Assembly (NCBI GenBank): GCA_903936705.1
Contig: CAIZWN010000071.1
Span: 1 to 51,049, forward strand
DNA length: 51,049 nt
Direction of reading: 5' to 3'
Origin: an uncultured Myxococcales bacterium
Lineage (GTDB): Bacteria > Myxococcota_A > UBA9042 > DTJE01
The notes beneath the pieces were generated by a model. The model was not told the origin of the DNA, did not search any database, and was given only the letters and a program-made list of their open reading frames with translations. The translations under genes were made by a program, and so were the position numbers. Shown here one piece after another: positions 1 through 51,049 of this stretch; position 1 is the stretch's first letter, and the number at the start of each line of letters is the position of its first letter.

Positions 1-13
1 GAGGAGGCTATCC

Positions 14-216
14 ATGAGGCAAATCCGAGAGATCCTGCGATTGTGGCTGGGACTGAAGTTGACGCAGCGGGAGGTAGGTCTGGCGACGAACGTGTCGCCT
101 GCCACCGTATGGGACGTGGTGACGCGGATGCAGGCGGCGGGCTTTACGTGCGCCATTGCTGTGCAGGGAAAGGTCGTGGTCACGGTCCGCCCCGGCTATT
201 TCGAGCCCTTGTCCCT
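14..216 (+). pseudogene. 5' fragment of an istA-DUF3987 chimera, cut by IS66
   Basis: The reading frame starts at ATG 14 behind a strong GAGGAGG ribosome site at 1-7. Its first 43 or so codons look like the helix-turn-helix N-terminus of an IS21-family IstA transposase (MRQIREILRLWL, then LTQREVGLATNVSPATVWDV). Around base 140 the sequence changes to CAIAVQGKVVVTVRPGYFEP, which resembles the start of a DUF3987 domain and not IstA. The frame is then broken at 217 by an IS66 element and runs into a TAA inside the inverted repeat. Removing the element and one target copy in silico joins this frame directly to the frame at 2842, giving one open frame of about 636 codons. I infer that a deletion fused istA to a DUF3987 gene and that IS66 inserted later. 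Neither half is likely to work. Confidence 0.75.
209..216. repeat. Left copy of the 8-bp IS66 target duplication
   Basis: TTGTCCCT lies immediately before the left inverted repeat and is repeated exactly after the right one at 2842-2849. Eight base pairs is the usual target duplication length for the IS66 family. Confidence 0.95.
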
Positions 217-238
217 GTAACCGCTCGGTGAACCGCAC
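217..238 (+). repeat. IS66 left terminal inverted repeat
   Basis: Begins GTAACCGCTCGGTG. It matches the reverse complement of 2820-2841 at 21 of 22 positions; the single difference is at the fourteenth base. Confidence 0.95.
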
Positions 239-288
239 TCTTCCAAGCCTATGCACCCCGATGCAAACTGCCTGCGGAGGTGCAATCG

Positions 289-654
289 ATGAGCAACCCA
301 GCCCCAGGTACTATTTCCCGCAACCGACCTTTGACCAAAGGCGAAGCAAAGCGTGAGTTGACGGCCTGGTCGTCGAGCGGTCTGTCGCTGGCCGCCTACG
401 CCCGCGAGCGTGGCATCCCGGAAAAGCGCCTATGGAGCTGGCGCGCACGGCTGAAGGCGAAGGGCTGGGATCCTGTTGTGACGAGCAACGATAGGGACTC
501 TGGCCTCGTACCTGCACGGATCATAGACAGCCCGGCCTTTGGCGTACGCACGGGTTTCGAGGTATCGCTCGGAACCGGCATCGTGATCCGGGTGCCGTCG
601 GATTTCGACAAGGGCTCGTTGCGCCGGTTGCTGGAGGTGGTGTCGGAATGCTGA
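289..654 (+). CDS. tnpA: IS66 accessory protein TnpA
   Basis: A 121-residue protein of the IS66 Orf1/TnpA family, a small DNA-binding accessory protein required with TnpB for IS66 transposition. The N-terminal half has the family helix-turn-helix character ([23 protein letters not shown]), a wording typical of IS66 TnpA. The C-terminal half, ending in [18 protein letters not shown], is the usual family ending. I chose ATG 289 because GGAGG lies 8 bases upstream at 276-280; a GTG at 280 overlaps that site and is unlikely. The last codons overlap tnpB in an ATGCTGA arrangement, implying coupled translation. Confidence 0.9.
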
Positions 655-1019
655 CGCTGCCGCCGTCGGTCCGGGTCTATGTATCGACCCGGCCAACAAA
701 CATGCACAAGTCGTTCGATGGGCTGTCGGCTTTGGTGAGCGGGGTGATCGGGCAGGATCCGATGGCCGGTCATCTGTTTGTCTTCTTCGGCCGCCGTGCC
801 GACCAGGTCAAGGTCTTGTACTGGGATCGGACTGGTTACTGCGTCTGGTCGAAGCGGCTGGAGCGGGGGCGATTCCGGATGCCGTACGCAACACCAGGAC
901 CTGACGGTTGTGTCGAGATCGAGTCAGCAGAATTGTCGTTGATTCTGGAGGGGCTCGACCTGGCTGGTGCGCGACGGCGAGCGAGGTGGGAGCCGGCTGC
1001 GGGTGCGTGTTTTACCTGA
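648..1019 (+). CDS. tnpB: IS66 accessory protein TnpB (Orf2 family)
   Basis: A 123-residue IS66 Orf2 protein. It carries the family signature almost word for word: [16 protein letters not shown] near residues 15-30, [19 protein letters not shown] near 42-60 and the [14 protein letters not shown] stretch. TnpB works with TnpA in IS66 transposition, but its biochemical role is not well established. The start overlaps the tnpA stop, so the two are probably translated together. The next gene, tnpC, is separated by 66 bases of unusually AT-rich DNA that appears to hold its own promoter. Confidence 0.93.
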
Positions 1020-1050
1020 AAATATATGTCATATTTTAGGCAAATATTTG
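1019..1050. promoter_or_regulatory. Two palindromes upstream of the tnpC promoter
   Basis: An inverted repeat with 7-base arms (AAAATAT, 5-base gap, ATATTTT) covers 1019-1037, and a perfect 10-base palindrome CAAATATTTG covers 1041-1050, abutting the predicted -35 box. The stretch is strikingly AT-rich inside a GC-rich element. The palindromes could be operators; no regulator is known from the sequence. Confidence 0.5.
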
Positions 1051-1079
1051 TTGACAATATAGGGTGATTCTGCAATAAT
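1051..1079 (+). promoter_or_regulatory. Strong sigma70-type promoter for tnpC
   Basis: TTGACA at 1051-1056, a 17-base spacer, then AATAAT at 1074-1079: a perfect -35 box and a 5/6 -10 box. Transcription would start about 7 bases later, at or next to the tnpC ATG at 1086. There is no Shine-Dalgarno sequence before that ATG, so the message may be leaderless. Confidence 0.7.
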
Positions 1080-1085
1080 TCCCGC

Positions 1086-2750
1086 ATGGTAAACGAAACA
1101 ACAGCCGTTGCCAGGCCCGCCGATCTCCAGGAAGTAAAACACCAGATCGATGGCATGCTGACCGAGGGTCGTGGGGACGAGGCCGTTGCCGTCCTTTTCA
1201 CGATCATCGAGAAGATGTTGCAGGACAACGCTGGCCAGGCGGTCCGTATTGCCTCGCTGCTGAAGCAACTCTACGGACGTCGGTCCGAGAAGGTGGACCC
1301 GAACCAGCTTCGCCTTTTCATGGACATGCTGACCGAGGACCCTACCGCCCAGGAACTCGTTGCCGAACTGCCTGCGCCGGTCGATGGGCCTTTGCCGGCG
1401 CCGAAGCCAAAGGCTGCGCCGCATGGTCGCAAGCCGTTGCCTGCAAACCTGCCGCGTGTCGAGGTCGTCCTGGAACCTACCGAGGCCGAGAAGCATTGCG
1501 ACACGTGCGACTGCGACAAGGTGGTGATCGGGCACGAGACCAGCGAGTTGCTTGAGTACGAGCCCGCCCACTTCCTCGTGAAGGTCATCCAGCGTACGAA
1601 GATGGCTTGCCCGGCCTGCGAGACGGGCGTCGTTGTTGCACCCACGGCGGACAAGGTGATCGAGAAGGGCCGTCCTGGTCCCGGGCTGCTGTCGCATCTC
1701 CTGGTCGGCAAGTACCAGGACAGCCTGCCGTTGACGCGGCAGGTGGACATCTTCAAGCGCCATGGCGTCGAACTTTCCACCTCGACGCTTTCCGACTGGG
1801 TCGGTGCCAGCGCCGACGTATTCGAGCCGGTGTATCTGGCTCTTGTCGATCAGGTAATGGACTCGCACATCGTCGGGACCGACGACACCGGCCTGAAGGT
1901 GCTCGACAAGCAACACGAGAACGGTGTCCGGAAGGGCAGCATGTGGGCGTATGTCGGTGACAATCGGGCGGTTGTCTTCGACTTTACGCCCGACCGGAAG
2001 TCCGAGGGCCCGGCGCGCTTCCTTTTGAAACGCACGGGGATCATCCAGTGCGACGGGTACACCGGATACAAGCGCATTGCGCGAGAACGCTTTGATGTGC
2101 GCTGGGCCGGATGCCTTGCGCATGCGCGGCGCAAATTCGTGGAGGCGTTGGATGCTGGTGATCGCCGTGCGTCGATCCCGGTCACGATGTTTCGAGCCTT
2201 GTACAAGGTCGAATCGGATGCGACTGACGAGGGCCTCGGCCACGCGCAGCGTCTTGAGAGACGCCGTGCCATCAGCAAGCCCCAGATGGAGAAGCTGCAC
2301 GATTGGCTGAAGGAAATGCACCCCACCGTGCCGCCCAAGACGCCTCTTGGCAAGGCTATAGGCTACGCCATCAACCAGTGGGCTTCCTTCCAGGTCTTCC
2401 TGACCGATGGCCTGGTGCCGATCGACAATAACCAGGTCGAGCGCCAGATCCGCCGCATTGCCGTGGGCCGGAAGAATTACCTTTTCTGCGGGTCCGACGA
2501 AGGTGCGCGCCGTGCGGCGATCCTGTACTCGGTCCTCGGGACTTGCAGGCTGGTCGATGCTGACCCCTATGCGTACATGCGAGACATCCTGGAGCGCCTG
2601 ACCAGCGGCTGGTGCAAGTCCAGGGTCCGCGACCTGCTGCCAGGTGCCTGGGTCGAGGAACAGGCCAGGAACAAGGGCCTGGATACCGCTGCAATTGTGC
2701 TGGACCCGGACCGCGGTCAGCCACCGGCCCCCGTACCGACACCAGCCTGA
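1086..2750 (+). CDS. tnpC: IS66-family transposase TnpC
   Basis: A 554-residue DDE transposase that cuts and joins the element ends. The N-terminal third holds a helical, leucine-rich stretch and a Cys-rich zinc-binding region (HCDTCDCD near residue 138, then ACPACETG near 180). The catalytic core follows: GTDDTGLKVLD gives the first Asp, IIQCDGYTGYKR the second, and PIDNNQVERQIRRIAVGRKN the Glu. The C-terminus has the IS66 CRLVDADPYAYMRDIL ending. Length and layout are normal for the family. Start ATG 1086 lacks a ribosome site but lies just at the predicted transcription start of an internal promoter. Confidence 0.97.
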   Translation: MVNETTAVARPADLQEVKHQIDGMLTEGRGDEAVAVLFTIIEKMLQDNAGQAVRIASLLKQLYGRRSEKVDPNQLRLFMDMLTEDPTAQELVAELPAPVDGPLPAPKPKAAPHGRKPLPANLPRVEVVLEPTEAEKHCDTCDCDKVVIGHETSELLEYEPAHFLVKVIQRTKMACPACETGVVVAPTADKVIEKGRPGPGLLSHLLVGKYQDSLPLTRQVDIFKRHGVELSTSTLSDWVGASADVFEPVYLALVDQVMDSHIVGTDDTGLKVLDKQHENGVRKGSMWAYVGDNRAVVFDFTPDRKSEGPARFLLKRTGIIQCDGYTGYKRIARERFDVRWAGCLAHARRKFVEALDAGDRRASIPVTMFRALYKVESDATDEGLGHAQRLERRRAISKPQMEKLHDWLKEMHPTVPPKTPLGKAIGYAINQWASFQVFLTDGLVPIDNNQVERQIRRIAVGRKNYLFCGSDEGARRAAILYSVLGTCRLVDADPYAYMRDILERLTSGWCKSRVRDLLPGAWVEEQARNKGLDTAAIVLDPDRGQPPAPVPTPA

Positions 2751-2819
2751 ATCTGCGCCCAGCTGTCGTGAGAATCCTGCCATGACGAAACGGTATATCA
2801 GCCGTCCGCCGTGAACAGG

Positions 2820-2841
2820 GTGCGGTTTACCGAGCGGTTAC
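2820..2841 (-). repeat. IS66 right terminal inverted repeat
   Basis: Ends CCGAGCGGTTAC. It is the reverse complement of the left end with a single mismatch and is followed directly by the second target copy. Confidence 0.95.
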
Positions 2842-2849
2842 TTGTCCCT
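2842..2849. repeat. Right copy of the 8-bp IS66 target duplication
   Basis: TTGTCCCT, identical to 209-216. Confidence 0.95.
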
Positions 2850-4101
2850 CTACACCGTCACGGTTCTCGAATCGGGAAACAGGAAGTCTGCGGTCTTCAA
2901 AGCCGCTATGGACCCCCTCTGCCAGGCCGAGCGGGCGCTGGAGCAAGCGCTGCGCCCCCAAATCGCATTGGCCGAGTGCCAGAAGAAGATCCTGGAGAAC
3001 GACAAGAAGGTCGCGGACGCAGCGGCAGCGGCGGCCTTGCCGCAGGACCAGAATGCGGCGGTCCTCAAGGCAGCCGACCTGGGCCTGAAACTGGCTGAAC
3101 TCCGCGTCCCCGCCATCCCACGGCTTCTGGCCGACGACGCCACCCCCGAGGCGCTAGTCCGGCTCATGAGTCAGCAGGGGGGCCGCATCGGCGTGGCAAG
3201 TCCGGAGGGTGGCGTGTTCCAGATCATGGCCGGACGCTACTCGAATGGCACCCCGAACCTCGACGTGTATCTGAAGGGCCACGCGGGCGACCTCCTGCGT
3301 GTGGACCGCATCGGGCGTGAATCCGAGTCCATCGACAGGCCCTGTCTGACCGTGGCGCTCACCGTCCAGAAGGACATCATCGAGACTCTGACGGACACCC
3401 CCGGCTTTCGCGGGCGCGGTCTGTTGGGGCGGTTCTTGTACGCGATTCCGACCGACCTGCTGGGGCGCCGTGTTGCTGACCCTCCCCCCGTGCCTCCGAG
3501 CGTGACCGGCGACTACCAGAACGTCCTGAGGGCGCTGGCCGACATGGCTGTACCGGAGAACCCCCACGAACTTCATCTGGCACCCGACGCGGACTTGCTT
3601 CGGAAGAATCTCGACCGGTGGGTCGAGAGCCAGATCGGTCCAGGCGGGGCTCTATCGGCAATCACCGATTGGGCAGGGAAACTCGTCGGGGCGGTCGTCC
3701 GCCTCGCCGGACTGCTTCACCTCGCGGACTTGGCGGGGCAGGCGGCACCTTGGTCCACGCCTGTCTCGGCCGACGCAATGAAACGGGCGGTGGAAATCGG
3801 ACAGTATCTTGTGCCGCACGCGCAGGTGGCGTTCGGCATGATGGGGGCCGACCCCCACATCAAGGCCGCGCAGCGCATCCTGGACTGGGTCATGCGGCAC
3901 GGCCTTCGGACCTTCTCGAAGCGAGATGCGTTCAACGGCAATCGGGGGTTCTTTGAGCGCGCCGCAGCCCTCGACGTTCCTCTGGACATCCTGGCTGAGC
4001 GCGGTTTCATCCGTCTGCGGCCTATCCCCCCGAGCGGCGGCCAGGGCCGTCCGCCGTCGCCGGTCTGGGAGGTCAACCCGCTGTGGCTCGCGACAGGCGG
4101 G

Positions 4102-4128
4102 ACGCAGAATACGCAGAATACGCAGAAT
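4102..4128 (+). repeat. Three 9-bp tandem repeats (ACGCAGAAT)
   Basis: Three perfect copies inside the DUF3987 coding region, encoding a TQN-TQN-TQN run. The core CGCAGAA is the exact complement of the core of the second repeat patch 37 bases further on. Confidence 0.9.
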
Positions 4129-4164
4129 TCCAACGGCGAGGCCAGACCGGTGGGCCTCCCCCCT

Positions 4165-4191
4165 GTTTCTGCGGTTTCTGCGGTTTCTGCG
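4165..4191 (+). repeat. Three 9-bp tandem repeats (GTTTCTGCG)
   Basis: Three perfect copies encoding a VSA-VSA-VSA run. The TTCTGCG core is the reverse complement of the CGCAGAA core at 4102-4128, with the same 9-base spacing, so the two patches could pair as a segmented hairpin. Confidence 0.9.
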
Positions 4192-4575
4192 GAGGCGCCC
4201 GCGCGTGACGAGGTTCTGGAGCCCGGTCCGACCGGGGAGACCGAGGCTGTCTCGACCGGGACCGTCGCCGTCGGCGTGCAGTCCGAATCCGGGACGGCTC
4301 CGGGACCTGCCGGCGCCTGCGGCGCCGGCACCTACGCGCCTGCTGCCGCCGGAGGTTCCACGGACGAGCCGATGTACCGCGACCTGGAAGCCGCCCTCGT
4401 AGGCCAGACCATCGGGGCGACCCCGTTGTACGACCAGAAGACGGCGGACCGCTACATCCGGGACCACATTCAGCGGTTGGGAGGCTGGCACCCGGAAGCG
4501 CTCGCCAACGACTACGAGCAGAGCGTCTTCACCGACATGGCTATCGGAATCGGCTGACCGGCAGGCGCATCGTCC

Positions 4576-7500
4576 CTACCCCACGACCTCCAGGAACTCC
4601 GCCACGACCCGCAGGTCACCGCTGGCCGCCGTCAACGGGATGGGCTCGAACCCGGGGTTGTCCGGGCGCAGCGAAACCACCTCCACGGCGCCAGCGGAGG
4701 ACCACTTCGCCACGGTCCAGCGCTTCAGGGTGTAGCGCCCGCCAGTCTCGGGATCGGACGCCTCGTGCAGTTGCACGACGACCCGCTTGCCGTCGAGGGC
4801 TGACGCAGCGGGAGCCGCCCCGACCGGGTACGACCGGAACAGGCCCCAGGCGCCGTCCGGGATGTGCGGCTCCATCGACTTGCCCGCGACCTTCGCCACG
4901 AACATGGCCGCGTGCAGGCGTCGGTCCGTCTTCGGCTTCGCCCAGCCCACGCAGGCGGGTTCTTGCCCGTCCGAGAACGCACCGCAGGCGGCCTCCATGT
5001 CGAATACGGGCACGGCCTCCGTGTACCGGTCCTGCGACGGCACATCCTCCAGCACGGCCAGCGCGGGCTTGGCGAACAGCGCGCCCTCGTCGGGCAGCAG
5101 CGGCACGGTCTCGTGGTGCGCGAGCAGGTGCCGGACCTCCCGCACGCTTCGCTGCTCCCACCAGGAAATGTCCGCCCGGTTGATGGCCGTGTTCTCGATG
5201 AGCATGAGGAAGTGCCAGGGCTCGCGGTCGTGCTGGGTCAGCAGTTCGCAGTAGGCTCGCCCGACCCGCGCCTTCTCCTTGTCCCGGCCGTCCAGGCGCC
5301 CCTTCACCTCGATGATGACGTTGTGGAAGACCTGGCCGATCTTCGCCCTCACGATGAAGTCCGGGAAGTAGTTCGCGGGCGTCCCCTGCCATGCGTAGGG
5401 GATCGAGTACCCCACGCCTGACCGATGGTTGTAGACCCAGCCTGACACGTCCTTCGCGCCGTCCAGCATCAGGGCCAGGCGCCGCTCCTCCGGGCTGTCC
5501 ATCGCAGCCAGGCCGAACACGGTCCGCTTCGGGGCCTCGACCAGGTTCTTCTTGAGGGCCTGGTAGGAGTCGATGTCCTTGGTGTGGCGTTCGGACATGA
5601 GCGCCCGGGCGGACTCCCGGGTCGTGGCGATGGCGTCCTGTACCACGGGCAGGAGTGTCGCCCGGACGGCCTGCACTACCTGCGGACGTGTGGCGTTCCC
5701 GAGGGCAAGCGCCGCCTGCCCGGCGGCGATGATGTGGTCGAACGAGATGATGATCCCGGCCGGGAGGTTGAACGTCTTCTGCTCCAGGAAATCCCGCACG
5801 ACACCCTTGAGGGCGGTCCGGTGCGCGAAACTCACCCGAAGGTCGCGCAGGATGGGCCGGACGTAGGCGTGTTCCAGAACCTTCTCGAAGTCCAGGTAGG
5901 ACGGGGTGCCGTACAACGTGAACTCCAGTCCCTCCTCCTCGCCCTCGGCCAGCGAGTCCCGCAGCCAGGTCTTGATGTCGCTGGCCGGGATCTGCTCCAT
6001 CCACGGCAGGCGGGGACCCAGGCCGGGCAGCCGGTTAAAGTCCACCCGCCTGCGCCAGTCCAGCGTCTCCTCGGACATCCCCTCGAAGCGGACCAGACGA
6101 ACGTCCAGCGCATCCAGCGCCGCCTCGTCCTCGACGCGCTTGATGCCGACATAGTCGCGGTTGTGGGGAAAATCGCCGGGGCCGCGCTCCTCGATGATGT
6201 CCCGGATCTGGTCGAGGATCGCCTTGAACGAGGGGTGTTCGATGACGTACAACTCCTCGTCCTTGATCTCGGCCGCACCCTCGTCGTCCAGGATCGGCGG
6301 GTGCATCTTCCGCAGGCCGCGCCCCAGCGTCTGTTCGGTCAACGTCCGCGAGTCGCAGGGCCGGAGGGGCACCACGACCTTGACGTTGCGGACATCCCAG
6401 CCCTCCTTCAGCATCATGACGCTGACCACGACGTTGTACGGGTTCGGGACGTAGACCCGTTGGCCGCGCTCGTCCACGTGCAGGAACTCGTCCCGGTCGA
6501 TGGCGTTCACGGAGTCCCGGACTTTCTCCCATTCGTTCTCGTTCCTGGTTTCCTTCTCGCCGATGTGGATCTCGACGACCGTGGATTGCACGTCCCCGTT
6601 GCTCCGATCCAGGAACAGGATCTCCTTCGTTTCGGGGTCCGCGTATCCGGTCGGCGCGCGGCCCGTCAGGTCTTCGGCGGTGGCCTCCCCGTATCGCAGG
6701 AAGTTCGCCACCTCGCGGGCCTCGTCCTTGTCGTTGCACAGGATGAACAGGATGGGCTTGCGCGGGTCGCCCTCGTCGCGCAGTTGTTCCTGAACCTTCT
6801 GCCACCGCTGGATGCCCGTCACCAGCAGGTTGCGGTACTTCTCCCAGGCGTTCGGCTGTCCATCACGGACAAGTGGTTCCCACTCGCCCGTCCTTCTGTC
6901 CTTGACCTCAATGCGCTCCAGGATCGGCTTCTTGACGATGCCGTCCTTGATGGCCTCGGCCAGGTCGTACACGAGCGCGGTATGCCGGAACAGGTCCCGG
7001 GGCCGGAACTCGGTCGCCTGCTTCCCGCCCTTGCCGGGTTTCTTGACTGCGCCCGTCTCCTCGAACAGCGTGGCCGACAGGTCCACCTGCAACGAGACAC
7101 GGCCGCCGCCGACCTCGGACCCGTGCAGGCGTCGGATCGAGCGAATCCAGGCCATCTCGGCCTGCTCCTCCTCCCCGGTGTTCGTCGCTTTCTCGCGGGC
7201 CTTCCGCTCGAACTTCGAGTGCCCCGTCTCGTCCCAGACGTGGTGCGCCTCGTCGTTGATGACCAGGAGCCCGCGCGACTCGCTGAACCGCTCCAGCAAG
7301 GGCGTCTGGGCCGCTTCCAACTTCGCCGGGTCGCCGTCCACGAACAGGAGGTTCATCTGGCGCGCCAGCGTCTCGTCCGGAAGGTCGAGGCTCTCGCGCG
7401 TCCGCAACATCTGGTGGAAATTCGTCACGACCAGCGCGCCCTGGTTCGGCTCCAGTGTCAGGGGGCATGTCACCGGGTCGTACACGGTGAGGTTCCAGTC

Positions 7501-8136
7501 GCGGTCGAATTCGGGCGGGACGACGGGATCTGACGAGAACACGGACGGGCTTCCGTGAAGCGGGCGGAAGTCCATCAGTAGTCGGTCCCGCACGAAGAGG
7601 TTGGGTGCCACCACGAGCGCATGGCGGCCGAACCCGAGACCTGACCCAGTCCCGGGCGCATGCAGGGCGTTCAGGTACGACCACGCGATGACCAGGCTCA
7701 TGATCTTGGTCTTGCCCGAGCCCGTCGCCATCTGGGCCCCAATCTTGGCCCACGGGTCGTGCTGGTCGTCGATGGCCTCGGCACCGGCCAGACGCCAGAG
7801 GTCCTCGCTCCGCCGAATGCCACGGACCTCGTACAGGTAGATGAACGTCTCGACCGCGCGGCGCTGGTGGGGCCAGTACTTGAACAAGGTGGTCCGGTCC
7901 GGCCCGACCGCGTGAGGCTCGTGCCGGAACCAATGCCGCAGCAGCGTTGCCGTCGTGTCCGTGAGCGGACGCTCTTCGGCCCGGCCCGGCGCGTACCGCG
8001 CCGGCTCGTCAGGGTAGGGCTCGGCGGCTGGTCCGAGTGGGAACCCGCGCCACTCGTCCACGAGGCGGCGGACCTCGGCCAGCACACGCGCCTGCCCCTT
8101 CAGTTCATCCCCGGAGAACAACGATGGCTCGCGCAT
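4576..8136 (-). CDS. res: Type III-like restriction subunit Res fused to an S24 peptidase domain
   Basis: An 1186-residue protein. Residues 1 to about 650 form an SF2 helicase/translocase: Walker A ATGSGKTK at 137-144, DEAH at 295-298, LKEGWDVRN near 577 and QTLGRGLRK at 602-610. A PD-(D/E)XK-type nuclease follows: PDF at 925-927 and EVK at 943-945. From about 1015 to the end lies an extra S24 (LexA/UmuD-like) peptidase domain with VAGKSMEPHIPDG (Ser1087) and YTLKRW (Lys1138). The candidate cleavage bond Cys1051-Gly1052 lies 35 residues before the serine, the same spacing as in UmuD. Together with Mod it should cut unmethylated foreign DNA. I chose ATG 8136 (AGGGGG just upstream); longer upstream codons overlap mod. 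The gene lies 8 bases after the mod stop, so the pair is an operon. Known type III Res proteins are near 970 residues, and the S24 fusion accounts for most of the excess. Confidence 0.9.
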   Translation of the reverse strand: MREPSLFSGDELKGQARVLAEVRRLVDEWRGFPLGPAAEPYPDEPARYAPGRAEERPLTDTTATLLRHWFRHEPHAVGPDRTTLFKYWPHQRRAVETFIYLYEVRGIRRSEDLWRLAGAEAIDDQHDPWAKIGAQMATGSGKTKIMSLVIAWSYLNALHAPGTGSGLGFGRHALVVAPNLFVRDRLLMDFRPLHGSPSVFSSDPVVPPEFDRDWNLTVYDPVTCPLTLEPNQGALVVTNFHQMLRTRESLDLPDETLARQMNLLFVDGDPAKLEAAQTPLLERFSESRGLLVINDEAHHVWDETGHSKFERKAREKATNTGEEEQAEMAWIRSIRRLHGSEVGGGRVSLQVDLSATLFEETGAVKKPGKGGKQATEFRPRDLFRHTALVYDLAEAIKDGIVKKPILERIEVKDRRTGEWEPLVRDGQPNAWEKYRNLLVTGIQRWQKVQEQLRDEGDPRKPILFILCNDKDEAREVANFLRYGEATAEDLTGRAPTGYADPETKEILFLDRSNGDVQSTVVEIHIGEKETRNENEWEKVRDSVNAIDRDEFLHVDERGQRVYVPNPYNVVVSVMMLKEGWDVRNVKVVVPLRPCDSRTLTEQTLGRGLRKMHPPILDDEGAAEIKDEELYVIEHPSFKAILDQIRDIIEERGPGDFPHNRDYVGIKRVEDEAALDALDVRLVRFEGMSEETLDWRRRVDFNRLPGLGPRLPWMEQIPASDIKTWLRDSLAEGEEEGLEFTLYGTPSYLDFEKVLEHAYVRPILRDLRVSFAHRTALKGVVRDFLEQKTFNLPAGIIISFDHIIAAGQAALALGNATRPQVVQAVRATLLPVVQDAIATTRESARALMSERHTKDIDSYQALKKNLVEAPKRTVFGLAAMDSPEERRLALMLDGAKDVSGWVYNHRSGVGYSIPYAWQGTPANYFPDFIVRAKIGQVFHNVIIEVKGRLDGRDKEKARVGRAYCELLTQHDREPWHFLMLIENTAINRADISWWEQRSVREVRHLLAHHETVPLLPDEGALFAKPALAVLEDVPSQDRYTEAVPVFDMEAACGAFSDGQEPACVGWAKPKTDRRLHAAMFVAKVAGKSMEPHIPDGAWGLFRSYPVGAAPAASALDGKRVVVQLHEASDPETGGRYTLKRWTVAKWSSAGAVEVVSLRPDNPGFEPIPLTAASGDLRVVAEFLEVVG

Positions 8137-8144
8137 GGCGCCCC

Positions 8145-10481
8145 CTATTTGACTGTGACCTCGACCGTCGCAATGCCGTCGTTGCCGAACACGTCCGTGA
8201 CCCGGGCGGCGATGCGGTGGTAGCCCGGCGCTTCGTAGCGGAACTCGGCCTTGAAGGAGAGTTCCGTATCCCCGGCCTTGCCGCCCCGAACCCGGAAGGA
8301 CTGCCAGTCCGTCTCGAAGATGGGCTTGCCGTCGAGACCCGTTCGCCGACCGTAGTCCCAGTCCACGGCCCAGAAGTCCACGAACCGCTGCCACGAGTTC
8401 GCCTTGCGGAGCCAGTCCACCAGTTCCTTCTGGCGGGCCTCCCAGCGGTCACGCTCTGCGATGGCCCGGACCTTGGCCTTCTCGCTCATGCCCTCGGTGA
8501 CGGGCTTCAGTATCGGCTTCTGGCTGGCGATGAACGAGTCCACGTCCACCTCGCACCGCTTCAGCGTGAGGGTCAACGCGCGTCCGTCCGTGGCTGCGTC
8601 CAGCACCAGCGACAAGGGGGCGTAGAACGCTGGGATTGCCATCGACTCGACGGCCTGCCCGTCCGCCCGCTGGTAGTCGAGGCGTCGCCGCACCTCGTCG
8701 ATGGCGCTGGCGGGGATGACCCGGATCGTGATGTGGACCCCGGTCTGCTCCACGACCTCGGCCTTCTCGCTGCCCGAGAGTGTGTCGAAGTCCGCCGACA
8801 GGATGGTCACGGCCTTCATGTCGGTGGCCGCTGCGGCCCTGGCGATTGCCCAGACCTGGTGCTTGGACACGGCGGCATCCAGGGGGCCGACATGGACCCA
8901 TGCCTGGTTTCGCTTCCCGTGCAGCAGCGGCGAGGCGTCCATTGGCTCGCCGCCGAACACCCGGATCATCTCGTCGCGGTAGCGCGTTCGTTGGGTCTGA
9001 AAGTCCTGCCACGCTTCCGCTCGCTGGTACACGCCCATGTTCTCGACCGTAAACGGCCGGACGGTAAACGAGCCGGGGCTGCGCTGTGTCTTCTCCTTGC
9101 GCTCCATGTTCTTGCACTTCGGGCACTCGATGTAGTCGTACTCGCGCTTCTCAGGCGGTCGTGCTTGGCCGTGGAGCAAGATCAAACGCTTGCGTGCGAG
9201 GTGGACGGCGTACTTACCGTTATCGATGCAAATCCAGCGTCGTCCGAGACGTTCGGCTGCCTCGCCCGTGGTGCCGCTACCTGCGAAGCAGTCGAGGACA
9301 AGACCTGCGGGCGGACACGACGCCGAGATGATGCGGTCGAGCAAAGCGACTGGTTTTTGAGTCGGGTAGCCAATTCGTTCATGCGCGACTTGGTTTACGG
9401 GATTAATGTCCGACCAGATATCTGTTGCTCGGTTCCCCTGCGTATCCTCGTAGTACCGCTTCACATAGGGAATGCCGCCCGAGGAGAAGATGATCATCCC
9501 GTGCGCCATTCCCTCGTCGATTCGCTCCTGGGACCAAATCCAGTGCTTTCCTGGCGGCGGTTCTAGCAACTTCTCCCCGAACCTTCGGGCCGGACCTTGT
9601 CCCGCTTGCGTGAAGTCAGCCATGTTGTATCGCTTGCCAGTCTCGTCAACGTGGCGGTAATGCGAGTCAAACAGTTCCTCCCGCTTCTCCACGAACACGG
9701 GGAAGAAGGTCGGATTGGGACCAGCCGAGTAGGCCAGTATCGTGTCGTGGCAGTTGGGGAACCTCTGCGACTGGGACTTCGACGCGCGCAACTTCTGCCA
9801 TGCGATCTCATTCTGAAAGTTCTCGTACCCGAACAACTCGTCCATCAAGACCTTGACGTAGTGGACAGTGTGCCAGTCCAGGTGAACGTAGATGCTCCCG
9901 GTCGGCGCCAGCAGGTCCTTCAGCAGTTCCAGTCTCCGCCGGAGCATGGAAAGGAAACTGTCGAGCCCCTGCCGCCAGGTGTCCTTGTAGGCCAGGATCT
10001 CGACCAGGGACGGTTCCTTCTTGACCTGCACGCCCTCGTCGTCGTCGATCTCGATGTCGATGGCGTTGTCGGCCCGGAAGTCACTGTTCACCATGAACGG
10101 CGGGTCGATGTAGATGAGGTCCACCTTGTTCCGGTAGCGGTACTCGCGGGTCTTCGGGTCCTTTTCCTCCAGCAGAGTCTGAAGCGCCACCAGGTTGTCG
10201 TTCGTCCAGATGAGCCGGTTCGGAGGCAGTTCGTCCCCCCCCCGGGCGGCAGCCTTGGCGACATCGGCCAGTTCCAGCCCGCCATCGGCGCTGCGGTCCA
10301 CCACGCGCCCCGGGCGCACAATCTCGACCACCTGCGTCGGAACTGCCGCAGCCAGTTCTCGCCGCTCCATTCCCACCCAGGCAAGGCGGGGCTTGCGCGG
10401 GTCGAGCGTGATGGTGGCCTCCAGGGCCTTCTGGCCCCCGTTCCCATTCGTCGGGCTGGTCTTGCCCTCGTCAGTCGGCAT
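8145..10481 (-). CDS. mod: Type III-like DNA adenine methyltransferase Mod
   Basis: A 778-residue site-specific DNA methyltransferase. The catalytic DPPF motif is at 126-129 and comes before the S-adenosylmethionine motif DCFAGSGTT at 397-405. That is the beta-class order used by type III Mod subunits, which methylate adenine N6. TQKP at 374-377 is another family mark. The 120-residue middle region between the motifs is the likely target-recognition part. After residue 440 there is a CPKC pair and a long tail ending in a beta-rich segment (YHRIAARVTDVFGNDG) that looks PKD-like. The start at 10481 has AGGGAG 6 bases upstream. It is read together with res. Confidence 0.92.
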   Translation of the reverse strand: MPTDEGKTSPTNGNGGQKALEATITLDPRKPRLAWVGMERRELAAAVPTQVVEIVRPGRVVDRSADGGLELADVAKAAARGGDELPPNRLIWTNDNLVALQTLLEEKDPKTREYRYRNKVDLIYIDPPFMVNSDFRADNAIDIEIDDDEGVQVKKEPSLVEILAYKDTWRQGLDSFLSMLRRRLELLKDLLAPTGSIYVHLDWHTVHYVKVLMDELFGYENFQNEIAWQKLRASKSQSQRFPNCHDTILAYSAGPNPTFFPVFVEKREELFDSHYRHVDETGKRYNMADFTQAGQGPARRFGEKLLEPPPGKHWIWSQERIDEGMAHGMIIFSSGGIPYVKRYYEDTQGNRATDIWSDINPVNQVAHERIGYPTQKPVALLDRIISASCPPAGLVLDCFAGSGTTGEAAERLGRRWICIDNGKYAVHLARKRLILLHGQARPPEKREYDYIECPKCKNMERKEKTQRSPGSFTVRPFTVENMGVYQRAEAWQDFQTQRTRYRDEMIRVFGGEPMDASPLLHGKRNQAWVHVGPLDAAVSKHQVWAIARAAAATDMKAVTILSADFDTLSGSEKAEVVEQTGVHITIRVIPASAIDEVRRRLDYQRADGQAVESMAIPAFYAPLSLVLDAATDGRALTLTLKRCEVDVDSFIASQKPILKPVTEGMSEKAKVRAIAERDRWEARQKELVDWLRKANSWQRFVDFWAVDWDYGRRTGLDGKPIFETDWQSFRVRGGKAGDTELSFKAEFRYEAPGYHRIAARVTDVFGNDGIATVEVTVK

Positions 10482-10614
10482 CTTCGACTCCCTTGTTCAA
10501 TCTCGCGGGCTCCTCGAACAGGACGGTGCGGGCCTTCCAACTGGGGGCTGGGGCAAGTGCGCACCGAGGCCGGACGACAGGTCTCATTGCAACCGTCTGC
10601 AAAACGTGGGGCTG

Positions 10615-10643
10615 ATCTGAGCCGGTTAAGGCTTGAGAGTCAA
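10615..10643 (-). promoter_or_regulatory. Possible promoter of mod-res
   Basis: On the minus strand TTGACT (10643-10638), a 17-base spacer and TCAGAT (10620-10615). The -35 box fits 5/6 and the -10 box only 3/6. It would give a leader of about 125 bases before mod. The rest of the 267-base gap between mod and the divergent gene at 10749 shows nothing else I can name. Confidence 0.3.
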
Positions 10644-10748
10644 CACGTCCCGATTCTTCGGGGGTGTTGTCCTCCACGGTCCTGAGTTCCGCTGACGGCC
10701 GAGTAGTCCGGACAGGGGCCTTTCCCCCTCGAAAACACGGAGGATGCC

Positions 10749-11435
10749 ATGCCCGAGCAGCAGTCGATCCCCTTCGCCACCGATGGCGAGTACCTGACCG
10801 AGGAGGCCACCTACCTGGCGACCTTGGCCCGCAGGATCACGAACCAGCAGCGCCTTCGAGACCTCCTGGTGGACGACCTGCACGCCCAGGACCGCGTGAT
10901 CGGCACGCACGAACCGACCGCAGTCGAGGCGTGCCGCTGCAACATCGAGGCCCTCATCGAGCAGGAGCGGGACCTGCGCCACTCCCTCGACCAGCGGCTC
11001 ACGGCCCACCGGGCGGATCCCCAGCGCTTCCGGCTCGGCCTGGATGTCGTCTGCGAGGAGCATGCCCTGCCGCCCGAGGCCCGGACGCTCCTGGCCGTGG
11101 CGACCATCTGCGCCTGCTCGAAGGAAGTCGGCGAGCAGATCGTGGACGGCCCGGGCTGGTCGTTCTACGGCGGCCCGACCGTCGAGAACCTGTACCGGAT
11201 CCTGGGCGCCACGTCCCTCGACTCAAGGTTGCGCCTGCGCTCGGTCTTCCCCCCGCTGATCCGGAACGGGCTCATCGCGGTCGATGTCGGACGGTCCGGC
11301 TACCCCGAGGACCGCCTCGGGAGCCGGGTGTACATCACGTCCGCCGCCTTCGTGCGGATCACCGGGCTCGCGCCCGAGGACGAGGGCTGGCTGGACGGCG
11401 CACAGTCCAGTGGCCGCCGCGCCCGGCAGGGCTGA
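10749..11435 (+). CDS. Island protein of unknown function, winged-helix-like C-terminus
   Basis: A 228-residue cytoplasmic protein with GGAGG just before ATG 10749. I do not recognise it firmly. Residues 1-95 are highly charged and helical (LARRITNQQRLRDLLVDDLH, then IEALIEQERDLRHSLDQRL) and could form a coiled coil. Residues 100-215 alternate helices and strands (PPEARTLLAVATICACS, FPPLIRNGLIAVDV, GSRVYITSAAFVRITG) in a way that recalls the N-terminal winged-helix part of some bacterial AAA+ ATPases. No ATPase domain follows, so it may be a stand-alone or truncated relative. It is divergent from mod-res and 5 bases before the next small gene. Confidence 0.6.
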   Translation: MPEQQSIPFATDGEYLTEEATYLATLARRITNQQRLRDLLVDDLHAQDRVIGTHEPTAVEACRCNIEALIEQERDLRHSLDQRLTAHRADPQRFRLGLDVVCEEHALPPEARTLLAVATICACSKEVGEQIVDGPGWSFYGGPTVENLYRILGATSLDSRLRLRSVFPPLIRNGLIAVDVGRSGYPEDRLGSRVYITSAAFVRITGLAPEDEGWLDGAQSSGRRARQG

Positions 11436-11440
11436 ACCCT

Positions 11441-11758
11441 ATGCGGTTCACCATCGACCACCCCACCGAGCCGAGCCTGACCGCCACCTACGGTCACGAC
11501 CCGGTGGTCCGGTTCTTTCTCGTAGTCGAGCGCGCCGGCCGCCTCGTGCGCGACTACGACGCCTTCGACCCGTTCTACGACGGTATGCCGACGCTCCTGG
11601 CGGAACTGGTCAGGTTCGGCTTCCTGTCGCCCGAGGACGTGGCCCTGGGCCATCAGGCGCTGGCGCACCACGCGGTGGTGACGGGGGTCGCCGATCCCGG
11701 GGTCCGCCGGGCGGCGACCGTCATCCTTGGACTGCGTGAAGCCGGGGAAGCAGGGTAG
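11441..11758 (+). CDS. Small island protein of unknown function
   Basis: A 105-residue protein starting at ATG 11441, 5 bases after the preceding stop, with AGGG about 9 bases upstream. The same frame is open far upstream, but those codons overlap the 228-residue gene, so the short form is the real one. Sequence: a strand-rich first half (TATYGHDPVVRFFLVVERAG, RLVRDYDAF) and a helical second half (MPTLLAELVRFGFLSPEDV). I cannot assign a function. It ends 9 bases from the convergent PIN-like gene. Confidence 0.6.
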   Translation: MRFTIDHPTEPSLTATYGHDPVVRFFLVVERAGRLVRDYDAFDPFYDGMPTLLAELVRFGFLSPEDVALGHQALAHHAVVTGVADPGVRRAATVILGLREAGEAG

Positions 11759-11767
11759 GGGCGCTGC

Positions 11768-13003
11768 CTACCGGACCGGGCGCTGCCCGGTGCGGAGCCA
11801 GGCCAGGACCTCGACCGGCGTCATGACCTTCCAGCCATCGTGGGACTGGGCTTCGGCCACCCGGGCCAGCAGCCCACCGTCGCGCGTGCAGATCACTGCC
11901 GGGAGCGGGATGCCGAACAGGAGTGCGAAGTCGAACGGGTCGTTCGCGCCCTCGGGCTGGTAGTCACCCGCCGCCTGCAACGCGCGGTTCGCCAGCACCC
12001 GGAGGGCCAGGTCGATCTTGTCCAACTGCGCGATGCCCATCGTGGCCGTGAGGTTCCTGCGGTTGTACTCGACCAGCCGCTCCCGGAGGACGTCGTTCGG
12101 CAGGTTGATGCCCTTGACGGCCGCCCCGAGCGCATCCATCGAGGCGCCCCACCGGTCGGCCTCGTCCTTGAACACCTGTACGTTGGCCTGGCGCAGGGCG
12201 GGCAGCAGTTTGCGGCGCCCGCCCGGCTCCGTGTACTCGTACTCCCTGTCCAGATCACCGGAGGCTTGGACCGCTGCAACCTGCGACCACAGCGCCTTGT
12301 AGTAGGCCCTCATCTGGCCGAGGTCCAGCGGGGCCTCGACAAGTCCGGCGAGAGCGGCGAGTTCCAGCCCGCCGGGTGCGATGGGCATCTCCGGGTCCAG
12401 GACGTCCTTGAGCGCCTGTACGATGGCGATCCACAGGCCGGACTCGATGCCCTTCGGGTCGAGGAGGCCCTGCACCAGTTCCGCGTAGGCACCGTCTGCA
12501 ATCGACACCAGGTGGTCCCCCCGCCAGTCGCGGAGGTCGCGGAAGAAGTCCAGGTCGGGGCCGCCGCCGATGGCGTGGCCTACCGCGCAGGCATCCAGGA
12601 GCACTCGGTCGATGACGGCCGCCTGCTCGACCTTGTGGGGCGTGTACCGCGCCAGCCACTGCGGCCCATTGACCGGCACGGGGCGCGTCGAGACCTTGCC
12701 CTTACTGCCGCGGTACGTCCACACGGCCCGGTCCCCGTACAAGTCCACGAGCACCTGGACCACCTTGAGGCCCGCGTCCTGCTTCACCTGGCCGAACTTC
12801 TTGCCCGGTGCCACCGCCCGCAGTCCGTCCTCCCCGATCTCACCGAGCACGACGACGGTGATGTCGGTGCGGTCCGGGCTCTCGGCCAGGGCGTTCTGGA
12901 CCGAGCCCTTCATCCTCGGCACCAGGACGTCCAGGTACGCCGTCCGGGCGCGGGCGCGGGGAGACCCCGACCCGACCTCCTCCTGCAACTTCCAGTGCGC
13001 CAT
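11768..13003 (-). CDS. PIN-nuclease-like protein with large insertion
   Basis: A 411-residue protein of unknown family. The C-terminal two thirds have the order of acidic residues of a PIN-type ribonuclease: LLDACAV (Asp137), GAYAEL (Glu175), NDPFDFALL (Asp355, Asp358) and CTRD (Asp375), then a terminal MTPVEVLAWL helix typical of PIN proteins. About 170 residues separate the second and third acidic sites, far more than in ordinary PIN toxins. The first 125 residues form a separate region with VVLGEIGEDG and VVQVLVDLYG strands. If the reading is right it is a metal-dependent nuclease, perhaps an effector. Start ATG 13003 has AGGAGG 7 bases upstream, and that ribosome site lies in a dyad. The PIN call is my inference from motif order. 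Confidence 0.65.
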   Translation of the reverse strand: MAHWKLQEEVGSGSPRARARTAYLDVLVPRMKGSVQNALAESPDRTDITVVVLGEIGEDGLRAVAPGKKFGQVKQDAGLKVVQVLVDLYGDRAVWTYRGSKGKVSTRPVPVNGPQWLARYTPHKVEQAAVIDRVLLDACAVGHAIGGGPDLDFFRDLRDWRGDHLVSIADGAYAELVQGLLDPKGIESGLWIAIVQALKDVLDPEMPIAPGGLELAALAGLVEAPLDLGQMRAYYKALWSQVAAVQASGDLDREYEYTEPGGRRKLLPALRQANVQVFKDEADRWGASMDALGAAVKGINLPNDVLRERLVEYNRRNLTATMGIAQLDKIDLALRVLANRALQAAGDYQPEGANDPFDFALLFGIPLPAVICTRDGGLLARVAEAQSHDGWKVMTPVEVLAWLRTGQRPVR

Positions 13004-13008
13004 GTCTT

Positions 13009-13061
13009 TCCTCCTGCTAATGACAGGAGCAAGCGTATCTCTATTAGCGGGAGGATGTCAA
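13009..13061 (-). promoter_or_regulatory. Promoter with dyad operator and ribosome-site hairpin
   Basis: On the minus strand TTGACA (13061-13056), an 18-base spacer and TACGCT (13037-13032) form a likely promoter for the PIN-like gene. A 13-base inverted repeat, 12 of 13 matching, flanks the -10 box: arms 13043-13055 and 13009-13021 with 21 bases between. The downstream arm contains the ribosome site. In the predicted transcript CTCCTG and CAGGAG can also pair over a 7-base loop and hide that site. This suggests repression at both DNA and RNA level; no regulator can be named. Confidence 0.55.
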
Positions 13062-13096
13062 GTGCTGCGTCGACGCGAAGGAGCGCCCCGCTCCAG

Positions 13097-13855
13097 TTAC
13101 AGGTCCCTGGCCGACGCGTCAGAGTCCATCTGGCGAGCGTGGAACCGGATGTGCAGGCTGCCCGGGATGTTCGTCTGTCGCTGGTCGAAGACGCGCCAGA
13201 CCTCCTCGCGGTCCCGGCCGGGCCAGAGGTGCGAGACGTAGTGAAGGTGGGGGCCGCCGTCCCAGTGGTTCGTGCCCCGCGTGGCCGACGCCGTGGCGTC
13301 CTGGTCGGCGAACCAGAAGCAGTGCCACTCGGGAGCCTTCTCGAACATGTGGACGTAGATGTGGCGGCGCTCCTCGAACGTCGAGAACAACTTGTTCACG
13401 AACGTCTTGGCCGGGCCTTCCAGCGGGCCGGGGCGGGACCGCGCCACCGCATCGCGTTCCGTGTCCGTGAACGCCAGGTGTGGTGGGGTGTGCCGCGGGA
13501 ACTTCTGCCGGTGCGTGTACCCGAGTTGCGCGTGGTTCAGCACCAGCATCGCCATCTGGCGCCCGGTGACCATCAGCCCCTTGGCGACCTTCTCGACCTC
13601 CTTCTTGCGGGTCGCGGCCAGGAGGCGCGCCAGTCCCTCTGGGACACCCTCGGCTGTCCAGTGGGCCTTCATCTCCCTGAACTTCTCGGCCACGAACTGC
13701 TCGACCTCCTCCTGCCTGACGACGTGCTCCAGACCCAGGCGCCGGATGTGCTCGGTCATGACCATTCGCATGAACGCCTGCACCCCCTCGGGCGACGAGA
13801 AGGCCACGATGGCGTTCCCGGGGAAGGAGCCGAAGATGGTGAAGTCCTCGTTCAT
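13097..13855 (-). CDS. Island protein of unknown function, His/Trp-rich C-terminus
   Basis: A 252-residue cytoplasmic protein without signal or membrane segment. ATG 13855 is preferred over GTG 13861 because GGAG sits 5 bases before the ATG and touches the GTG. The N-terminal half is helical (VQAFMRMVMTEHIRRLGLEH, then EVEKVAKGLMVTGRQMAML). The second half has clustered aromatic and histidine residues (RRHIYVHMFEKAPEWHCFWF, HWDGGPHLHYVSHLW, PGSLHIRFHAR), which could bind metal or nucleic acid. I do not recognise the family. It lies upstream of and co-directional with the PIN-like gene, 93 bases away, and is the last gene of the island before ychF. Confidence 0.6.
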   Translation of the reverse strand: MNEDFTIFGSFPGNAIVAFSSPEGVQAFMRMVMTEHIRRLGLEHVVRQEEVEQFVAEKFREMKAHWTAEGVPEGLARLLAATRKKEVEKVAKGLMVTGRQMAMLVLNHAQLGYTHRQKFPRHTPPHLAFTDTERDAVARSRPGPLEGPAKTFVNKLFSTFEERRHIYVHMFEKAPEWHCFWFADQDATASATRGTNHWDGGPHLHYVSHLWPGRDREEVWRVFDQRQTNIPGSLHIRFHARQMDSDASARDL

Positions 13856-13946
13856 ACGCACTCCGGGCCGATTCTACACCGCGGCGAGCCCGAATTCTGG
13901 CGGGCCAGGAGCCGATTCTCCCCCGGTACACTTTCATTCTCCCGGC

Positions 13947-13970
13947 TGTCCCCGTTTCTGTCCCCGTTTC
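13947..13970. repeat. Two 12-bp tandem repeats at the island edge
   Basis: TGTCCCCGTTTC occurs twice in a row. Nearby are two CCGATTCT copies (about 13868 and 13912) and a TTCATTCTCCC stretch. This 214-base gap between the island and ychF holds no gene. It looks like the end of a lost mobile element, but I cannot match it to a named one. Confidence 0.5.
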
Positions 13971-14075
13971 GGGCCGGACTGGGCAGTTCCGGGCAGGATT
14001 CGGCCTTGCCTACAGACTCGCCAACGCTCGTAACTGCTGGATTTCCCGCAATCCCCGTTCCGGGGCAGGGCAGGG

Positions 14076-15134
14076 CTAGACGTTGAACCGGAAATGGATA
14101 ATGTCCCCGTCCGCGATCACGTACTCGCGCCCTTCCAGGCGGTACTTGCCTGCCTTTTTCGCTGCGGCTTCGCTTCCCAGGGAGATGAACTCGTCGTAGC
14201 TGATGATCTCGGCGCGGATGAAACCCTTCTCGATGTCGGTGTGCACGGCGCCAGCGGCCTGGGGGGCCGGGGTGCCCTTTCGGATCGTCCACGCACGGCA
14301 TTCGTCTTCGCCGCTGGTCAGAAAGGAGATCAGGCCAAGTGCCTGGTAGACTTCCCTGATGACGACGTTCAGGGCCGGTTCTGTAATGCCCATCGCCTCC
14401 ATGAACTCGTGGCGCTCGTCCTCGGGCAATTCCTGGATCTCGGCCTCAACCTGAGCGCAGCAGGCGAATGACGGCAACCCGGCGACCGGCAGCCCGTGGC
14501 GCGCCAGGACCGCTGTCCGATCGGCGGCGGCATCGGCCTCGGCCACGTTCGCGACGACGATGACCGGCTTGGCGGTCAGGAACGCGTACGACCGCAGCAG
14601 GACATTTGCAGTCAGAACCGGGTCGTCGGCTACCCGCTTGCCCTCGTTCAGCAGTGCCTGGCATTTTTCCAGCGCCTCGCGCTCGTCGGTCGGCATGCCA
14701 GGCTTGCCCTTCTTGCGGTCCAGCGCGTCCCGCTCCAGGCGTGATTCCAGCACCATCAGGTCGGCCAGCAGCATCTCGCCAAGGATCACGTCCACGTCCG
14801 CCCGCGGCTCGCACAGCCCCTCTTCGTCGAAGGCCCGTGTCACCAGCAGGAACGCATCCATCGGCTTTACCAGGTTCAGGAACGCTGCATCCAGCGCCGA
14901 CTGGCCCTGCTTCTTTTCGGATGCATGCGGCGCGTTCGCCTCGACAACCTCGATTACGGCGTAGACCTTCTTCTTGGGCTGGAAAATGTCGGACAGGCGA
15001 TCGACCCTGACGTCCGGTACCTTGACCACGCCCAGGTTCAGGGCACCTTTCTCGCGGTGTCCTCCAGCGCCGGTCAACGAACGGAACATCGTGGTCTTGC
15101 CGCTTTGCGGCAGCCCGATCAATGCGACCTTCAT
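14076..15134 (-). CDS. ychF: Ribosome-binding ATPase YchF (OBG family)
   Basis: A 352-residue P-loop protein of the OBG/YchF family, which binds ribosomes, prefers ATP to GTP and is linked to redox and stress control of translation. The P-loop GLPQSGKTT is near residues 7-15. The coiled-coil insert follows near 118-165 and the C-terminal TGS domain begins near 270, with EKGFIRAEIISYDEF near 305 and GDIIHFRFNV at the end, both standard for YchF. Length is close to the family norm. It is the first clearly chromosomal gene after the island and lies 66 bases after manC on the same strand. Confidence 0.95.
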   Translation of the reverse strand: MKVALIGLPQSGKTTMFRSLTGAGGHREKGALNLGVVKVPDVRVDRLSDIFQPKKKVYAVIEVVEANAPHASEKKQGQSALDAAFLNLVKPMDAFLLVTRAFDEEGLCEPRADVDVILGEMLLADLMVLESRLERDALDRKKGKPGMPTDEREALEKCQALLNEGKRVADDPVLTANVLLRSYAFLTAKPVIVVANVAEADAAADRTAVLARHGLPVAGLPSFACCAQVEAEIQELPEDERHEFMEAMGITEPALNVVIREVYQALGLISFLTSGEDECRAWTIRKGTPAPQAAGAVHTDIEKGFIRAEIISYDEFISLGSEAAAKKAGKYRLEGREYVIADGDIIHFRFNV

Positions 15135-15200
15135 CAGGGCCTCCTGGTGCAGCGATTGCCGAAATTCCGGTGCAGGCAGCGTATCGACGCCGGCGCCTGC

Positions 15201-16295
15201 TCAGAGGTACTCGGTCTGGTTGCGGTTCTTCAGTTCCTCGACCAGTTGCTTGACGTCCTGGGTGCGGTCAGCCGGGCAGACCAGGACTGCTCCGCGCGTG
15301 ACGACCACTACCATGTTTTCGATGCCCAGGGTCGCCAGCAGTCCGGCCGACGAGTACAGCACGTTCTGGTGGGAATCAACTGACAGGACGCGCCCGAAAA
15401 CGAAGTTCTCGTTCTCGTCCGTGGGAAATGCCGTCAGTGCTCGCCAGGTGCCAACGTCGCTCCATCCGAACGACGCAGGGATCACCACCAGGCCCTCGGC
15501 CTTTTCCATGACGCCATAGTCGATGCTTATCGACGGCATGTCGGACCACACCTTCAGGACTTCATCGCTCTCGGGTGCAGCCGCGCCCAAGGCCTTCAGC
15601 GCCTCGACGCCGTCCGACAGACCTGGCAGGTGCGCGCGGACCTTTTCCAGCATGATGTCGCACCTGAAAATGAACAGGCCGCCGTTCCACAGATAACGGC
15701 CCGCCTTCAGGTAGGACACGGCCGTGGCGTGGTCGGGCTTCTCGACGAACGCCTGGATCGACCGGGCGCGGTGCTTTGATTCAGGGTGGTCGGGGTCCTG
15801 TTCGAACTCGCCAAACCTGATGTATCCATAGCCTGTTTCGGGATGGGTCGGCGTGATTCCCAGAGTGACTATGCGTCCGCGTGATGCGTGCTGTTCGGCG
15901 CACATCATGATGTCCAGGAACCCGGCAACGTCGGCAACAAAATGGTCCGAAGGAAGCACCGCGACAATGGCGTCAGGGTCGCGCTGCAGGACGACGTCGG
16001 CAGCGACAGCGATGCACGGGGCCGTGTTGCGCGCCACCGGCTCGATGATGAAATTCTCGCGTGGGATGTCGGGGAACAGCGCCATCAGGCGCGGTGCCAG
16101 TCCAAGAGACGTGGCAACCAGGATGCGCTCGTTAGGAACCAGCGAGCGGATGCGGTCGTATGTTTCCTCTACCAAAGTTCGGTCCGAGAACAGTTTCAGC
16201 AGTTGTTTCGGGTGGTCTTCGCGCGACAGCGGCCAGAATCGCGTGCCCTTGCCCCCGGCCAACAGGAGGGCGAACAGGTGCGAGTGTTCTTCCAT
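15201..16295 (-). CDS. manC: Mannose-1-phosphate guanylyltransferase
   Basis: A 364-residue nucleotidyltransferase that makes GDP-mannose from GTP and mannose-1-phosphate for polysaccharide or glycan synthesis. The activation signature LLLAGGKGTRFWPLSR is at residues 10-25, PKQLLKLF follows at about 29, and the sugar-binding FVEKPD stretch lies near 190, then YLWNGGLFIF. The conserved SIDYGVMEK and GWSDVGTW motifs are present near 275-300. There is no C-terminal isomerase (cupin) domain, so this is the short, single-function form. ATG 16295 has GGAGGTG 7 bases upstream; longer frames overlap the preceding gene and lack support. Confidence 0.94.
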   Translation of the reverse strand: MEEHSHLFALLLAGGKGTRFWPLSREDHPKQLLKLFSDRTLVEETYDRIRSLVPNERILVATSLGLAPRLMALFPDIPRENFIIEPVARNTAPCIAVAADVVLQRDPDAIVAVLPSDHFVADVAGFLDIMMCAEQHASRGRIVTLGITPTHPETGYGYIRFGEFEQDPDHPESKHRARSIQAFVEKPDHATAVSYLKAGRYLWNGGLFIFRCDIMLEKVRAHLPGLSDGVEALKALGAAAPESDEVLKVWSDMPSISIDYGVMEKAEGLVVIPASFGWSDVGTWRALTAFPTDENENFVFGRVLSVDSHQNVLYSSAGLLATLGIENMVVVVTRGAVLVCPADRTQDVKQLVEELKNRNQTEYL

Positions 16296-16378
16296 CGGTA
16301 CACCTCCGAGGAACGCAAGATTGCCACGGGGACCGTTGGAACGCAATTCCTGGATGGGTGTTGAACGCCCTGGCAGAC

Positions 16379-19192
16379 CTACTTCCCGCCTTGCCTGACC
16401 AAGGGCGCGGCAAATCGCATCGGGAAATCCTTGGGTCGAGGCTCGGCGGTCGGGTCGATGTTGAACAGAGGAGCCACCATTTCCCAGCCGGTCTGCTGGT
16501 CGAACATTCCGGTGGACTCCAGGGCGTCCAGCAGGTCCTTGAAATCGACGCGGGCGCCAAGTTCCAGCGCCTGAGGCACACCTTCGGTCAGAGTCACGGT
16601 GGCGGTCCCCGCCCGCAGGTTCAGCGTGCCCAGCGGGTTGGCCGAATCCCCGATCGCCAGCGGCAGGACCGTGAAGGGGAACGTCCACGGATTCGAACCG
16701 TTTGCCGCCAACCCGGCAACCACCGTCCCCAGGTCCGGCAGCCCGTTCCTGTTCAGGTCCTCGCCGACGGCCACCGGCACGCCCTCGGTTGCCGGTACCG
16801 CCACTGCCAGCAGCAGCGACGGGACGTAGGCGACCAGCAGGGACTTCATACCCTCGTCCACGTCGGGCTCGATCATCTGCGTGGCCTTGGGGTCCGTGGC
16901 GTAGACCGTGTCAAACCCGGCATCGAAACCTTCGGCTACCTTGCCCGACGCCACGTCCAGCAAAGACTGCAGTTGGTCGTCGCGTCGTGCCCAGAAGTGC
17001 GCTGTGCGCGTTTCGTGAAGGTCCCCGATGGGGTATGCCGTAGGCGATTCGGGCTTCGGTTCCGCGCACAGTTCCAAAGGATACCGGTAGACGCGCGTTT
17101 CCACCTGGGCCACGCGGTCCTTGACTCGCTGCGTGATTTCCCGCGCGGCGGCCAGTTTCACGTACGCCGTTTCGAACGCGCCAGTTCGCGCATCCACGAC
17201 CGCCTCATACAGCAGTGTCGCGTGTTCGGCCCGCCAGGCCAGGAGTTCCACGACGCTGCGCAGTTCGAAGAACCGGTCGCCAGTGCCATCCCCTGCCGGG
17301 GTCCCGGAATCGGCGGCCACCAGATCGGCGGCGATCGCGGCATACGCGTCCTTCATCGAGGTCAGCATGTCAAAGTCGCGGGTCTTCCACGCGTCAAAGT
17401 CGGCGGCGGCGTAATGGAACACGTCCCAGAACGGCACCTTGACCGGACGTCCGACCAGACCTGACGGAGCCCCCAGTTCGTCGTTTGCCGATTCACCGGC
17501 CAGGTAGTAGAAGATTCGCGGGTTGTCGCCGAAGAAGTCCGCGACCTGCCGCTGCGTGACGGCACGGATAGCCGCTGTCGCCGCTGTGCCGCCAGGCCCA
17601 AACAGCGGGCTGATGTCGGACACGTATCGTTCCCACCCGTAGCCAGTGTCCCATGTCGCCCGGGCCAGGAAGTGGTCGTACATCCAGAACGTCCACTCGA
17701 TGCCGGTCGTGAACGTCACGTGGCCGGACAGCGGCGTCCCCTGCATCAGGCCGGGCAGCACGGTCCCCAAGTCGTATCCGCGCGCCCATCCCGTGATGGG
17801 AAGAAACAGCGGCAGGTTGTTGTCGAAGCCCAGCCACCAGGCGGTCTCGGGGAAGTACACCAGGTCGCGCTGCCCGCGGCCTTGCACGAACGGGATCTGT
17901 GCGTGGTGGAAGTCCTTGTTCCCGTAGACGGTCACCGGATGCTCCAGGTCGTAGAACATCGTGGTGTGCACCATCAGCCCGATTGCCGGATCGGCCCTTA
18001 ATGGCAGGTGGTAGAACAGCGTCTTTCCGTCGTCGGCCAGCAGGTTCCCCGGGATGTGCGCGTGTGCGAACAGGCGCGGCGCGTCGGGACGATCCTTCGC
18101 CCACGTCGCCAGTTCGTCGAACCACGCCAGGACCTCGGCATCGGAGATCGTGGTCATCTCGGATGTGGCGAACATCATGTGCAGGTAGTCCAGGCCCAGG
18201 TCCATCGCCCACAAGGTGTCAAGCCCCTGTCGCACCTGCTGGCGCTGGTGCAAGATGCGCGCCTCTTTTTCCAGGCCCTCGCCCAGGTCCAGGATCAGGC
18301 GGAAACCGTTTTGTTGCTTGTCCGCAAAGGCGACGACCATGCCGACCCGCACGCCGTGGCGGTGGGCCTCGTCGGTCACCCAACGGGCGTGATCGCGCCA
18401 GGTCGGCAGGTCCACCGTGGACAGCATGTGCCACTGGAACCCGTTCTGGCGGTTGCGCAGCTGCCACCGGAAATAGTGGCTGACATACGGACGCCATTCC
18501 TCCCTGGGCCGCAGCAGAAAGTCGGAAAAGGGAATCGGGTGCTGGGTATGCTGGTGGTAGCCCCTGAAATCCATTGCCGGAATCGATGATACCGGCGTCG
18601 TGAAGTCCGTTGGTAACGTTGCCAGTGGGTCCACCGGGACAAACGACTCTTCGGGGTGCAGCCAGGTCGCGCCCAGACGACCGGCAACTTCATACAGACC
18701 GTACGCGACCCCCAGCATAGTCGGAGATTCCACGCGCAAGACCAGTCGGCCACCGCGGGTTTCCTCGGCCACGATGTATCCCTGGTCGGTCCGCGAGTCG
18801 GCCTGCGCAGCCGCGACGGGGAACTGCAGTGCGGTTGCGCCAGATGGACGCACGCCGGCCAGCACCACGATGGTCGTCCCGGCTTTTGCGGGGTCGTAGG
18901 TCTCGCCTGCCGATATGACTGCCGCTGTTACGGTCGTCGCGCCGGTGCGAAGTCGCACGACCTCCAGCAGGTCGTCCGCGGCCATGACCAGGGACTCGGT
19001 TGCCCCCGTGGGCAGAACAATCGACAGCGTGGCAGCATCGCCGGAACGCAGCGCCCTGGAGGGCTCGGCACCGGGCCCTCCGCAGGCGGCGATGACCGTC
19101 GCCATCAGTACCGTCATCACGCGCAGGCCTTGAACCTGCGGCGCATGGCGTGGAATCACATGTTCCCGTATCGTACGCGCGATCGACAGCAT
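16379..19192 (-). CDS. Large lipoprotein with GH67N-like domain, probable glycan-active
   Basis: A 937-residue exported lipoprotein. The signal segment ends in a good lipobox (TVIAAC, Cys near residue 36) preceded by a long basic leader. Residues about 55-190 match the N-terminal alpha-glucuronidase-type fold (GH67N-like): LVMAADDLLEVVRLRTGA early and MLGVAYGLYEVAGRLGATWL at its end. The middle is a probable TIM-barrel-like region rich in Trp, His and acidic residues (HQHTQHPIPF, DLGLDYLHMM, FPETAWWLGFD). The substrate is unknown and I cannot point to a catalytic acid with confidence. ATG 19192 is chosen for its GGAG site 7 bases upstream. manC lies 83 bases downstream and may be co-transcribed, suggesting a role in mannose-containing glycans. 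Confidence 0.75.
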   Translation of the reverse strand: MLSIARTIREHVIPRHAPQVQGLRVMTVLMATVIAACGGPGAEPSRALRSGDAATLSIVLPTGATESLVMAADDLLEVVRLRTGATTVTAAVISAGETYDPAKAGTTIVVLAGVRPSGATALQFPVAAAQADSRTDQGYIVAEETRGGRLVLRVESPTMLGVAYGLYEVAGRLGATWLHPEESFVPVDPLATLPTDFTTPVSSIPAMDFRGYHQHTQHPIPFSDFLLRPREEWRPYVSHYFRWQLRNRQNGFQWHMLSTVDLPTWRDHARWVTDEAHRHGVRVGMVVAFADKQQNGFRLILDLGEGLEKEARILHQRQQVRQGLDTLWAMDLGLDYLHMMFATSEMTTISDAEVLAWFDELATWAKDRPDAPRLFAHAHIPGNLLADDGKTLFYHLPLRADPAIGLMVHTTMFYDLEHPVTVYGNKDFHHAQIPFVQGRGQRDLVYFPETAWWLGFDNNLPLFLPITGWARGYDLGTVLPGLMQGTPLSGHVTFTTGIEWTFWMYDHFLARATWDTGYGWERYVSDISPLFGPGGTAATAAIRAVTQRQVADFFGDNPRIFYYLAGESANDELGAPSGLVGRPVKVPFWDVFHYAAADFDAWKTRDFDMLTSMKDAYAAIAADLVAADSGTPAGDGTGDRFFELRSVVELLAWRAEHATLLYEAVVDARTGAFETAYVKLAAAREITQRVKDRVAQVETRVYRYPLELCAEPKPESPTAYPIGDLHETRTAHFWARRDDQLQSLLDVASGKVAEGFDAGFDTVYATDPKATQMIEPDVDEGMKSLLVAYVPSLLLAVAVPATEGVPVAVGEDLNRNGLPDLGTVVAGLAANGSNPWTFPFTVLPLAIGDSANPLGTLNLRAGTATVTLTEGVPQALELGARVDFKDLLDALESTGMFDQQTGWEMVAPLFNIDPTAEPRPKDFPMRFAAPLVRQGGK

Positions 19193-19549
19193 CGAGTTCT
19201 CCGCCGGATGGCCTGGCGAAGCATAGGCCGTGCGGTGCGATGCCCGCAAGATGGGTTTGCCTGGCCCACACCTTTCAGGATGCCTGACGCAAATCCTGTC
19301 TTAGGGATCAGTCAACATGCGGTCGGTAGTGCCAGGGATCGGGGGGCAACTTCCCGGAACCAACGCCCGTCCTTTGCCCATCGGTCCGTGTCGCTGGATA
19401 ACACCGGTTAAATATCTCGACTTATCAAGCGCTTGTACGCCTGCTGTCTGATGATTCCCGTGATGCTCCGGTTGGCATCGTTGTTGCAAAATCTCCACGC
19501 GGGCGCATTGGCGCGGCCAATCCGTCAATTTCATCCGGAGGGCATGGTC
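19193..19549. other. Divergent intergenic region
   Basis: A 357-base spacer between two lipoprotein genes that point away from each other. It should hold both promoters, but I see no pair of boxes good enough to annotate. No RNA gene or terminator is evident. Confidence 0.5.
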
Positions 19550-20050
19550 ATGGCCAAGGTTCAACCCCTGCTGGATCTGATCGAGGACTATCGGGAAGGG
19601 AATATACGCGCGAAGCTCCTTGCCTGTTTTGGGGTGCTTCTGGTGCTGGCGGCTGGTTCCTGCGATGGGTCGCTGCCGAACGTGTCGGTGACGGTCACGC
19701 CGGAGGCCGTTGGCGACCACTGTGCCGCAGGCGGACTGAAGATCGTAGTGACGGTTTCCCCGGCGGCCGAGGCCTATGTGTGCAACGGGCTGGACGGTGC
19801 GGTTCTTGCCGAGGCCCATGTGGATGCACGTCTGGAACCGGCGGGCGATCATTGCAAGGACGGTGGCGTAATCATCGAGACCTGGGTCGGGGATGGCGCA
19901 AAAGTCCAGTCCTATGCCTGCAATGGTGCTTTGGGCAATGACGGTGTTGCGGGTACGGACGGGATCAACGGAACCGATGGCATGGCCGGTCTCCCTGGCG
20001 CGTCCGTAGTGGTGACCGCCGAGGCTCCCGGGAATCGCGGCGCAGTTTGA
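19550..20050 (+). CDS. Lipoprotein with Cys-containing repeats and a collagen-like tail
   Basis: A 166-residue predicted lipoprotein. ATG 19550 has GGAGGG 8 bases upstream; an earlier ATG is too close to that site. A hydrophobic segment, LLACFGVLLVLAAGSC, ends in an atypical lipobox (AGSC). Two repeats follow with the pattern GDHCxxGG ... YxCNG, each with a Cys pair (GDHCAAGG then AYVCNG; GDHCKDGG then SYACNG), as in DUF7151-type proteins of deltaproteobacteria. The end is collagen-like (Gly-x-x repeats from GNDGVAGTDG). The protein stops just as a third repeat seems to begin (TAEAPGNR), so the 3' end may be truncated or frameshifted. Confidence 0.7.
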   Translation: MAKVQPLLDLIEDYREGNIRAKLLACFGVLLVLAAGSCDGSLPNVSVTVTPEAVGDHCAAGGLKIVVTVSPAAEAYVCNGLDGAVLAEAHVDARLEPAGDHCKDGGVIIETWVGDGAKVQSYACNGALGNDGVAGTDGINGTDGMAGLPGASVVVTAEAPGNRGAV

Positions 20051-20283
20051 GTTCTCCCACGGTGGCTGCGGCCTGGGGACATCAATGTCATTGGACTTGA
20101 AGAACTTCCAGTTTATCGACGACGCAGAAGCCCGACCGTGAGGCCGTCCTCGACGGTTCCTACCTCTCTAAAGCTTGTCAGCCACCATACGCACCTCGCA
20201 GGGCATTGCGGTTTCCGGGGACCAATCCAAGCGCTTGATACCGGTGGGCAGAAATGTAGACTCGACCTCGGGGGAGGCTGAGG

Positions 20284-21453
20284 ATGAGGACGTCGAGATT
20301 TGCTTTGCTTCTGGCAGGATTGCTGGCCTGCGAAGGAAATGGGACAGGCCAGGTTGACCCGAAGGAACTCCCTACGGCCGTAGACGTGCTGTCCGACATG
20401 GCCGAGGATGTGCTGTCCGACGCTGCCATCGAAGTGCTGACCGACGTGGCCGTGGACGTGCCGCCCGACGCGGCTATCGAAGTGCCGCCAGACACGGCTT
20501 CGGACGTCCTGCCGGAAGCCGCGCTTGACGTAGAACTCGACGCTGCCCTCGACACAGTCGTCGACGTGTCGTCGGACGCAGCTACTGATGCCCCGTCCGA
20601 GGTATTCTTCCCAACCGGGCCCGCACGCATTGCCGTCGTGACGGATACGCATCTGTGGCTCGACGATGCGCATGGCAACAACGTCAACTGGGTCGCTGCG
20701 ATGACGGACTTGGCTGGTCTGGCGAACCCGCCGGACCGTGTAGTGTCTACCGGTGACGACATCGACGACCTGTTCACTGCGCCCTTCGCGGTGCAGGAGT
20801 GGCTGGACGGGATCGGCGATCCGGTGGCAATCCTGCTGCACTATCGCGGCCTGATCGAGACTTTCGCCCCCGTTGGGTTTCGCATCGTGCTGGGCAACCA
20901 TGACGTGCGCTATTTCGACACGTTCGAGGGGAACTCGTTGCCGCTGGCTGCCTGGGCCAAGGCATTCGAAGGCAGCCCAGCCTACCCGGCCCCATGGTAC
21001 GCGGAAGAGGTGCGCGGTTGCCGGTTGCTGATGCTGCAATCCAACGAGTTGGCCACAAATCACGCGGACAACGACCTCCCTACGTTCGGCGCAGCGCAAC
21101 TGGCGTGGCTGGATCAGCAGTTGACCTCGGACAAGCCCGTGGTGCTCTTCTGGCACGTTTTCATCGAGCAACCTGCCGAAGGTCAGACGCCGCCCGAGGT
21201 GATGCAGATCATTGCTCGGCACGCCGGTCCCGCTGACCGTGTCGTGTTCACCGGCCATGGGCACGCCTTTCATCGGTATCTTTGGCAGGGCGTGCGGTTC
21301 TACGAGGGCGGGGCGCTGACGATGTCCCAGGGCAATGTGCACCAGGTCGAGTGCGATGGCCAGACCGGCCGGATCTCGATCCTGAACGAGGCGGATCTGC
21401 CGTACGAAGAAGGACCGCTTGCTGCGCCCCGTCTGTCGGCGAACGTCCAGTAA
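20284..21453 (+). CDS. Calcineurin-like metallophosphoesterase lipoprotein
   Basis: A 389-residue exported lipoprotein: signal peptide with lipobox LLAC (Cys16). Residues 24-108 are a Pro/Asp-rich linker of 8-residue repeats. The phosphoesterase domain starts near 114 and has every metal-binding motif of the calcineurin-like family: DTH at 121-123, then GDDIDD, GNHD, FWHVF and GHGHAFH. It should hydrolyse phosphomonoesters or diesters at the cell surface or periplasm; the substrate is not indicated. It lies 23 bases before the START-domain gene and probably shares its transcript. Confidence 0.9.
   Translation: MRTSRFALLLAGLLACEGNGTGQVDPKELPTAVDVLSDMAEDVLSDAAIEVLTDVAVDVPPDAAIEVPPDTASDVLPEAALDVELDAALDTVVDVSSDAATDAPSEVFFPTGPARIAVVTDTHLWLDDAHGNNVNWVAAMTDLAGLANPPDRVVSTGDDIDDLFTAPFAVQEWLDGIGDPVAILLHYRGLIETFAPVGFRIVLGNHDVRYFDTFEGNSLPLAAWAKAFEGSPAYPAPWYAEEVRGCRLLMLQSNELATNHADNDLPTFGAAQLAWLDQQLTSDKPVVLFWHVFIEQPAEGQTPPEVMQIIARHAGPADRVVFTGHGHAFHRYLWQGVRFYEGGALTMSQGNVHQVECDGQTGRISILNEADLPYEEGPLAAPRLSANVQ
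20383..20574 (+). repeat. Eight 24-bp degenerate repeats in the lipoprotein linker
   Basis: Eight consecutive 24-base units, mostly starting GACGTG or GAAGTG, encode the 8-residue linker unit (consensus DVLxDAAx). The units differ by several substitutions but keep exact length, as expected of an expanding and diverging linker. Confidence 0.85.
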
Positions 21454-21476
21454 CCCGGGCGGGCGGAGGACTTTTC

Positions 21477-22148
21477 ATGATTGTGCGTCCGGCCTATTCC
21501 TGTTCTCAGCGTGGCGTTGGGCGTCGGTATTCTAGCCTCCTGAGACATTCACTTGCCGTCTGTCTGGCCTTGCTGGCGGCCAGCCCGATCCTGACTGTGG
21601 GAACCATCGCGAGTGCCGACCCCGAATGGCAATCGGTCCGCTCGACGTCTGACGGAATCGTCGTGTCAAGGCGGCCTGGACGCACGTCAGGCTTCTATGA
21701 GTTGCGCTTTGAGGCCCGATCGTTGCTGCCTCCGGACCGTTTTGAGGCCAGCGTCTGGGAGAGCTTCCAGGTGGCCCGGCCCCCGGTTCGCCGACGAGAC
21801 TTTCTGGTTCGACAGCCGGACGAAATCGTGTTCCATGACCAGATCAAGGTCGCGGTAGTGTCTGACCGGGAATACACGATGCGGATCGTTCGCGAGCGGC
21901 AGGGGGAGGTGCTTCGCTTGTCCTTCGGGACCAGGCCTGAGCTGGGCCCGCCACCCGCGGACGGATACGTGACAATTCCAATCGTCCGGGGGACATGGGA
22001 ATTCCACCAGGAAGGCTCCGGCACGGCGGTGGTTTACACCTTGTACAGCGAGCCCGGCGGATCTGTTCCCGCCTTCCTGGTTCGCGCTGCCCAGCAGGAC
22101 GAGGCCCTGGAGGACGTTCGGCATGCCTTGAAGGACGCCAGTCGTTGA
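21477..22148 (+). CDS. START-domain lipid-binding protein, exported
   Basis: A 223-residue protein with an N-terminal signal peptide (LLRHSLAVCLALLAASPILT) and a START-like (StAR-related lipid transfer) domain. Typical marks are WQSVRSTSDGIVVSRR, then DREYTMRI near the middle, GYVTIPIVRGTWEF, and the closing amphipathic helix with PAFLVRAAQQDEALEDVR. Such bacterial proteins are thought to bind lipids or hydrophobic ligands in the periplasm. ATG 21477 has GGAGGA about 7 bases upstream; the longer frame overlaps the phosphoesterase gene. It follows that gene on the same strand, so the two may act together on a lipid or phospholipid, which is inference only. Confidence 0.85.
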   Translation: MIVRPAYSCSQRGVGRRYSSLLRHSLAVCLALLAASPILTVGTIASADPEWQSVRSTSDGIVVSRRPGRTSGFYELRFEARSLLPPDRFEASVWESFQVARPPVRRRDFLVRQPDEIVFHDQIKVAVVSDREYTMRIVRERQGEVLRLSFGTRPELGPPPADGYVTIPIVRGTWEFHQEGSGTAVVYTLYSEPGGSVPAFLVRAAQQDEALEDVRHALKDASR

Positions 22149-22460
22149 GATAGGTCGGACCAGGTCGGTGCCGATCCCGCAGTAGGCAGCAATTACGGGA
22201 ATCCGTTCCTGGAATCCCAGCACCATCTTTCTGAACCACTGCCCCTGCGCCACTATAGAGGTCGCTTCACCGCGGAACAGCCTGACGAAATATCCGGAAA
22301 TACCAAGGCTTATGGGTCACAGGGCTTTATTGCGACTCGAGGTCAGACTGGCGTGTTTTTTGCTCCTTGCCGAGGGGCTTATGGGCTGGGAAGGGAAACC
22401 TTGGAGCGAAAGACGCCGCCGCAACCTTTAAAACATCCGGCACAACCCAGGCACACCGGG
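22149..22460. other. Intergenic region before the histidine kinase
   Basis: 312 bases. No RNA gene, hairpin terminator or confident promoter is visible. The kinase frame is open through the second part (from a GTG at 22353), so the true start could lie there. Confidence 0.4.
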
Positions 22461-24611
22461 ATGCAAAGCTTTATCCGGGGTTTGGACCGGACCTGGGCTA
22501 TTCCTGTCCTGCTGCTTCTGGTCACCGTGGCGTCGGTTCTGTACACGAAGGATAGCGTGGACAGGAGCGCGCAGCAGGAATTCATATTCCAGTGCGTGGA
22601 AGTCAGGGACAAGATCGCCGAGCGGCTGGCCGGCCATGCTCGGATGCTGCGCAGTGGCGCCGCCTTTTTCCAGGCCTCTGAAACGGAGGTGACCCGACAG
22701 GCATGGCAACGGTTCGCGACCGCTCTTCAGTTGGACCAGATGTTGCCTGGCATCCAGGGCATCGGGTTTTCGCTGATGATCCCAAAAGAGCAGCTTGCCG
22801 GACACATTCAGGAGGTCCGCAGCGAGGGATTCCCGGACTACGACGTGAAACCAGTTGGCCCTCGGGATGTCTATTCGTCGATTGTCTATCTTGAACCCTT
22901 CTTCGGCCGAAACCTGCGGGCCTTCGGCTATGACATGCTTTCCGAGCCCAGGCGCCGAGCGGCGATGGAATGGGCTCGTGATTACGATACCGTAGGGTTG
23001 TCGGACAAGGTCGTGCTGGTGCAGGAAACCAGCGTCGAAATACAGTCTGGCGCGCTGATGTACGTCCCGGTGTATCGCACGAACATGCCGACCAGCAACG
23101 TTGAGCAGCGGCGTGCTGCCATTCGCGGCTGGGTCTACAGCCCGTTCCGGATGAACGATTTGATGACTGGAATTCTTGACGAATCGCATCTGAAAGAAGA
23201 CGACCTGCCGCTTTTCCAGGTCTTCGATGGGGTTCATCCGTCCGCCGAAGGCCTGATGTACCAGCATGGTCTTCCATTGGACGACCAGGCGGAAGGTTCT
23301 TCCTGTTTCAGCCGGCAGGTCCCTGTCGAGTTCAACGGAAAGAAATGGACCCTGCTGTTCACCGGGGAGTGCAGTTCCATTCTTTCGGGCCAATATGCCG
23401 GCTCCTGGCTGGCGATGGCCATCGGCATCGTCATCACGCTGCTTGTGTCTGCCACGTTCCGCTCTTTGTTGGCGAGCCGCAAAGCGCAGCGGATATCGGA
23501 AGGGCTGAGCACCGAGCTGCAAAACAGCGAGGAGCGGTATTCCCTGACGCTTGCCGCGGTGAACGACGGCCTCTGGGACTGGCATGTTCCCAGCGGCAGT
23601 GCCTACCTCAGCCCCGTCTACTACGCTCTGCTGGGGTATGGCAACGCGGAATTCCCAGCCAACTACAGTTCATGGCGCGGGCTGGTTCATCCGGAGGACA
23701 TCGACGAGGTCGAGCGTGCCTTGCAGGCTAGTGTCGAAGCAGGCGAAGGTTTCAATATCGATCTTCGCATGCGAATGAAAGCCGGGGAATGGCTGTGGGT
23801 TTCCACCCGCGGGCGAAGCGTGTCAAAGGGCCCGGACGGCAAGTCACTGCGGATGGTTGGGACGCTCAGCGACATCAGTGCGCGCAAAAGCACCGAGGAG
23901 CTGCTGCGGACAGGGGAAGAGTTGCTGAAGCAGAAGAACCGGGAACTGGAGCGGTTCTCCTATACTGTTTCCCATGACCTCAGAAGCCCCCTGGTCACCA
24001 TCCAGTCCTTCATCGGCATGATCAGAAAGGACATTGAAGACGGAAATATTACCCGTGCGCTGGTCGATATGGCGCGGGTCAGTGTGGCAGCGACGAAGAT
24101 GAACGCCTTGCTCCACGACCTTCTGGAGCTGGCTCGCGTGGGAATATTGATTAACCAGCCTTCACAGATCGACATGAACCTCGTGGTCAAGGACACCCTG
24201 GCGCAGTTGGCGGGGGCGATTCACAAGGGCCGGCTGGATGTGGTGGTGCAGCCGGATCTTCCTGCGGTTTTCGCTGACGAAAAGCGAATCGCGGAGGTCG
24301 TGCAGAACCTGGTTGAAAACGCCATCAAGTACCGGGGGGACCAGCAGACGCCAAGAATCGAAATCGGCTGGCGACACGACGGCAATGGGGTGATCTTCGT
24401 GGTCGGCGACAACGGTATTGGAATCGATCCGCGGTTCCAGGGACGCATCTTCGGCCTGTTCAACAAACTGGATCCCAACAGTGAAGGAACCGGCGTCGGC
24501 CTGGCGCTGGTCAAGAGGATCGTGGAAATTCATAACGGTCGGGTCTGGGTAGAGTCGGAGGGCCAGGGGAAGGGGTGCAGGTTCTGTTTCACTGTCGGGC
24601 AAACTGCGTGA
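22461..24611 (+). CDS. CHASE-PAS sensor histidine kinase
   Basis: A 716-residue membrane sensor kinase if it starts at ATG 22461. Layout: a membrane segment near residues 14-28 (IPVLLLLVTVASVLY), a periplasmic CHASE domain to about 290 (RMLRSGAAFFQAS, GIQGIGFSLMIP), a second membrane segment (WLAMAIGIVITLLVSATF), a PAS domain with PAC end near 355-470, then HisKA with the phosphorylated His in SHDLRSPL, and HATPase with N box QNLVENAIKY, DNGIGID and GTGVGLALV. CHASE domains sense small ligands outside the cell. No response regulator lies nearby, so it is an orphan. The start is uncertain: no ribosome site precedes 22461 and a GTG 36 codons upstream is possible. Confidence 0.92.
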   Translation: MQSFIRGLDRTWAIPVLLLLVTVASVLYTKDSVDRSAQQEFIFQCVEVRDKIAERLAGHARMLRSGAAFFQASETEVTRQAWQRFATALQLDQMLPGIQGIGFSLMIPKEQLAGHIQEVRSEGFPDYDVKPVGPRDVYSSIVYLEPFFGRNLRAFGYDMLSEPRRRAAMEWARDYDTVGLSDKVVLVQETSVEIQSGALMYVPVYRTNMPTSNVEQRRAAIRGWVYSPFRMNDLMTGILDESHLKEDDLPLFQVFDGVHPSAEGLMYQHGLPLDDQAEGSSCFSRQVPVEFNGKKWTLLFTGECSSILSGQYAGSWLAMAIGIVITLLVSATFRSLLASRKAQRISEGLSTELQNSEERYSLTLAAVNDGLWDWHVPSGSAYLSPVYYALLGYGNAEFPANYSSWRGLVHPEDIDEVERALQASVEAGEGFNIDLRMRMKAGEWLWVSTRGRSVSKGPDGKSLRMVGTLSDISARKSTEELLRTGEELLKQKNRELERFSYTVSHDLRSPLVTIQSFIGMIRKDIEDGNITRALVDMARVSVAATKMNALLHDLLELARVGILINQPSQIDMNLVVKDTLAQLAGAIHKGRLDVVVQPDLPAVFADEKRIAEVVQNLVENAIKYRGDQQTPRIEIGWRHDGNGVIFVVGDNGIGIDPRFQGRIFGLFNKLDPNSEGTGVGLALVKRIVEIHNGRVWVESEGQGKGCRFCFTVGQTA

Positions 24612-24780
24612 GGAATTTCCTTGCAGATGGATCCTCGAATTCATTCGACATGAATCCTGCCAAGCCGAAAATCCCAAACGGCACCTTCGCAAGAACTTTT
24701 TCCTGTAGTCTGCAAATATCGCCTTGCTCTATTGTGTTTCGTTTATAAAATAAAGTCTTGGATTTTAGCAGGGCGGTTTC

Positions 24781-26034
24781 ATGTACGAGCGAAAGTTTTA
24801 TCATGGACAACTGGCTCGATTCGCCGGAACTCCTCTTGTCAAAGTCCTGACCGGTATGAGGCGCGTGGGCAAGAGCACCATCATGCGCATGTTCAGGGAA
24901 GAACTGGCAACAGGCGGCGTGTCCCCTGAACAACTGGTCTTTGTTGACATGGAACTCCTTGAATTTGCTTCAATAAGAAATGCCGCCGACCTGCACTCAT
25001 TCGTTACCGAAAGACGACTGAAGGGGAAAGCGTCCGATCATCCGCAATATCTGTTCATCGACGAAGTCCAGGAAATCGAGGGCTGGGAAAAGGCCGTCAA
25101 CTCCATTTTGAACGAAGGAGGCTTTGACATCTATCTGACCGGCTCGAATGCAAACTTGCTGTCGGGTGAACTTGCGACGCTGCTGACCGGCCGCTACCTG
25201 GAAATCCCAGTCTACCCGCTGTCTTTCGGCGAGTATTCCATTTTCCGAAACGCTGCGCCTGACGAAGCCATCTTCGGCGAGTATCTGCGGCGAGGTGGCA
25301 TGCCGGGCATTCATCACATGGACCAGGACGACGAGACGATTCGCCAGTACCTCGGTTCACTGGCGGACAGCATCATCCTGAAGGATATTGTTGGACGCTA
25401 CGCTGTCCGCGATGTTGATCTTCTGAGACGCATCATTCGTTTCATCGCGGACAATTCCGGAAACGTGTTTTCCGCCAAAAGGATCGCCGATTTCATGAAG
25501 AACGAACGGCGAACCGTCGGAGTCGAGACGGTCTACAACTACCTGTCGTACATGCTGTCTTCATTCCTGGCGTACCGGGTATCCAGATTCGACCTCAAGG
25601 GGAAACGGTTCCTGGAGGTTGGGGAAAAGTACTACTTCAGCGACCTCGGCTTGAAAAACGCCCTGATTGGGTATCGCCAGTCCGACATCAACGCAGCCCT
25701 GGAAACGTTGGTCTATTTCGAGCTCAGACGCAGGGGCTTCACGGTAAGCATCGGAAAGGCCGGCAATACCGAGATCGATTTCATCGCGGAGCGCTCGGGG
25801 CAGAAGATGTACTTGCAGGTGTGTTACCTGCTGGCGGATCAGTCGGTTGCGCAAAGGGAATTCGGTCCCCTTGAATCAGTCAGTGACAACTATCCCAAGT
25901 ATGTTCTGTCGATGGACCGCATAATGGGCAGCGACCGCAACGGAATAAGGTGGGTGTACCTGCCGGATTTCCTGTTGAATAATGAACACACTGAACCGAT
26001 TTCAGAGAGGCCGTTGCTTGCCGGCCGCACCTGA
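24781..26034 (+). CDS. AAA_14/DUF4143 ATP-binding protein
   Basis: A 417-residue ATPase of the common AAA_14 plus DUF4143 family. Walker A is GMRRVGKST near residues 25-33, Walker B is LFIDEVQE near 91-98, and a sensor-like YLTGSNANLL follows near 120. The C-terminal half carries the DUF4143 core (SILKDIVGRY region, YYFSDLGLKNALIG) and a closing nuclease-like ELRRRGF/EIDFIAE segment reminiscent of a PD-(D/E)XK fold. The cellular role is not established; many relatives behave like mobile or selfish genes. The coding sequence and the 169-base upstream gap are clearly more AT-rich than the neighbours (tttcgtttataaaataaag before the start), consistent with recent transfer. Confidence 0.9.
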   Translation: MYERKFYHGQLARFAGTPLVKVLTGMRRVGKSTIMRMFREELATGGVSPEQLVFVDMELLEFASIRNAADLHSFVTERRLKGKASDHPQYLFIDEVQEIEGWEKAVNSILNEGGFDIYLTGSNANLLSGELATLLTGRYLEIPVYPLSFGEYSIFRNAAPDEAIFGEYLRRGGMPGIHHMDQDDETIRQYLGSLADSIILKDIVGRYAVRDVDLLRRIIRFIADNSGNVFSAKRIADFMKNERRTVGVETVYNYLSYMLSSFLAYRVSRFDLKGKRFLEVGEKYYFSDLGLKNALIGYRQSDINAALETLVYFELRRRGFTVSIGKAGNTEIDFIAERSGQKMYLQVCYLLADQSVAQREFGPLESVSDNYPKYVLSMDRIMGSDRNGIRWVYLPDFLLNNEHTEPISERPLLAGRT

Positions 26035-26073
26035 TTGGGGGTAGTGTACCTCCCGGTTCCCGCGAGGATACTC

Positions 26074-26847
26074 ATGATCGTTCTGAAGACCGAACCCGAG
26101 ATAGCGCGGATGCGCGAGGCGGGGAAAATCCTGGCGGCGCTGCTGACCGAGCTTGCCGGGATGGTCCAGCCGGGCATCACCACCCGCGATCTGGAGGAGG
26201 TGGCAGACCGTCGCATCCGCGAGGCTGGCGCTGTGGCCACCTTCAAGGGGCAGCCTGGGATGGTGGCGTATGCTCCGCCGTACCCGGCAGCAACCTGCAT
26301 TTCGGTAAACGAACAGGTCATCCACGGGATTCCATCTGACCGTGTCTTGAAGGATGGTGATCTGGTCAGCATCGACTGTGGCGTGACCTTGCGCGGGTGG
26401 ATTGCCGACGCAGCGATCTCGGTGATTGCGGGACATGCGCGTGCGGACGTCGTGCGGTTGCTGGACACTACTCGTCGCAGTCTGATGGCTGCCATCGAGG
26501 TGGCCACGGTCGGGCGCAGGCTGGGTGATGTGTCGTTTGCCGTGCAGCAGCAGGCCATGGCCGAAGGTTTTGGGGTCGTCCGGGATTTCTGTGGGCACGG
26601 CGTCGGGAAGACTTTGCATGAGGACCCGCCCATCCCCAACTACGGGACTCCGGCAACCGGGCCTGTCTTGCGGTCGGGCATGACCCTGGCCATCGAGCCT
26701 ATGATCACCCTTGGCAGCCCGCAGGTGAAGGTGAAGAGGGACGGCTGGACTGTGGTTACATCCGACGGCAAGCCTGCTGCCCACTTTGAGCACACGATTC
26801 TGGTCACCGATGGTGCCGCCGAGATCCTGACACCGTGGGTCTTGTAG
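26074..26847 (+). CDS. map: Type I methionine aminopeptidase
   Basis: A 257-residue metalloprotease that removes the initiator methionine from new proteins. The five metal ligands are visible: SIDCGVTLRGWIADAA gives two Asp, CGHGVGKTLHEDPPIPNY the His, LAIEPM the first Glu and HFEHTILVTD the second. Length and lack of an N-terminal extension fit the bacterial type Ia enzyme. ATG 26074 has GAGG 7 bases upstream; the longer frame adds an unlike leader. It is convergent with the ABC permease gene, with only 17 bases between. Confidence 0.96.
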   Translation: MIVLKTEPEIARMREAGKILAALLTELAGMVQPGITTRDLEEVADRRIREAGAVATFKGQPGMVAYAPPYPAATCISVNEQVIHGIPSDRVLKDGDLVSIDCGVTLRGWIADAAISVIAGHARADVVRLLDTTRRSLMAAIEVATVGRRLGDVSFAVQQQAMAEGFGVVRDFCGHGVGKTLHEDPPIPNYGTPATGPVLRSGMTLAIEPMITLGSPQVKVKRDGWTVVTSDGKPAAHFEHTILVTDGAAEILTPWVL

Positions 26848-26864
26848 GCAAGGTCAAGGCAACA

Positions 26865-27689
26865 TCAATACGCCCCGAACGATCCCTCGCGCGACAGTGC
26901 CTTCATGACCTGTCGCAGTACCACGAAAGCCAGCACGAATGACACTGCGGCCCAGGCCATCATGGGAAGCGCGTGATCCAGCAGATCCAGAGGGGCGGCT
27001 CCAGAAAGGAACGCCCGGCGCAGGCCCTCGACCGCGTGCGTCATCGGCAAAACCCATGCGATGTCCTGCAACGGGGCAGGCAGCGACTCGACCGGGTAGA
27101 CGATCCCGCCGAACAGGAACGAGACGCCCCCCACCAATGCAGTTATCGGATCGGACTGTTTCAGGTACAGCGTCAGTGCGGCCGACGTCAAGCCGACGCC
27201 GGCAAATGTCACGACCATGAGGACCAGGAAAAGTGCGGCCGACAATGGATTGACGCCTGACAGGTCCGCCCCAAAGACGGCAGCCCCAAGCACCAGGTAC
27301 AAAGCCGCGCGAATCGTGGTCCACAGGTAGGGCCAGGCGGCCTGGCTCAAAATGATAATGAAGGGGTGCGTCGGGGTTGCCAGCATTGCTTCCAGGGTGC
27401 CTGTGAACTGGGCGAATCTTATCTGCTGCGCGAACGATCTCATTGAAACGAACATGTAGTCCAGGAACGCGACCCCAACCAGGGCGAAGGTAAAGTAGTC
27501 GGTTCCGTATGCCGCAACAGATCTTGGAGGGGCGTCGGCCAGCATGCGGTCCGTGAAGTACAAGGCGATCAGCGACGAAAACAGCGCCCCAATATCGTAA
27601 AGAAAGCTGAATTTGTAGGACCAGCGGAACAGGAAGTCCCGGCGCAGCGAGGCTGCTGCGCATATCATCAACGAGCGCACGCCGGTCAT
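26865..27689 (-). CDS. ABC-2 type transporter permease
   Basis: A 274-residue integral membrane protein with six predicted membrane segments, among them FSFLYDIGALFSSLIALYF, FALVGVAFLDYMFVSM and ALYLVLGAAVFGADL. The segment GGVSFLFGGIVYPVESLPAPL, followed by LPMTHAVEGLRRAFL, is the usual end of ABC-2 permeases that export polysaccharides, drugs or lipids. Its start overlaps the stop of the ATPase gene by 4 bases (ATGA), so the two form one transporter. The substrate is unknown. Confidence 0.9.
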   Translation of the reverse strand: MTGVRSLMICAAASLRRDFLFRWSYKFSFLYDIGALFSSLIALYFTDRMLADAPPRSVAAYGTDYFTFALVGVAFLDYMFVSMRSFAQQIRFAQFTGTLEAMLATPTHPFIIILSQAAWPYLWTTIRAALYLVLGAAVFGADLSGVNPLSAALFLVLMVVTFAGVGLTSAALTLYLKQSDPITALVGGVSFLFGGIVYPVESLPAPLQDIAWVLPMTHAVEGLRRAFLSGAAPLDLLDHALPMMAWAAVSFVLAFVVLRQVMKALSREGSFGAY

Positions 27690-28513
27690 TCCCCCCCCCG
27701 CGTGCTGCCGGACGATTTATCGTCGGCCTTCGTCGTTTCGACTGTCCTGTCGGCAAACACATCCTTCACGGCCTGGGCCACCTGGTCGTAGTGACCATCG
27801 GCCACGATGCAGCCCCGGTCCATCACCAGCACACGGCTGGAAAGTGTCTGTACTTCGTCCAGGTTGTGCGAAGCCATCAGGACCGTCACGCCTTTCTCGG
27901 TGGCCATTTCCCTGACGTGACGGTGAACCTTGTCGCGCAGACGCGGATCAAGCCCGCGGCTGATCTCGTCCAGCAGCAACACGCGCGGCGCACCAAGAAG
28001 GGCACGCGCCAGGGCAAGGCGTTGTTTCATTCCGTCGCTGTAGGACAGGACCTGCCTGTCGGCCACTTCGCCAAGTTCCATGACGTCAAGAAGGTTGGAC
28101 ACGTTCGCGTCGCGGTAGGTTCCCGACTGGCCGTGCATGGCAGCGAAAAAGCGCAGATTTTCGCGCCCCGACAGGCGCAGGAAGAACGAACGCCCGTCGG
28201 TCATGCAGTACCCGACCATCGCGCGAACATCCTCGGGATGGCGGGTCGTGTCCTTTCCCAGCACGCGCAGGGTCCCTGCGGTTGGCAGCAGCAGGCCGCC
28301 TGCCAGTCTCAGCAGCGAGGTCTTGCCCGCACCGTTGGGCCCGATGATTGCCGTTATCGTCCCGGCCTCGATGGACAGGTTCATGCGGTCAATGGCGACC
28401 ACGGGCTGCCGGGTCCACCTGAAGGTCAGCAGGCGGCCAAACGACAGTGCCGGGACGTACTCCTTCCTAAGGTCGGTTATGTCGATTGCATTGATCGCGT
28501 CGGAGCGAACCAT
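27686..28513 (-). CDS. ABC transporter ATP-binding protein
   Basis: A 275-residue ATPase that powers the adjacent permease. Walker A GPNGAGKTS is near residues 58-66, the signature is LSYSDGMKQRL (Ser-Asp-Gly in place of the common Ser-Gly-Gly), Walker B is VLLLDEISRGLD and the switch His is in ASHNLDEV. The N-terminal EYVPALSFGRLLTFRW insertion before the P-loop resembles ATPases of ABC-2 polysaccharide or drug exporters. The hydrophilic tail after residue 250 looks unstructured. It begins 4 bases after the ruvX stop, an unusual partner. Confidence 0.92.
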   Translation of the reverse strand: MVRSDAINAIDITDLRKEYVPALSFGRLLTFRWTRQPVVAIDRMNLSIEAGTITAIIGPNGAGKTSLLRLAGGLLLPTAGTLRVLGKDTTRHPEDVRAMVGYCMTDGRSFFLRLSGRENLRFFAAMHGQSGTYRDANVSNLLDVMELGEVADRQVLSYSDGMKQRLALARALLGAPRVLLLDEISRGLDPRLRDKVHRHVREMATEKGVTVLMASHNLDEVQTLSSRVLVMDRGCIVADGHYDQVAQAVKDVFADRTVETTKADDKSSGSTRGGE

Positions 28514-28517
28514 CGTC

Positions 28518-28928
28518 CTAACCGTTCCTGTCCAGATACCACTGCAACATCACTGCTGCCGCGGCCGAGTCGATGCGACCCTTGTTCCTGCGGGTGTCGC
28601 GCCCTGCCTCTTGCAGCAGTTGTTGGGCCTCGATGCTGGACAGGCGCTCATCGACCAGGACCACCTCGACGGTCAGCCTGCCGCGCAGCGTCTCGGCAAG
28701 GCGTTCCGCCGCCTTGGCGCGAAATCCAACAGATCCGTCCATGTTCAGCGGGTATCCGACCAGCACCAGCGACGCCTCCATCTGTTCGGCGGCGGACACC
28801 AGCGCGTCGATACCACCCCCGGCGCCGGATGCTGGAAGGAAGGGCAGGGGGGTGGCAATCATGCCCAGCGGATCGGACGCCGCCACGCCGTGACGCACCG
28901 TGCCGGGGTCGATGGCCATGATCCGCAT
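28518..28928 (-). CDS. ruvX: Holliday junction resolvase-like RuvX (YqgF)
   Basis: A 136-residue RNase H-fold protein of the YqgF/RuvX family, which in bacteria processes the 5' end of pre-16S rRNA; an older name refers to Holliday junction resolution. Key residues are the opening MAIDPGTVRHGVA, the VGYPLNMDGSVG strand with DG, VVLVDERLSS and the closing KGRIDSAAAAVML, which supply the acidic active site. I chose ATG 28928 since GGAG is 9 bases upstream and the resulting length is normal; a longer frame adds 12 codons. It lies in a minus-strand operon with scoAB upstream and the ABC transporter downstream. Confidence 0.94.
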   Translation of the reverse strand: MRIMAIDPGTVRHGVAASDPLGMIATPLPFLPASGAGGGIDALVSAAEQMEASLVLVGYPLNMDGSVGFRAKAAERLAETLRGRLTVEVVLVDERLSSIEAQQLLQEAGRDTRRNKGRIDSAAAAVMLQWYLDRNG

Positions 28929-28970
28929 GTCGTTGTTCTCCGACCCATTCAGGGGTATTGGCAAAATGGC

Positions 28971-29621
28971 CTAGATCGGGATTTCCTTCAAGTCCTGGGC
29001 GACATTGAACCCGCACCCAGTCGCTGCCCGCACCTCGTCTACCGTGTGGCCCGGGGCGACCTCGGTCAGCGTCAGCCCGTCCTTGCCAACCTGCATCACC
29101 GCCAGATCCGTGATCAGCAGGTTCACGCAACGACGCCCCGTCAAGGGAAGCGAGCATTCGTCAAGGATCTTCGGTGCGCCCTTGGCTGAATGTTCCATGG
29201 CGACCACGACGCGCCGGGCCCCGTTGACCAGGTCCATCGCGCCGCCCATGCCCTTGACCATCTTGCCCGGGATCATCCAGTTGGCAAGATCCCCGTGTTT
29301 CGATACTTCCATCGCGCCCAGAATCGTCATGTCAACGTGGCCGCCGCGAATCATCGCAAAGCTGTCGGCCGAACTGAAGTACGACGCGCCAGGCTGTTCC
29401 GTCACGGTCTGCTTGCCTGCGTTGATCAGGTCTGGATCCACCTGGTCCTCGTAGGGAAATGGACCAACGCCCAGCATCCCGTTCTCGCTGTGGAAGATGA
29501 CGTCGATGCCTGCCGGGACGTAGTTGGCGACCAGGGTAGGCAGTCCGATGCCCAGGTTCACGATGTCGCCATCGCTGATTTCCAGTGCGGCGCGCTTTGC
29601 AATCTGTTCCCTGGTCAGCAT
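28971..29621 (-). CDS. scoB: 3-oxoacid CoA-transferase subunit B
   Basis: The 216-residue beta subunit of a family I CoA-transferase. The catalytic glutamate is in [13 protein letters not shown] near residue 46; [17 protein letters not shown] and [23 protein letters not shown] are standard for the family. With subunit A it moves CoA between acids, most simply succinyl-CoA to acetoacetate, feeding acyl-CoA metabolism. It follows scoA by 36 bases on the same strand. Acetoacetate is only the commonest substrate of this type. Confidence 0.95.
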
Positions 29622-29657
29622 TGCTTCTCCCTTTCCAAGCGCGGCCAGACGTGAGGG

Positions 29658-30359
29658 TCACGCAGGTCGTGGCCGCGTGGTCAGCTTCTCGATCGGCTTT
29701 TTATAGTTGCTGCCAACCACGACACGCCGGACGTAGATGCCAGCCGTGTGTACCGTTTCAGGATCGATGGTGCCAGGTTCAACCAACTCCTCGACCTCCG
29801 CGATTGTCACACGCCCGCACGTTGCCACCATCGGGTTGAAGTTGCGCGCCGTACGGTGGTAGACGAGGTTGCCCAGTCGGTCGCCCCGCTGTGCCTTGAC
29901 CAGGGCGAAGTCAGCGGTGATCCCACGTTCCAGCACGTACTCGCGGCCTTCGAACACGCGAGTCTCGCGGCCTTCCGACCGCAGCGTTCCTACGCCAGCC
30001 GGAGTGAAAAAGGCCGGGATGCCGGCGCCTCCGGCCCGCAGCGATTCCGCCAGCGTGCCTTGCGGCATCAGTTCCACTTCCAGTGCGCCGGAAAGGTAAA
30101 GTTGCTCGAAGTGCTTGTTCTCACCGACATATGAAGAAATCATGCGACGCACTTGCCCGGCCTCCAGAAGGATGCCCAGGCCTTCGTGGTCGGTGCCGCA
30201 GTTGTTGCTGATGATCGTCAAGCCACCCACTTTTTTCCGGTGCAGGGCCAGGATGAGATTTTCGGGATTGCCGCACAGGCCGAAGCCTCCCACTGCGATT
30301 GTCGCGCCATCCGGTATGTCAGCCACCGCGGCGTCGGCGCTTTCGTAGACCTTGTTCAT
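29658..30359 (-). CDS. scoA: 3-oxoacid CoA-transferase subunit A
   Basis: The 233-residue alpha subunit of the same transferase. The family opening is VGGFGLCGNPENLI near residue 23, followed by NNCGTDHEGLGILL, SSYVGENKHFE and the FNPMVATCGRVTIAEVEELVEPG stretch. It binds CoA and builds half of the active site with ScoB. It is the first gene of the minus-strand operon and starts 147 bases from the divergent pheS. Confidence 0.95.
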   Translation of the reverse strand: MNKVYESADAAVADIPDGATIAVGGFGLCGNPENLILALHRKKVGGLTIISNNCGTDHEGLGILLEAGQVRRMISSYVGENKHFEQLYLSGALEVELMPQGTLAESLRAGGAGIPAFFTPAGVGTLRSEGRETRVFEGREYVLERGITADFALVKAQRGDRLGNLVYHRTARNFNPMVATCGRVTIAEVEELVEPGTIDPETVHTAGIYVRRVVVGSNYKKPIEKLTTRPRPA

Positions 30360-30447
30360 TGCACTCCAATAACGCGCATCCTACTCGGACATTCTGGACC
30401 AGGGTGGATCGCGGCGTCAACCACAGTCGAGGAAGCCTGCCCAATCC

Positions 30448-30476
30448 TCGACAAAATGCCGCTTGGGTGCTACAAA
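30448..30476 (+). promoter_or_regulatory. Likely promoter of pheS-pheT
   Basis: TCGACA at 30448-30453, 17 bases, TACAAA at 30471-30476: 5/6 and 4/6 matches at the ideal spacing. Transcription would begin about 30483, which supports pheS starting at ATG 30507, not at the upstream in-frame ATG at 30456. Confidence 0.5.
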
Positions 30477-30506
30477 TCCGCGGTCTTGGACGCGGGGAAC
30501 CCCGGG

Positions 30507-31514
30507 ATGGACGAACTGTTGCGCGAGGCTCTGGGCGAGGTCGCCGAGGCCACGACCATCGCGACTGTGAAAGATGTCGAGGTGCGTTGGCTGGGCAAGA
30601 AGGGGCGATTGACGTCGCTGCTGAAGGAACTTGGGGGGCTGCCTCCCGAGTCTCGCAAGGCCCGAGGTGCCGAACTGAATTCATTCAAGCAGGCCGTCGA
30701 GCAGGCCGTCGAGTCACGGCGAATCGAGGTAACTCGCGCCGAGGCCGATGACAGGGCGCGGGCCGAGCGCATCGACCCGACCCTGCCAGGGCACTCGATG
30801 GCGGCCGGCCGCCTGCATCCGTTGACGCGCATCGTTGCCGAGGTCGAGGATTTGTTCGAGCGTATGGGATTCCACATCCTGGACTATCCCGAGGCCGAGC
30901 GCGAGTATTTCAACTTCGACGGGCTGAACATTCCTGCCGACCATCCGGCCCGTGATACCCAGGATACCTTCTACCTGCCTGGTGGCAACGTCCTGCGCAC
31001 CCATACGTCGCCGGGGCAGGTGCGGGCGATGCGCGGGCTGACGCCGCCTTTTCGGGCGATATTCCCGGGTCGCGTGTACCGCTGCGAGGCCACGGACGCA
31101 TCTCACGAGCACACGTTCCACCAGGTCGAGGGCCTGATGATCGACCGGTCGGTGTCCATCGCCAACATGCTGTCGTCGATGATGACGCTGCTGGAAGGCG
31201 TGTTCCGTCGCAAGGTCGAGGTGCGTCTGCGACCCGGTTTCTTCCCGTTCGTCGAGCCCGGCTTTGAGCTGGATCTGCGATGCATGGTGTGCGGTGGCGA
31301 CGGTTGCCCGGTTTGCAAGCGGTCGGGCTGGGTCGAATTGCTGCCGTGCGGGCTTGTGCAGCCGAACGTCATTCGCGCTGGCGGGCTGGACCCGGACGAG
31401 TGGGAGGGCTGGGCCTTCGGGCTGGGCCTGTCGCGTCTGGTGATGATGCGCTATGGCATCGATGATATTCGCTGGCTGATGGCGGGCGATCTTCGTTTCG
31501 CACGACAGTTCTGA
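30507..31514 (+). CDS. pheS: Phenylalanyl-tRNA synthetase alpha subunit
   Basis: A 335-residue class II tRNA synthetase subunit that activates phenylalanine and, with PheT, charges tRNA-Phe. It has an N-terminal helical arm (tRNA-binding coiled coil) to about residue 85, motif 2 in IFPGRVYRCEATDASHEHTF, motif 3 in GWAFGLGLSRLVMMRYGI, and HPARDTQDTFY typical of PheS. A Cys-rich insert near 255-270 (CMVCGGDGCPVC) probably binds zinc, as seen in some PheS proteins. The start is ATG 30507, downstream of the predicted promoter. pheT begins 9 bases after the stop. Confidence 0.95.
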   Translation: MDELLREALGEVAEATTIATVKDVEVRWLGKKGRLTSLLKELGGLPPESRKARGAELNSFKQAVEQAVESRRIEVTRAEADDRARAERIDPTLPGHSMAAGRLHPLTRIVAEVEDLFERMGFHILDYPEAEREYFNFDGLNIPADHPARDTQDTFYLPGGNVLRTHTSPGQVRAMRGLTPPFRAIFPGRVYRCEATDASHEHTFHQVEGLMIDRSVSIANMLSSMMTLLEGVFRRKVEVRLRPGFFPFVEPGFELDLRCMVCGGDGCPVCKRSGWVELLPCGLVQPNVIRAGGLDPDEWEGWAFGLGLSRLVMMRYGIDDIRWLMAGDLRFARQF

Positions 31515-31523
31515 GGTAATACC

Positions 31524-34046
31524 ATGAAATTCTCGTGGAACTGGCTATCGGACTGGGTCGACCTTGCCGGAAGACCGGTGTCCGAGGTCGCGAACCGCTT
31601 CACAATGACCGTGGCTGAACTTGAGGGCGTCGAGGCCGTTGGCGAAGGCCTGCGCGGCGTCGTGGTAGGCCGCATTGCAACCGTAGGACAGCATCCGAAC
31701 GCCGACAAACTGAAGACGGTCACCGTGGACCTGGGCGGCGGTCGGGTGGTCAGTGGCGTTTCCGGCGCACCCAATCTGGTCGTGGGTGCACTGGTGCCGG
31801 TGGCGCTGCCCGGGGTGATGTTGCCGGGAGGCAACGAGGTGCGTGCCACCGAGATCCGGGGTGTGCCGTCCGGAGTTGTCCTTTTGTCCGAACGCGAAAT
31901 GGCGTTGTCGGACGACCACTCGGGCGTGATGATCCTGCAGCCCCGTGACCTGTCGCGCAGGTGCTTTGCTGGCGTGACGTCTGATGACGCCTCGGGGCTT
32001 CCATTCGCTGACGGGGACGACTTTCCTGCCGACCTTCTGGCATCCCTTCCCGGCAAGCCGCTGGTCGATGTGGTCGATGTCGAGGATCACGTTTTCGAGG
32101 TGGACAACAAGTCGCTGACACACCGTCCGGACCTGTGGGGTCATCACGGCCTGGCGCGCGAGATCGCCGCCATGCTGGGCCTGCCGTTGAAGCCGCTGTC
32201 GGATACGTTCCCGGTCGGTCCGGACGCAGCCATCCCGGTTCAGGTTGATTCCCCGATCGATTGCCCGCGCTATATGGCGATGGCGTATGCGGGCGTCAGC
32301 ATTGCCGTGTCGCCGTTCGCTGTGCGGCATCGACTGCGCGCCGTGGGCCTTCGGCCAATCAACAACGTCGTCGATATCACGAACTACGTGATGATGGCGG
32401 TCGGCCAGCCTGTTCACTCGTTCGATCAGCGTCAGTTGACTGGCGGTCAGATCGTCGTGCGTCGGGCTTTGGAAACCGAGCCGTTTCGCCTGCTGGACGG
32501 GCGTGACCTGGCGTTGTCGGGAGAGGACCTGGTCATTGCCGACGCCTTGCGACCGGTTGCTCTGGCCGGAGTAATGGGCGGCGAAAACAGCGGTATCGCC
32601 GACGACACCGTCAGCGTGGTGCTGGAGTGCGCGACCTTCAATCCGTCGCGGGTGCGCCGCACTGCCGTTCGTTATGGCGTGCGCACCGACTCGTCGGCCC
32701 GTTTCGAGAAATCGCTGGACCCGAATCTGCCGCCGTGCGCGATGGCGATGTTCACATCGATGCTGTCGGCAATGAGTCCGGGCGCACACCCGACGTCGCG
32801 ACCGGCCGATTTTGCGTCGTTCTCGCGCCAGGCGGTTCACATCCGGCTGGACCCGGCGTTTGTGTCGCGCAGGCTGGGCATGGACGTCCCGGCTGACCGC
32901 ACCAGAAGCATCCTGGAGCATCTTGGATTCCTGGTGAGCGAGGAAGGGGGAGTATTCGACGTCGTTGTGCCCTCCTGGCGAGCAACCAAGGACGTCCGGA
33001 TTCCAGAGGACCTTCTGGAGGAGATCGGGCGCGTCATCGGTTATGACCAGGTGCCTCCACTTGCTCCGATGGCCGCAGTTGCTCTGGTCGCACGCCTGCC
33101 GCGCCGCGAGATGCTGGCGACCTTGCGTCCCGTGCTGGCGGCCGAGTGCGGCCTGGACGAGGTCATGACCTACTCGTTCGACAGTCGTGCCCTTGTGACC
33201 CGGCTTTCATTCGAGCCGCCGGATGCGCTGGCGCTGGTCAATCCGATCTCGGCCGATGCCGCGACCATGCGGACGGATCTTGCTCCGAACCTTCTTGGCT
33301 GTGTGGAGCGTAATTCCGCGCGTTTTCCCGACGCCGGTATCTTCGAGGTTGGCCGCGTGTTTCGCGCGACGGTTGACACCGAGGGAGTTCCGAAGCAGCC
33401 CTACCACCTGGGTGTCGTAGCATGGCGTCGTCTGGCAAAGGGTCGCGACGAGTCCGAGGCCCTTTTTCGGCGGGTCAAGGGCGCGTTGCTGCACCTGTTC
33501 GGGCGGCTGGACCTTGCAGATGCCGTCATAGAGGACGATTTCGAAGGCGAGCGTCGCCCCTGGATGCATCCCAATGCCACCGTGGCGGTGAAGGTTGGAG
33601 CAACCGTCGTCGGCAGCATGGGGCTGGTTCATCCGGCGACGATGCAGGCACTGGAAACGCCTGGGGTTGCCGTGCTTGCCGAGATCGACATCGAAGCCCT
33701 GGTCGTTGCTCCCCGCAAGCGCAGGGTCTTCAGTCCGGTTCCGCGGTTTCCGTCGATCACCAACGACTTGTCGCTGGTCGCGGCAGATGACGTGCGAGCA
33801 GGCACCTTGGCCGCAGCCATCCGTCTTGGAGGCGGCCCGTCCCTGGCTGCGGTGGAACTTGTTGCCGTCTACAGTGGGCCCCCGATTCCCGATGGTCGCC
33901 GCAGCCTGTCCTTCCGCATGACATTCACCGCGCCCGATCGCACGCTGTCGGATGTCGAGGTCAAGGAGGCAATCGTGCGGATTGTTGCCCATGCGCGTGC
34001 CGCCGGCGCGTCGATGTGGGGCGATGAAGGGAGCCAGGAAAGTTGA
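31524..34046 (+). CDS. pheT: Phenylalanyl-tRNA synthetase beta subunit
   Basis: An 840-residue partner of PheS in the alpha2-beta2 enzyme. In order: an N-terminal tRNA-binding OB fold (VVVGRIATVGQHPNADKL near residue 46), the B3/4 editing region (LRPINNVVDITNYVMM near 275), the B5 domain (FVSRRLGMDVP, around 445), a catalytic-like core and the C-terminal anticodon-binding FDX-ACB domain (RFPSITNDLSLVAADDV near 745, RSLSFRMTFTAPDRTL). Full length. Its TGA overlaps the TTG start of the glycosyltransferase, so translation may be coupled. Confidence 0.97.
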   Translation: MKFSWNWLSDWVDLAGRPVSEVANRFTMTVAELEGVEAVGEGLRGVVVGRIATVGQHPNADKLKTVTVDLGGGRVVSGVSGAPNLVVGALVPVALPGVMLPGGNEVRATEIRGVPSGVVLLSEREMALSDDHSGVMILQPRDLSRRCFAGVTSDDASGLPFADGDDFPADLLASLPGKPLVDVVDVEDHVFEVDNKSLTHRPDLWGHHGLAREIAAMLGLPLKPLSDTFPVGPDAAIPVQVDSPIDCPRYMAMAYAGVSIAVSPFAVRHRLRAVGLRPINNVVDITNYVMMAVGQPVHSFDQRQLTGGQIVVRRALETEPFRLLDGRDLALSGEDLVIADALRPVALAGVMGGENSGIADDTVSVVLECATFNPSRVRRTAVRYGVRTDSSARFEKSLDPNLPPCAMAMFTSMLSAMSPGAHPTSRPADFASFSRQAVHIRLDPAFVSRRLGMDVPADRTRSILEHLGFLVSEEGGVFDVVVPSWRATKDVRIPEDLLEEIGRVIGYDQVPPLAPMAAVALVARLPRREMLATLRPVLAAECGLDEVMTYSFDSRALVTRLSFEPPDALALVNPISADAATMRTDLAPNLLGCVERNSARFPDAGIFEVGRVFRATVDTEGVPKQPYHLGVVAWRRLAKGRDESEALFRRVKGALLHLFGRLDLADAVIEDDFEGERRPWMHPNATVAVKVGATVVGSMGLVHPATMQALETPGVAVLAEIDIEALVVAPRKRRVFSPVPRFPSITNDLSLVAADDVRAGTLAAAIRLGGGPSLAAVELVAVYSGPPIPDGRRSLSFRMTFTAPDRTLSDVEVKEAIVRIVAHARAAGASMWGDEGSQES

Positions 34047-35182
34047 GCGGTTCGACGCCGGATGTGCTGTTCGTCAGCAAGCCACTAGCTGCGCCGTGGA
34101 ACGATTCCGGGAAGGTGCTGCCCTATCTGATTGCTCGCGAGATCAAGGGTGTGTCGCTGGCCGTGATGACCCCGCGCGGCCAGCCACTGGCCATCCAGGG
34201 CGTGCGCAGCGAGGAACTGTACCGGCAGGCGTGGTCCTTCACGGTGCCGATGCGCGACAAGGTGGGCCTTCTGTTCCGATTGATGACGCGCTCGCTGCCG
34301 CCGGTCGTGCACTTCTTCTTTTCGCCCAACGGACCCACGTCGCTGGCCGCCCGCATCGTCAGGTGGCGTCATCCAGGTGTGAAGGTCGTTCAGACGCTGA
34401 TGAGCCTGCCAATGGGCGGCGAAGCAATGGACCAAGGAATCTTTGGCGACGTTGTCGTTGCATGGTCACGTACCGCAGCCGAACGCGCGTCGGACGTGAT
34501 AATGCGGCGCGGGATCAACGCCAAGGTGGTTCACGTGCCGCCAGGGATCGACGAGCTTCGTCCGATGACCCAGGCACAGAAAAGCGCCGCGCGCGCATCG
34601 TTCGGTCTTCCACCCGAACGCCCGGTGATTCTGTATGCCGGGGACCTTGAATTCTCGACGGCGGCTTTCGTTACCGCCGCTACCGTGCCGCTGGTGCTGG
34701 AACAGATGCAGGCCGTTTTCGTGTTTGCGTGTCGTCCCAAGACGGCGGTTGCGGAAGCTGTATCCCGGGAATTGCAGTCGAAGCTGGCAGGGCCGATATC
34801 GACCGGGAACGTGCGCTTCATGGGCAACGTCAATGCGTTTGCCGAGCTGTTGCGCTGCGTCGACTGCCAGGTGCTGCCGGCGGAAACAACCTATGCCAAG
34901 ACCGACCTTCCAATGGTGCTGCTGGAGGGGTTGTCGGCAGGTGTGCCAGCGATCGTCGGAACCGGTACGCCAATGGACGAACTGGTCCAGGCTGGCGCGG
35001 TCCTGGGCGTGCCGTCGGGATCCCCGTCTGCCCTGGCGTCTGCGCTGATCGGCCTTTTGTCGGGAACCGGACGGGCCAAGGCGCTGGCAGTCGTGGGTCG
35101 CGAGATCGTGCTGCGCCGGCATTCAGCCAGGGCGATGGCTGATGCCCACGCCGCGATCTACCGTGAATTGCTGCGTTTCTAG
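34043..35182 (+). CDS. Group 1 (GT4-like) glycosyltransferase
   Basis: A 379-residue GT-B-fold sugar transferase. The C-terminal half has the family pattern: VILYAGDLEFS (start of the nucleotide-binding domain), VRFMGNVNAFAELLRCVDCQVLP and TDLPMVLLEGLSAGVPAIVG, the segment that contacts the sugar nucleotide. The N-terminal half lacks a membrane segment, so it is soluble or peripheral. Donor and acceptor are unknown. The start is TTG 34043, overlapping the pheT stop by four bases with AGGAAAG just upstream. The next gene, a methyltransferase, may modify the same product. Confidence 0.83.
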   Translation: MSGSTPDVLFVSKPLAAPWNDSGKVLPYLIAREIKGVSLAVMTPRGQPLAIQGVRSEELYRQAWSFTVPMRDKVGLLFRLMTRSLPPVVHFFFSPNGPTSLAARIVRWRHPGVKVVQTLMSLPMGGEAMDQGIFGDVVVAWSRTAAERASDVIMRRGINAKVVHVPPGIDELRPMTQAQKSAARASFGLPPERPVILYAGDLEFSTAAFVTAATVPLVLEQMQAVFVFACRPKTAVAEAVSRELQSKLAGPISTGNVRFMGNVNAFAELLRCVDCQVLPAETTYAKTDLPMVLLEGLSAGVPAIVGTGTPMDELVQAGAVLGVPSGSPSALASALIGLLSGTGRAKALAVVGREIVLRRHSARAMADAHAAIYRELLRF

Positions 35183-35229
35183 GCACGGGCGTGGCCGGGG
35201 CGGCGCCCCAGGCCAATGGAGGTTCGAAA

Positions 35230-35958
35230 GTGTCCGGACCCGAATCCCGAATGGACCCGCGTTCCTACTACGATGTGATGGCCCTTGACTACGAGCGCGA
35301 GCGCCACGCCGGCTATCACCTGCACCTTGACCAGGCCGAGGTTGCTTCGGTCCTGGAATACGTGCGTGGGCGCGAGGTGCTGGAGGTGGGCTGCGGCACC
35401 GGCTTGATTCTTGCCCGTCTGGCGTCGGTCGCGTCGCGCGCCGTCGGTGTGGACCTGTCGCCAGGCATGCTGGCCAAAGCGCGCGAGAGGGGTTTGGACG
35501 TGGCCGAGGCTGATGCCACCTCCCTCCCGTTTGCCGACGCCTCGTTCGACACCGTCGTGTCCTTCAAGGTACTGCCTCATGTTCCCGACATTCGGGCGGC
35601 CCTGGTCGAAATGGCGCGGGTTGTGCGTCCAGGAGGCATCGTCGCCGCAGAGTTCTACAACCGCAACAGCCTGCGGACGCTGGTCAAGCGCATCAAGGAC
35701 CCGTCGCCGATCGGCGGGGGCGTCCACGATACCGACGTCTTCACTCGCTATGATTCGCTGTCCGAAGCACGTTCATATCTGCCGCCAGACTGTACCGTCG
35801 AGGCGGTCCGCGGGGTGCGCGTGGCTATCCCAGTGGCGGCGATGATGCGCATCCCACTGCTTGGCCCAGTAATCGCCTGGCAGGACCGCCTGCTGGGGCG
35901 CACCCCGCTGGCCCGCCTTGCCGGCTTCCTGGTCGTGGTCGCCCGCAAGCGCGGGTGA
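35230..35958 (+). CDS. SAM-dependent class I methyltransferase
   Basis: A 242-residue small-molecule methyltransferase. Motif I is VLEVGCGTGLIL near residues 50-61, then VGVDLSPGMLAKARERG, ADATSLPFADASFDTV (motif II region) and VVRPGGIVAAEFYNR (motif III), as in the Methyltransf_11 group. Substrate unknown. GTG 35230 is chosen as start because GGAGG (35218-35222) is 7 bases upstream. It closes the pheS-pheT-glycosyltransferase operon and is convergent with the flavoprotein gene. A CCCGC/GCGGG hairpin overlaps its last codons but lacks a T run. Confidence 0.88.
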   Translation: MSGPESRMDPRSYYDVMALDYERERHAGYHLHLDQAEVASVLEYVRGREVLEVGCGTGLILARLASVASRAVGVDLSPGMLAKARERGLDVAEADATSLPFADASFDTVVSFKVLPHVPDIRAALVEMARVVRPGGIVAAEFYNRNSLRTLVKRIKDPSPIGGGVHDTDVFTRYDSLSEARSYLPPDCTVEAVRGVRVAIPVAAMMRIPLLGPVIAWQDRLLGRTPLARLAGFLVVVARKRG

Positions 35959-36025
35959 GATTCGGGAATTGGTGTGGTGCTGTGCTACGACACGAACTTC
36001 ACTTGCCATCCTGCTGGCTGACGAC

Positions 36026-37684
36026 TCAGGTGTCCAGCAACTTGCCTGGATTGCATATGCCGGTCGGGTCCATGGCTTTGCAGGCGGCGGCCATCAATTT
36101 CATTCCAGCCACGCCCTTTTCGTGCACCAGCCATGCCTTGTGGTCCAGCCCGACGCCGTGATGATGGCTGATCGTGCCGCCGTTGCGCACTACCGCGTCG
36201 CAGATGGCGGCCTTGATCGGTTTCCATTGTCCGATCGAGTCTTTGGCGTCCACGGGATACATCAGGACGAAGTAGATGCATGTACCGGTGGGATAGGAAT
36301 GCGACAGGTGCGCGAACACGTGCGCCTTCAGCCCTTGCGCCTTGACAGCAGAATGGATGGACGCGCGCACGTCTTCGCGGACCGCTGCCACCCGGCTCCA
36401 TGGGACGGCCGTTTCGTGGGTTTCGGTGGCGATGCCCGCATCCAGCAGGTCGTCGCGCATGTAGGGGTGCATATAGCGGTCGCGGTGCCAGTTCTTTGCC
36501 GGCCCGCCGCCCAGCGAAAGGCCGCGGTGCCTCTTGGCGATTGCCATTGCCTCGCCAACCTCGCGATCCACGGTTTCCGGGTCGCCTTCGGTGCCGACCA
36601 GCGCGACGCATTTGTTTTCGCCGTACCCCAGTACCCGCAGCGCCGAAAGACCCATGTCCTGGATCAACTTCGGGCCGCTCATCTTGAGGTATGTCTCGGT
36701 CTCGACCTCGTCCGACAGCCTCATGTACGACATGCGCAGGCCTGCCCCGACGATATCCGACAAGGCGGCCGAGCCAAGCGCGAAATCGGGGAACAGCACA
36801 GCGTTGATCTTGTGGGTTTTCGGCTTGGGGTGGATGTGAACCGTGACTTCGGTGATCACGCCCAGAGTGCCTTCCGATCCAGCGATGAACTGGTCCAGGT
36901 CGGGCCCGGCGGCCGAAACTGGCCCGTTCCAGGTTGCAACAATGCCCTCCGGTGTCACCACGCGGCACGACACCACCATGTCAGCTATGTCGCCATACTG
37001 GTTCGACTGCTGGCCCGACGATCGCGTGGCAACCCAGCCTCCCAGCGTACTGAATTCGAACGACTGCGGCACGTGGCCCAGTTCCCACCCCTTCTGCGCC
37101 AGCGTGGCTTCCAGGTCCGGGCCGTAGATGCCCGCCTGGAATGTGGCACACCTGTCCTGGGGACAGAACGACACCATTGCGCACATCCGGGTCATGTCCA
37201 GCGAGATGACGGGCCGGCCGCGCGGGTCGATGGGTTCGATTCCGCCCACGACGCTGGAACCGCCACCCAGTGGCACCACGGCCCAGTCGTGTTCGCGGCA
37301 CAGTTGCATGATCGCAGCGACCGCGGCCTCGCTGGCCGGCAGAACCACGGCGTCGGGGGCATATGGCAGATCGCCCCGCCGCAGGCGCAACAGGTCCGGG
37401 AGGCTGCGGCCCAACGCACGCAGCAGGCGCGCCCTTGGGGCCGTGGTCATTGCGTCAGCCCCGCCAGCGGCAACCGACAGAGCCTGCAGATCCGCGTCGG
37501 TCAGGCGCGTCGCCGGCAGCTCTATCGACTCGGGGGACACAGGCGGCGTACTTGTGTGCAGGGCATCGACGCCAAGCCGCGCGCCGATCCAACTGAGGAA
37601 ATAGTCACGATGGCCCTTGAAGTCGTAGCGTGATGCCTGCCATCCCCATCCGCACCAGTTGGTCGAATTGCGATCTACTGACAT
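36026..37684 (-). CDS. FAD-binding oxidase, alkyl-DHAP synthase (ADHAPS)-like
   Basis: A 552-residue flavoprotein of the FAD-linked oxidase (PCMH-type) family. The opening NWCGWGWQ resembles the start of alkyldihydroxyacetonephosphate synthases. The FAD-binding domain runs from about 105 (PYAPDAVVLPASEAAV, then VPLGGGSSVVGGIEP) with the second cofactor stretch STLGGWVATRSSGQQSNQYG. The C-terminal part has THEFAD-like HVFAHLSHSYPTGTCIYF and GGTISHHHGVGLDHKAWL, the His run typical of ADHAPS. That enzyme swaps the acyl chain of acyl-DHAP for a fatty alcohol, the key step of ether-lipid synthesis. A D-lactate or glycolate-type oxidase is the alternative. It is the last gene of the long operon, 122 bases after apt. 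Confidence 0.8.
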   Translation of the reverse strand: MSVDRNSTNWCGWGWQASRYDFKGHRDYFLSWIGARLGVDALHTSTPPVSPESIELPATRLTDADLQALSVAAGGADAMTTAPRARLLRALGRSLPDLLRLRRGDLPYAPDAVVLPASEAAVAAIMQLCREHDWAVVPLGGGSSVVGGIEPIDPRGRPVISLDMTRMCAMVSFCPQDRCATFQAGIYGPDLEATLAQKGWELGHVPQSFEFSTLGGWVATRSSGQQSNQYGDIADMVVSCRVVTPEGIVATWNGPVSAAGPDLDQFIAGSEGTLGVITEVTVHIHPKPKTHKINAVLFPDFALGSAALSDIVGAGLRMSYMRLSDEVETETYLKMSGPKLIQDMGLSALRVLGYGENKCVALVGTEGDPETVDREVGEAMAIAKRHRGLSLGGGPAKNWHRDRYMHPYMRDDLLDAGIATETHETAVPWSRVAAVREDVRASIHSAVKAQGLKAHVFAHLSHSYPTGTCIYFVLMYPVDAKDSIGQWKPIKAAICDAVVRNGGTISHHHGVGLDHKAWLVHEKGVAGMKLMAAACKAMDPTGICNPGKLLDT

Positions 37685-37715
37685 TGTCTACTCCTTGGCT
37701 TCATTTCTTGGGGAA

Positions 37716-37777
37716 GGATATTTCGTCCACGTTTACGCACACGTTCACGTGTCCGTCCACGTCGATATCCACGTTCG
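37716..37777. repeat. Degenerate hexamer repeat, dispersed copy 1
   Basis: Begins GGATA. From 37724, nine consecutive 6-base units follow a CGTYCA-like consensus (CGTCCA, CGTTTA, CGCACA, CGTTCA and so on), mostly beginning with CG. The first 43 bases align with 50378-50419 at about 33 of 41 positions. It lies between apt and the oxidase gene. Confidence 0.7.
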
Positions 37778-37806
37778 GGCGCAGGTGGACGATATCACTC
37801 AATCGG

Positions 37807-38343
37807 TCAGTAGGCGATCAGGGTTTCGACAGGAACTGCACCCAAACGTTCACGTCCGTTCAGAAACTTCAGTTCAATCGCGAAGGACGCAAGAACCACC
37901 TGTGCGCCCAGTTCATGCACCAGGCGGCACGCGGCCTCCATCGTTCCGCCGGTTGCCAGCAGGTCGTCCATTATCACGACCTTCTGCCCCGGCCGGACTG
38001 CGTCCTCGTGTATCTCGACGCTGTCGGTGCCGTACTCCAGGGAGTACGAAGCCTTGCGGGTTTTCCAGGGCAGCTTTCCAGGCTTGCGGATCAGGGCCAG
38101 CGGCAGGCCCAGTCTTGCAGCGACCGGGGCTGCGAACAGATAGCCGCGCGACTCGATCCCAGCGACCACGTCGGCCGAGGATTCCTTTACAACGTCGCAC
38201 AGGTGTTCGATCAGCCGCCCATACAACGGCCCGTCCAGCAGCACGGGCGTGATGTCCTTGAACAGGATGCCGGGCTTTGGAAAATCCGGTACGTCGCGCA
38301 CGGTCCTGATGATGTCGGCAACCAGAGCATCGTTCGTTTTCAT
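37807..38343 (-). CDS. apt: Adenine phosphoribosyltransferase
   Basis: A 178-residue purine salvage enzyme making AMP from adenine and PRPP. The PRPP-binding signature is VVIMDDLLATGGTMEAA near residues 121-137; earlier FPKPGILFKDITPVL and AGIESRGYLFAAPVA are the standard Apt motifs. Length is normal. Its ATG overlaps the surE stop by 4 bases (ATGA), so the two are probably translated together, linking nucleotide salvage with nucleotidase activity. Confidence 0.96.
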   Translation of the reverse strand: MKTNDALVADIIRTVRDVPDFPKPGILFKDITPVLLDGPLYGRLIEHLCDVVKESSADVVAGIESRGYLFAAPVAARLGLPLALIRKPGKLPWKTRKASYSLEYGTDSVEIHEDAVRPGQKVVIMDDLLATGGTMEAACRLVHELGAQVVLASFAIELKFLNGRERLGAVPVETLIAY

Positions 38344-39146
38344 GGATTTTTCTCCCTTTCCGAATCGGGCGTTTCAACCGGTTCCGGCCCGTTGACCCAG
38401 TCCATCCGGGCCAGGGCATCGCGCGCCAGAAGGTCGTCGGTCAGCGGCGTAACCGCGCCCCATCCGGCATGCACGGCCCCGCAATCCGAGTCGGGTGCCG
38501 ATTCCATAGTTACCCGCGTCCCGCCCAGCCACAGGTATTCGCCGCCTCTGGGGTCCTCGCGCGCTATCACGTCGCTGGAATAGAAGCGGTTGCCCAGCCG
38601 CGTCGCCCTGAACCCCTTCCAGGGTGCGATCGACGGATCCGGGATGTTCACGTTCAGCGTGACGCGAGGCGGTATGCCCTGTTCCAGCACCCGTCGTACC
38701 ATGGTCTCGACGTGCTGACTGGCCCATTCGAAGGGAAAATCGCCCGCACTGACCAGGGAAAACGCGATCGACGGAATGTGCTGGATCGTCCCTTCCATGG
38801 CGCCGCCAACGGTACCGCTGTAAAGCACGTCATACCCCAGGTTGGGGCCGCGGTTGATCCCTGACAGCAGCAGGTCGGGTCGCCTGTCCAGAATGTGGTT
38901 TACGGCCACAAAGACACAGTCGGCAGGGGTTCCGCTGAGGCTCCAGCGCCCCGGGCCGACAACCCGCGATCGCAGAGGATCCGTCAAGGTAATCGCGTGG
39001 GACACGCCGGACATTTCGCGTTCCGGCGCGACCACTGCCACATCGCCGAACAGCGCGGCAATGCGCGCCAGAACATCCAGTCCGGGGGACAGGATGCCGT
39101 CATCATTGGTGACCAGAATCAGCCGCCGCGGTCCGTCGCCCATCAT
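38340..39146 (-). CDS. surE: 5'/3'-nucleotidase SurE
   Basis: A 268-residue survival protein E, a metal-dependent nucleotidase acting on nucleoside monophosphates. The N-terminal LVTNDDGILSPG holds the acidic metal site, VVAPEREMSGVSHAITL and SGINRGPNLGYDVLYSGTVGGAMEG complete it. The C-terminal dimerisation region is intact. Either ATG 39146 or the next one (39143) could be used. It is 38 bases after bamA in the same operon. Confidence 0.96.
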   Translation of the reverse strand: MMGDGPRRLILVTNDDGILSPGLDVLARIAALFGDVAVVAPEREMSGVSHAITLTDPLRSRVVGPGRWSLSGTPADCVFVAVNHILDRRPDLLLSGINRGPNLGYDVLYSGTVGGAMEGTIQHIPSIAFSLVSAGDFPFEWASQHVETMVRRVLEQGIPPRVTLNVNIPDPSIAPWKGFRATRLGNRFYSSDVIAREDPRGGEYLWLGGTRVTMESAPDSDCGAVHAGWGAVTPLTDDLLARDALARMDWVNGPEPVETPDSEREKNP

Positions 39147-39184
39147 TTATGCCGTCCAGTGGAGAATTTCAGGTGCCCATGGGA

Positions 39185-41590
39185 CTAGAACGTTCCGATG
39201 TTGAACTCGAACACCACCGGAGGTTCACCCTTTTCGCGCTTCAGCGGGAAGCCCCACTCGAAACGCAATGGGCCGATCGGAGACGTCCATCTGATCCCGA
39301 AGCCCATGGCCGTGCGCATCTTCAACGGGTTCGGCCACTGCCCATCGTCATAGGCGTTTCCGGCATCGAAGAACACGACGCCGCGCACTCCGATCTGCTG
39401 GAATATCGGGAATTCGGCCTCGATGTTCAGCACAAGTTGCTGAGTGCCTCCGATTTTGAACGCCGTGGGCCATGCACTGGGGTCGCGGGACGAGCCGACC
39501 GGGATGGACGGCCCAAGTGACGCGCGCTCGAAACCGCGCACGGTGAAAATGCCGCCCACCTGGAACCGCTCGAAAATAGGCAGCGGGTGACCCTTGGGGC
39601 TGAAGATATAGCCCCACGAAGCAGCCACCTTGCCGATGATGCCCCAGATGATCGGGAAGTACTGGCGCGACCGTGCATTGATGCGGATGTAGTCGAAATC
39701 CGACCCGATTTCGCTGCCGGACCACTCCAAACTAAGGCTGGACACGTTTCCCTTCGTGGGGAACATGCGGTCGTCGCGGTTGTCGAATGCCGCAGTCAGC
39801 GCAAGGCTGGACGTGATGCCGACCTGGTCCAGGTTTGCCACGGGTACGTCGCCAACGCCCTTGATGCCGCCCGCGCGCACGTCGACGCCTTCCAGCTTGT
39901 AGGTTGCCGCCAGCGAGAAGTAGTCGGCGAACCGGCGCCCGAACGTGAAGTCCAGCCCCTTGGATGCCTGGTAGAAGTTGTACTGAGACATGTCGGTGTT
40001 GTAGGCGCTGAACCCGAACGTCCAGTTGGTGTCGAACAGGTATGGTTCGTCGAAGCTGAAGATGAAGAACCGTCGCAAACTGGACAGCGTCGTTTCCAGC
40101 TTCAGTGACTGGCCGCGGCCCAGGAAGTTCTGCTTGCTGATCTGCGCCTGGAACAGGAAGTTTTCCGCGCTGGAGAATCCGGCGCCGACGCTGAACGCAC
40201 CAGTCTGGCGCTCCTTGACCTCGACGGTCACATCGACCGAATCCGGTCTTTGGCCCGGCCGGGGCTTGACTGTCACGTTCTCGAAGAAGCCCAGGCGCTT
40301 GATCCTGGCCTCCGAGTCGCGAAGCTTGGTTTCGTTGTACAGGTCGCCCTCGAAGATGCGCAGCTCGCGCCGAATGGTCCAGTCTCGGGTGCCGTCGTTT
40401 CCGACGATGTCGATGTTCCCGAAGTGGGCAAGTTCGCCCTTCTGGATTACGTACGTGAAGTCCAGCAGGCGTTCGGCCTGGTGAAGTTCCGTGTCGTTGC
40501 CAATCGAGGCGAAGGCGTAACCCACGTCCTTGTATCTGTCGCCAAGTTGCTGGATGTCCTTCTGCACGTCAAAGGCATTGAAGGTCTGGCCGGGTTTCAA
40601 CGCCAGCTTTTTCAGGATTTCTTCGGCAGGCTTCAGCAGGTCGCCCGTCACGTTCACCTTGCCGACCCTGTACTGGACGCCTTCGTGTATTGCGATGCTG
40701 ATGGTGATGAACCGGCGATCACGCGACAGCATGACGACCGGCGGATCCACGCGTACCTCGGCGTAACCCTTGGTGTTATAGAAGAACCCGATCCGCTGGA
40801 TGTCCTCGTCGAACTGTTCCTTCTGGAAGGTCCCCTTTCCCGTAAGGAACGACAACAAAGACCCTTCCTGGGTCTGCATGATCTTCTTGATCTCGTCGGC
40901 ACCCAGATTTTCGTTGCCCAGGAATTCGACGCGCTGGACCTTGACCTTGGCCTGTTCACGAATCACGAAAACCACGTCAACCAGGTTGTCAGGCAGTTGC
41001 ACCAGGCGCCAGTTCACCTCGGCCAGGAAGAATCCCTGTTCGACGTAGTGTTCCTTGATGGCATCCGCCGACTGTTCCACACGCTCCAGGTCAAGAATGG
41101 TCGCAGGGCGGACCTGGATCTTCTTGCGGACGTCATCCTCGGATACTTCCTTGTTGCCCTCGACCCGCACCTTCTCGACGGCAGGGCGCTCGTGCAGCAC
41201 GAACACCAGGGCGACGCCGCTGCCGGCCGTTTCGACACGTGCGCTGGCGTCGTCGAAGGCTCCGGTCGAGAACAGGGACTTCAGGTCGGCAGACACTTCG
41301 GCCTGGTCCAGGTTGCGGCCTGCCGCGCTGCGGATGCGGCGACGTGCCGTTTCGACGTCAATACGTACCAGACCCTCGAACCGCAGGTCGGTAACCAGCG
41401 GAGCTGTCTGCGCCAACGCTTCCTGGGAACGTGCGGGAACCGCAACAGCCACAACGGTCATGGTCACGGCCATGGCTGCGATCAGAATGGTTGAATTCCG
41501 CGCTGCGAGGAACGTTCGAACACATAACCGGTTTGCACAAGAACCAGCGCGTCTGGTCATCAGTGCCAAAAGTTCGGTACTCCACGTCAC
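39185..41590 (-). CDS. bamA: Outer membrane assembly factor BamA
   Basis: An 801-residue Omp85 protein, the central pore of the BAM complex that folds outer-membrane barrels. After a signal segment (ILIAAMAVTMTVVAVAVPARS) come about five POTRA domains (starts near LVTDLRFEG, AVEKVRVEGN, KVQRVEFLGNE, VGKVNVTGDL, FGNIDIVGND) and from about 465 the barrel. The conserved loop-6 motif appears as TVRGFE, and the chain ends in Phe as barrel proteins require. GTG 41590 overlaps the lolD stop and has GGAGG 7 bases upstream; it makes a long leader, so ATG 41560 is possible. Confidence 0.95.
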   Translation of the reverse strand: MTWSTELLALMTRRAGSCANRLCVRTFLAARNSTILIAAMAVTMTVVAVAVPARSQEALAQTAPLVTDLRFEGLVRIDVETARRRIRSAAGRNLDQAEVSADLKSLFSTGAFDDASARVETAGSGVALVFVLHERPAVEKVRVEGNKEVSEDDVRKKIQVRPATILDLERVEQSADAIKEHYVEQGFFLAEVNWRLVQLPDNLVDVVFVIREQAKVKVQRVEFLGNENLGADEIKKIMQTQEGSLLSFLTGKGTFQKEQFDEDIQRIGFFYNTKGYAEVRVDPPVVMLSRDRRFITISIAIHEGVQYRVGKVNVTGDLLKPAEEILKKLALKPGQTFNAFDVQKDIQQLGDRYKDVGYAFASIGNDTELHQAERLLDFTYVIQKGELAHFGNIDIVGNDGTRDWTIRRELRIFEGDLYNETKLRDSEARIKRLGFFENVTVKPRPGQRPDSVDVTVEVKERQTGAFSVGAGFSSAENFLFQAQISKQNFLGRGQSLKLETTLSSLRRFFIFSFDEPYLFDTNWTFGFSAYNTDMSQYNFYQASKGLDFTFGRRFADYFSLAATYKLEGVDVRAGGIKGVGDVPVANLDQVGITSSLALTAAFDNRDDRMFPTKGNVSSLSLEWSGSEIGSDFDYIRINARSRQYFPIIWGIIGKVAASWGYIFSPKGHPLPIFERFQVGGIFTVRGFERASLGPSIPVGSSRDPSAWPTAFKIGGTQQLVLNIEAEFPIFQQIGVRGVVFFDAGNAYDDGQWPNPLKMRTAMGFGIRWTSPIGPLRFEWGFPLKREKGEPPVVFEFNIGTF

Positions 41591-42279
41591 GCCGAGACCT
41601 CCACCGGGTGTACGACACCGTCTTCCAGGCGCAGTACCCGGCCCATGCGCGCCGCCAATCTCAGGTTGTGCGTCGCGACCAGAAAGGCCGCGCCGAACTC
41701 CCGGTTCAACGAGGCGAGGAGTCCGTGGACCTCCTCGCTGGTGGCGTCATCCAGGTTCCCCGTGGGTTCGTCGGCAAGGATCAGCCGAGGCTGCATCACC
41801 AGCGCCCGCGCCAGTGCGACGCGTTGCTGCTCACCACCCGACAGCTCGGACGGGCGATGTTCCACCCGTTGGCCCAGGCCCACGGCCTCCAGCAGGGTGC
41901 GAGCACGATCGATGGCACCCCGGCGCGGAAGCCCGCCGATTATGGCCGGAATCATCACATTTTCCAATGCCGAGAATTCCGGCAGCAGGTGGTGAAACTG
42001 GAAAACGAATCCAAGGTGCCGGTTCCTGAACGCAGCCAGTGCAGATTCAGGGCGCCCCAGCAGGTCGGCACCCTCGAAACAGACGGTGCCGGAATCCGGA
42101 CGATCCAGGGTCCCAAGGACGTGCAAAAGCGTGCTTTTCCCGACTCCGGACTTGCCGAGGACCGCGACCATCTCGCCGGGAGCGATGTCGAGGTCCAATC
42201 CCCGAAGGACGTGGATCTCCTTCCCGCCCCTCGAGAACGCCTTCGCCAGCCCCCTAGCTTCGAGCAATGTCGCACTCAT
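41587..42279 (-). CDS. lolD: Lipoprotein-releasing ABC ATPase LolD
   Basis: A 230-residue ATPase that drives release of outer-membrane lipoproteins from the inner membrane. Walker A is GKSGVGKST near 42-50, the Q loop FQFHHLLPEFSALENVM is characteristic of LolD/MacB-type ATPases, then LSGGEQQRVALARAL, Walker B LILADEPTGNLD and ATHN. It pairs with the LolC-type permease 18 bases upstream. Its stop overlaps the bamA start. Confidence 0.95.
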   Translation of the reverse strand: MSATLLEARGLAKAFSRGGKEIHVLRGLDLDIAPGEMVAVLGKSGVGKSTLLHVLGTLDRPDSGTVCFEGADLLGRPESALAAFRNRHLGFVFQFHHLLPEFSALENVMIPAIIGGLPRRGAIDRARTLLEAVGLGQRVEHRPSELSGGEQQRVALARALVMQPRLILADEPTGNLDDATSEEVHGLLASLNREFGAAFLVATHNLRLAARMGRVLRLEDGVVHPVEVSA

Positions 42280-42297
42280 GCCCGACCTCCAGTCACG

Positions 42298-43827
42298 TCA
42301 ATCGTTCCTAAGACCTTCCGAGGGCGAAGGTCGTGCCACAGACGATGCCGGGTATATAGTTGCCAGCAGTGCGGCCCCTAGTGCGGCAACTGCCACCAGC
42401 AGGACTTCCACCATTCTGACCTGGACCGGCAGCTCCCGAAGATAGTATTCGGTCGGCAGCCGGATGCCAGCCCAGGCGATGTAAGCGCAGGTCCCAAGCC
42501 CCAGCAGCAGCCCCGCCCCGGTGCCAACGGTCCCGATGATCATGCCCAGTCCCAGAAACACCGCCCGCACGCCACCGCGCGTTGCCCCAAGGCTGCGCAA
42601 TACGGCGACGTCCCTGGATTTCTCCATCGTAATCAGCACCAGCGAACCGAACACGTTGAATGCCGCAACCAGGATCACCAGGCCCAGCACCAGGAACATG
42701 GCGATCTTCTCGATCAGCAGCGCCGAAAACAGCGAACGGTTTGCCTGCGCCACGGTTCGCACGGTGGCCCCTGGATCCCTGGCCACCATAGCCCGCACGG
42801 CGGTCTCGGCCGGACCCAGGCCGTCAACATCGTCCAGCATGACGGCCACCAGGTTCGGCGCGCCCAGCAGGAACAGTTCCCTTGCTTCGTCCAGGGACAC
42901 GTAGGCGGTCTTCAGGTCATGTTCGTAAAGGCCGCTGACGAAGGTTCCCGCAACCCGGTAGGTTCGCGTCCGGGGACGCACCCCCATTGGCCCAACATCG
43001 CCGTCCGGGATCACGGCTATAATTTCGTCCCCCGTGCCCACCGCAAGGCTGCGCCCCAGTTCCTCGCCCAGGAGGATGCCGGGCAGCACTCGTCCCGATC
43101 GGCCTGCGTCTGCACCGATGACCGGCATGACTTCTTCGGGCGTATCGGCCGCATTCTGGCTTTCGCCAGTTCTTGCCATCGGCCCCCTCCTGAATCCCAT
43201 TTCTCGGTCCGATATCAGTCGCACTGGGTCGTACAGCCCCCGCAGTCCCATTGTGGTCGTGGTCGGCAGCAACCAAAGCCTTTCCAGTGCGCCCGCGTCC
43301 GAAAGGCCGCGAATTACCATGCCCGGGCTCATGTTGGTGGGGCTGGTCAGCATCGCCTCACCCTCGACATAGGCCTCGGAAGCTACTGCCCTGGGCGTCG
43401 AAGCCAGGTCGTCCGCCAGCCTCTTCACCAGTGCTGCCGAATTCGGATCCTCGGCGGCTCGCGTCGGTTCGACGGTGATCGAGGGCGTGTGCCTTACGAT
43501 CTTGCCCTTCAGGTCGGCCTCGAATCCGCCCATTACCGACAGGACCACGATCAAGGCCCAAACGCCGATCGCCGTTCCTACCATCGCAATGAAGTTCTGC
43601 CCCGAAACGGGGATCCAGGCCCGCAGCCTTCCGGGGCGCTCGTCCCTGAAGCCGACCAGAATCCGCAGCGCCAGCAGCAGTCTCCACGACGGGGCTGCGC
43701 GGGAATCGGACAGACGCCTCAATACGCGCAGTAGGCCTGTAACCAACAGGGACACCAGCAGGATGGCGAACAGGATCACTCCCACCAGTTCCAGGACGGG
43801 GAGAATCCAGGAGGCGAGACCGGTCAT
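42298..43827 (-). CDS. lolC: LolC/LolE-type lipoprotein-releasing permease
   Basis: A 509-residue permease of the LolC/E family. It has a membrane segment after the N-terminal linker (FIAMVGTAIGVWALIVVLSVMGGF), a long periplasmic domain to about 360, and three C-terminal membrane segments (FLVLGLVILVAAFNVFGSLV, and two more). SRDVAVLRSLGAT is the family signature contacting LolD. An extra N-terminal hydrophobic segment (VLELVGVILFAILLVSLLVTGLL) makes it about 90 residues longer than typical LolC. One permease gene only, so it probably acts as a homodimer. Confidence 0.92.
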   Translation of the reverse strand: MTGLASWILPVLELVGVILFAILLVSLLVTGLLRVLRRLSDSRAAPSWRLLLALRILVGFRDERPGRLRAWIPVSGQNFIAMVGTAIGVWALIVVLSVMGGFEADLKGKIVRHTPSITVEPTRAAEDPNSAALVKRLADDLASTPRAVASEAYVEGEAMLTSPTNMSPGMVIRGLSDAGALERLWLLPTTTTMGLRGLYDPVRLISDREMGFRRGPMARTGESQNAADTPEEVMPVIGADAGRSGRVLPGILLGEELGRSLAVGTGDEIIAVIPDGDVGPMGVRPRTRTYRVAGTFVSGLYEHDLKTAYVSLDEARELFLLGAPNLVAVMLDDVDGLGPAETAVRAMVARDPGATVRTVAQANRSLFSALLIEKIAMFLVLGLVILVAAFNVFGSLVLITMEKSRDVAVLRSLGATRGGVRAVFLGLGMIIGTVGTGAGLLLGLGTCAYIAWAGIRLPTEYYLRELPVQVRMVEVLLVAVAALGAALLATIYPASSVARPSPSEGLRND

Positions 43828-43840
43828 GAAGGACCCCTCG

Positions 43841-45364
43841 TCACCCCTCGGGGCGCAGCAGGGGGAACAGGATCACGTCGCGAATGTTCTCGCAGCCGGT
43901 CATCAGCATCACGACGCGGTCGATGCCGATGCCTTCGCCCGCGGTTGGCGGCAGGCCGAAGGTCAGCGCCCGCACGTAGTCCTCGTCGTATTCCATGGCC
44001 TCGGCATCGCCGGCCGCCTTCGCCGCCATCTGGGCCTGGAAGCGCTGTTCCTGGTCCTGCGGGTCGTTCAGCTCGGAAAATGCGTTGGCGATTTCGTTGC
44101 AGGCTATGTACATCTCGAACCGATCAACCAGCGTCGGGTCCGAATCCTTGCGCCGGGACAGGGGCGAAATCACCGCCGGAAAATCGGTCACGAAGGTCGG
44201 CTGCACCAGGTGAGGTTCAACCTTCAATTCGAACGCCAGCATCCCGATGGCCAGAGCCTTGTCTCGTGACGAGGCGTCGGCAAGGTTCTTCAGTGTGTGA
44301 TTGACCTCGGCTGGCGAAACGCCGGCAGCCAGCACTTTCACTTCAGCCAGTGCGACGTCGTGCAGGTCGGCCTCTTCGAACCCGCAGTACTCCTTCAGGC
44401 CGTCGCAAACCGACAGGCGCCTGAATGACGGCCCAAAGTCGATGGTGTGCCCGCGGAATTCGGTAGTGGTCTTTCCACGAACATCCATCGCAAGGCCGCG
44501 CATCAGTTCCTCGGTCAGGTCCATCAGGTCCAGGTAGGTCGCGTAGGCCTGGTAGAACTCGATCATCGTGAATTCGGGGTTGTGCCGGTTGCTGAGCCCC
44601 TCGTTCCGGAAGTTGCGATTGATTTCGTACACTCGGTCAAAGCCGCCCACCACCAGCCGCTTCAGGTACAGTTCCGGCGCTATCCGCAGGTACAGGTCCA
44701 TGTCCAGGGCGTTGTGGTGCGTGCGAAATGGCCGCGCGTTCGCCCCGCCAAGAATCGGGTGCATCATCGGGGTCTCGACTTCCAGGTATGCCCGGTCGTC
44801 AAGAAACTTCCTGACGTACTGGATGACCCTGGTGCGCGTCCTGAAAACCGCCCGCGATTCCTCGTTGACGATCAGGTCCACATAGCGCATCCGGTGGCGC
44901 TGTTCCATGTCCTTCAGGCCGTGCCACTTTTCTGGCAGCGGGTGCTGGGCCTTGGTCAGTACCCTGTATTCATGCGCCTGGATCGTCAGTTCGTCGGTGC
45001 GTGTCCTGAACAGCGTGCCGCGAACTCCAACGATGTCCCCGATGTCGGTCAGCTTCAGGCGCTCGAACGTGGCCTCGTCCACCACGTCCTTCTTGACGTA
45101 CGCCTGAATCGTGCCGGACTGGTCCCTGACCCTTATGAACGATGCCTTTCCGAATCCATTGACCGCGATTACTCGACCTGCAATTGCGACCTCGATTGCC
45201 TCGGCGCCCAGCGTGGTTCCGTCCTTCCCTTCGCCGGCAGCAAGCGCATCGGACACAAAACAGGACATTCTGAAGTCGTTCGGATACCGCGCGCCGTCAA
45301 GCTGTTCCAAACTGGCCTGCTTGTCCCGTCGCTGCCGAACCAGTTCGTTCTCGGCGCCTTCCAT
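43841..45364 (-). CDS. lysS: Lysyl-tRNA synthetase, class II
   Basis: A 507-residue class IIb synthetase that charges tRNA-Lys. The N-terminal OB-fold anticodon-binding domain covers about 50-160 (VAIAGRVIAVNGFGKASFI). The catalytic core has motif 1 (YLEVETPMMHPILGGANARPF), motif 2 (VYEINRNFRNEGLSNRHNPEFT) and motif 3 (GEGIGIDRVVMLMT). ATG 45364 is preferred: AGAGGA is 8 bases upstream; a GTG 15 codons earlier lacks support. It lies 85 bases after the sigma gene and 13 before lolC, the lysS-lolC-lolD order also seen in other deltaproteobacteria. Confidence 0.97.
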   Translation of the reverse strand: MEGAENELVRQRRDKQASLEQLDGARYPNDFRMSCFVSDALAAGEGKDGTTLGAEAIEVAIAGRVIAVNGFGKASFIRVRDQSGTIQAYVKKDVVDEATFERLKLTDIGDIVGVRGTLFRTRTDELTIQAHEYRVLTKAQHPLPEKWHGLKDMEQRHRMRYVDLIVNEESRAVFRTRTRVIQYVRKFLDDRAYLEVETPMMHPILGGANARPFRTHHNALDMDLYLRIAPELYLKRLVVGGFDRVYEINRNFRNEGLSNRHNPEFTMIEFYQAYATYLDLMDLTEELMRGLAMDVRGKTTTEFRGHTIDFGPSFRRLSVCDGLKEYCGFEEADLHDVALAEVKVLAAGVSPAEVNHTLKNLADASSRDKALAIGMLAFELKVEPHLVQPTFVTDFPAVISPLSRRKDSDPTLVDRFEMYIACNEIANAFSELNDPQDQEQRFQAQMAAKAAGDAEAMEYDEDYVRALTFGLPPTAGEGIGIDRVVMLMTGCENIRDVILFPLLRPEG

Positions 45365-45449
45365 CCCAGGAATCCTCTTGGAAAACGGCGGGAAATCTAG
45401 CTGATCCACGCGCGCGAGTCAAACGCCTGAATGGGGTGGGACGGCCATC

Positions 45450-46946
45450 TCAATAAACCGAATCCTCGAGGTACGTGTTCATCTCGCGCGACAGGGCAGG
45501 GTTCTTCAGGCGCGATAGCGCCTTCACTTCGATCTGCCGGACGCGTTCGCGTGTCAGTCCAATCGCTTCGCCGACTTCTTCCAGCGTGTGCTCGCGCAGC
45601 GTTCCGATGCCGAAGCGCAGGCGGATGACGGCTTCTTCCTTTGGCGTCAGGCCGGCCAAAAGCTTCCGGATTCCTCCACGCATGTCGGATTCCATGGCCT
45701 CGACGAAGGGATGGATTGCGTTGGTGTCCTCGACCAGGTCCATCAACTGGGCGTCGTCGTCACCGACCGGATGCTCGAGGCTGATGGTACGGACTGTTGT
45801 CCGCTCGGCCCGTTCGATCTGATCGGCGGTATAGCCGGTGTCCTTCGACAGTTCCTCCATGGTCGGGTCGCGTCCAAGGTCGCGCGACATGCGGGCACGC
45901 GTCCGCTGGACTTTGGAAAGGCACTCGACCAGGTGCAGCGGAACGCGGATGGTCCGTCCGTGCTCGGCCAGCGCCCGGGTGATCGCCTGGCGGATCCACC
46001 AGGTCGCATACGTGCTGAACTTGTGACCGAATCTCCAGTCAAAGCGGCTGACGGCCTTCATCAGGCCGATGTTCCCCTCCTGGATCAGGTCCAGCAGTGG
46101 CATTCCGCGGTTCATGTAGTGCTTTGCGATGCTGACCACCAGGCGCAGATTCGCCCGGATCATCCTGGACCGCGCCCCGATGACCTTTCGCTGGACCTCC
46201 GCAAGCGCCCCGACAGTGGTTGACAGGGCTTCCCCGGACAACCCGATAACCAGCTTGGCCGCCCTTGCCGATGCCGCCCCGGCCAGGATGCCGTTTTCTT
46301 GATCCAGTGTGCCGAAAGCACTGGAATCCGAGCGGTCCTCGAGGTCTGGCCCAGCGGAACCATCGGACAGTCGCCCCAGTTGGCTCCACAAGGTACGGAT
46401 CACCATGCGCACGATTCCCGTACCGAAACGGAACTCGCCGTATGCCTCGTGCAACGCAGCAGCCAGCCATTCAGCGGCCTTTTCAGCGCCATTCTTGCCG
46501 GTGCCCATCTTTCGCCACCGGCCCGACAAATCCTCGATACGGGCTGCGAACGATTCCAGTTCCTGCGTCAGCGATGGGGTCCAATCCTCATGACTGGATT
46601 CCTCCATCGTTGCCACGTCGCACAGAGCGACCTCGCCCGACGTCAACCTTCGCGGGAACCCCAACATGTGTTCGCGACAGAATGGAATCTTAACCATCAG
46701 GTCGAACGTGCGACGGTTCCCGTCCTCCATGGCGATGGCCAGTTCGCGTTCCTCCTCCCTTTTCAGAAGGGCCGTGTCGCCCACCCTGCTGAGGTAGGCG
46801 AGGATCGCGTTGACTGGCGCGTTCCGATCAGGTGGAAGCAACTCGGTCCTGGGGTCGTCCAGGACTTCGATCACGTCCGTCTCTTCCGCATGGAGAATGC
46901 GCTCGACATTGCCGCTGCCGCTTCGTCCAGAAATGCGAGTGTTCAT
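45450..46946 (-). CDS. Sigma70-family factor, RpoD-like without region 1.1
   Basis: A 498-residue sigma factor. Region 1.2 is at about 44-75 ([25 protein letters not shown]), a non-conserved region of about 170 residues follows, then region 2 ([52 protein letters not shown]), region 3 and region 4 with the helix-turn-helix [23 protein letters not shown]. Region 2.4 and 4.2 are close to housekeeping sigma, so it should read -10/-35 promoters. The acidic region 1.1 is missing. It may be the primary factor or a group 2 relative. ATG 46946 has GGAGGG 6 bases upstream. Divergent from nrdJ. Confidence 0.92.
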
Positions 46947-47207
46947 CAAGCCCTCCGACCAGGTAACCGGGGTAGATCTAATGCAAGACACGGGCCATAT
47001 CTGCCTCTTGAGGCCAACACCATGGAACCGCGTCGTTATCAAATTGGATAAAAGTAGTCGTAGTGCGCCAACGCCAGGTCCGCGGTCCTTGACCGTGATC
47101 CGAATGTCATGGTCGGCCGGAAAACCTGCCTAGTGTCGGATGTGTTGCAAGGTGATTTGCATGGCTTGAAAGGGTGGCCTGTCGAATGTGTCTCGCAACC
47201 CTCGGAT
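46947..47207. other. Intergenic region on the sigma-gene side
   Basis: 261 bases between the sigma gene start and the first NrdR-like site. It should contain the sigma-gene promoter, but no box pair is convincing. No RNA gene is visible. Confidence 0.4.
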
Positions 47208-47255
47208 TGTCCATGTGTTGTGGTAAGCGTCCCTTTCGACCACAACATCTTGTGT
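47208..47255 (+). promoter_or_regulatory. Tandem NrdR-box-like sites before nrdJ
   Basis: Site 2 (47240-47255, CCACAACATCTTGTGT) matches 13 of 16 positions of the known NrdR box (ACACWATATATWGTGT-like), including the perfect CACAA-N4-TTGTG dyad. Site 1 (47208-47223) matches well only in its right half (TGTTGTGG). The sites are separated by 16 bases, the spacing typical of paired NrdR boxes. NrdR represses ribonucleotide reductase genes when ATP/dATP is high. The gene for NrdR is not in this window. Confidence 0.65.
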
Positions 47256-47262
47256 ATTTTTC

Positions 47263-47292
47263 TTGACAGGTTTGGATACGCGGTCGTAGGAT
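47263..47292 (+). promoter_or_regulatory. Promoter of nrdJ
   Basis: TTGACA at 47263-47268, 18 bases, TAGGAT at 47287-47292 (6/6 and 4/6). The second NrdR-like site ends 8 bases before the -35 box, a position from which a repressor could block polymerase. The leader to ATG 47439 would be about 140 bases; I see no cobalamin riboswitch in it. Confidence 0.6.
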
Positions 47293-47438
47293 GAATGCCG
47301 ACGGAAGCGTCATATTCAACGACAGGAACGGTTGATCCCGGCGCATCGCGAAGGCGAGCCACGGGTTCGAACGTGCCGCATGGGGCATAGGTGATGCGTC
47401 GAGACCCGCGTCGGCGCCGATCAAAGGGGATGGAAGGA

Positions 47439-50360
47439 ATGAGTTTGATCCAGGAAGACTTGCTGTTCGGCAACGGGACTATTCCGTCGGTCATGGTCGA
47501 TGGGGCAGACGCCCTGCTGCGTCCCGCGGCCGCAGTGATGGCCGCAAATCCCAGCATCGAACCGGCCTTGCCACAGGTACCTGCGGAAGAAGTGGTGTCG
47601 CCGATGCCACCGGTACCTGCGGAAGTGGTGTCACCGATGCCACAGGTCGAAGCCGTACAGGCCGTTGTGGTTCCTGTGAACACGGTTTCAGACCGATACG
47701 CTGGACGCCCGGCCATCGACTTTGCCCGCACCTTTACAGTCGAAGGGGCTGACCCGTTCGATGGCGTCAAGTGGGAACGACGATCGGCCGTGATACTTGG
47801 CGAGGAGGGGCGCGAGGTATTCCGGCAGGACGACATGGACTTTCCGTCGTTCTACAGCCAGTCGGCCACAAACGTCATTGCATCCAAGTATTTCAGGGGT
47901 GTTTTGGGCACTCCCCAGCGCGAGCGCAGCGTCAAATCGATGATCGCCCGCGTCACTGACACCATTGCAAGCTGGGCGCTGGACGACGGCTATCTTGACG
48001 AGGCCGGAGCAAAGGCATTCCACGACGAATTGACCCACCTTGTTCTTCATCAGTACGGGGCATTCAACAGCCCGGTGTGGTTCAACGTGGGTGTCGAGGC
48101 CAGGCCGCAGTGCTCGGCTTGCTTCATCAACGCGGTAGACGACACCATGGAATCCATCCTGGGTCTGGTGCGTACCGAGGGGATGTTGTTCAAATTCGGT
48201 TCGGGCACAGGCACCAACTTCTCGCCGCTGCGATCCTCAAAGGAACGCCTGCGTGGCGGCGGTCTCCCGTCGGGTCCCGTTTCGTTCATGCGCGGGTACG
48301 ATGCGTTCGCTGGCGTCATCAAGTCTGGCGGCAAGACGCGTCGCGCGGCCAAGATGGTCATCCTGAACGCCGATCATCCGGACATCATGGATTTCATCCT
48401 GTGCAAGGTTCGCGAGGAAAAGAAGGCGCACGCGCTGATCGCGGCCGGTTACGACGGGTCCTTCGGCGGTGAGGCGTACGAGTCGATCTCCTTCCAGAAT
48501 GCCAATAATTCGGTGCGCGTCACGGACGAGTTCATGCAGGCCGTCGAGCGCAGCGGGACCTGGCAGACCAAGGCGGTTACTACCGGGAAGGTTGCCGAGA
48601 CGCTGAACGCGCGTGACGTAATGAAGGCGATCTCCGATGCCGCCTGGGCGTGCGGTGACCCGGGGATGCAGTTCGATTCGACGACCAACGACTGGCACAC
48701 GTGCCCGAACACGGCGCGGATCAACGCGTCAAACCCGTGCAGCGAGTTCATGTTCCTGGACAACTCCGCCTGCAATCTGGCATCGCTGAACCTGATGAAG
48801 TTCCTGTCCCCGGATGGGACGTTCGACACGGACGCTTTCAGGTCGGCCGTGCGGACGTTCATTCTGGCCCAGGAGGTCATTGTCAGCCGGGCCAGCTACC
48901 CGACCGATTCGATTGGCGCGAACAGCGAGAAGTTCAGGCCGCTGGGTCTGGGCTACGCAAATCTGGGCGCCCTGCTGATGCAGTGGGGACTTCCCTACGA
49001 CAGCGAAGGTGGGCGGGCCATGGCGGCTGCGATCACGTCGCTGATGACCGGCGAATCCTACGCGCAAAGCGCTCGCGTCGCGGCTCGCGTCGGCACGTTC
49101 GAAGGGTTTGAATCAAATCGCGAACCCATGCTGAAGGTTGTTCGCAAGCATCGTTCAGCGGTGGACCGGATTGCCGATCGCTATGTTCCCAGGTCGATGA
49201 TGATCGCGGCCCGCCAGTCGTGGGAGGATGCCGTGCGCCTGGGCGAAGTGCACGGATATCGCAACGCGCAGACCACGCTGCTGGCGCCGACCGGCACGAT
49301 CGGTTTCATGATGGATTGCGACACCACCGGTATCGAACCTGACCTGGCCATCGTGAAGTACAAGAATCTTGTCGGCGGCGGCCTGATGAAGATCGTGAAC
49401 CAGACCGTTCCCGCCGCGTTGCATCGTCTTGGATACGAGGGGGCAGACGCAACGCAGGTGCTGGACTTCATTGCCGCGAACGACACCATCGAGGGTGCTC
49501 CCGGCCTGAAGGATGAACATCTGCCGGTTTTCGATTGCGCATTCAAGCCTTCCAAGGGCGTTCGCAGCATCGGCGTGGACGGCCATGTCCGGATGATGGC
49601 GGCTGTGCAGCCCTTCCTGTCGGGGGCAATCAGCAAGACGGTGAACCTGCCGGCCGAGGCGACGCCGGAGGACGTCATGCGGACCTACATGGACGCGTGG
49701 CGGCTGGGATTGAAGGCCGTGGCCATCTATCGTGACGGGTCCAAGAAGGCGCAGCCGGTTGTCCTGAACAAGGGCGGCGAGACTACGGTGGAAGGCGAAG
49801 TTCCTGTCCTTGCCACCAGGCCCCTGCGGCGCAGGTTGCCCGACGAACGCGCGTCGATCACCCACAAGTTCTGCATTGCCGGAATGGACGGGTACATTAC
49901 GGTCGGAATGTACGAGGAGGGAAATCCCGGCGAGATCTTCGTGACGATGGCCAAGCAGGGCAGCGTCATCAGTGGCCTGATGGACTCGTTTGCGACGTCG
50001 GTCTCGATAGCTTTGCAATACGGCGTACCGCTGAACGTACTGGTGGATAAGTTCGCCCACGTTCGCTTCGAGCCGGCGGGGTACTCGACCAACCCACAGA
50101 TCGGATACGCAAAGTCCATTGTCGATTATTTGTTCCGGTGGCTGTCCATGAAGTTCGTGGCGCCCGAACAACGGCTGGACCAGGCCGCCACCCCCGACTT
50201 CGAGGCAAAACAAGGTGTTACGACCGCTCCTCCACGGCAGAACGAGCTGTTCGTGAACTCGCTGGACGCGCCGCCGTGCAGCAACTGCGGGCACACGATG
50301 GTTCGCAGCGGCGCCTGTTACAAGTGCCCGAACTGCGGCGAGACTTCCGGTTGTTCGTGA
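47439..50360 (+). CDS. nrdJ: Class II (adenosylcobalamin-dependent) ribonucleotide reductase
   Basis: A 973-residue enzyme that makes deoxyribonucleotides with a B12 cofactor. The core starts near residue 105 with FNSPVWFNVG and CSACFINAVDDTMES, followed by GSGTGTNFSPLRSSKE, the NPCSEFMFLDNSACNLASLN active-site segment and QTTLLAPTGTIGFMMDCDT. The C-terminus carries a zinc-ribbon-like CSNCG...CYKCPNCG...C cluster thought to help reduce the enzyme. The first 85 residues are an extension with a Pro/Val/Glu repeat and no ATP-cone signature. ATG 47439 has AGGGG 8 bases upstream; in-frame starts at 47391-47430 are possible. It allows dNTP synthesis with or without oxygen. Confidence 0.96.
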   Translation: MSLIQEDLLFGNGTIPSVMVDGADALLRPAAAVMAANPSIEPALPQVPAEEVVSPMPPVPAEVVSPMPQVEAVQAVVVPVNTVSDRYAGRPAIDFARTFTVEGADPFDGVKWERRSAVILGEEGREVFRQDDMDFPSFYSQSATNVIASKYFRGVLGTPQRERSVKSMIARVTDTIASWALDDGYLDEAGAKAFHDELTHLVLHQYGAFNSPVWFNVGVEARPQCSACFINAVDDTMESILGLVRTEGMLFKFGSGTGTNFSPLRSSKERLRGGGLPSGPVSFMRGYDAFAGVIKSGGKTRRAAKMVILNADHPDIMDFILCKVREEKKAHALIAAGYDGSFGGEAYESISFQNANNSVRVTDEFMQAVERSGTWQTKAVTTGKVAETLNARDVMKAISDAAWACGDPGMQFDSTTNDWHTCPNTARINASNPCSEFMFLDNSACNLASLNLMKFLSPDGTFDTDAFRSAVRTFILAQEVIVSRASYPTDSIGANSEKFRPLGLGYANLGALLMQWGLPYDSEGGRAMAAAITSLMTGESYAQSARVAARVGTFEGFESNREPMLKVVRKHRSAVDRIADRYVPRSMMIAARQSWEDAVRLGEVHGYRNAQTTLLAPTGTIGFMMDCDTTGIEPDLAIVKYKNLVGGGLMKIVNQTVPAALHRLGYEGADATQVLDFIAANDTIEGAPGLKDEHLPVFDCAFKPSKGVRSIGVDGHVRMMAAVQPFLSGAISKTVNLPAEATPEDVMRTYMDAWRLGLKAVAIYRDGSKKAQPVVLNKGGETTVEGEVPVLATRPLRRRLPDERASITHKFCIAGMDGYITVGMYEEGNPGEIFVTMAKQGSVISGLMDSFATSVSIALQYGVPLNVLVDKFAHVRFEPAGYSTNPQIGYAKSIVDYLFRWLSMKFVAPEQRLDQAATPDFEAKQGVTTAPPRQNELFVNSLDAPPCSNCGHTMVRSGACYKCPNCGETSGCS
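47571..47639 (+). repeat. Two imperfect 33-36-bp repeats in the NrdJ N-terminal extension
   Basis: 47571-47606 and 47607-47639 share CCACxGGTACCTGCGGAAG and GTGGTGTC-CCGATG, differing by one codon and a few substitutions. They encode a P-x-V-PAE-VVSPMP unit repeated twice with a third partial unit. Confidence 0.85.
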
Positions 50361-50674
50361 TCAAGACTGCCCACAACGGATAGTTCGTCCTCGTTTGCCC
50401 ATACATCCACGTCCGTTCCTACGGTGACGATCATGGTGGCGATTACGCCAGAAGCACGGTTGGAAACCGGTCGGGAAGGTTCGCGCGAATGTGTACTGAC
50501 ACGACCCATGCAAAACCTCTGACGCAACGCGAAAAAATGGCTTGCATCGGATGAACTACAAGGTATCGTACCCGTATCTGCCGACGGTCGTCCCGTTTAA
50601 GGGCGCCATCGAGCCAGCGGACTTGCCAACACGGGTGAGTCCTGGATTTCCCTGGTAGACACTGGAGGTACATC
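50361..50674. other. Intergenic region after nrdJ
   Basis: 314 bases. It holds the second copy of the degenerate hexamer repeat and the leader of the dehydrogenase gene. No hairpin terminator or RNA gene is visible. Confidence 0.45.
50378..50419. repeat. Degenerate hexamer repeat, dispersed copy 2
   Basis: Opens GGATAGTTCGTCC and continues in CG-led hexamers, like 37716-37777. The similarity to that copy (33 of 41 aligned positions with one 2-base gap) is too high for chance in unrelated intergenic DNA. Confidence 0.65.
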
Positions 50675-51049
50675 ATGGCGAGAAGGATCAACAAGGCCGC
50701 AGTGCTGGGCGCCGGAGTAATGGGCTCCGGAATCGCCGCCCACCTGGCAAATGCAGGGATCCCCTGCATCCTGCTGGACATCGTCCCGCCGAACCTGACC
50801 GAGGAAGAGAAGTCGAACCCGATTCACCGCAACCGTTTCTCGCTTGCCGGAATCGAGGTTGCCAAGAAGTTCAAGCCTGCGCCGCTGTTCTATCACGAGA
50901 AGTTCGCTTCGCTGGTCACCGTTGGTAACTTCGATGACGACCTCGAGAAGCTGGCCGACTGCGATCTGATCATCGAAGTCGTCGTCGAGAACCTGGACAT
51001 CAAGCGCAAGCTGTTCAAGCGGATCGAGCCCTTGATGAAGTGGGGCGCC
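50675..51049 (+). CDS. 3-hydroxyacyl-CoA dehydrogenase, 5' part
   Basis: The gene runs off the window end after 125 codons. The N-terminal NAD-binding Rossmann motif is VLGAGVMGSGIAAHLANAG (residues 9-27), followed by ILLDIVPP and DCDLIIEVVVENLDIKRKLF, typical of the FadB/FadN-type NAD-dependent dehydrogenase of fatty-acid beta-oxidation. It oxidises 3-hydroxyacyl-CoA to 3-ketoacyl-CoA. ATG 50675 has GGAGGT 5 bases upstream. The continuing FSLAGIEVAKKFKPAPLF resembles the long FadN type. The rest of the gene is outside the window. Confidence 0.92.
   Translation, partial: MARRINKAAVLGAGVMGSGIAAHLANAGIPCILLDIVPPNLTEEEKSNPIHRNRFSLAGIEVAKKFKPAPLFYHEKFASLVTVGNFDDDLEKLADCDLIIEVVVENLDIKRKLFKRIEPLMKWGA

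Follow-up and report, generated by a model that had tools for sequence, protein, structure and literature searches.

Does a restriction enzyme that ends in a LexA-like peptidase domain cut itself when DNA is damaged, and what would such a cut do to it? The question is raised by a gene in a stretch of 51,049 nucleotides (hereafter the window) from an uncultured Myxococcales bacterium. A preliminary description of this DNA had reported a type III-like restriction subunit that runs on into an S24 peptidase fold, and proposed that the enzyme could cut itself and so tie restriction to the SOS state. The observation as a whole is confirmed here. The gene coordinates were correct, to which we add the strand (minus) that had been left unstated, and every residue number was recovered when re-read from the translation, including PD (925-926) and EVK (943-945) in the nuclease, and AGKSMEP (with Ser1087) and YTLKRW (with Lys1138) in the S24 part (Table 1).

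The restriction subunit and its S24 domain

The methyltransferase gene lies 8 bases upstream of the restriction gene on the same strand, and all close related loci that extend far enough have this order. Judged from sequence, the pair forms a restriction-modification operon of type III-like build, with a helicase followed by a nuclease. It has an SF2 helicase (Walker A, DEAH), a PD-(D/E)XK nuclease and a cognate Mod methyltransferase. The nuclease signature PD...E-x-K is present in 13 of 13 relatives aligned over this region. A nuclease model built from these relatives (pLDDT 84, pTM 0.59) had no confident match in Foldseek; in a second structural comparison, its best matches were TnsA proteins (PD-(D/E)XK; Z 8.5), followed mostly by other nucleases.

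The build resembles that of EcoP15I-like type III systems and of the BPTD_3080 restriction endonucleases, in which an SF2 helicase and a C-terminal PD-(D/E)XK nuclease are encoded behind an N6_N4_Mtase gene. The NCBIfam BPTD_3080 profile scores 271 bits over residues 19-985 against a cut-off of 800, and the S24 tail falls outside it. On this comparison, the subunit appears to be a distant relative only of that family (NF046055).

Table 1. Features of the restriction operon, with positions in the window.
Feature	Residues	Position	Strand	Basis
Restriction subunit with C-terminal S24 cassette	1186 aa	4576..8136	minus	open frame 8136-4579, stop codon 4576-4578
DNA methyltransferase (N6_N4_Mtase; PADLOC type III MTase)	778 residues	8145..10481	minus	Pfam, PADLOC
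Pfam ResIII	89-304			profile match
Walker A, ATGSGKT(K)	137-144	7705..7728	minus	translation; kept in relatives
DEAH box	295-298	7243..7254	minus	translation; kept in relatives
Nuclease motif PD...EVK	925-945	5302..5364	minus	translation, relatives, TnsA-like fold (Z 8.5)
LexA/UmuD-type S24 cassette	1015-1186	4579..5094	minus	profiles A1/A2, structure model, PDB matches
Pfam Peptidase_S24	1073-1179			profile match
Candidate scissile bond	Cys1051-Gly1052	4981..4986	minus	Cys-Gly or Ala-Gly in 9/9 intact family members
Predicted catalytic Ser	1087	4876..4878	minus	invariant in A1; kept in survey except degenerate copies
Predicted catalytic Lys	1138	4723..4725	minus	invariant in A1; kept in survey except degenerate copies

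Profile searches and a structural model agree that the subunit ends in what is, on their evidence, a genuine S24 domain. The Pfam S24 profile scores 21.6 bits on the full protein (E 1.9e-4), slightly below its gathering score of 23.3, and 27.1 bits on the domain alone (E 3.7e-6), above it; all eight aligned relatives match the same profile. A sequence search of the PDB with a profile of the relatives found LexA weakly (E 0.001). The AlphaFold model of residues 1013-1186 (pLDDT 84.3, pTM 0.82) was more informative. LexA, UmuD' and lambda CI account for all of its best 25 PDB matches (Z 9.4-12.2), and the next are signal peptidases, which have a Ser-Lys dyad in common with it (Z 8.0 or less). 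The alignment starts at model residue 27 opposite LexA residue 72, so that the aligned range takes in the cleavage region of LexA.

The predicted active site is likewise that of MEROPS family S24. Ser1087 lies in a G-x-S-M motif with Lys1138 on the following strand, and the candidate bond is about 35 residues N-terminal of the serine, in line with the Ala/Cys-Gly bond 34-35 residues before Ser in LexA, UmuD and lambda CI. UmuD reads FPLFSDLVQCG up to its bond, and the cassette lead-in, P-x-x-x-L-x-x-A-[AC]-G, resembles this. The spacing from Ser to Lys is 51, as had been noted at the outset, against 37 in LexA and UmuD; most of the excess is in two loops at residues ~1106-1117 and 1123-1134. 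The other difference is one of context. LexA, UmuD and lambda CI are repressors or polymerase subunits, whereas the partner here is a restriction helicase-nuclease.

Conservation and distribution of the cassette

Myxococcota, Planctomycetota and related assemblies yielded relatives that cover the whole length of the restriction subunit. The nine intact members (the window, L002, L003, L004, L005, L007, L011, L012 and L152) all keep Ser, Lys and the bond, which has Cys in the window and L002 and Ala in the rest. Bond, Ser and Lys are likewise present throughout the A1 alignment of eight family members. L002 comes from a separate assembly, is 88% identical to the window protein and has an equally intact open frame. 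Comparing the two gives dN/dS values of 0.09 (enzyme), 0.26 (linker) and 0.17 (cassette). The S24 fusion is therefore not an assembly error, and purifying selection acts on the cassette.

The cassette can also be lost. L006 lacks Ser, Lys and bond despite intact helicase and nuclease motifs, so the cassette is not needed for the integrity of the enzyme. The cassette is absent from five close relatives that share the core (L008, L009, L010, L013, L014; L015 is a fragment), and the upstream methyltransferase is present in relatives with or without one. A tree of the family clusters the cassette carriers with two changes (one to three in bootstraps), which does not settle the number of gains. At L006:8554-12654, the decayed cassette is extended by ~115 residues of other sequence, making this locus a natural control.

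A wider survey showed that the finding is larger than one gene, a point that the preliminary description had missed. With profile A2, the cassette was found in 38 of the 284 genomes from the window's own phylum, probably Myxococcota (E 1e-6), and in 14 of 246 Planctomycetota, 4 of 299 Pseudomonadota and 1 of 151 Chloroflexota genomes (E 1e-12), for a total of 57 genomes in four phyla, with phyla assigned by record title. It is a portable cassette that has been repeatedly fused to unrelated defence enzymes, most of them helicases or translocases. As assigned by Pfam and PADLOC, the partners include type I HsdR proteins with HSDR_N, SWI2/SNF2 and T1RH C-terminal domains (L115, L136, L144, L183), more divergent HsdR proteins (L130, L133, L135, L179) and EcoEI-type HsdR proteins (L187, L191). 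Others are ResIII helicases (L114, L118, L137, L190), a PLD-helicase of the type IV kind (L180), a type IIG/DrmM-like methyltransferase (L186), DEAD-MZB helicases of 2000 residues (L138, which is DruE-like, L150 and L184) and Schlafen group 3 helicases (L149, L175-L178). A HATPase protein (L148) and short HTH repressors (L116, L140, L141) also carry it. L117, which resembles a truncated HsdR with a partial cassette, and L193, which starts at a contig end, were excluded from consideration of mechanism.

Some of these loci are of interest in themselves. A single chain at L180:994-4707 (+) joins a HIT domain, a PLD nuclease, a helicase and the cassette. The Hsp90/gyrase-like HATPase at L148:2417-5161 (+) has no PADLOC match and is possibly an undescribed defence ATPase. 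At L145:1-2652 (-), the cassette lies in the middle of a frame of 884 residues, with flanks that have no Pfam match and five extra residues before the bond Gly. Among plasmid records, only one, from Halomonas, has a cassette match; there, the cassette lies directly 3' of a similar-looking helicase in a different frame. A phage origin was considered and set aside, since there was no match in phage records (two queries) or in viral contigs (two short patterns only).

Bond and dyad behave as one unit across the survey. Both are kept in 58 of the 64 cassettes that cover the bond. Four of the six exceptions have lost both, and one each has lost the bond only (L123, Gly-Gly) or the dyad only (L128); for the most part, the losses affect short proteins that have no defence partner. 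The association is significant by Fisher's test (p 3.9e-5; 9.8e-5 when the set is thinned to the 51 cassettes below 70% identity), although these values are optimistic because the 64 cassettes are related and their independence is overstated. The most direct reading of this joint retention and loss is that selection keeps cleavage itself, rather than just a fold or a docking surface. L147 has two adjacent S24 open frames; in one of them and in its relative L128, Ala replaces the catalytic Ser (GDAM), and both cassettes are apparently inactive.

This pattern bears on the idea that the cassette cleaves incidentally or not at all, and serves to dimerise the enzyme or to dock it to RecA or DNA, bringing it to damaged or invading DNA. 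S24 domains do dimerise and bind RecA filaments, and RecA-bound LexA and CI structures are among the PDB matches of the cassette. A docking module would have no need of bond and dyad, yet the two are kept and lost together, and we regard this explanation as quite improbable.

Proposed consequences of self-cleavage

Restriction enzymes endanger the chromosome of their own cell when repair makes unmethylated DNA, and the solution described in E. coli is a separate protease, ClpXP. HsdR is removed by ClpXP during restriction alleviation in E. coli (PMC11109961, PMC4231737), and ClpXP is named as the protease of EcoKI alleviation (PMC12707154). ClpXP also acts on S24 proteins: self-cleaved LexA and IrvR expose C-terminal degrons for it beside the cut (PMC5742171).

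The position of the cassette suggests what a cut would do. It stands at the chain end in most proteins, and near the chain start in L187, L188 and L191. In L187 and L191, it is inserted inside the HsdR nuclease domain, directly before the catalytic ADYVL...VIEAKK strands; two relatives without a cassette, a cyanobacterial plasmid protein and an Aromatoleum plasmid HsdR, are continuous across the insertion point. In these EcoEI-type enzymes, a cut at Ala-Gly would separate the catalytic strands from the first section of the nuclease. In the large fusions with an intact site, the two residues before the bond (P2-P1) are Ala-Ala in 46 of 51 cases. These may reflect substrate fit or descent instead of a degron. 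Once cut, the window protein is predicted to end in ...Ala-Ala-Cys, a doubtful ClpX signal whose degron activity in the host is uncertain.

On balance, we lean towards the cassette being a portable switch of LexA/UmuD type that cuts itself upon DNA damage and turns the defence enzyme off. Following DNA damage or phage attack, RecA filaments would form on single-stranded DNA and prompt self-cleavage at the Cys/Ala-Gly bond of the cassette, in the manner of LexA, UmuD and lambda CI. Such cleavage would turn the enzyme off, either directly, by splitting the nuclease domain of EcoEI-type HsdR, or through a new end. In C-terminal fusions, including that of the window, the tail would be removed and a new terminus exposed, mostly ...Ala-Ala, which resembles the ClpXP-substrate tail of cleaved LexA and could lead to degradation. 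The enzyme would in effect carry its own means of restriction alleviation, by which a chromosome under repair, with its new unmethylated sites, is spared its own restriction. We infer self-cleavage, RecA dependence and the off direction, the last being favoured by the insertion within HsdR, the Ala-Ala ends, the ClpXP degrons of LexA and IrvR, and the part of ClpXP in EcoKI alleviation. Off is not the sole possible outcome, given that the core of the enzyme stays intact when the cassette is C-terminal. A further point against this reading is that EcoKI alleviation does not depend on the SOS response (PMC11109961).

The reverse is that the cassette holds the enzyme inactive until damage-triggered self-cleavage frees an active nuclease, as an abortive or late defence in which DNA is attacked only when replication has run into trouble. 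UmuD is activated by cleavage, and a cassette inside the HsdR nuclease could block it until cut. In addition, the antiphage helicase-nuclease Hachiman frees its nuclease upon detecting DNA damage (PMC12278908). Against this, the five cassette-less members have the same core and methyltransferase, which shows that an inhibitory tail is unnecessary for safe carriage, and the methyltransferase already protects the host. A cut within a nuclease domain more simply destroys it, and the Ala-Ala ends look like degrons. Activation by cleavage therefore seems unlikely, if less so than the docking role considered above.

For the off switch, a RecA signal should exist in this host, as its genome encodes two RecA proteins and a normal LexA with a VAAG site. 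The promoter of lexA itself carries CGGAACAAACGTTCAG. LexA-type control of transcription was rejected for the operon: the region immediately before the operon start (10481) lacks GAACNNNNGTTC even with one mismatch allowed, and matches to this motif across the window are near chance. The SOS link, if any, would thus lie at the protein level. No sigma-70-like promoter or terminator was found in 10400-10800.

Self-cleavage might instead have a trigger other than RecA, such as a DNA-bound or translocating state of the enzyme or another stress. The prevalence of helicases and translocases among the partners is in line with this, and the LexA-like IrvR self-cleaves outside the RecA paradigm (PMC7101444). 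The full LexA/RecA pair in the genome argues against it, as does the presence of the cassette on HTH repressors, which are the usual clients of RecA. We consider a trigger of this kind the least probable of the explanations weighed.

Our analysis therefore supports the earlier proposal of a self-cutting restriction enzyme tied to SOS, with self-cleavage and RecA as its presumed steps, and extends it. Of the outcomes named there as refuting it, neither a missing S24 fold nor poor conservation of Ser and Lys was observed. The presence of the cassette on, and even inside, many unrelated antiviral enzymes suggests that these are coupled straight to the bacterial alarm for DNA damage. It is likely that the mobile cassette represents a general layer of immunity, coupling many DNA-acting defence enzymes post-translationally to damage by destroying (or releasing) the enzyme. 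If so, it would be a direct molecular link from the SOS signal to immunity, spanning restriction of types I, II, III and IV as well as helicase-based defence. The cassette is widespread and coherent, and its insertion into the HsdR nuclease yields a sharp functional prediction.

Related systems and neighbouring genes

The separate components (S24 proteins, restriction enzymes, alleviation) are familiar, and automatic annotations of S24 tails on helicases are surely to be expected in databases. In the open literature searched, including a 2025 review of restriction biology and further papers on restriction and defence, S24 domains were not described for either restriction or defence enzymes; this absence is weak evidence. 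Among the nearest known systems is EcoKI alleviation, in which the R subunit is likewise removed by proteolysis and the host chromosome protected. It differs in that no S24 cassette is described, ClpXP acts on DNA-bound complexes and the SOS response is not needed (PMC12707154, PMC11109961). SauUSI-type enzymes also combine a helicase, a nuclease and an extra C-terminal domain, in their case DUF3427, which has been proposed to bind modified DNA (PMC3874153). A DUF3427 reading of the C-terminal domain was dropped, as the window protein has no Pfam DUF3427 match.

Other genes adjoin the operon. An IS66-type insertion element with three open frames lies near its end (window 280-2750, +; transposase 1086-2750). 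Between the two, a DUF3987 protein (2842-4557, +) is convergent with the restriction gene, with ~20 bases between its end and the stop of that gene, and may have had its start truncated by the insertion element. The C-terminal stretch of the methyltransferase resembles a PKD/Ig-type domain (RYEAPGYHRIAARVTDVFGNDGIATVEVTVK).
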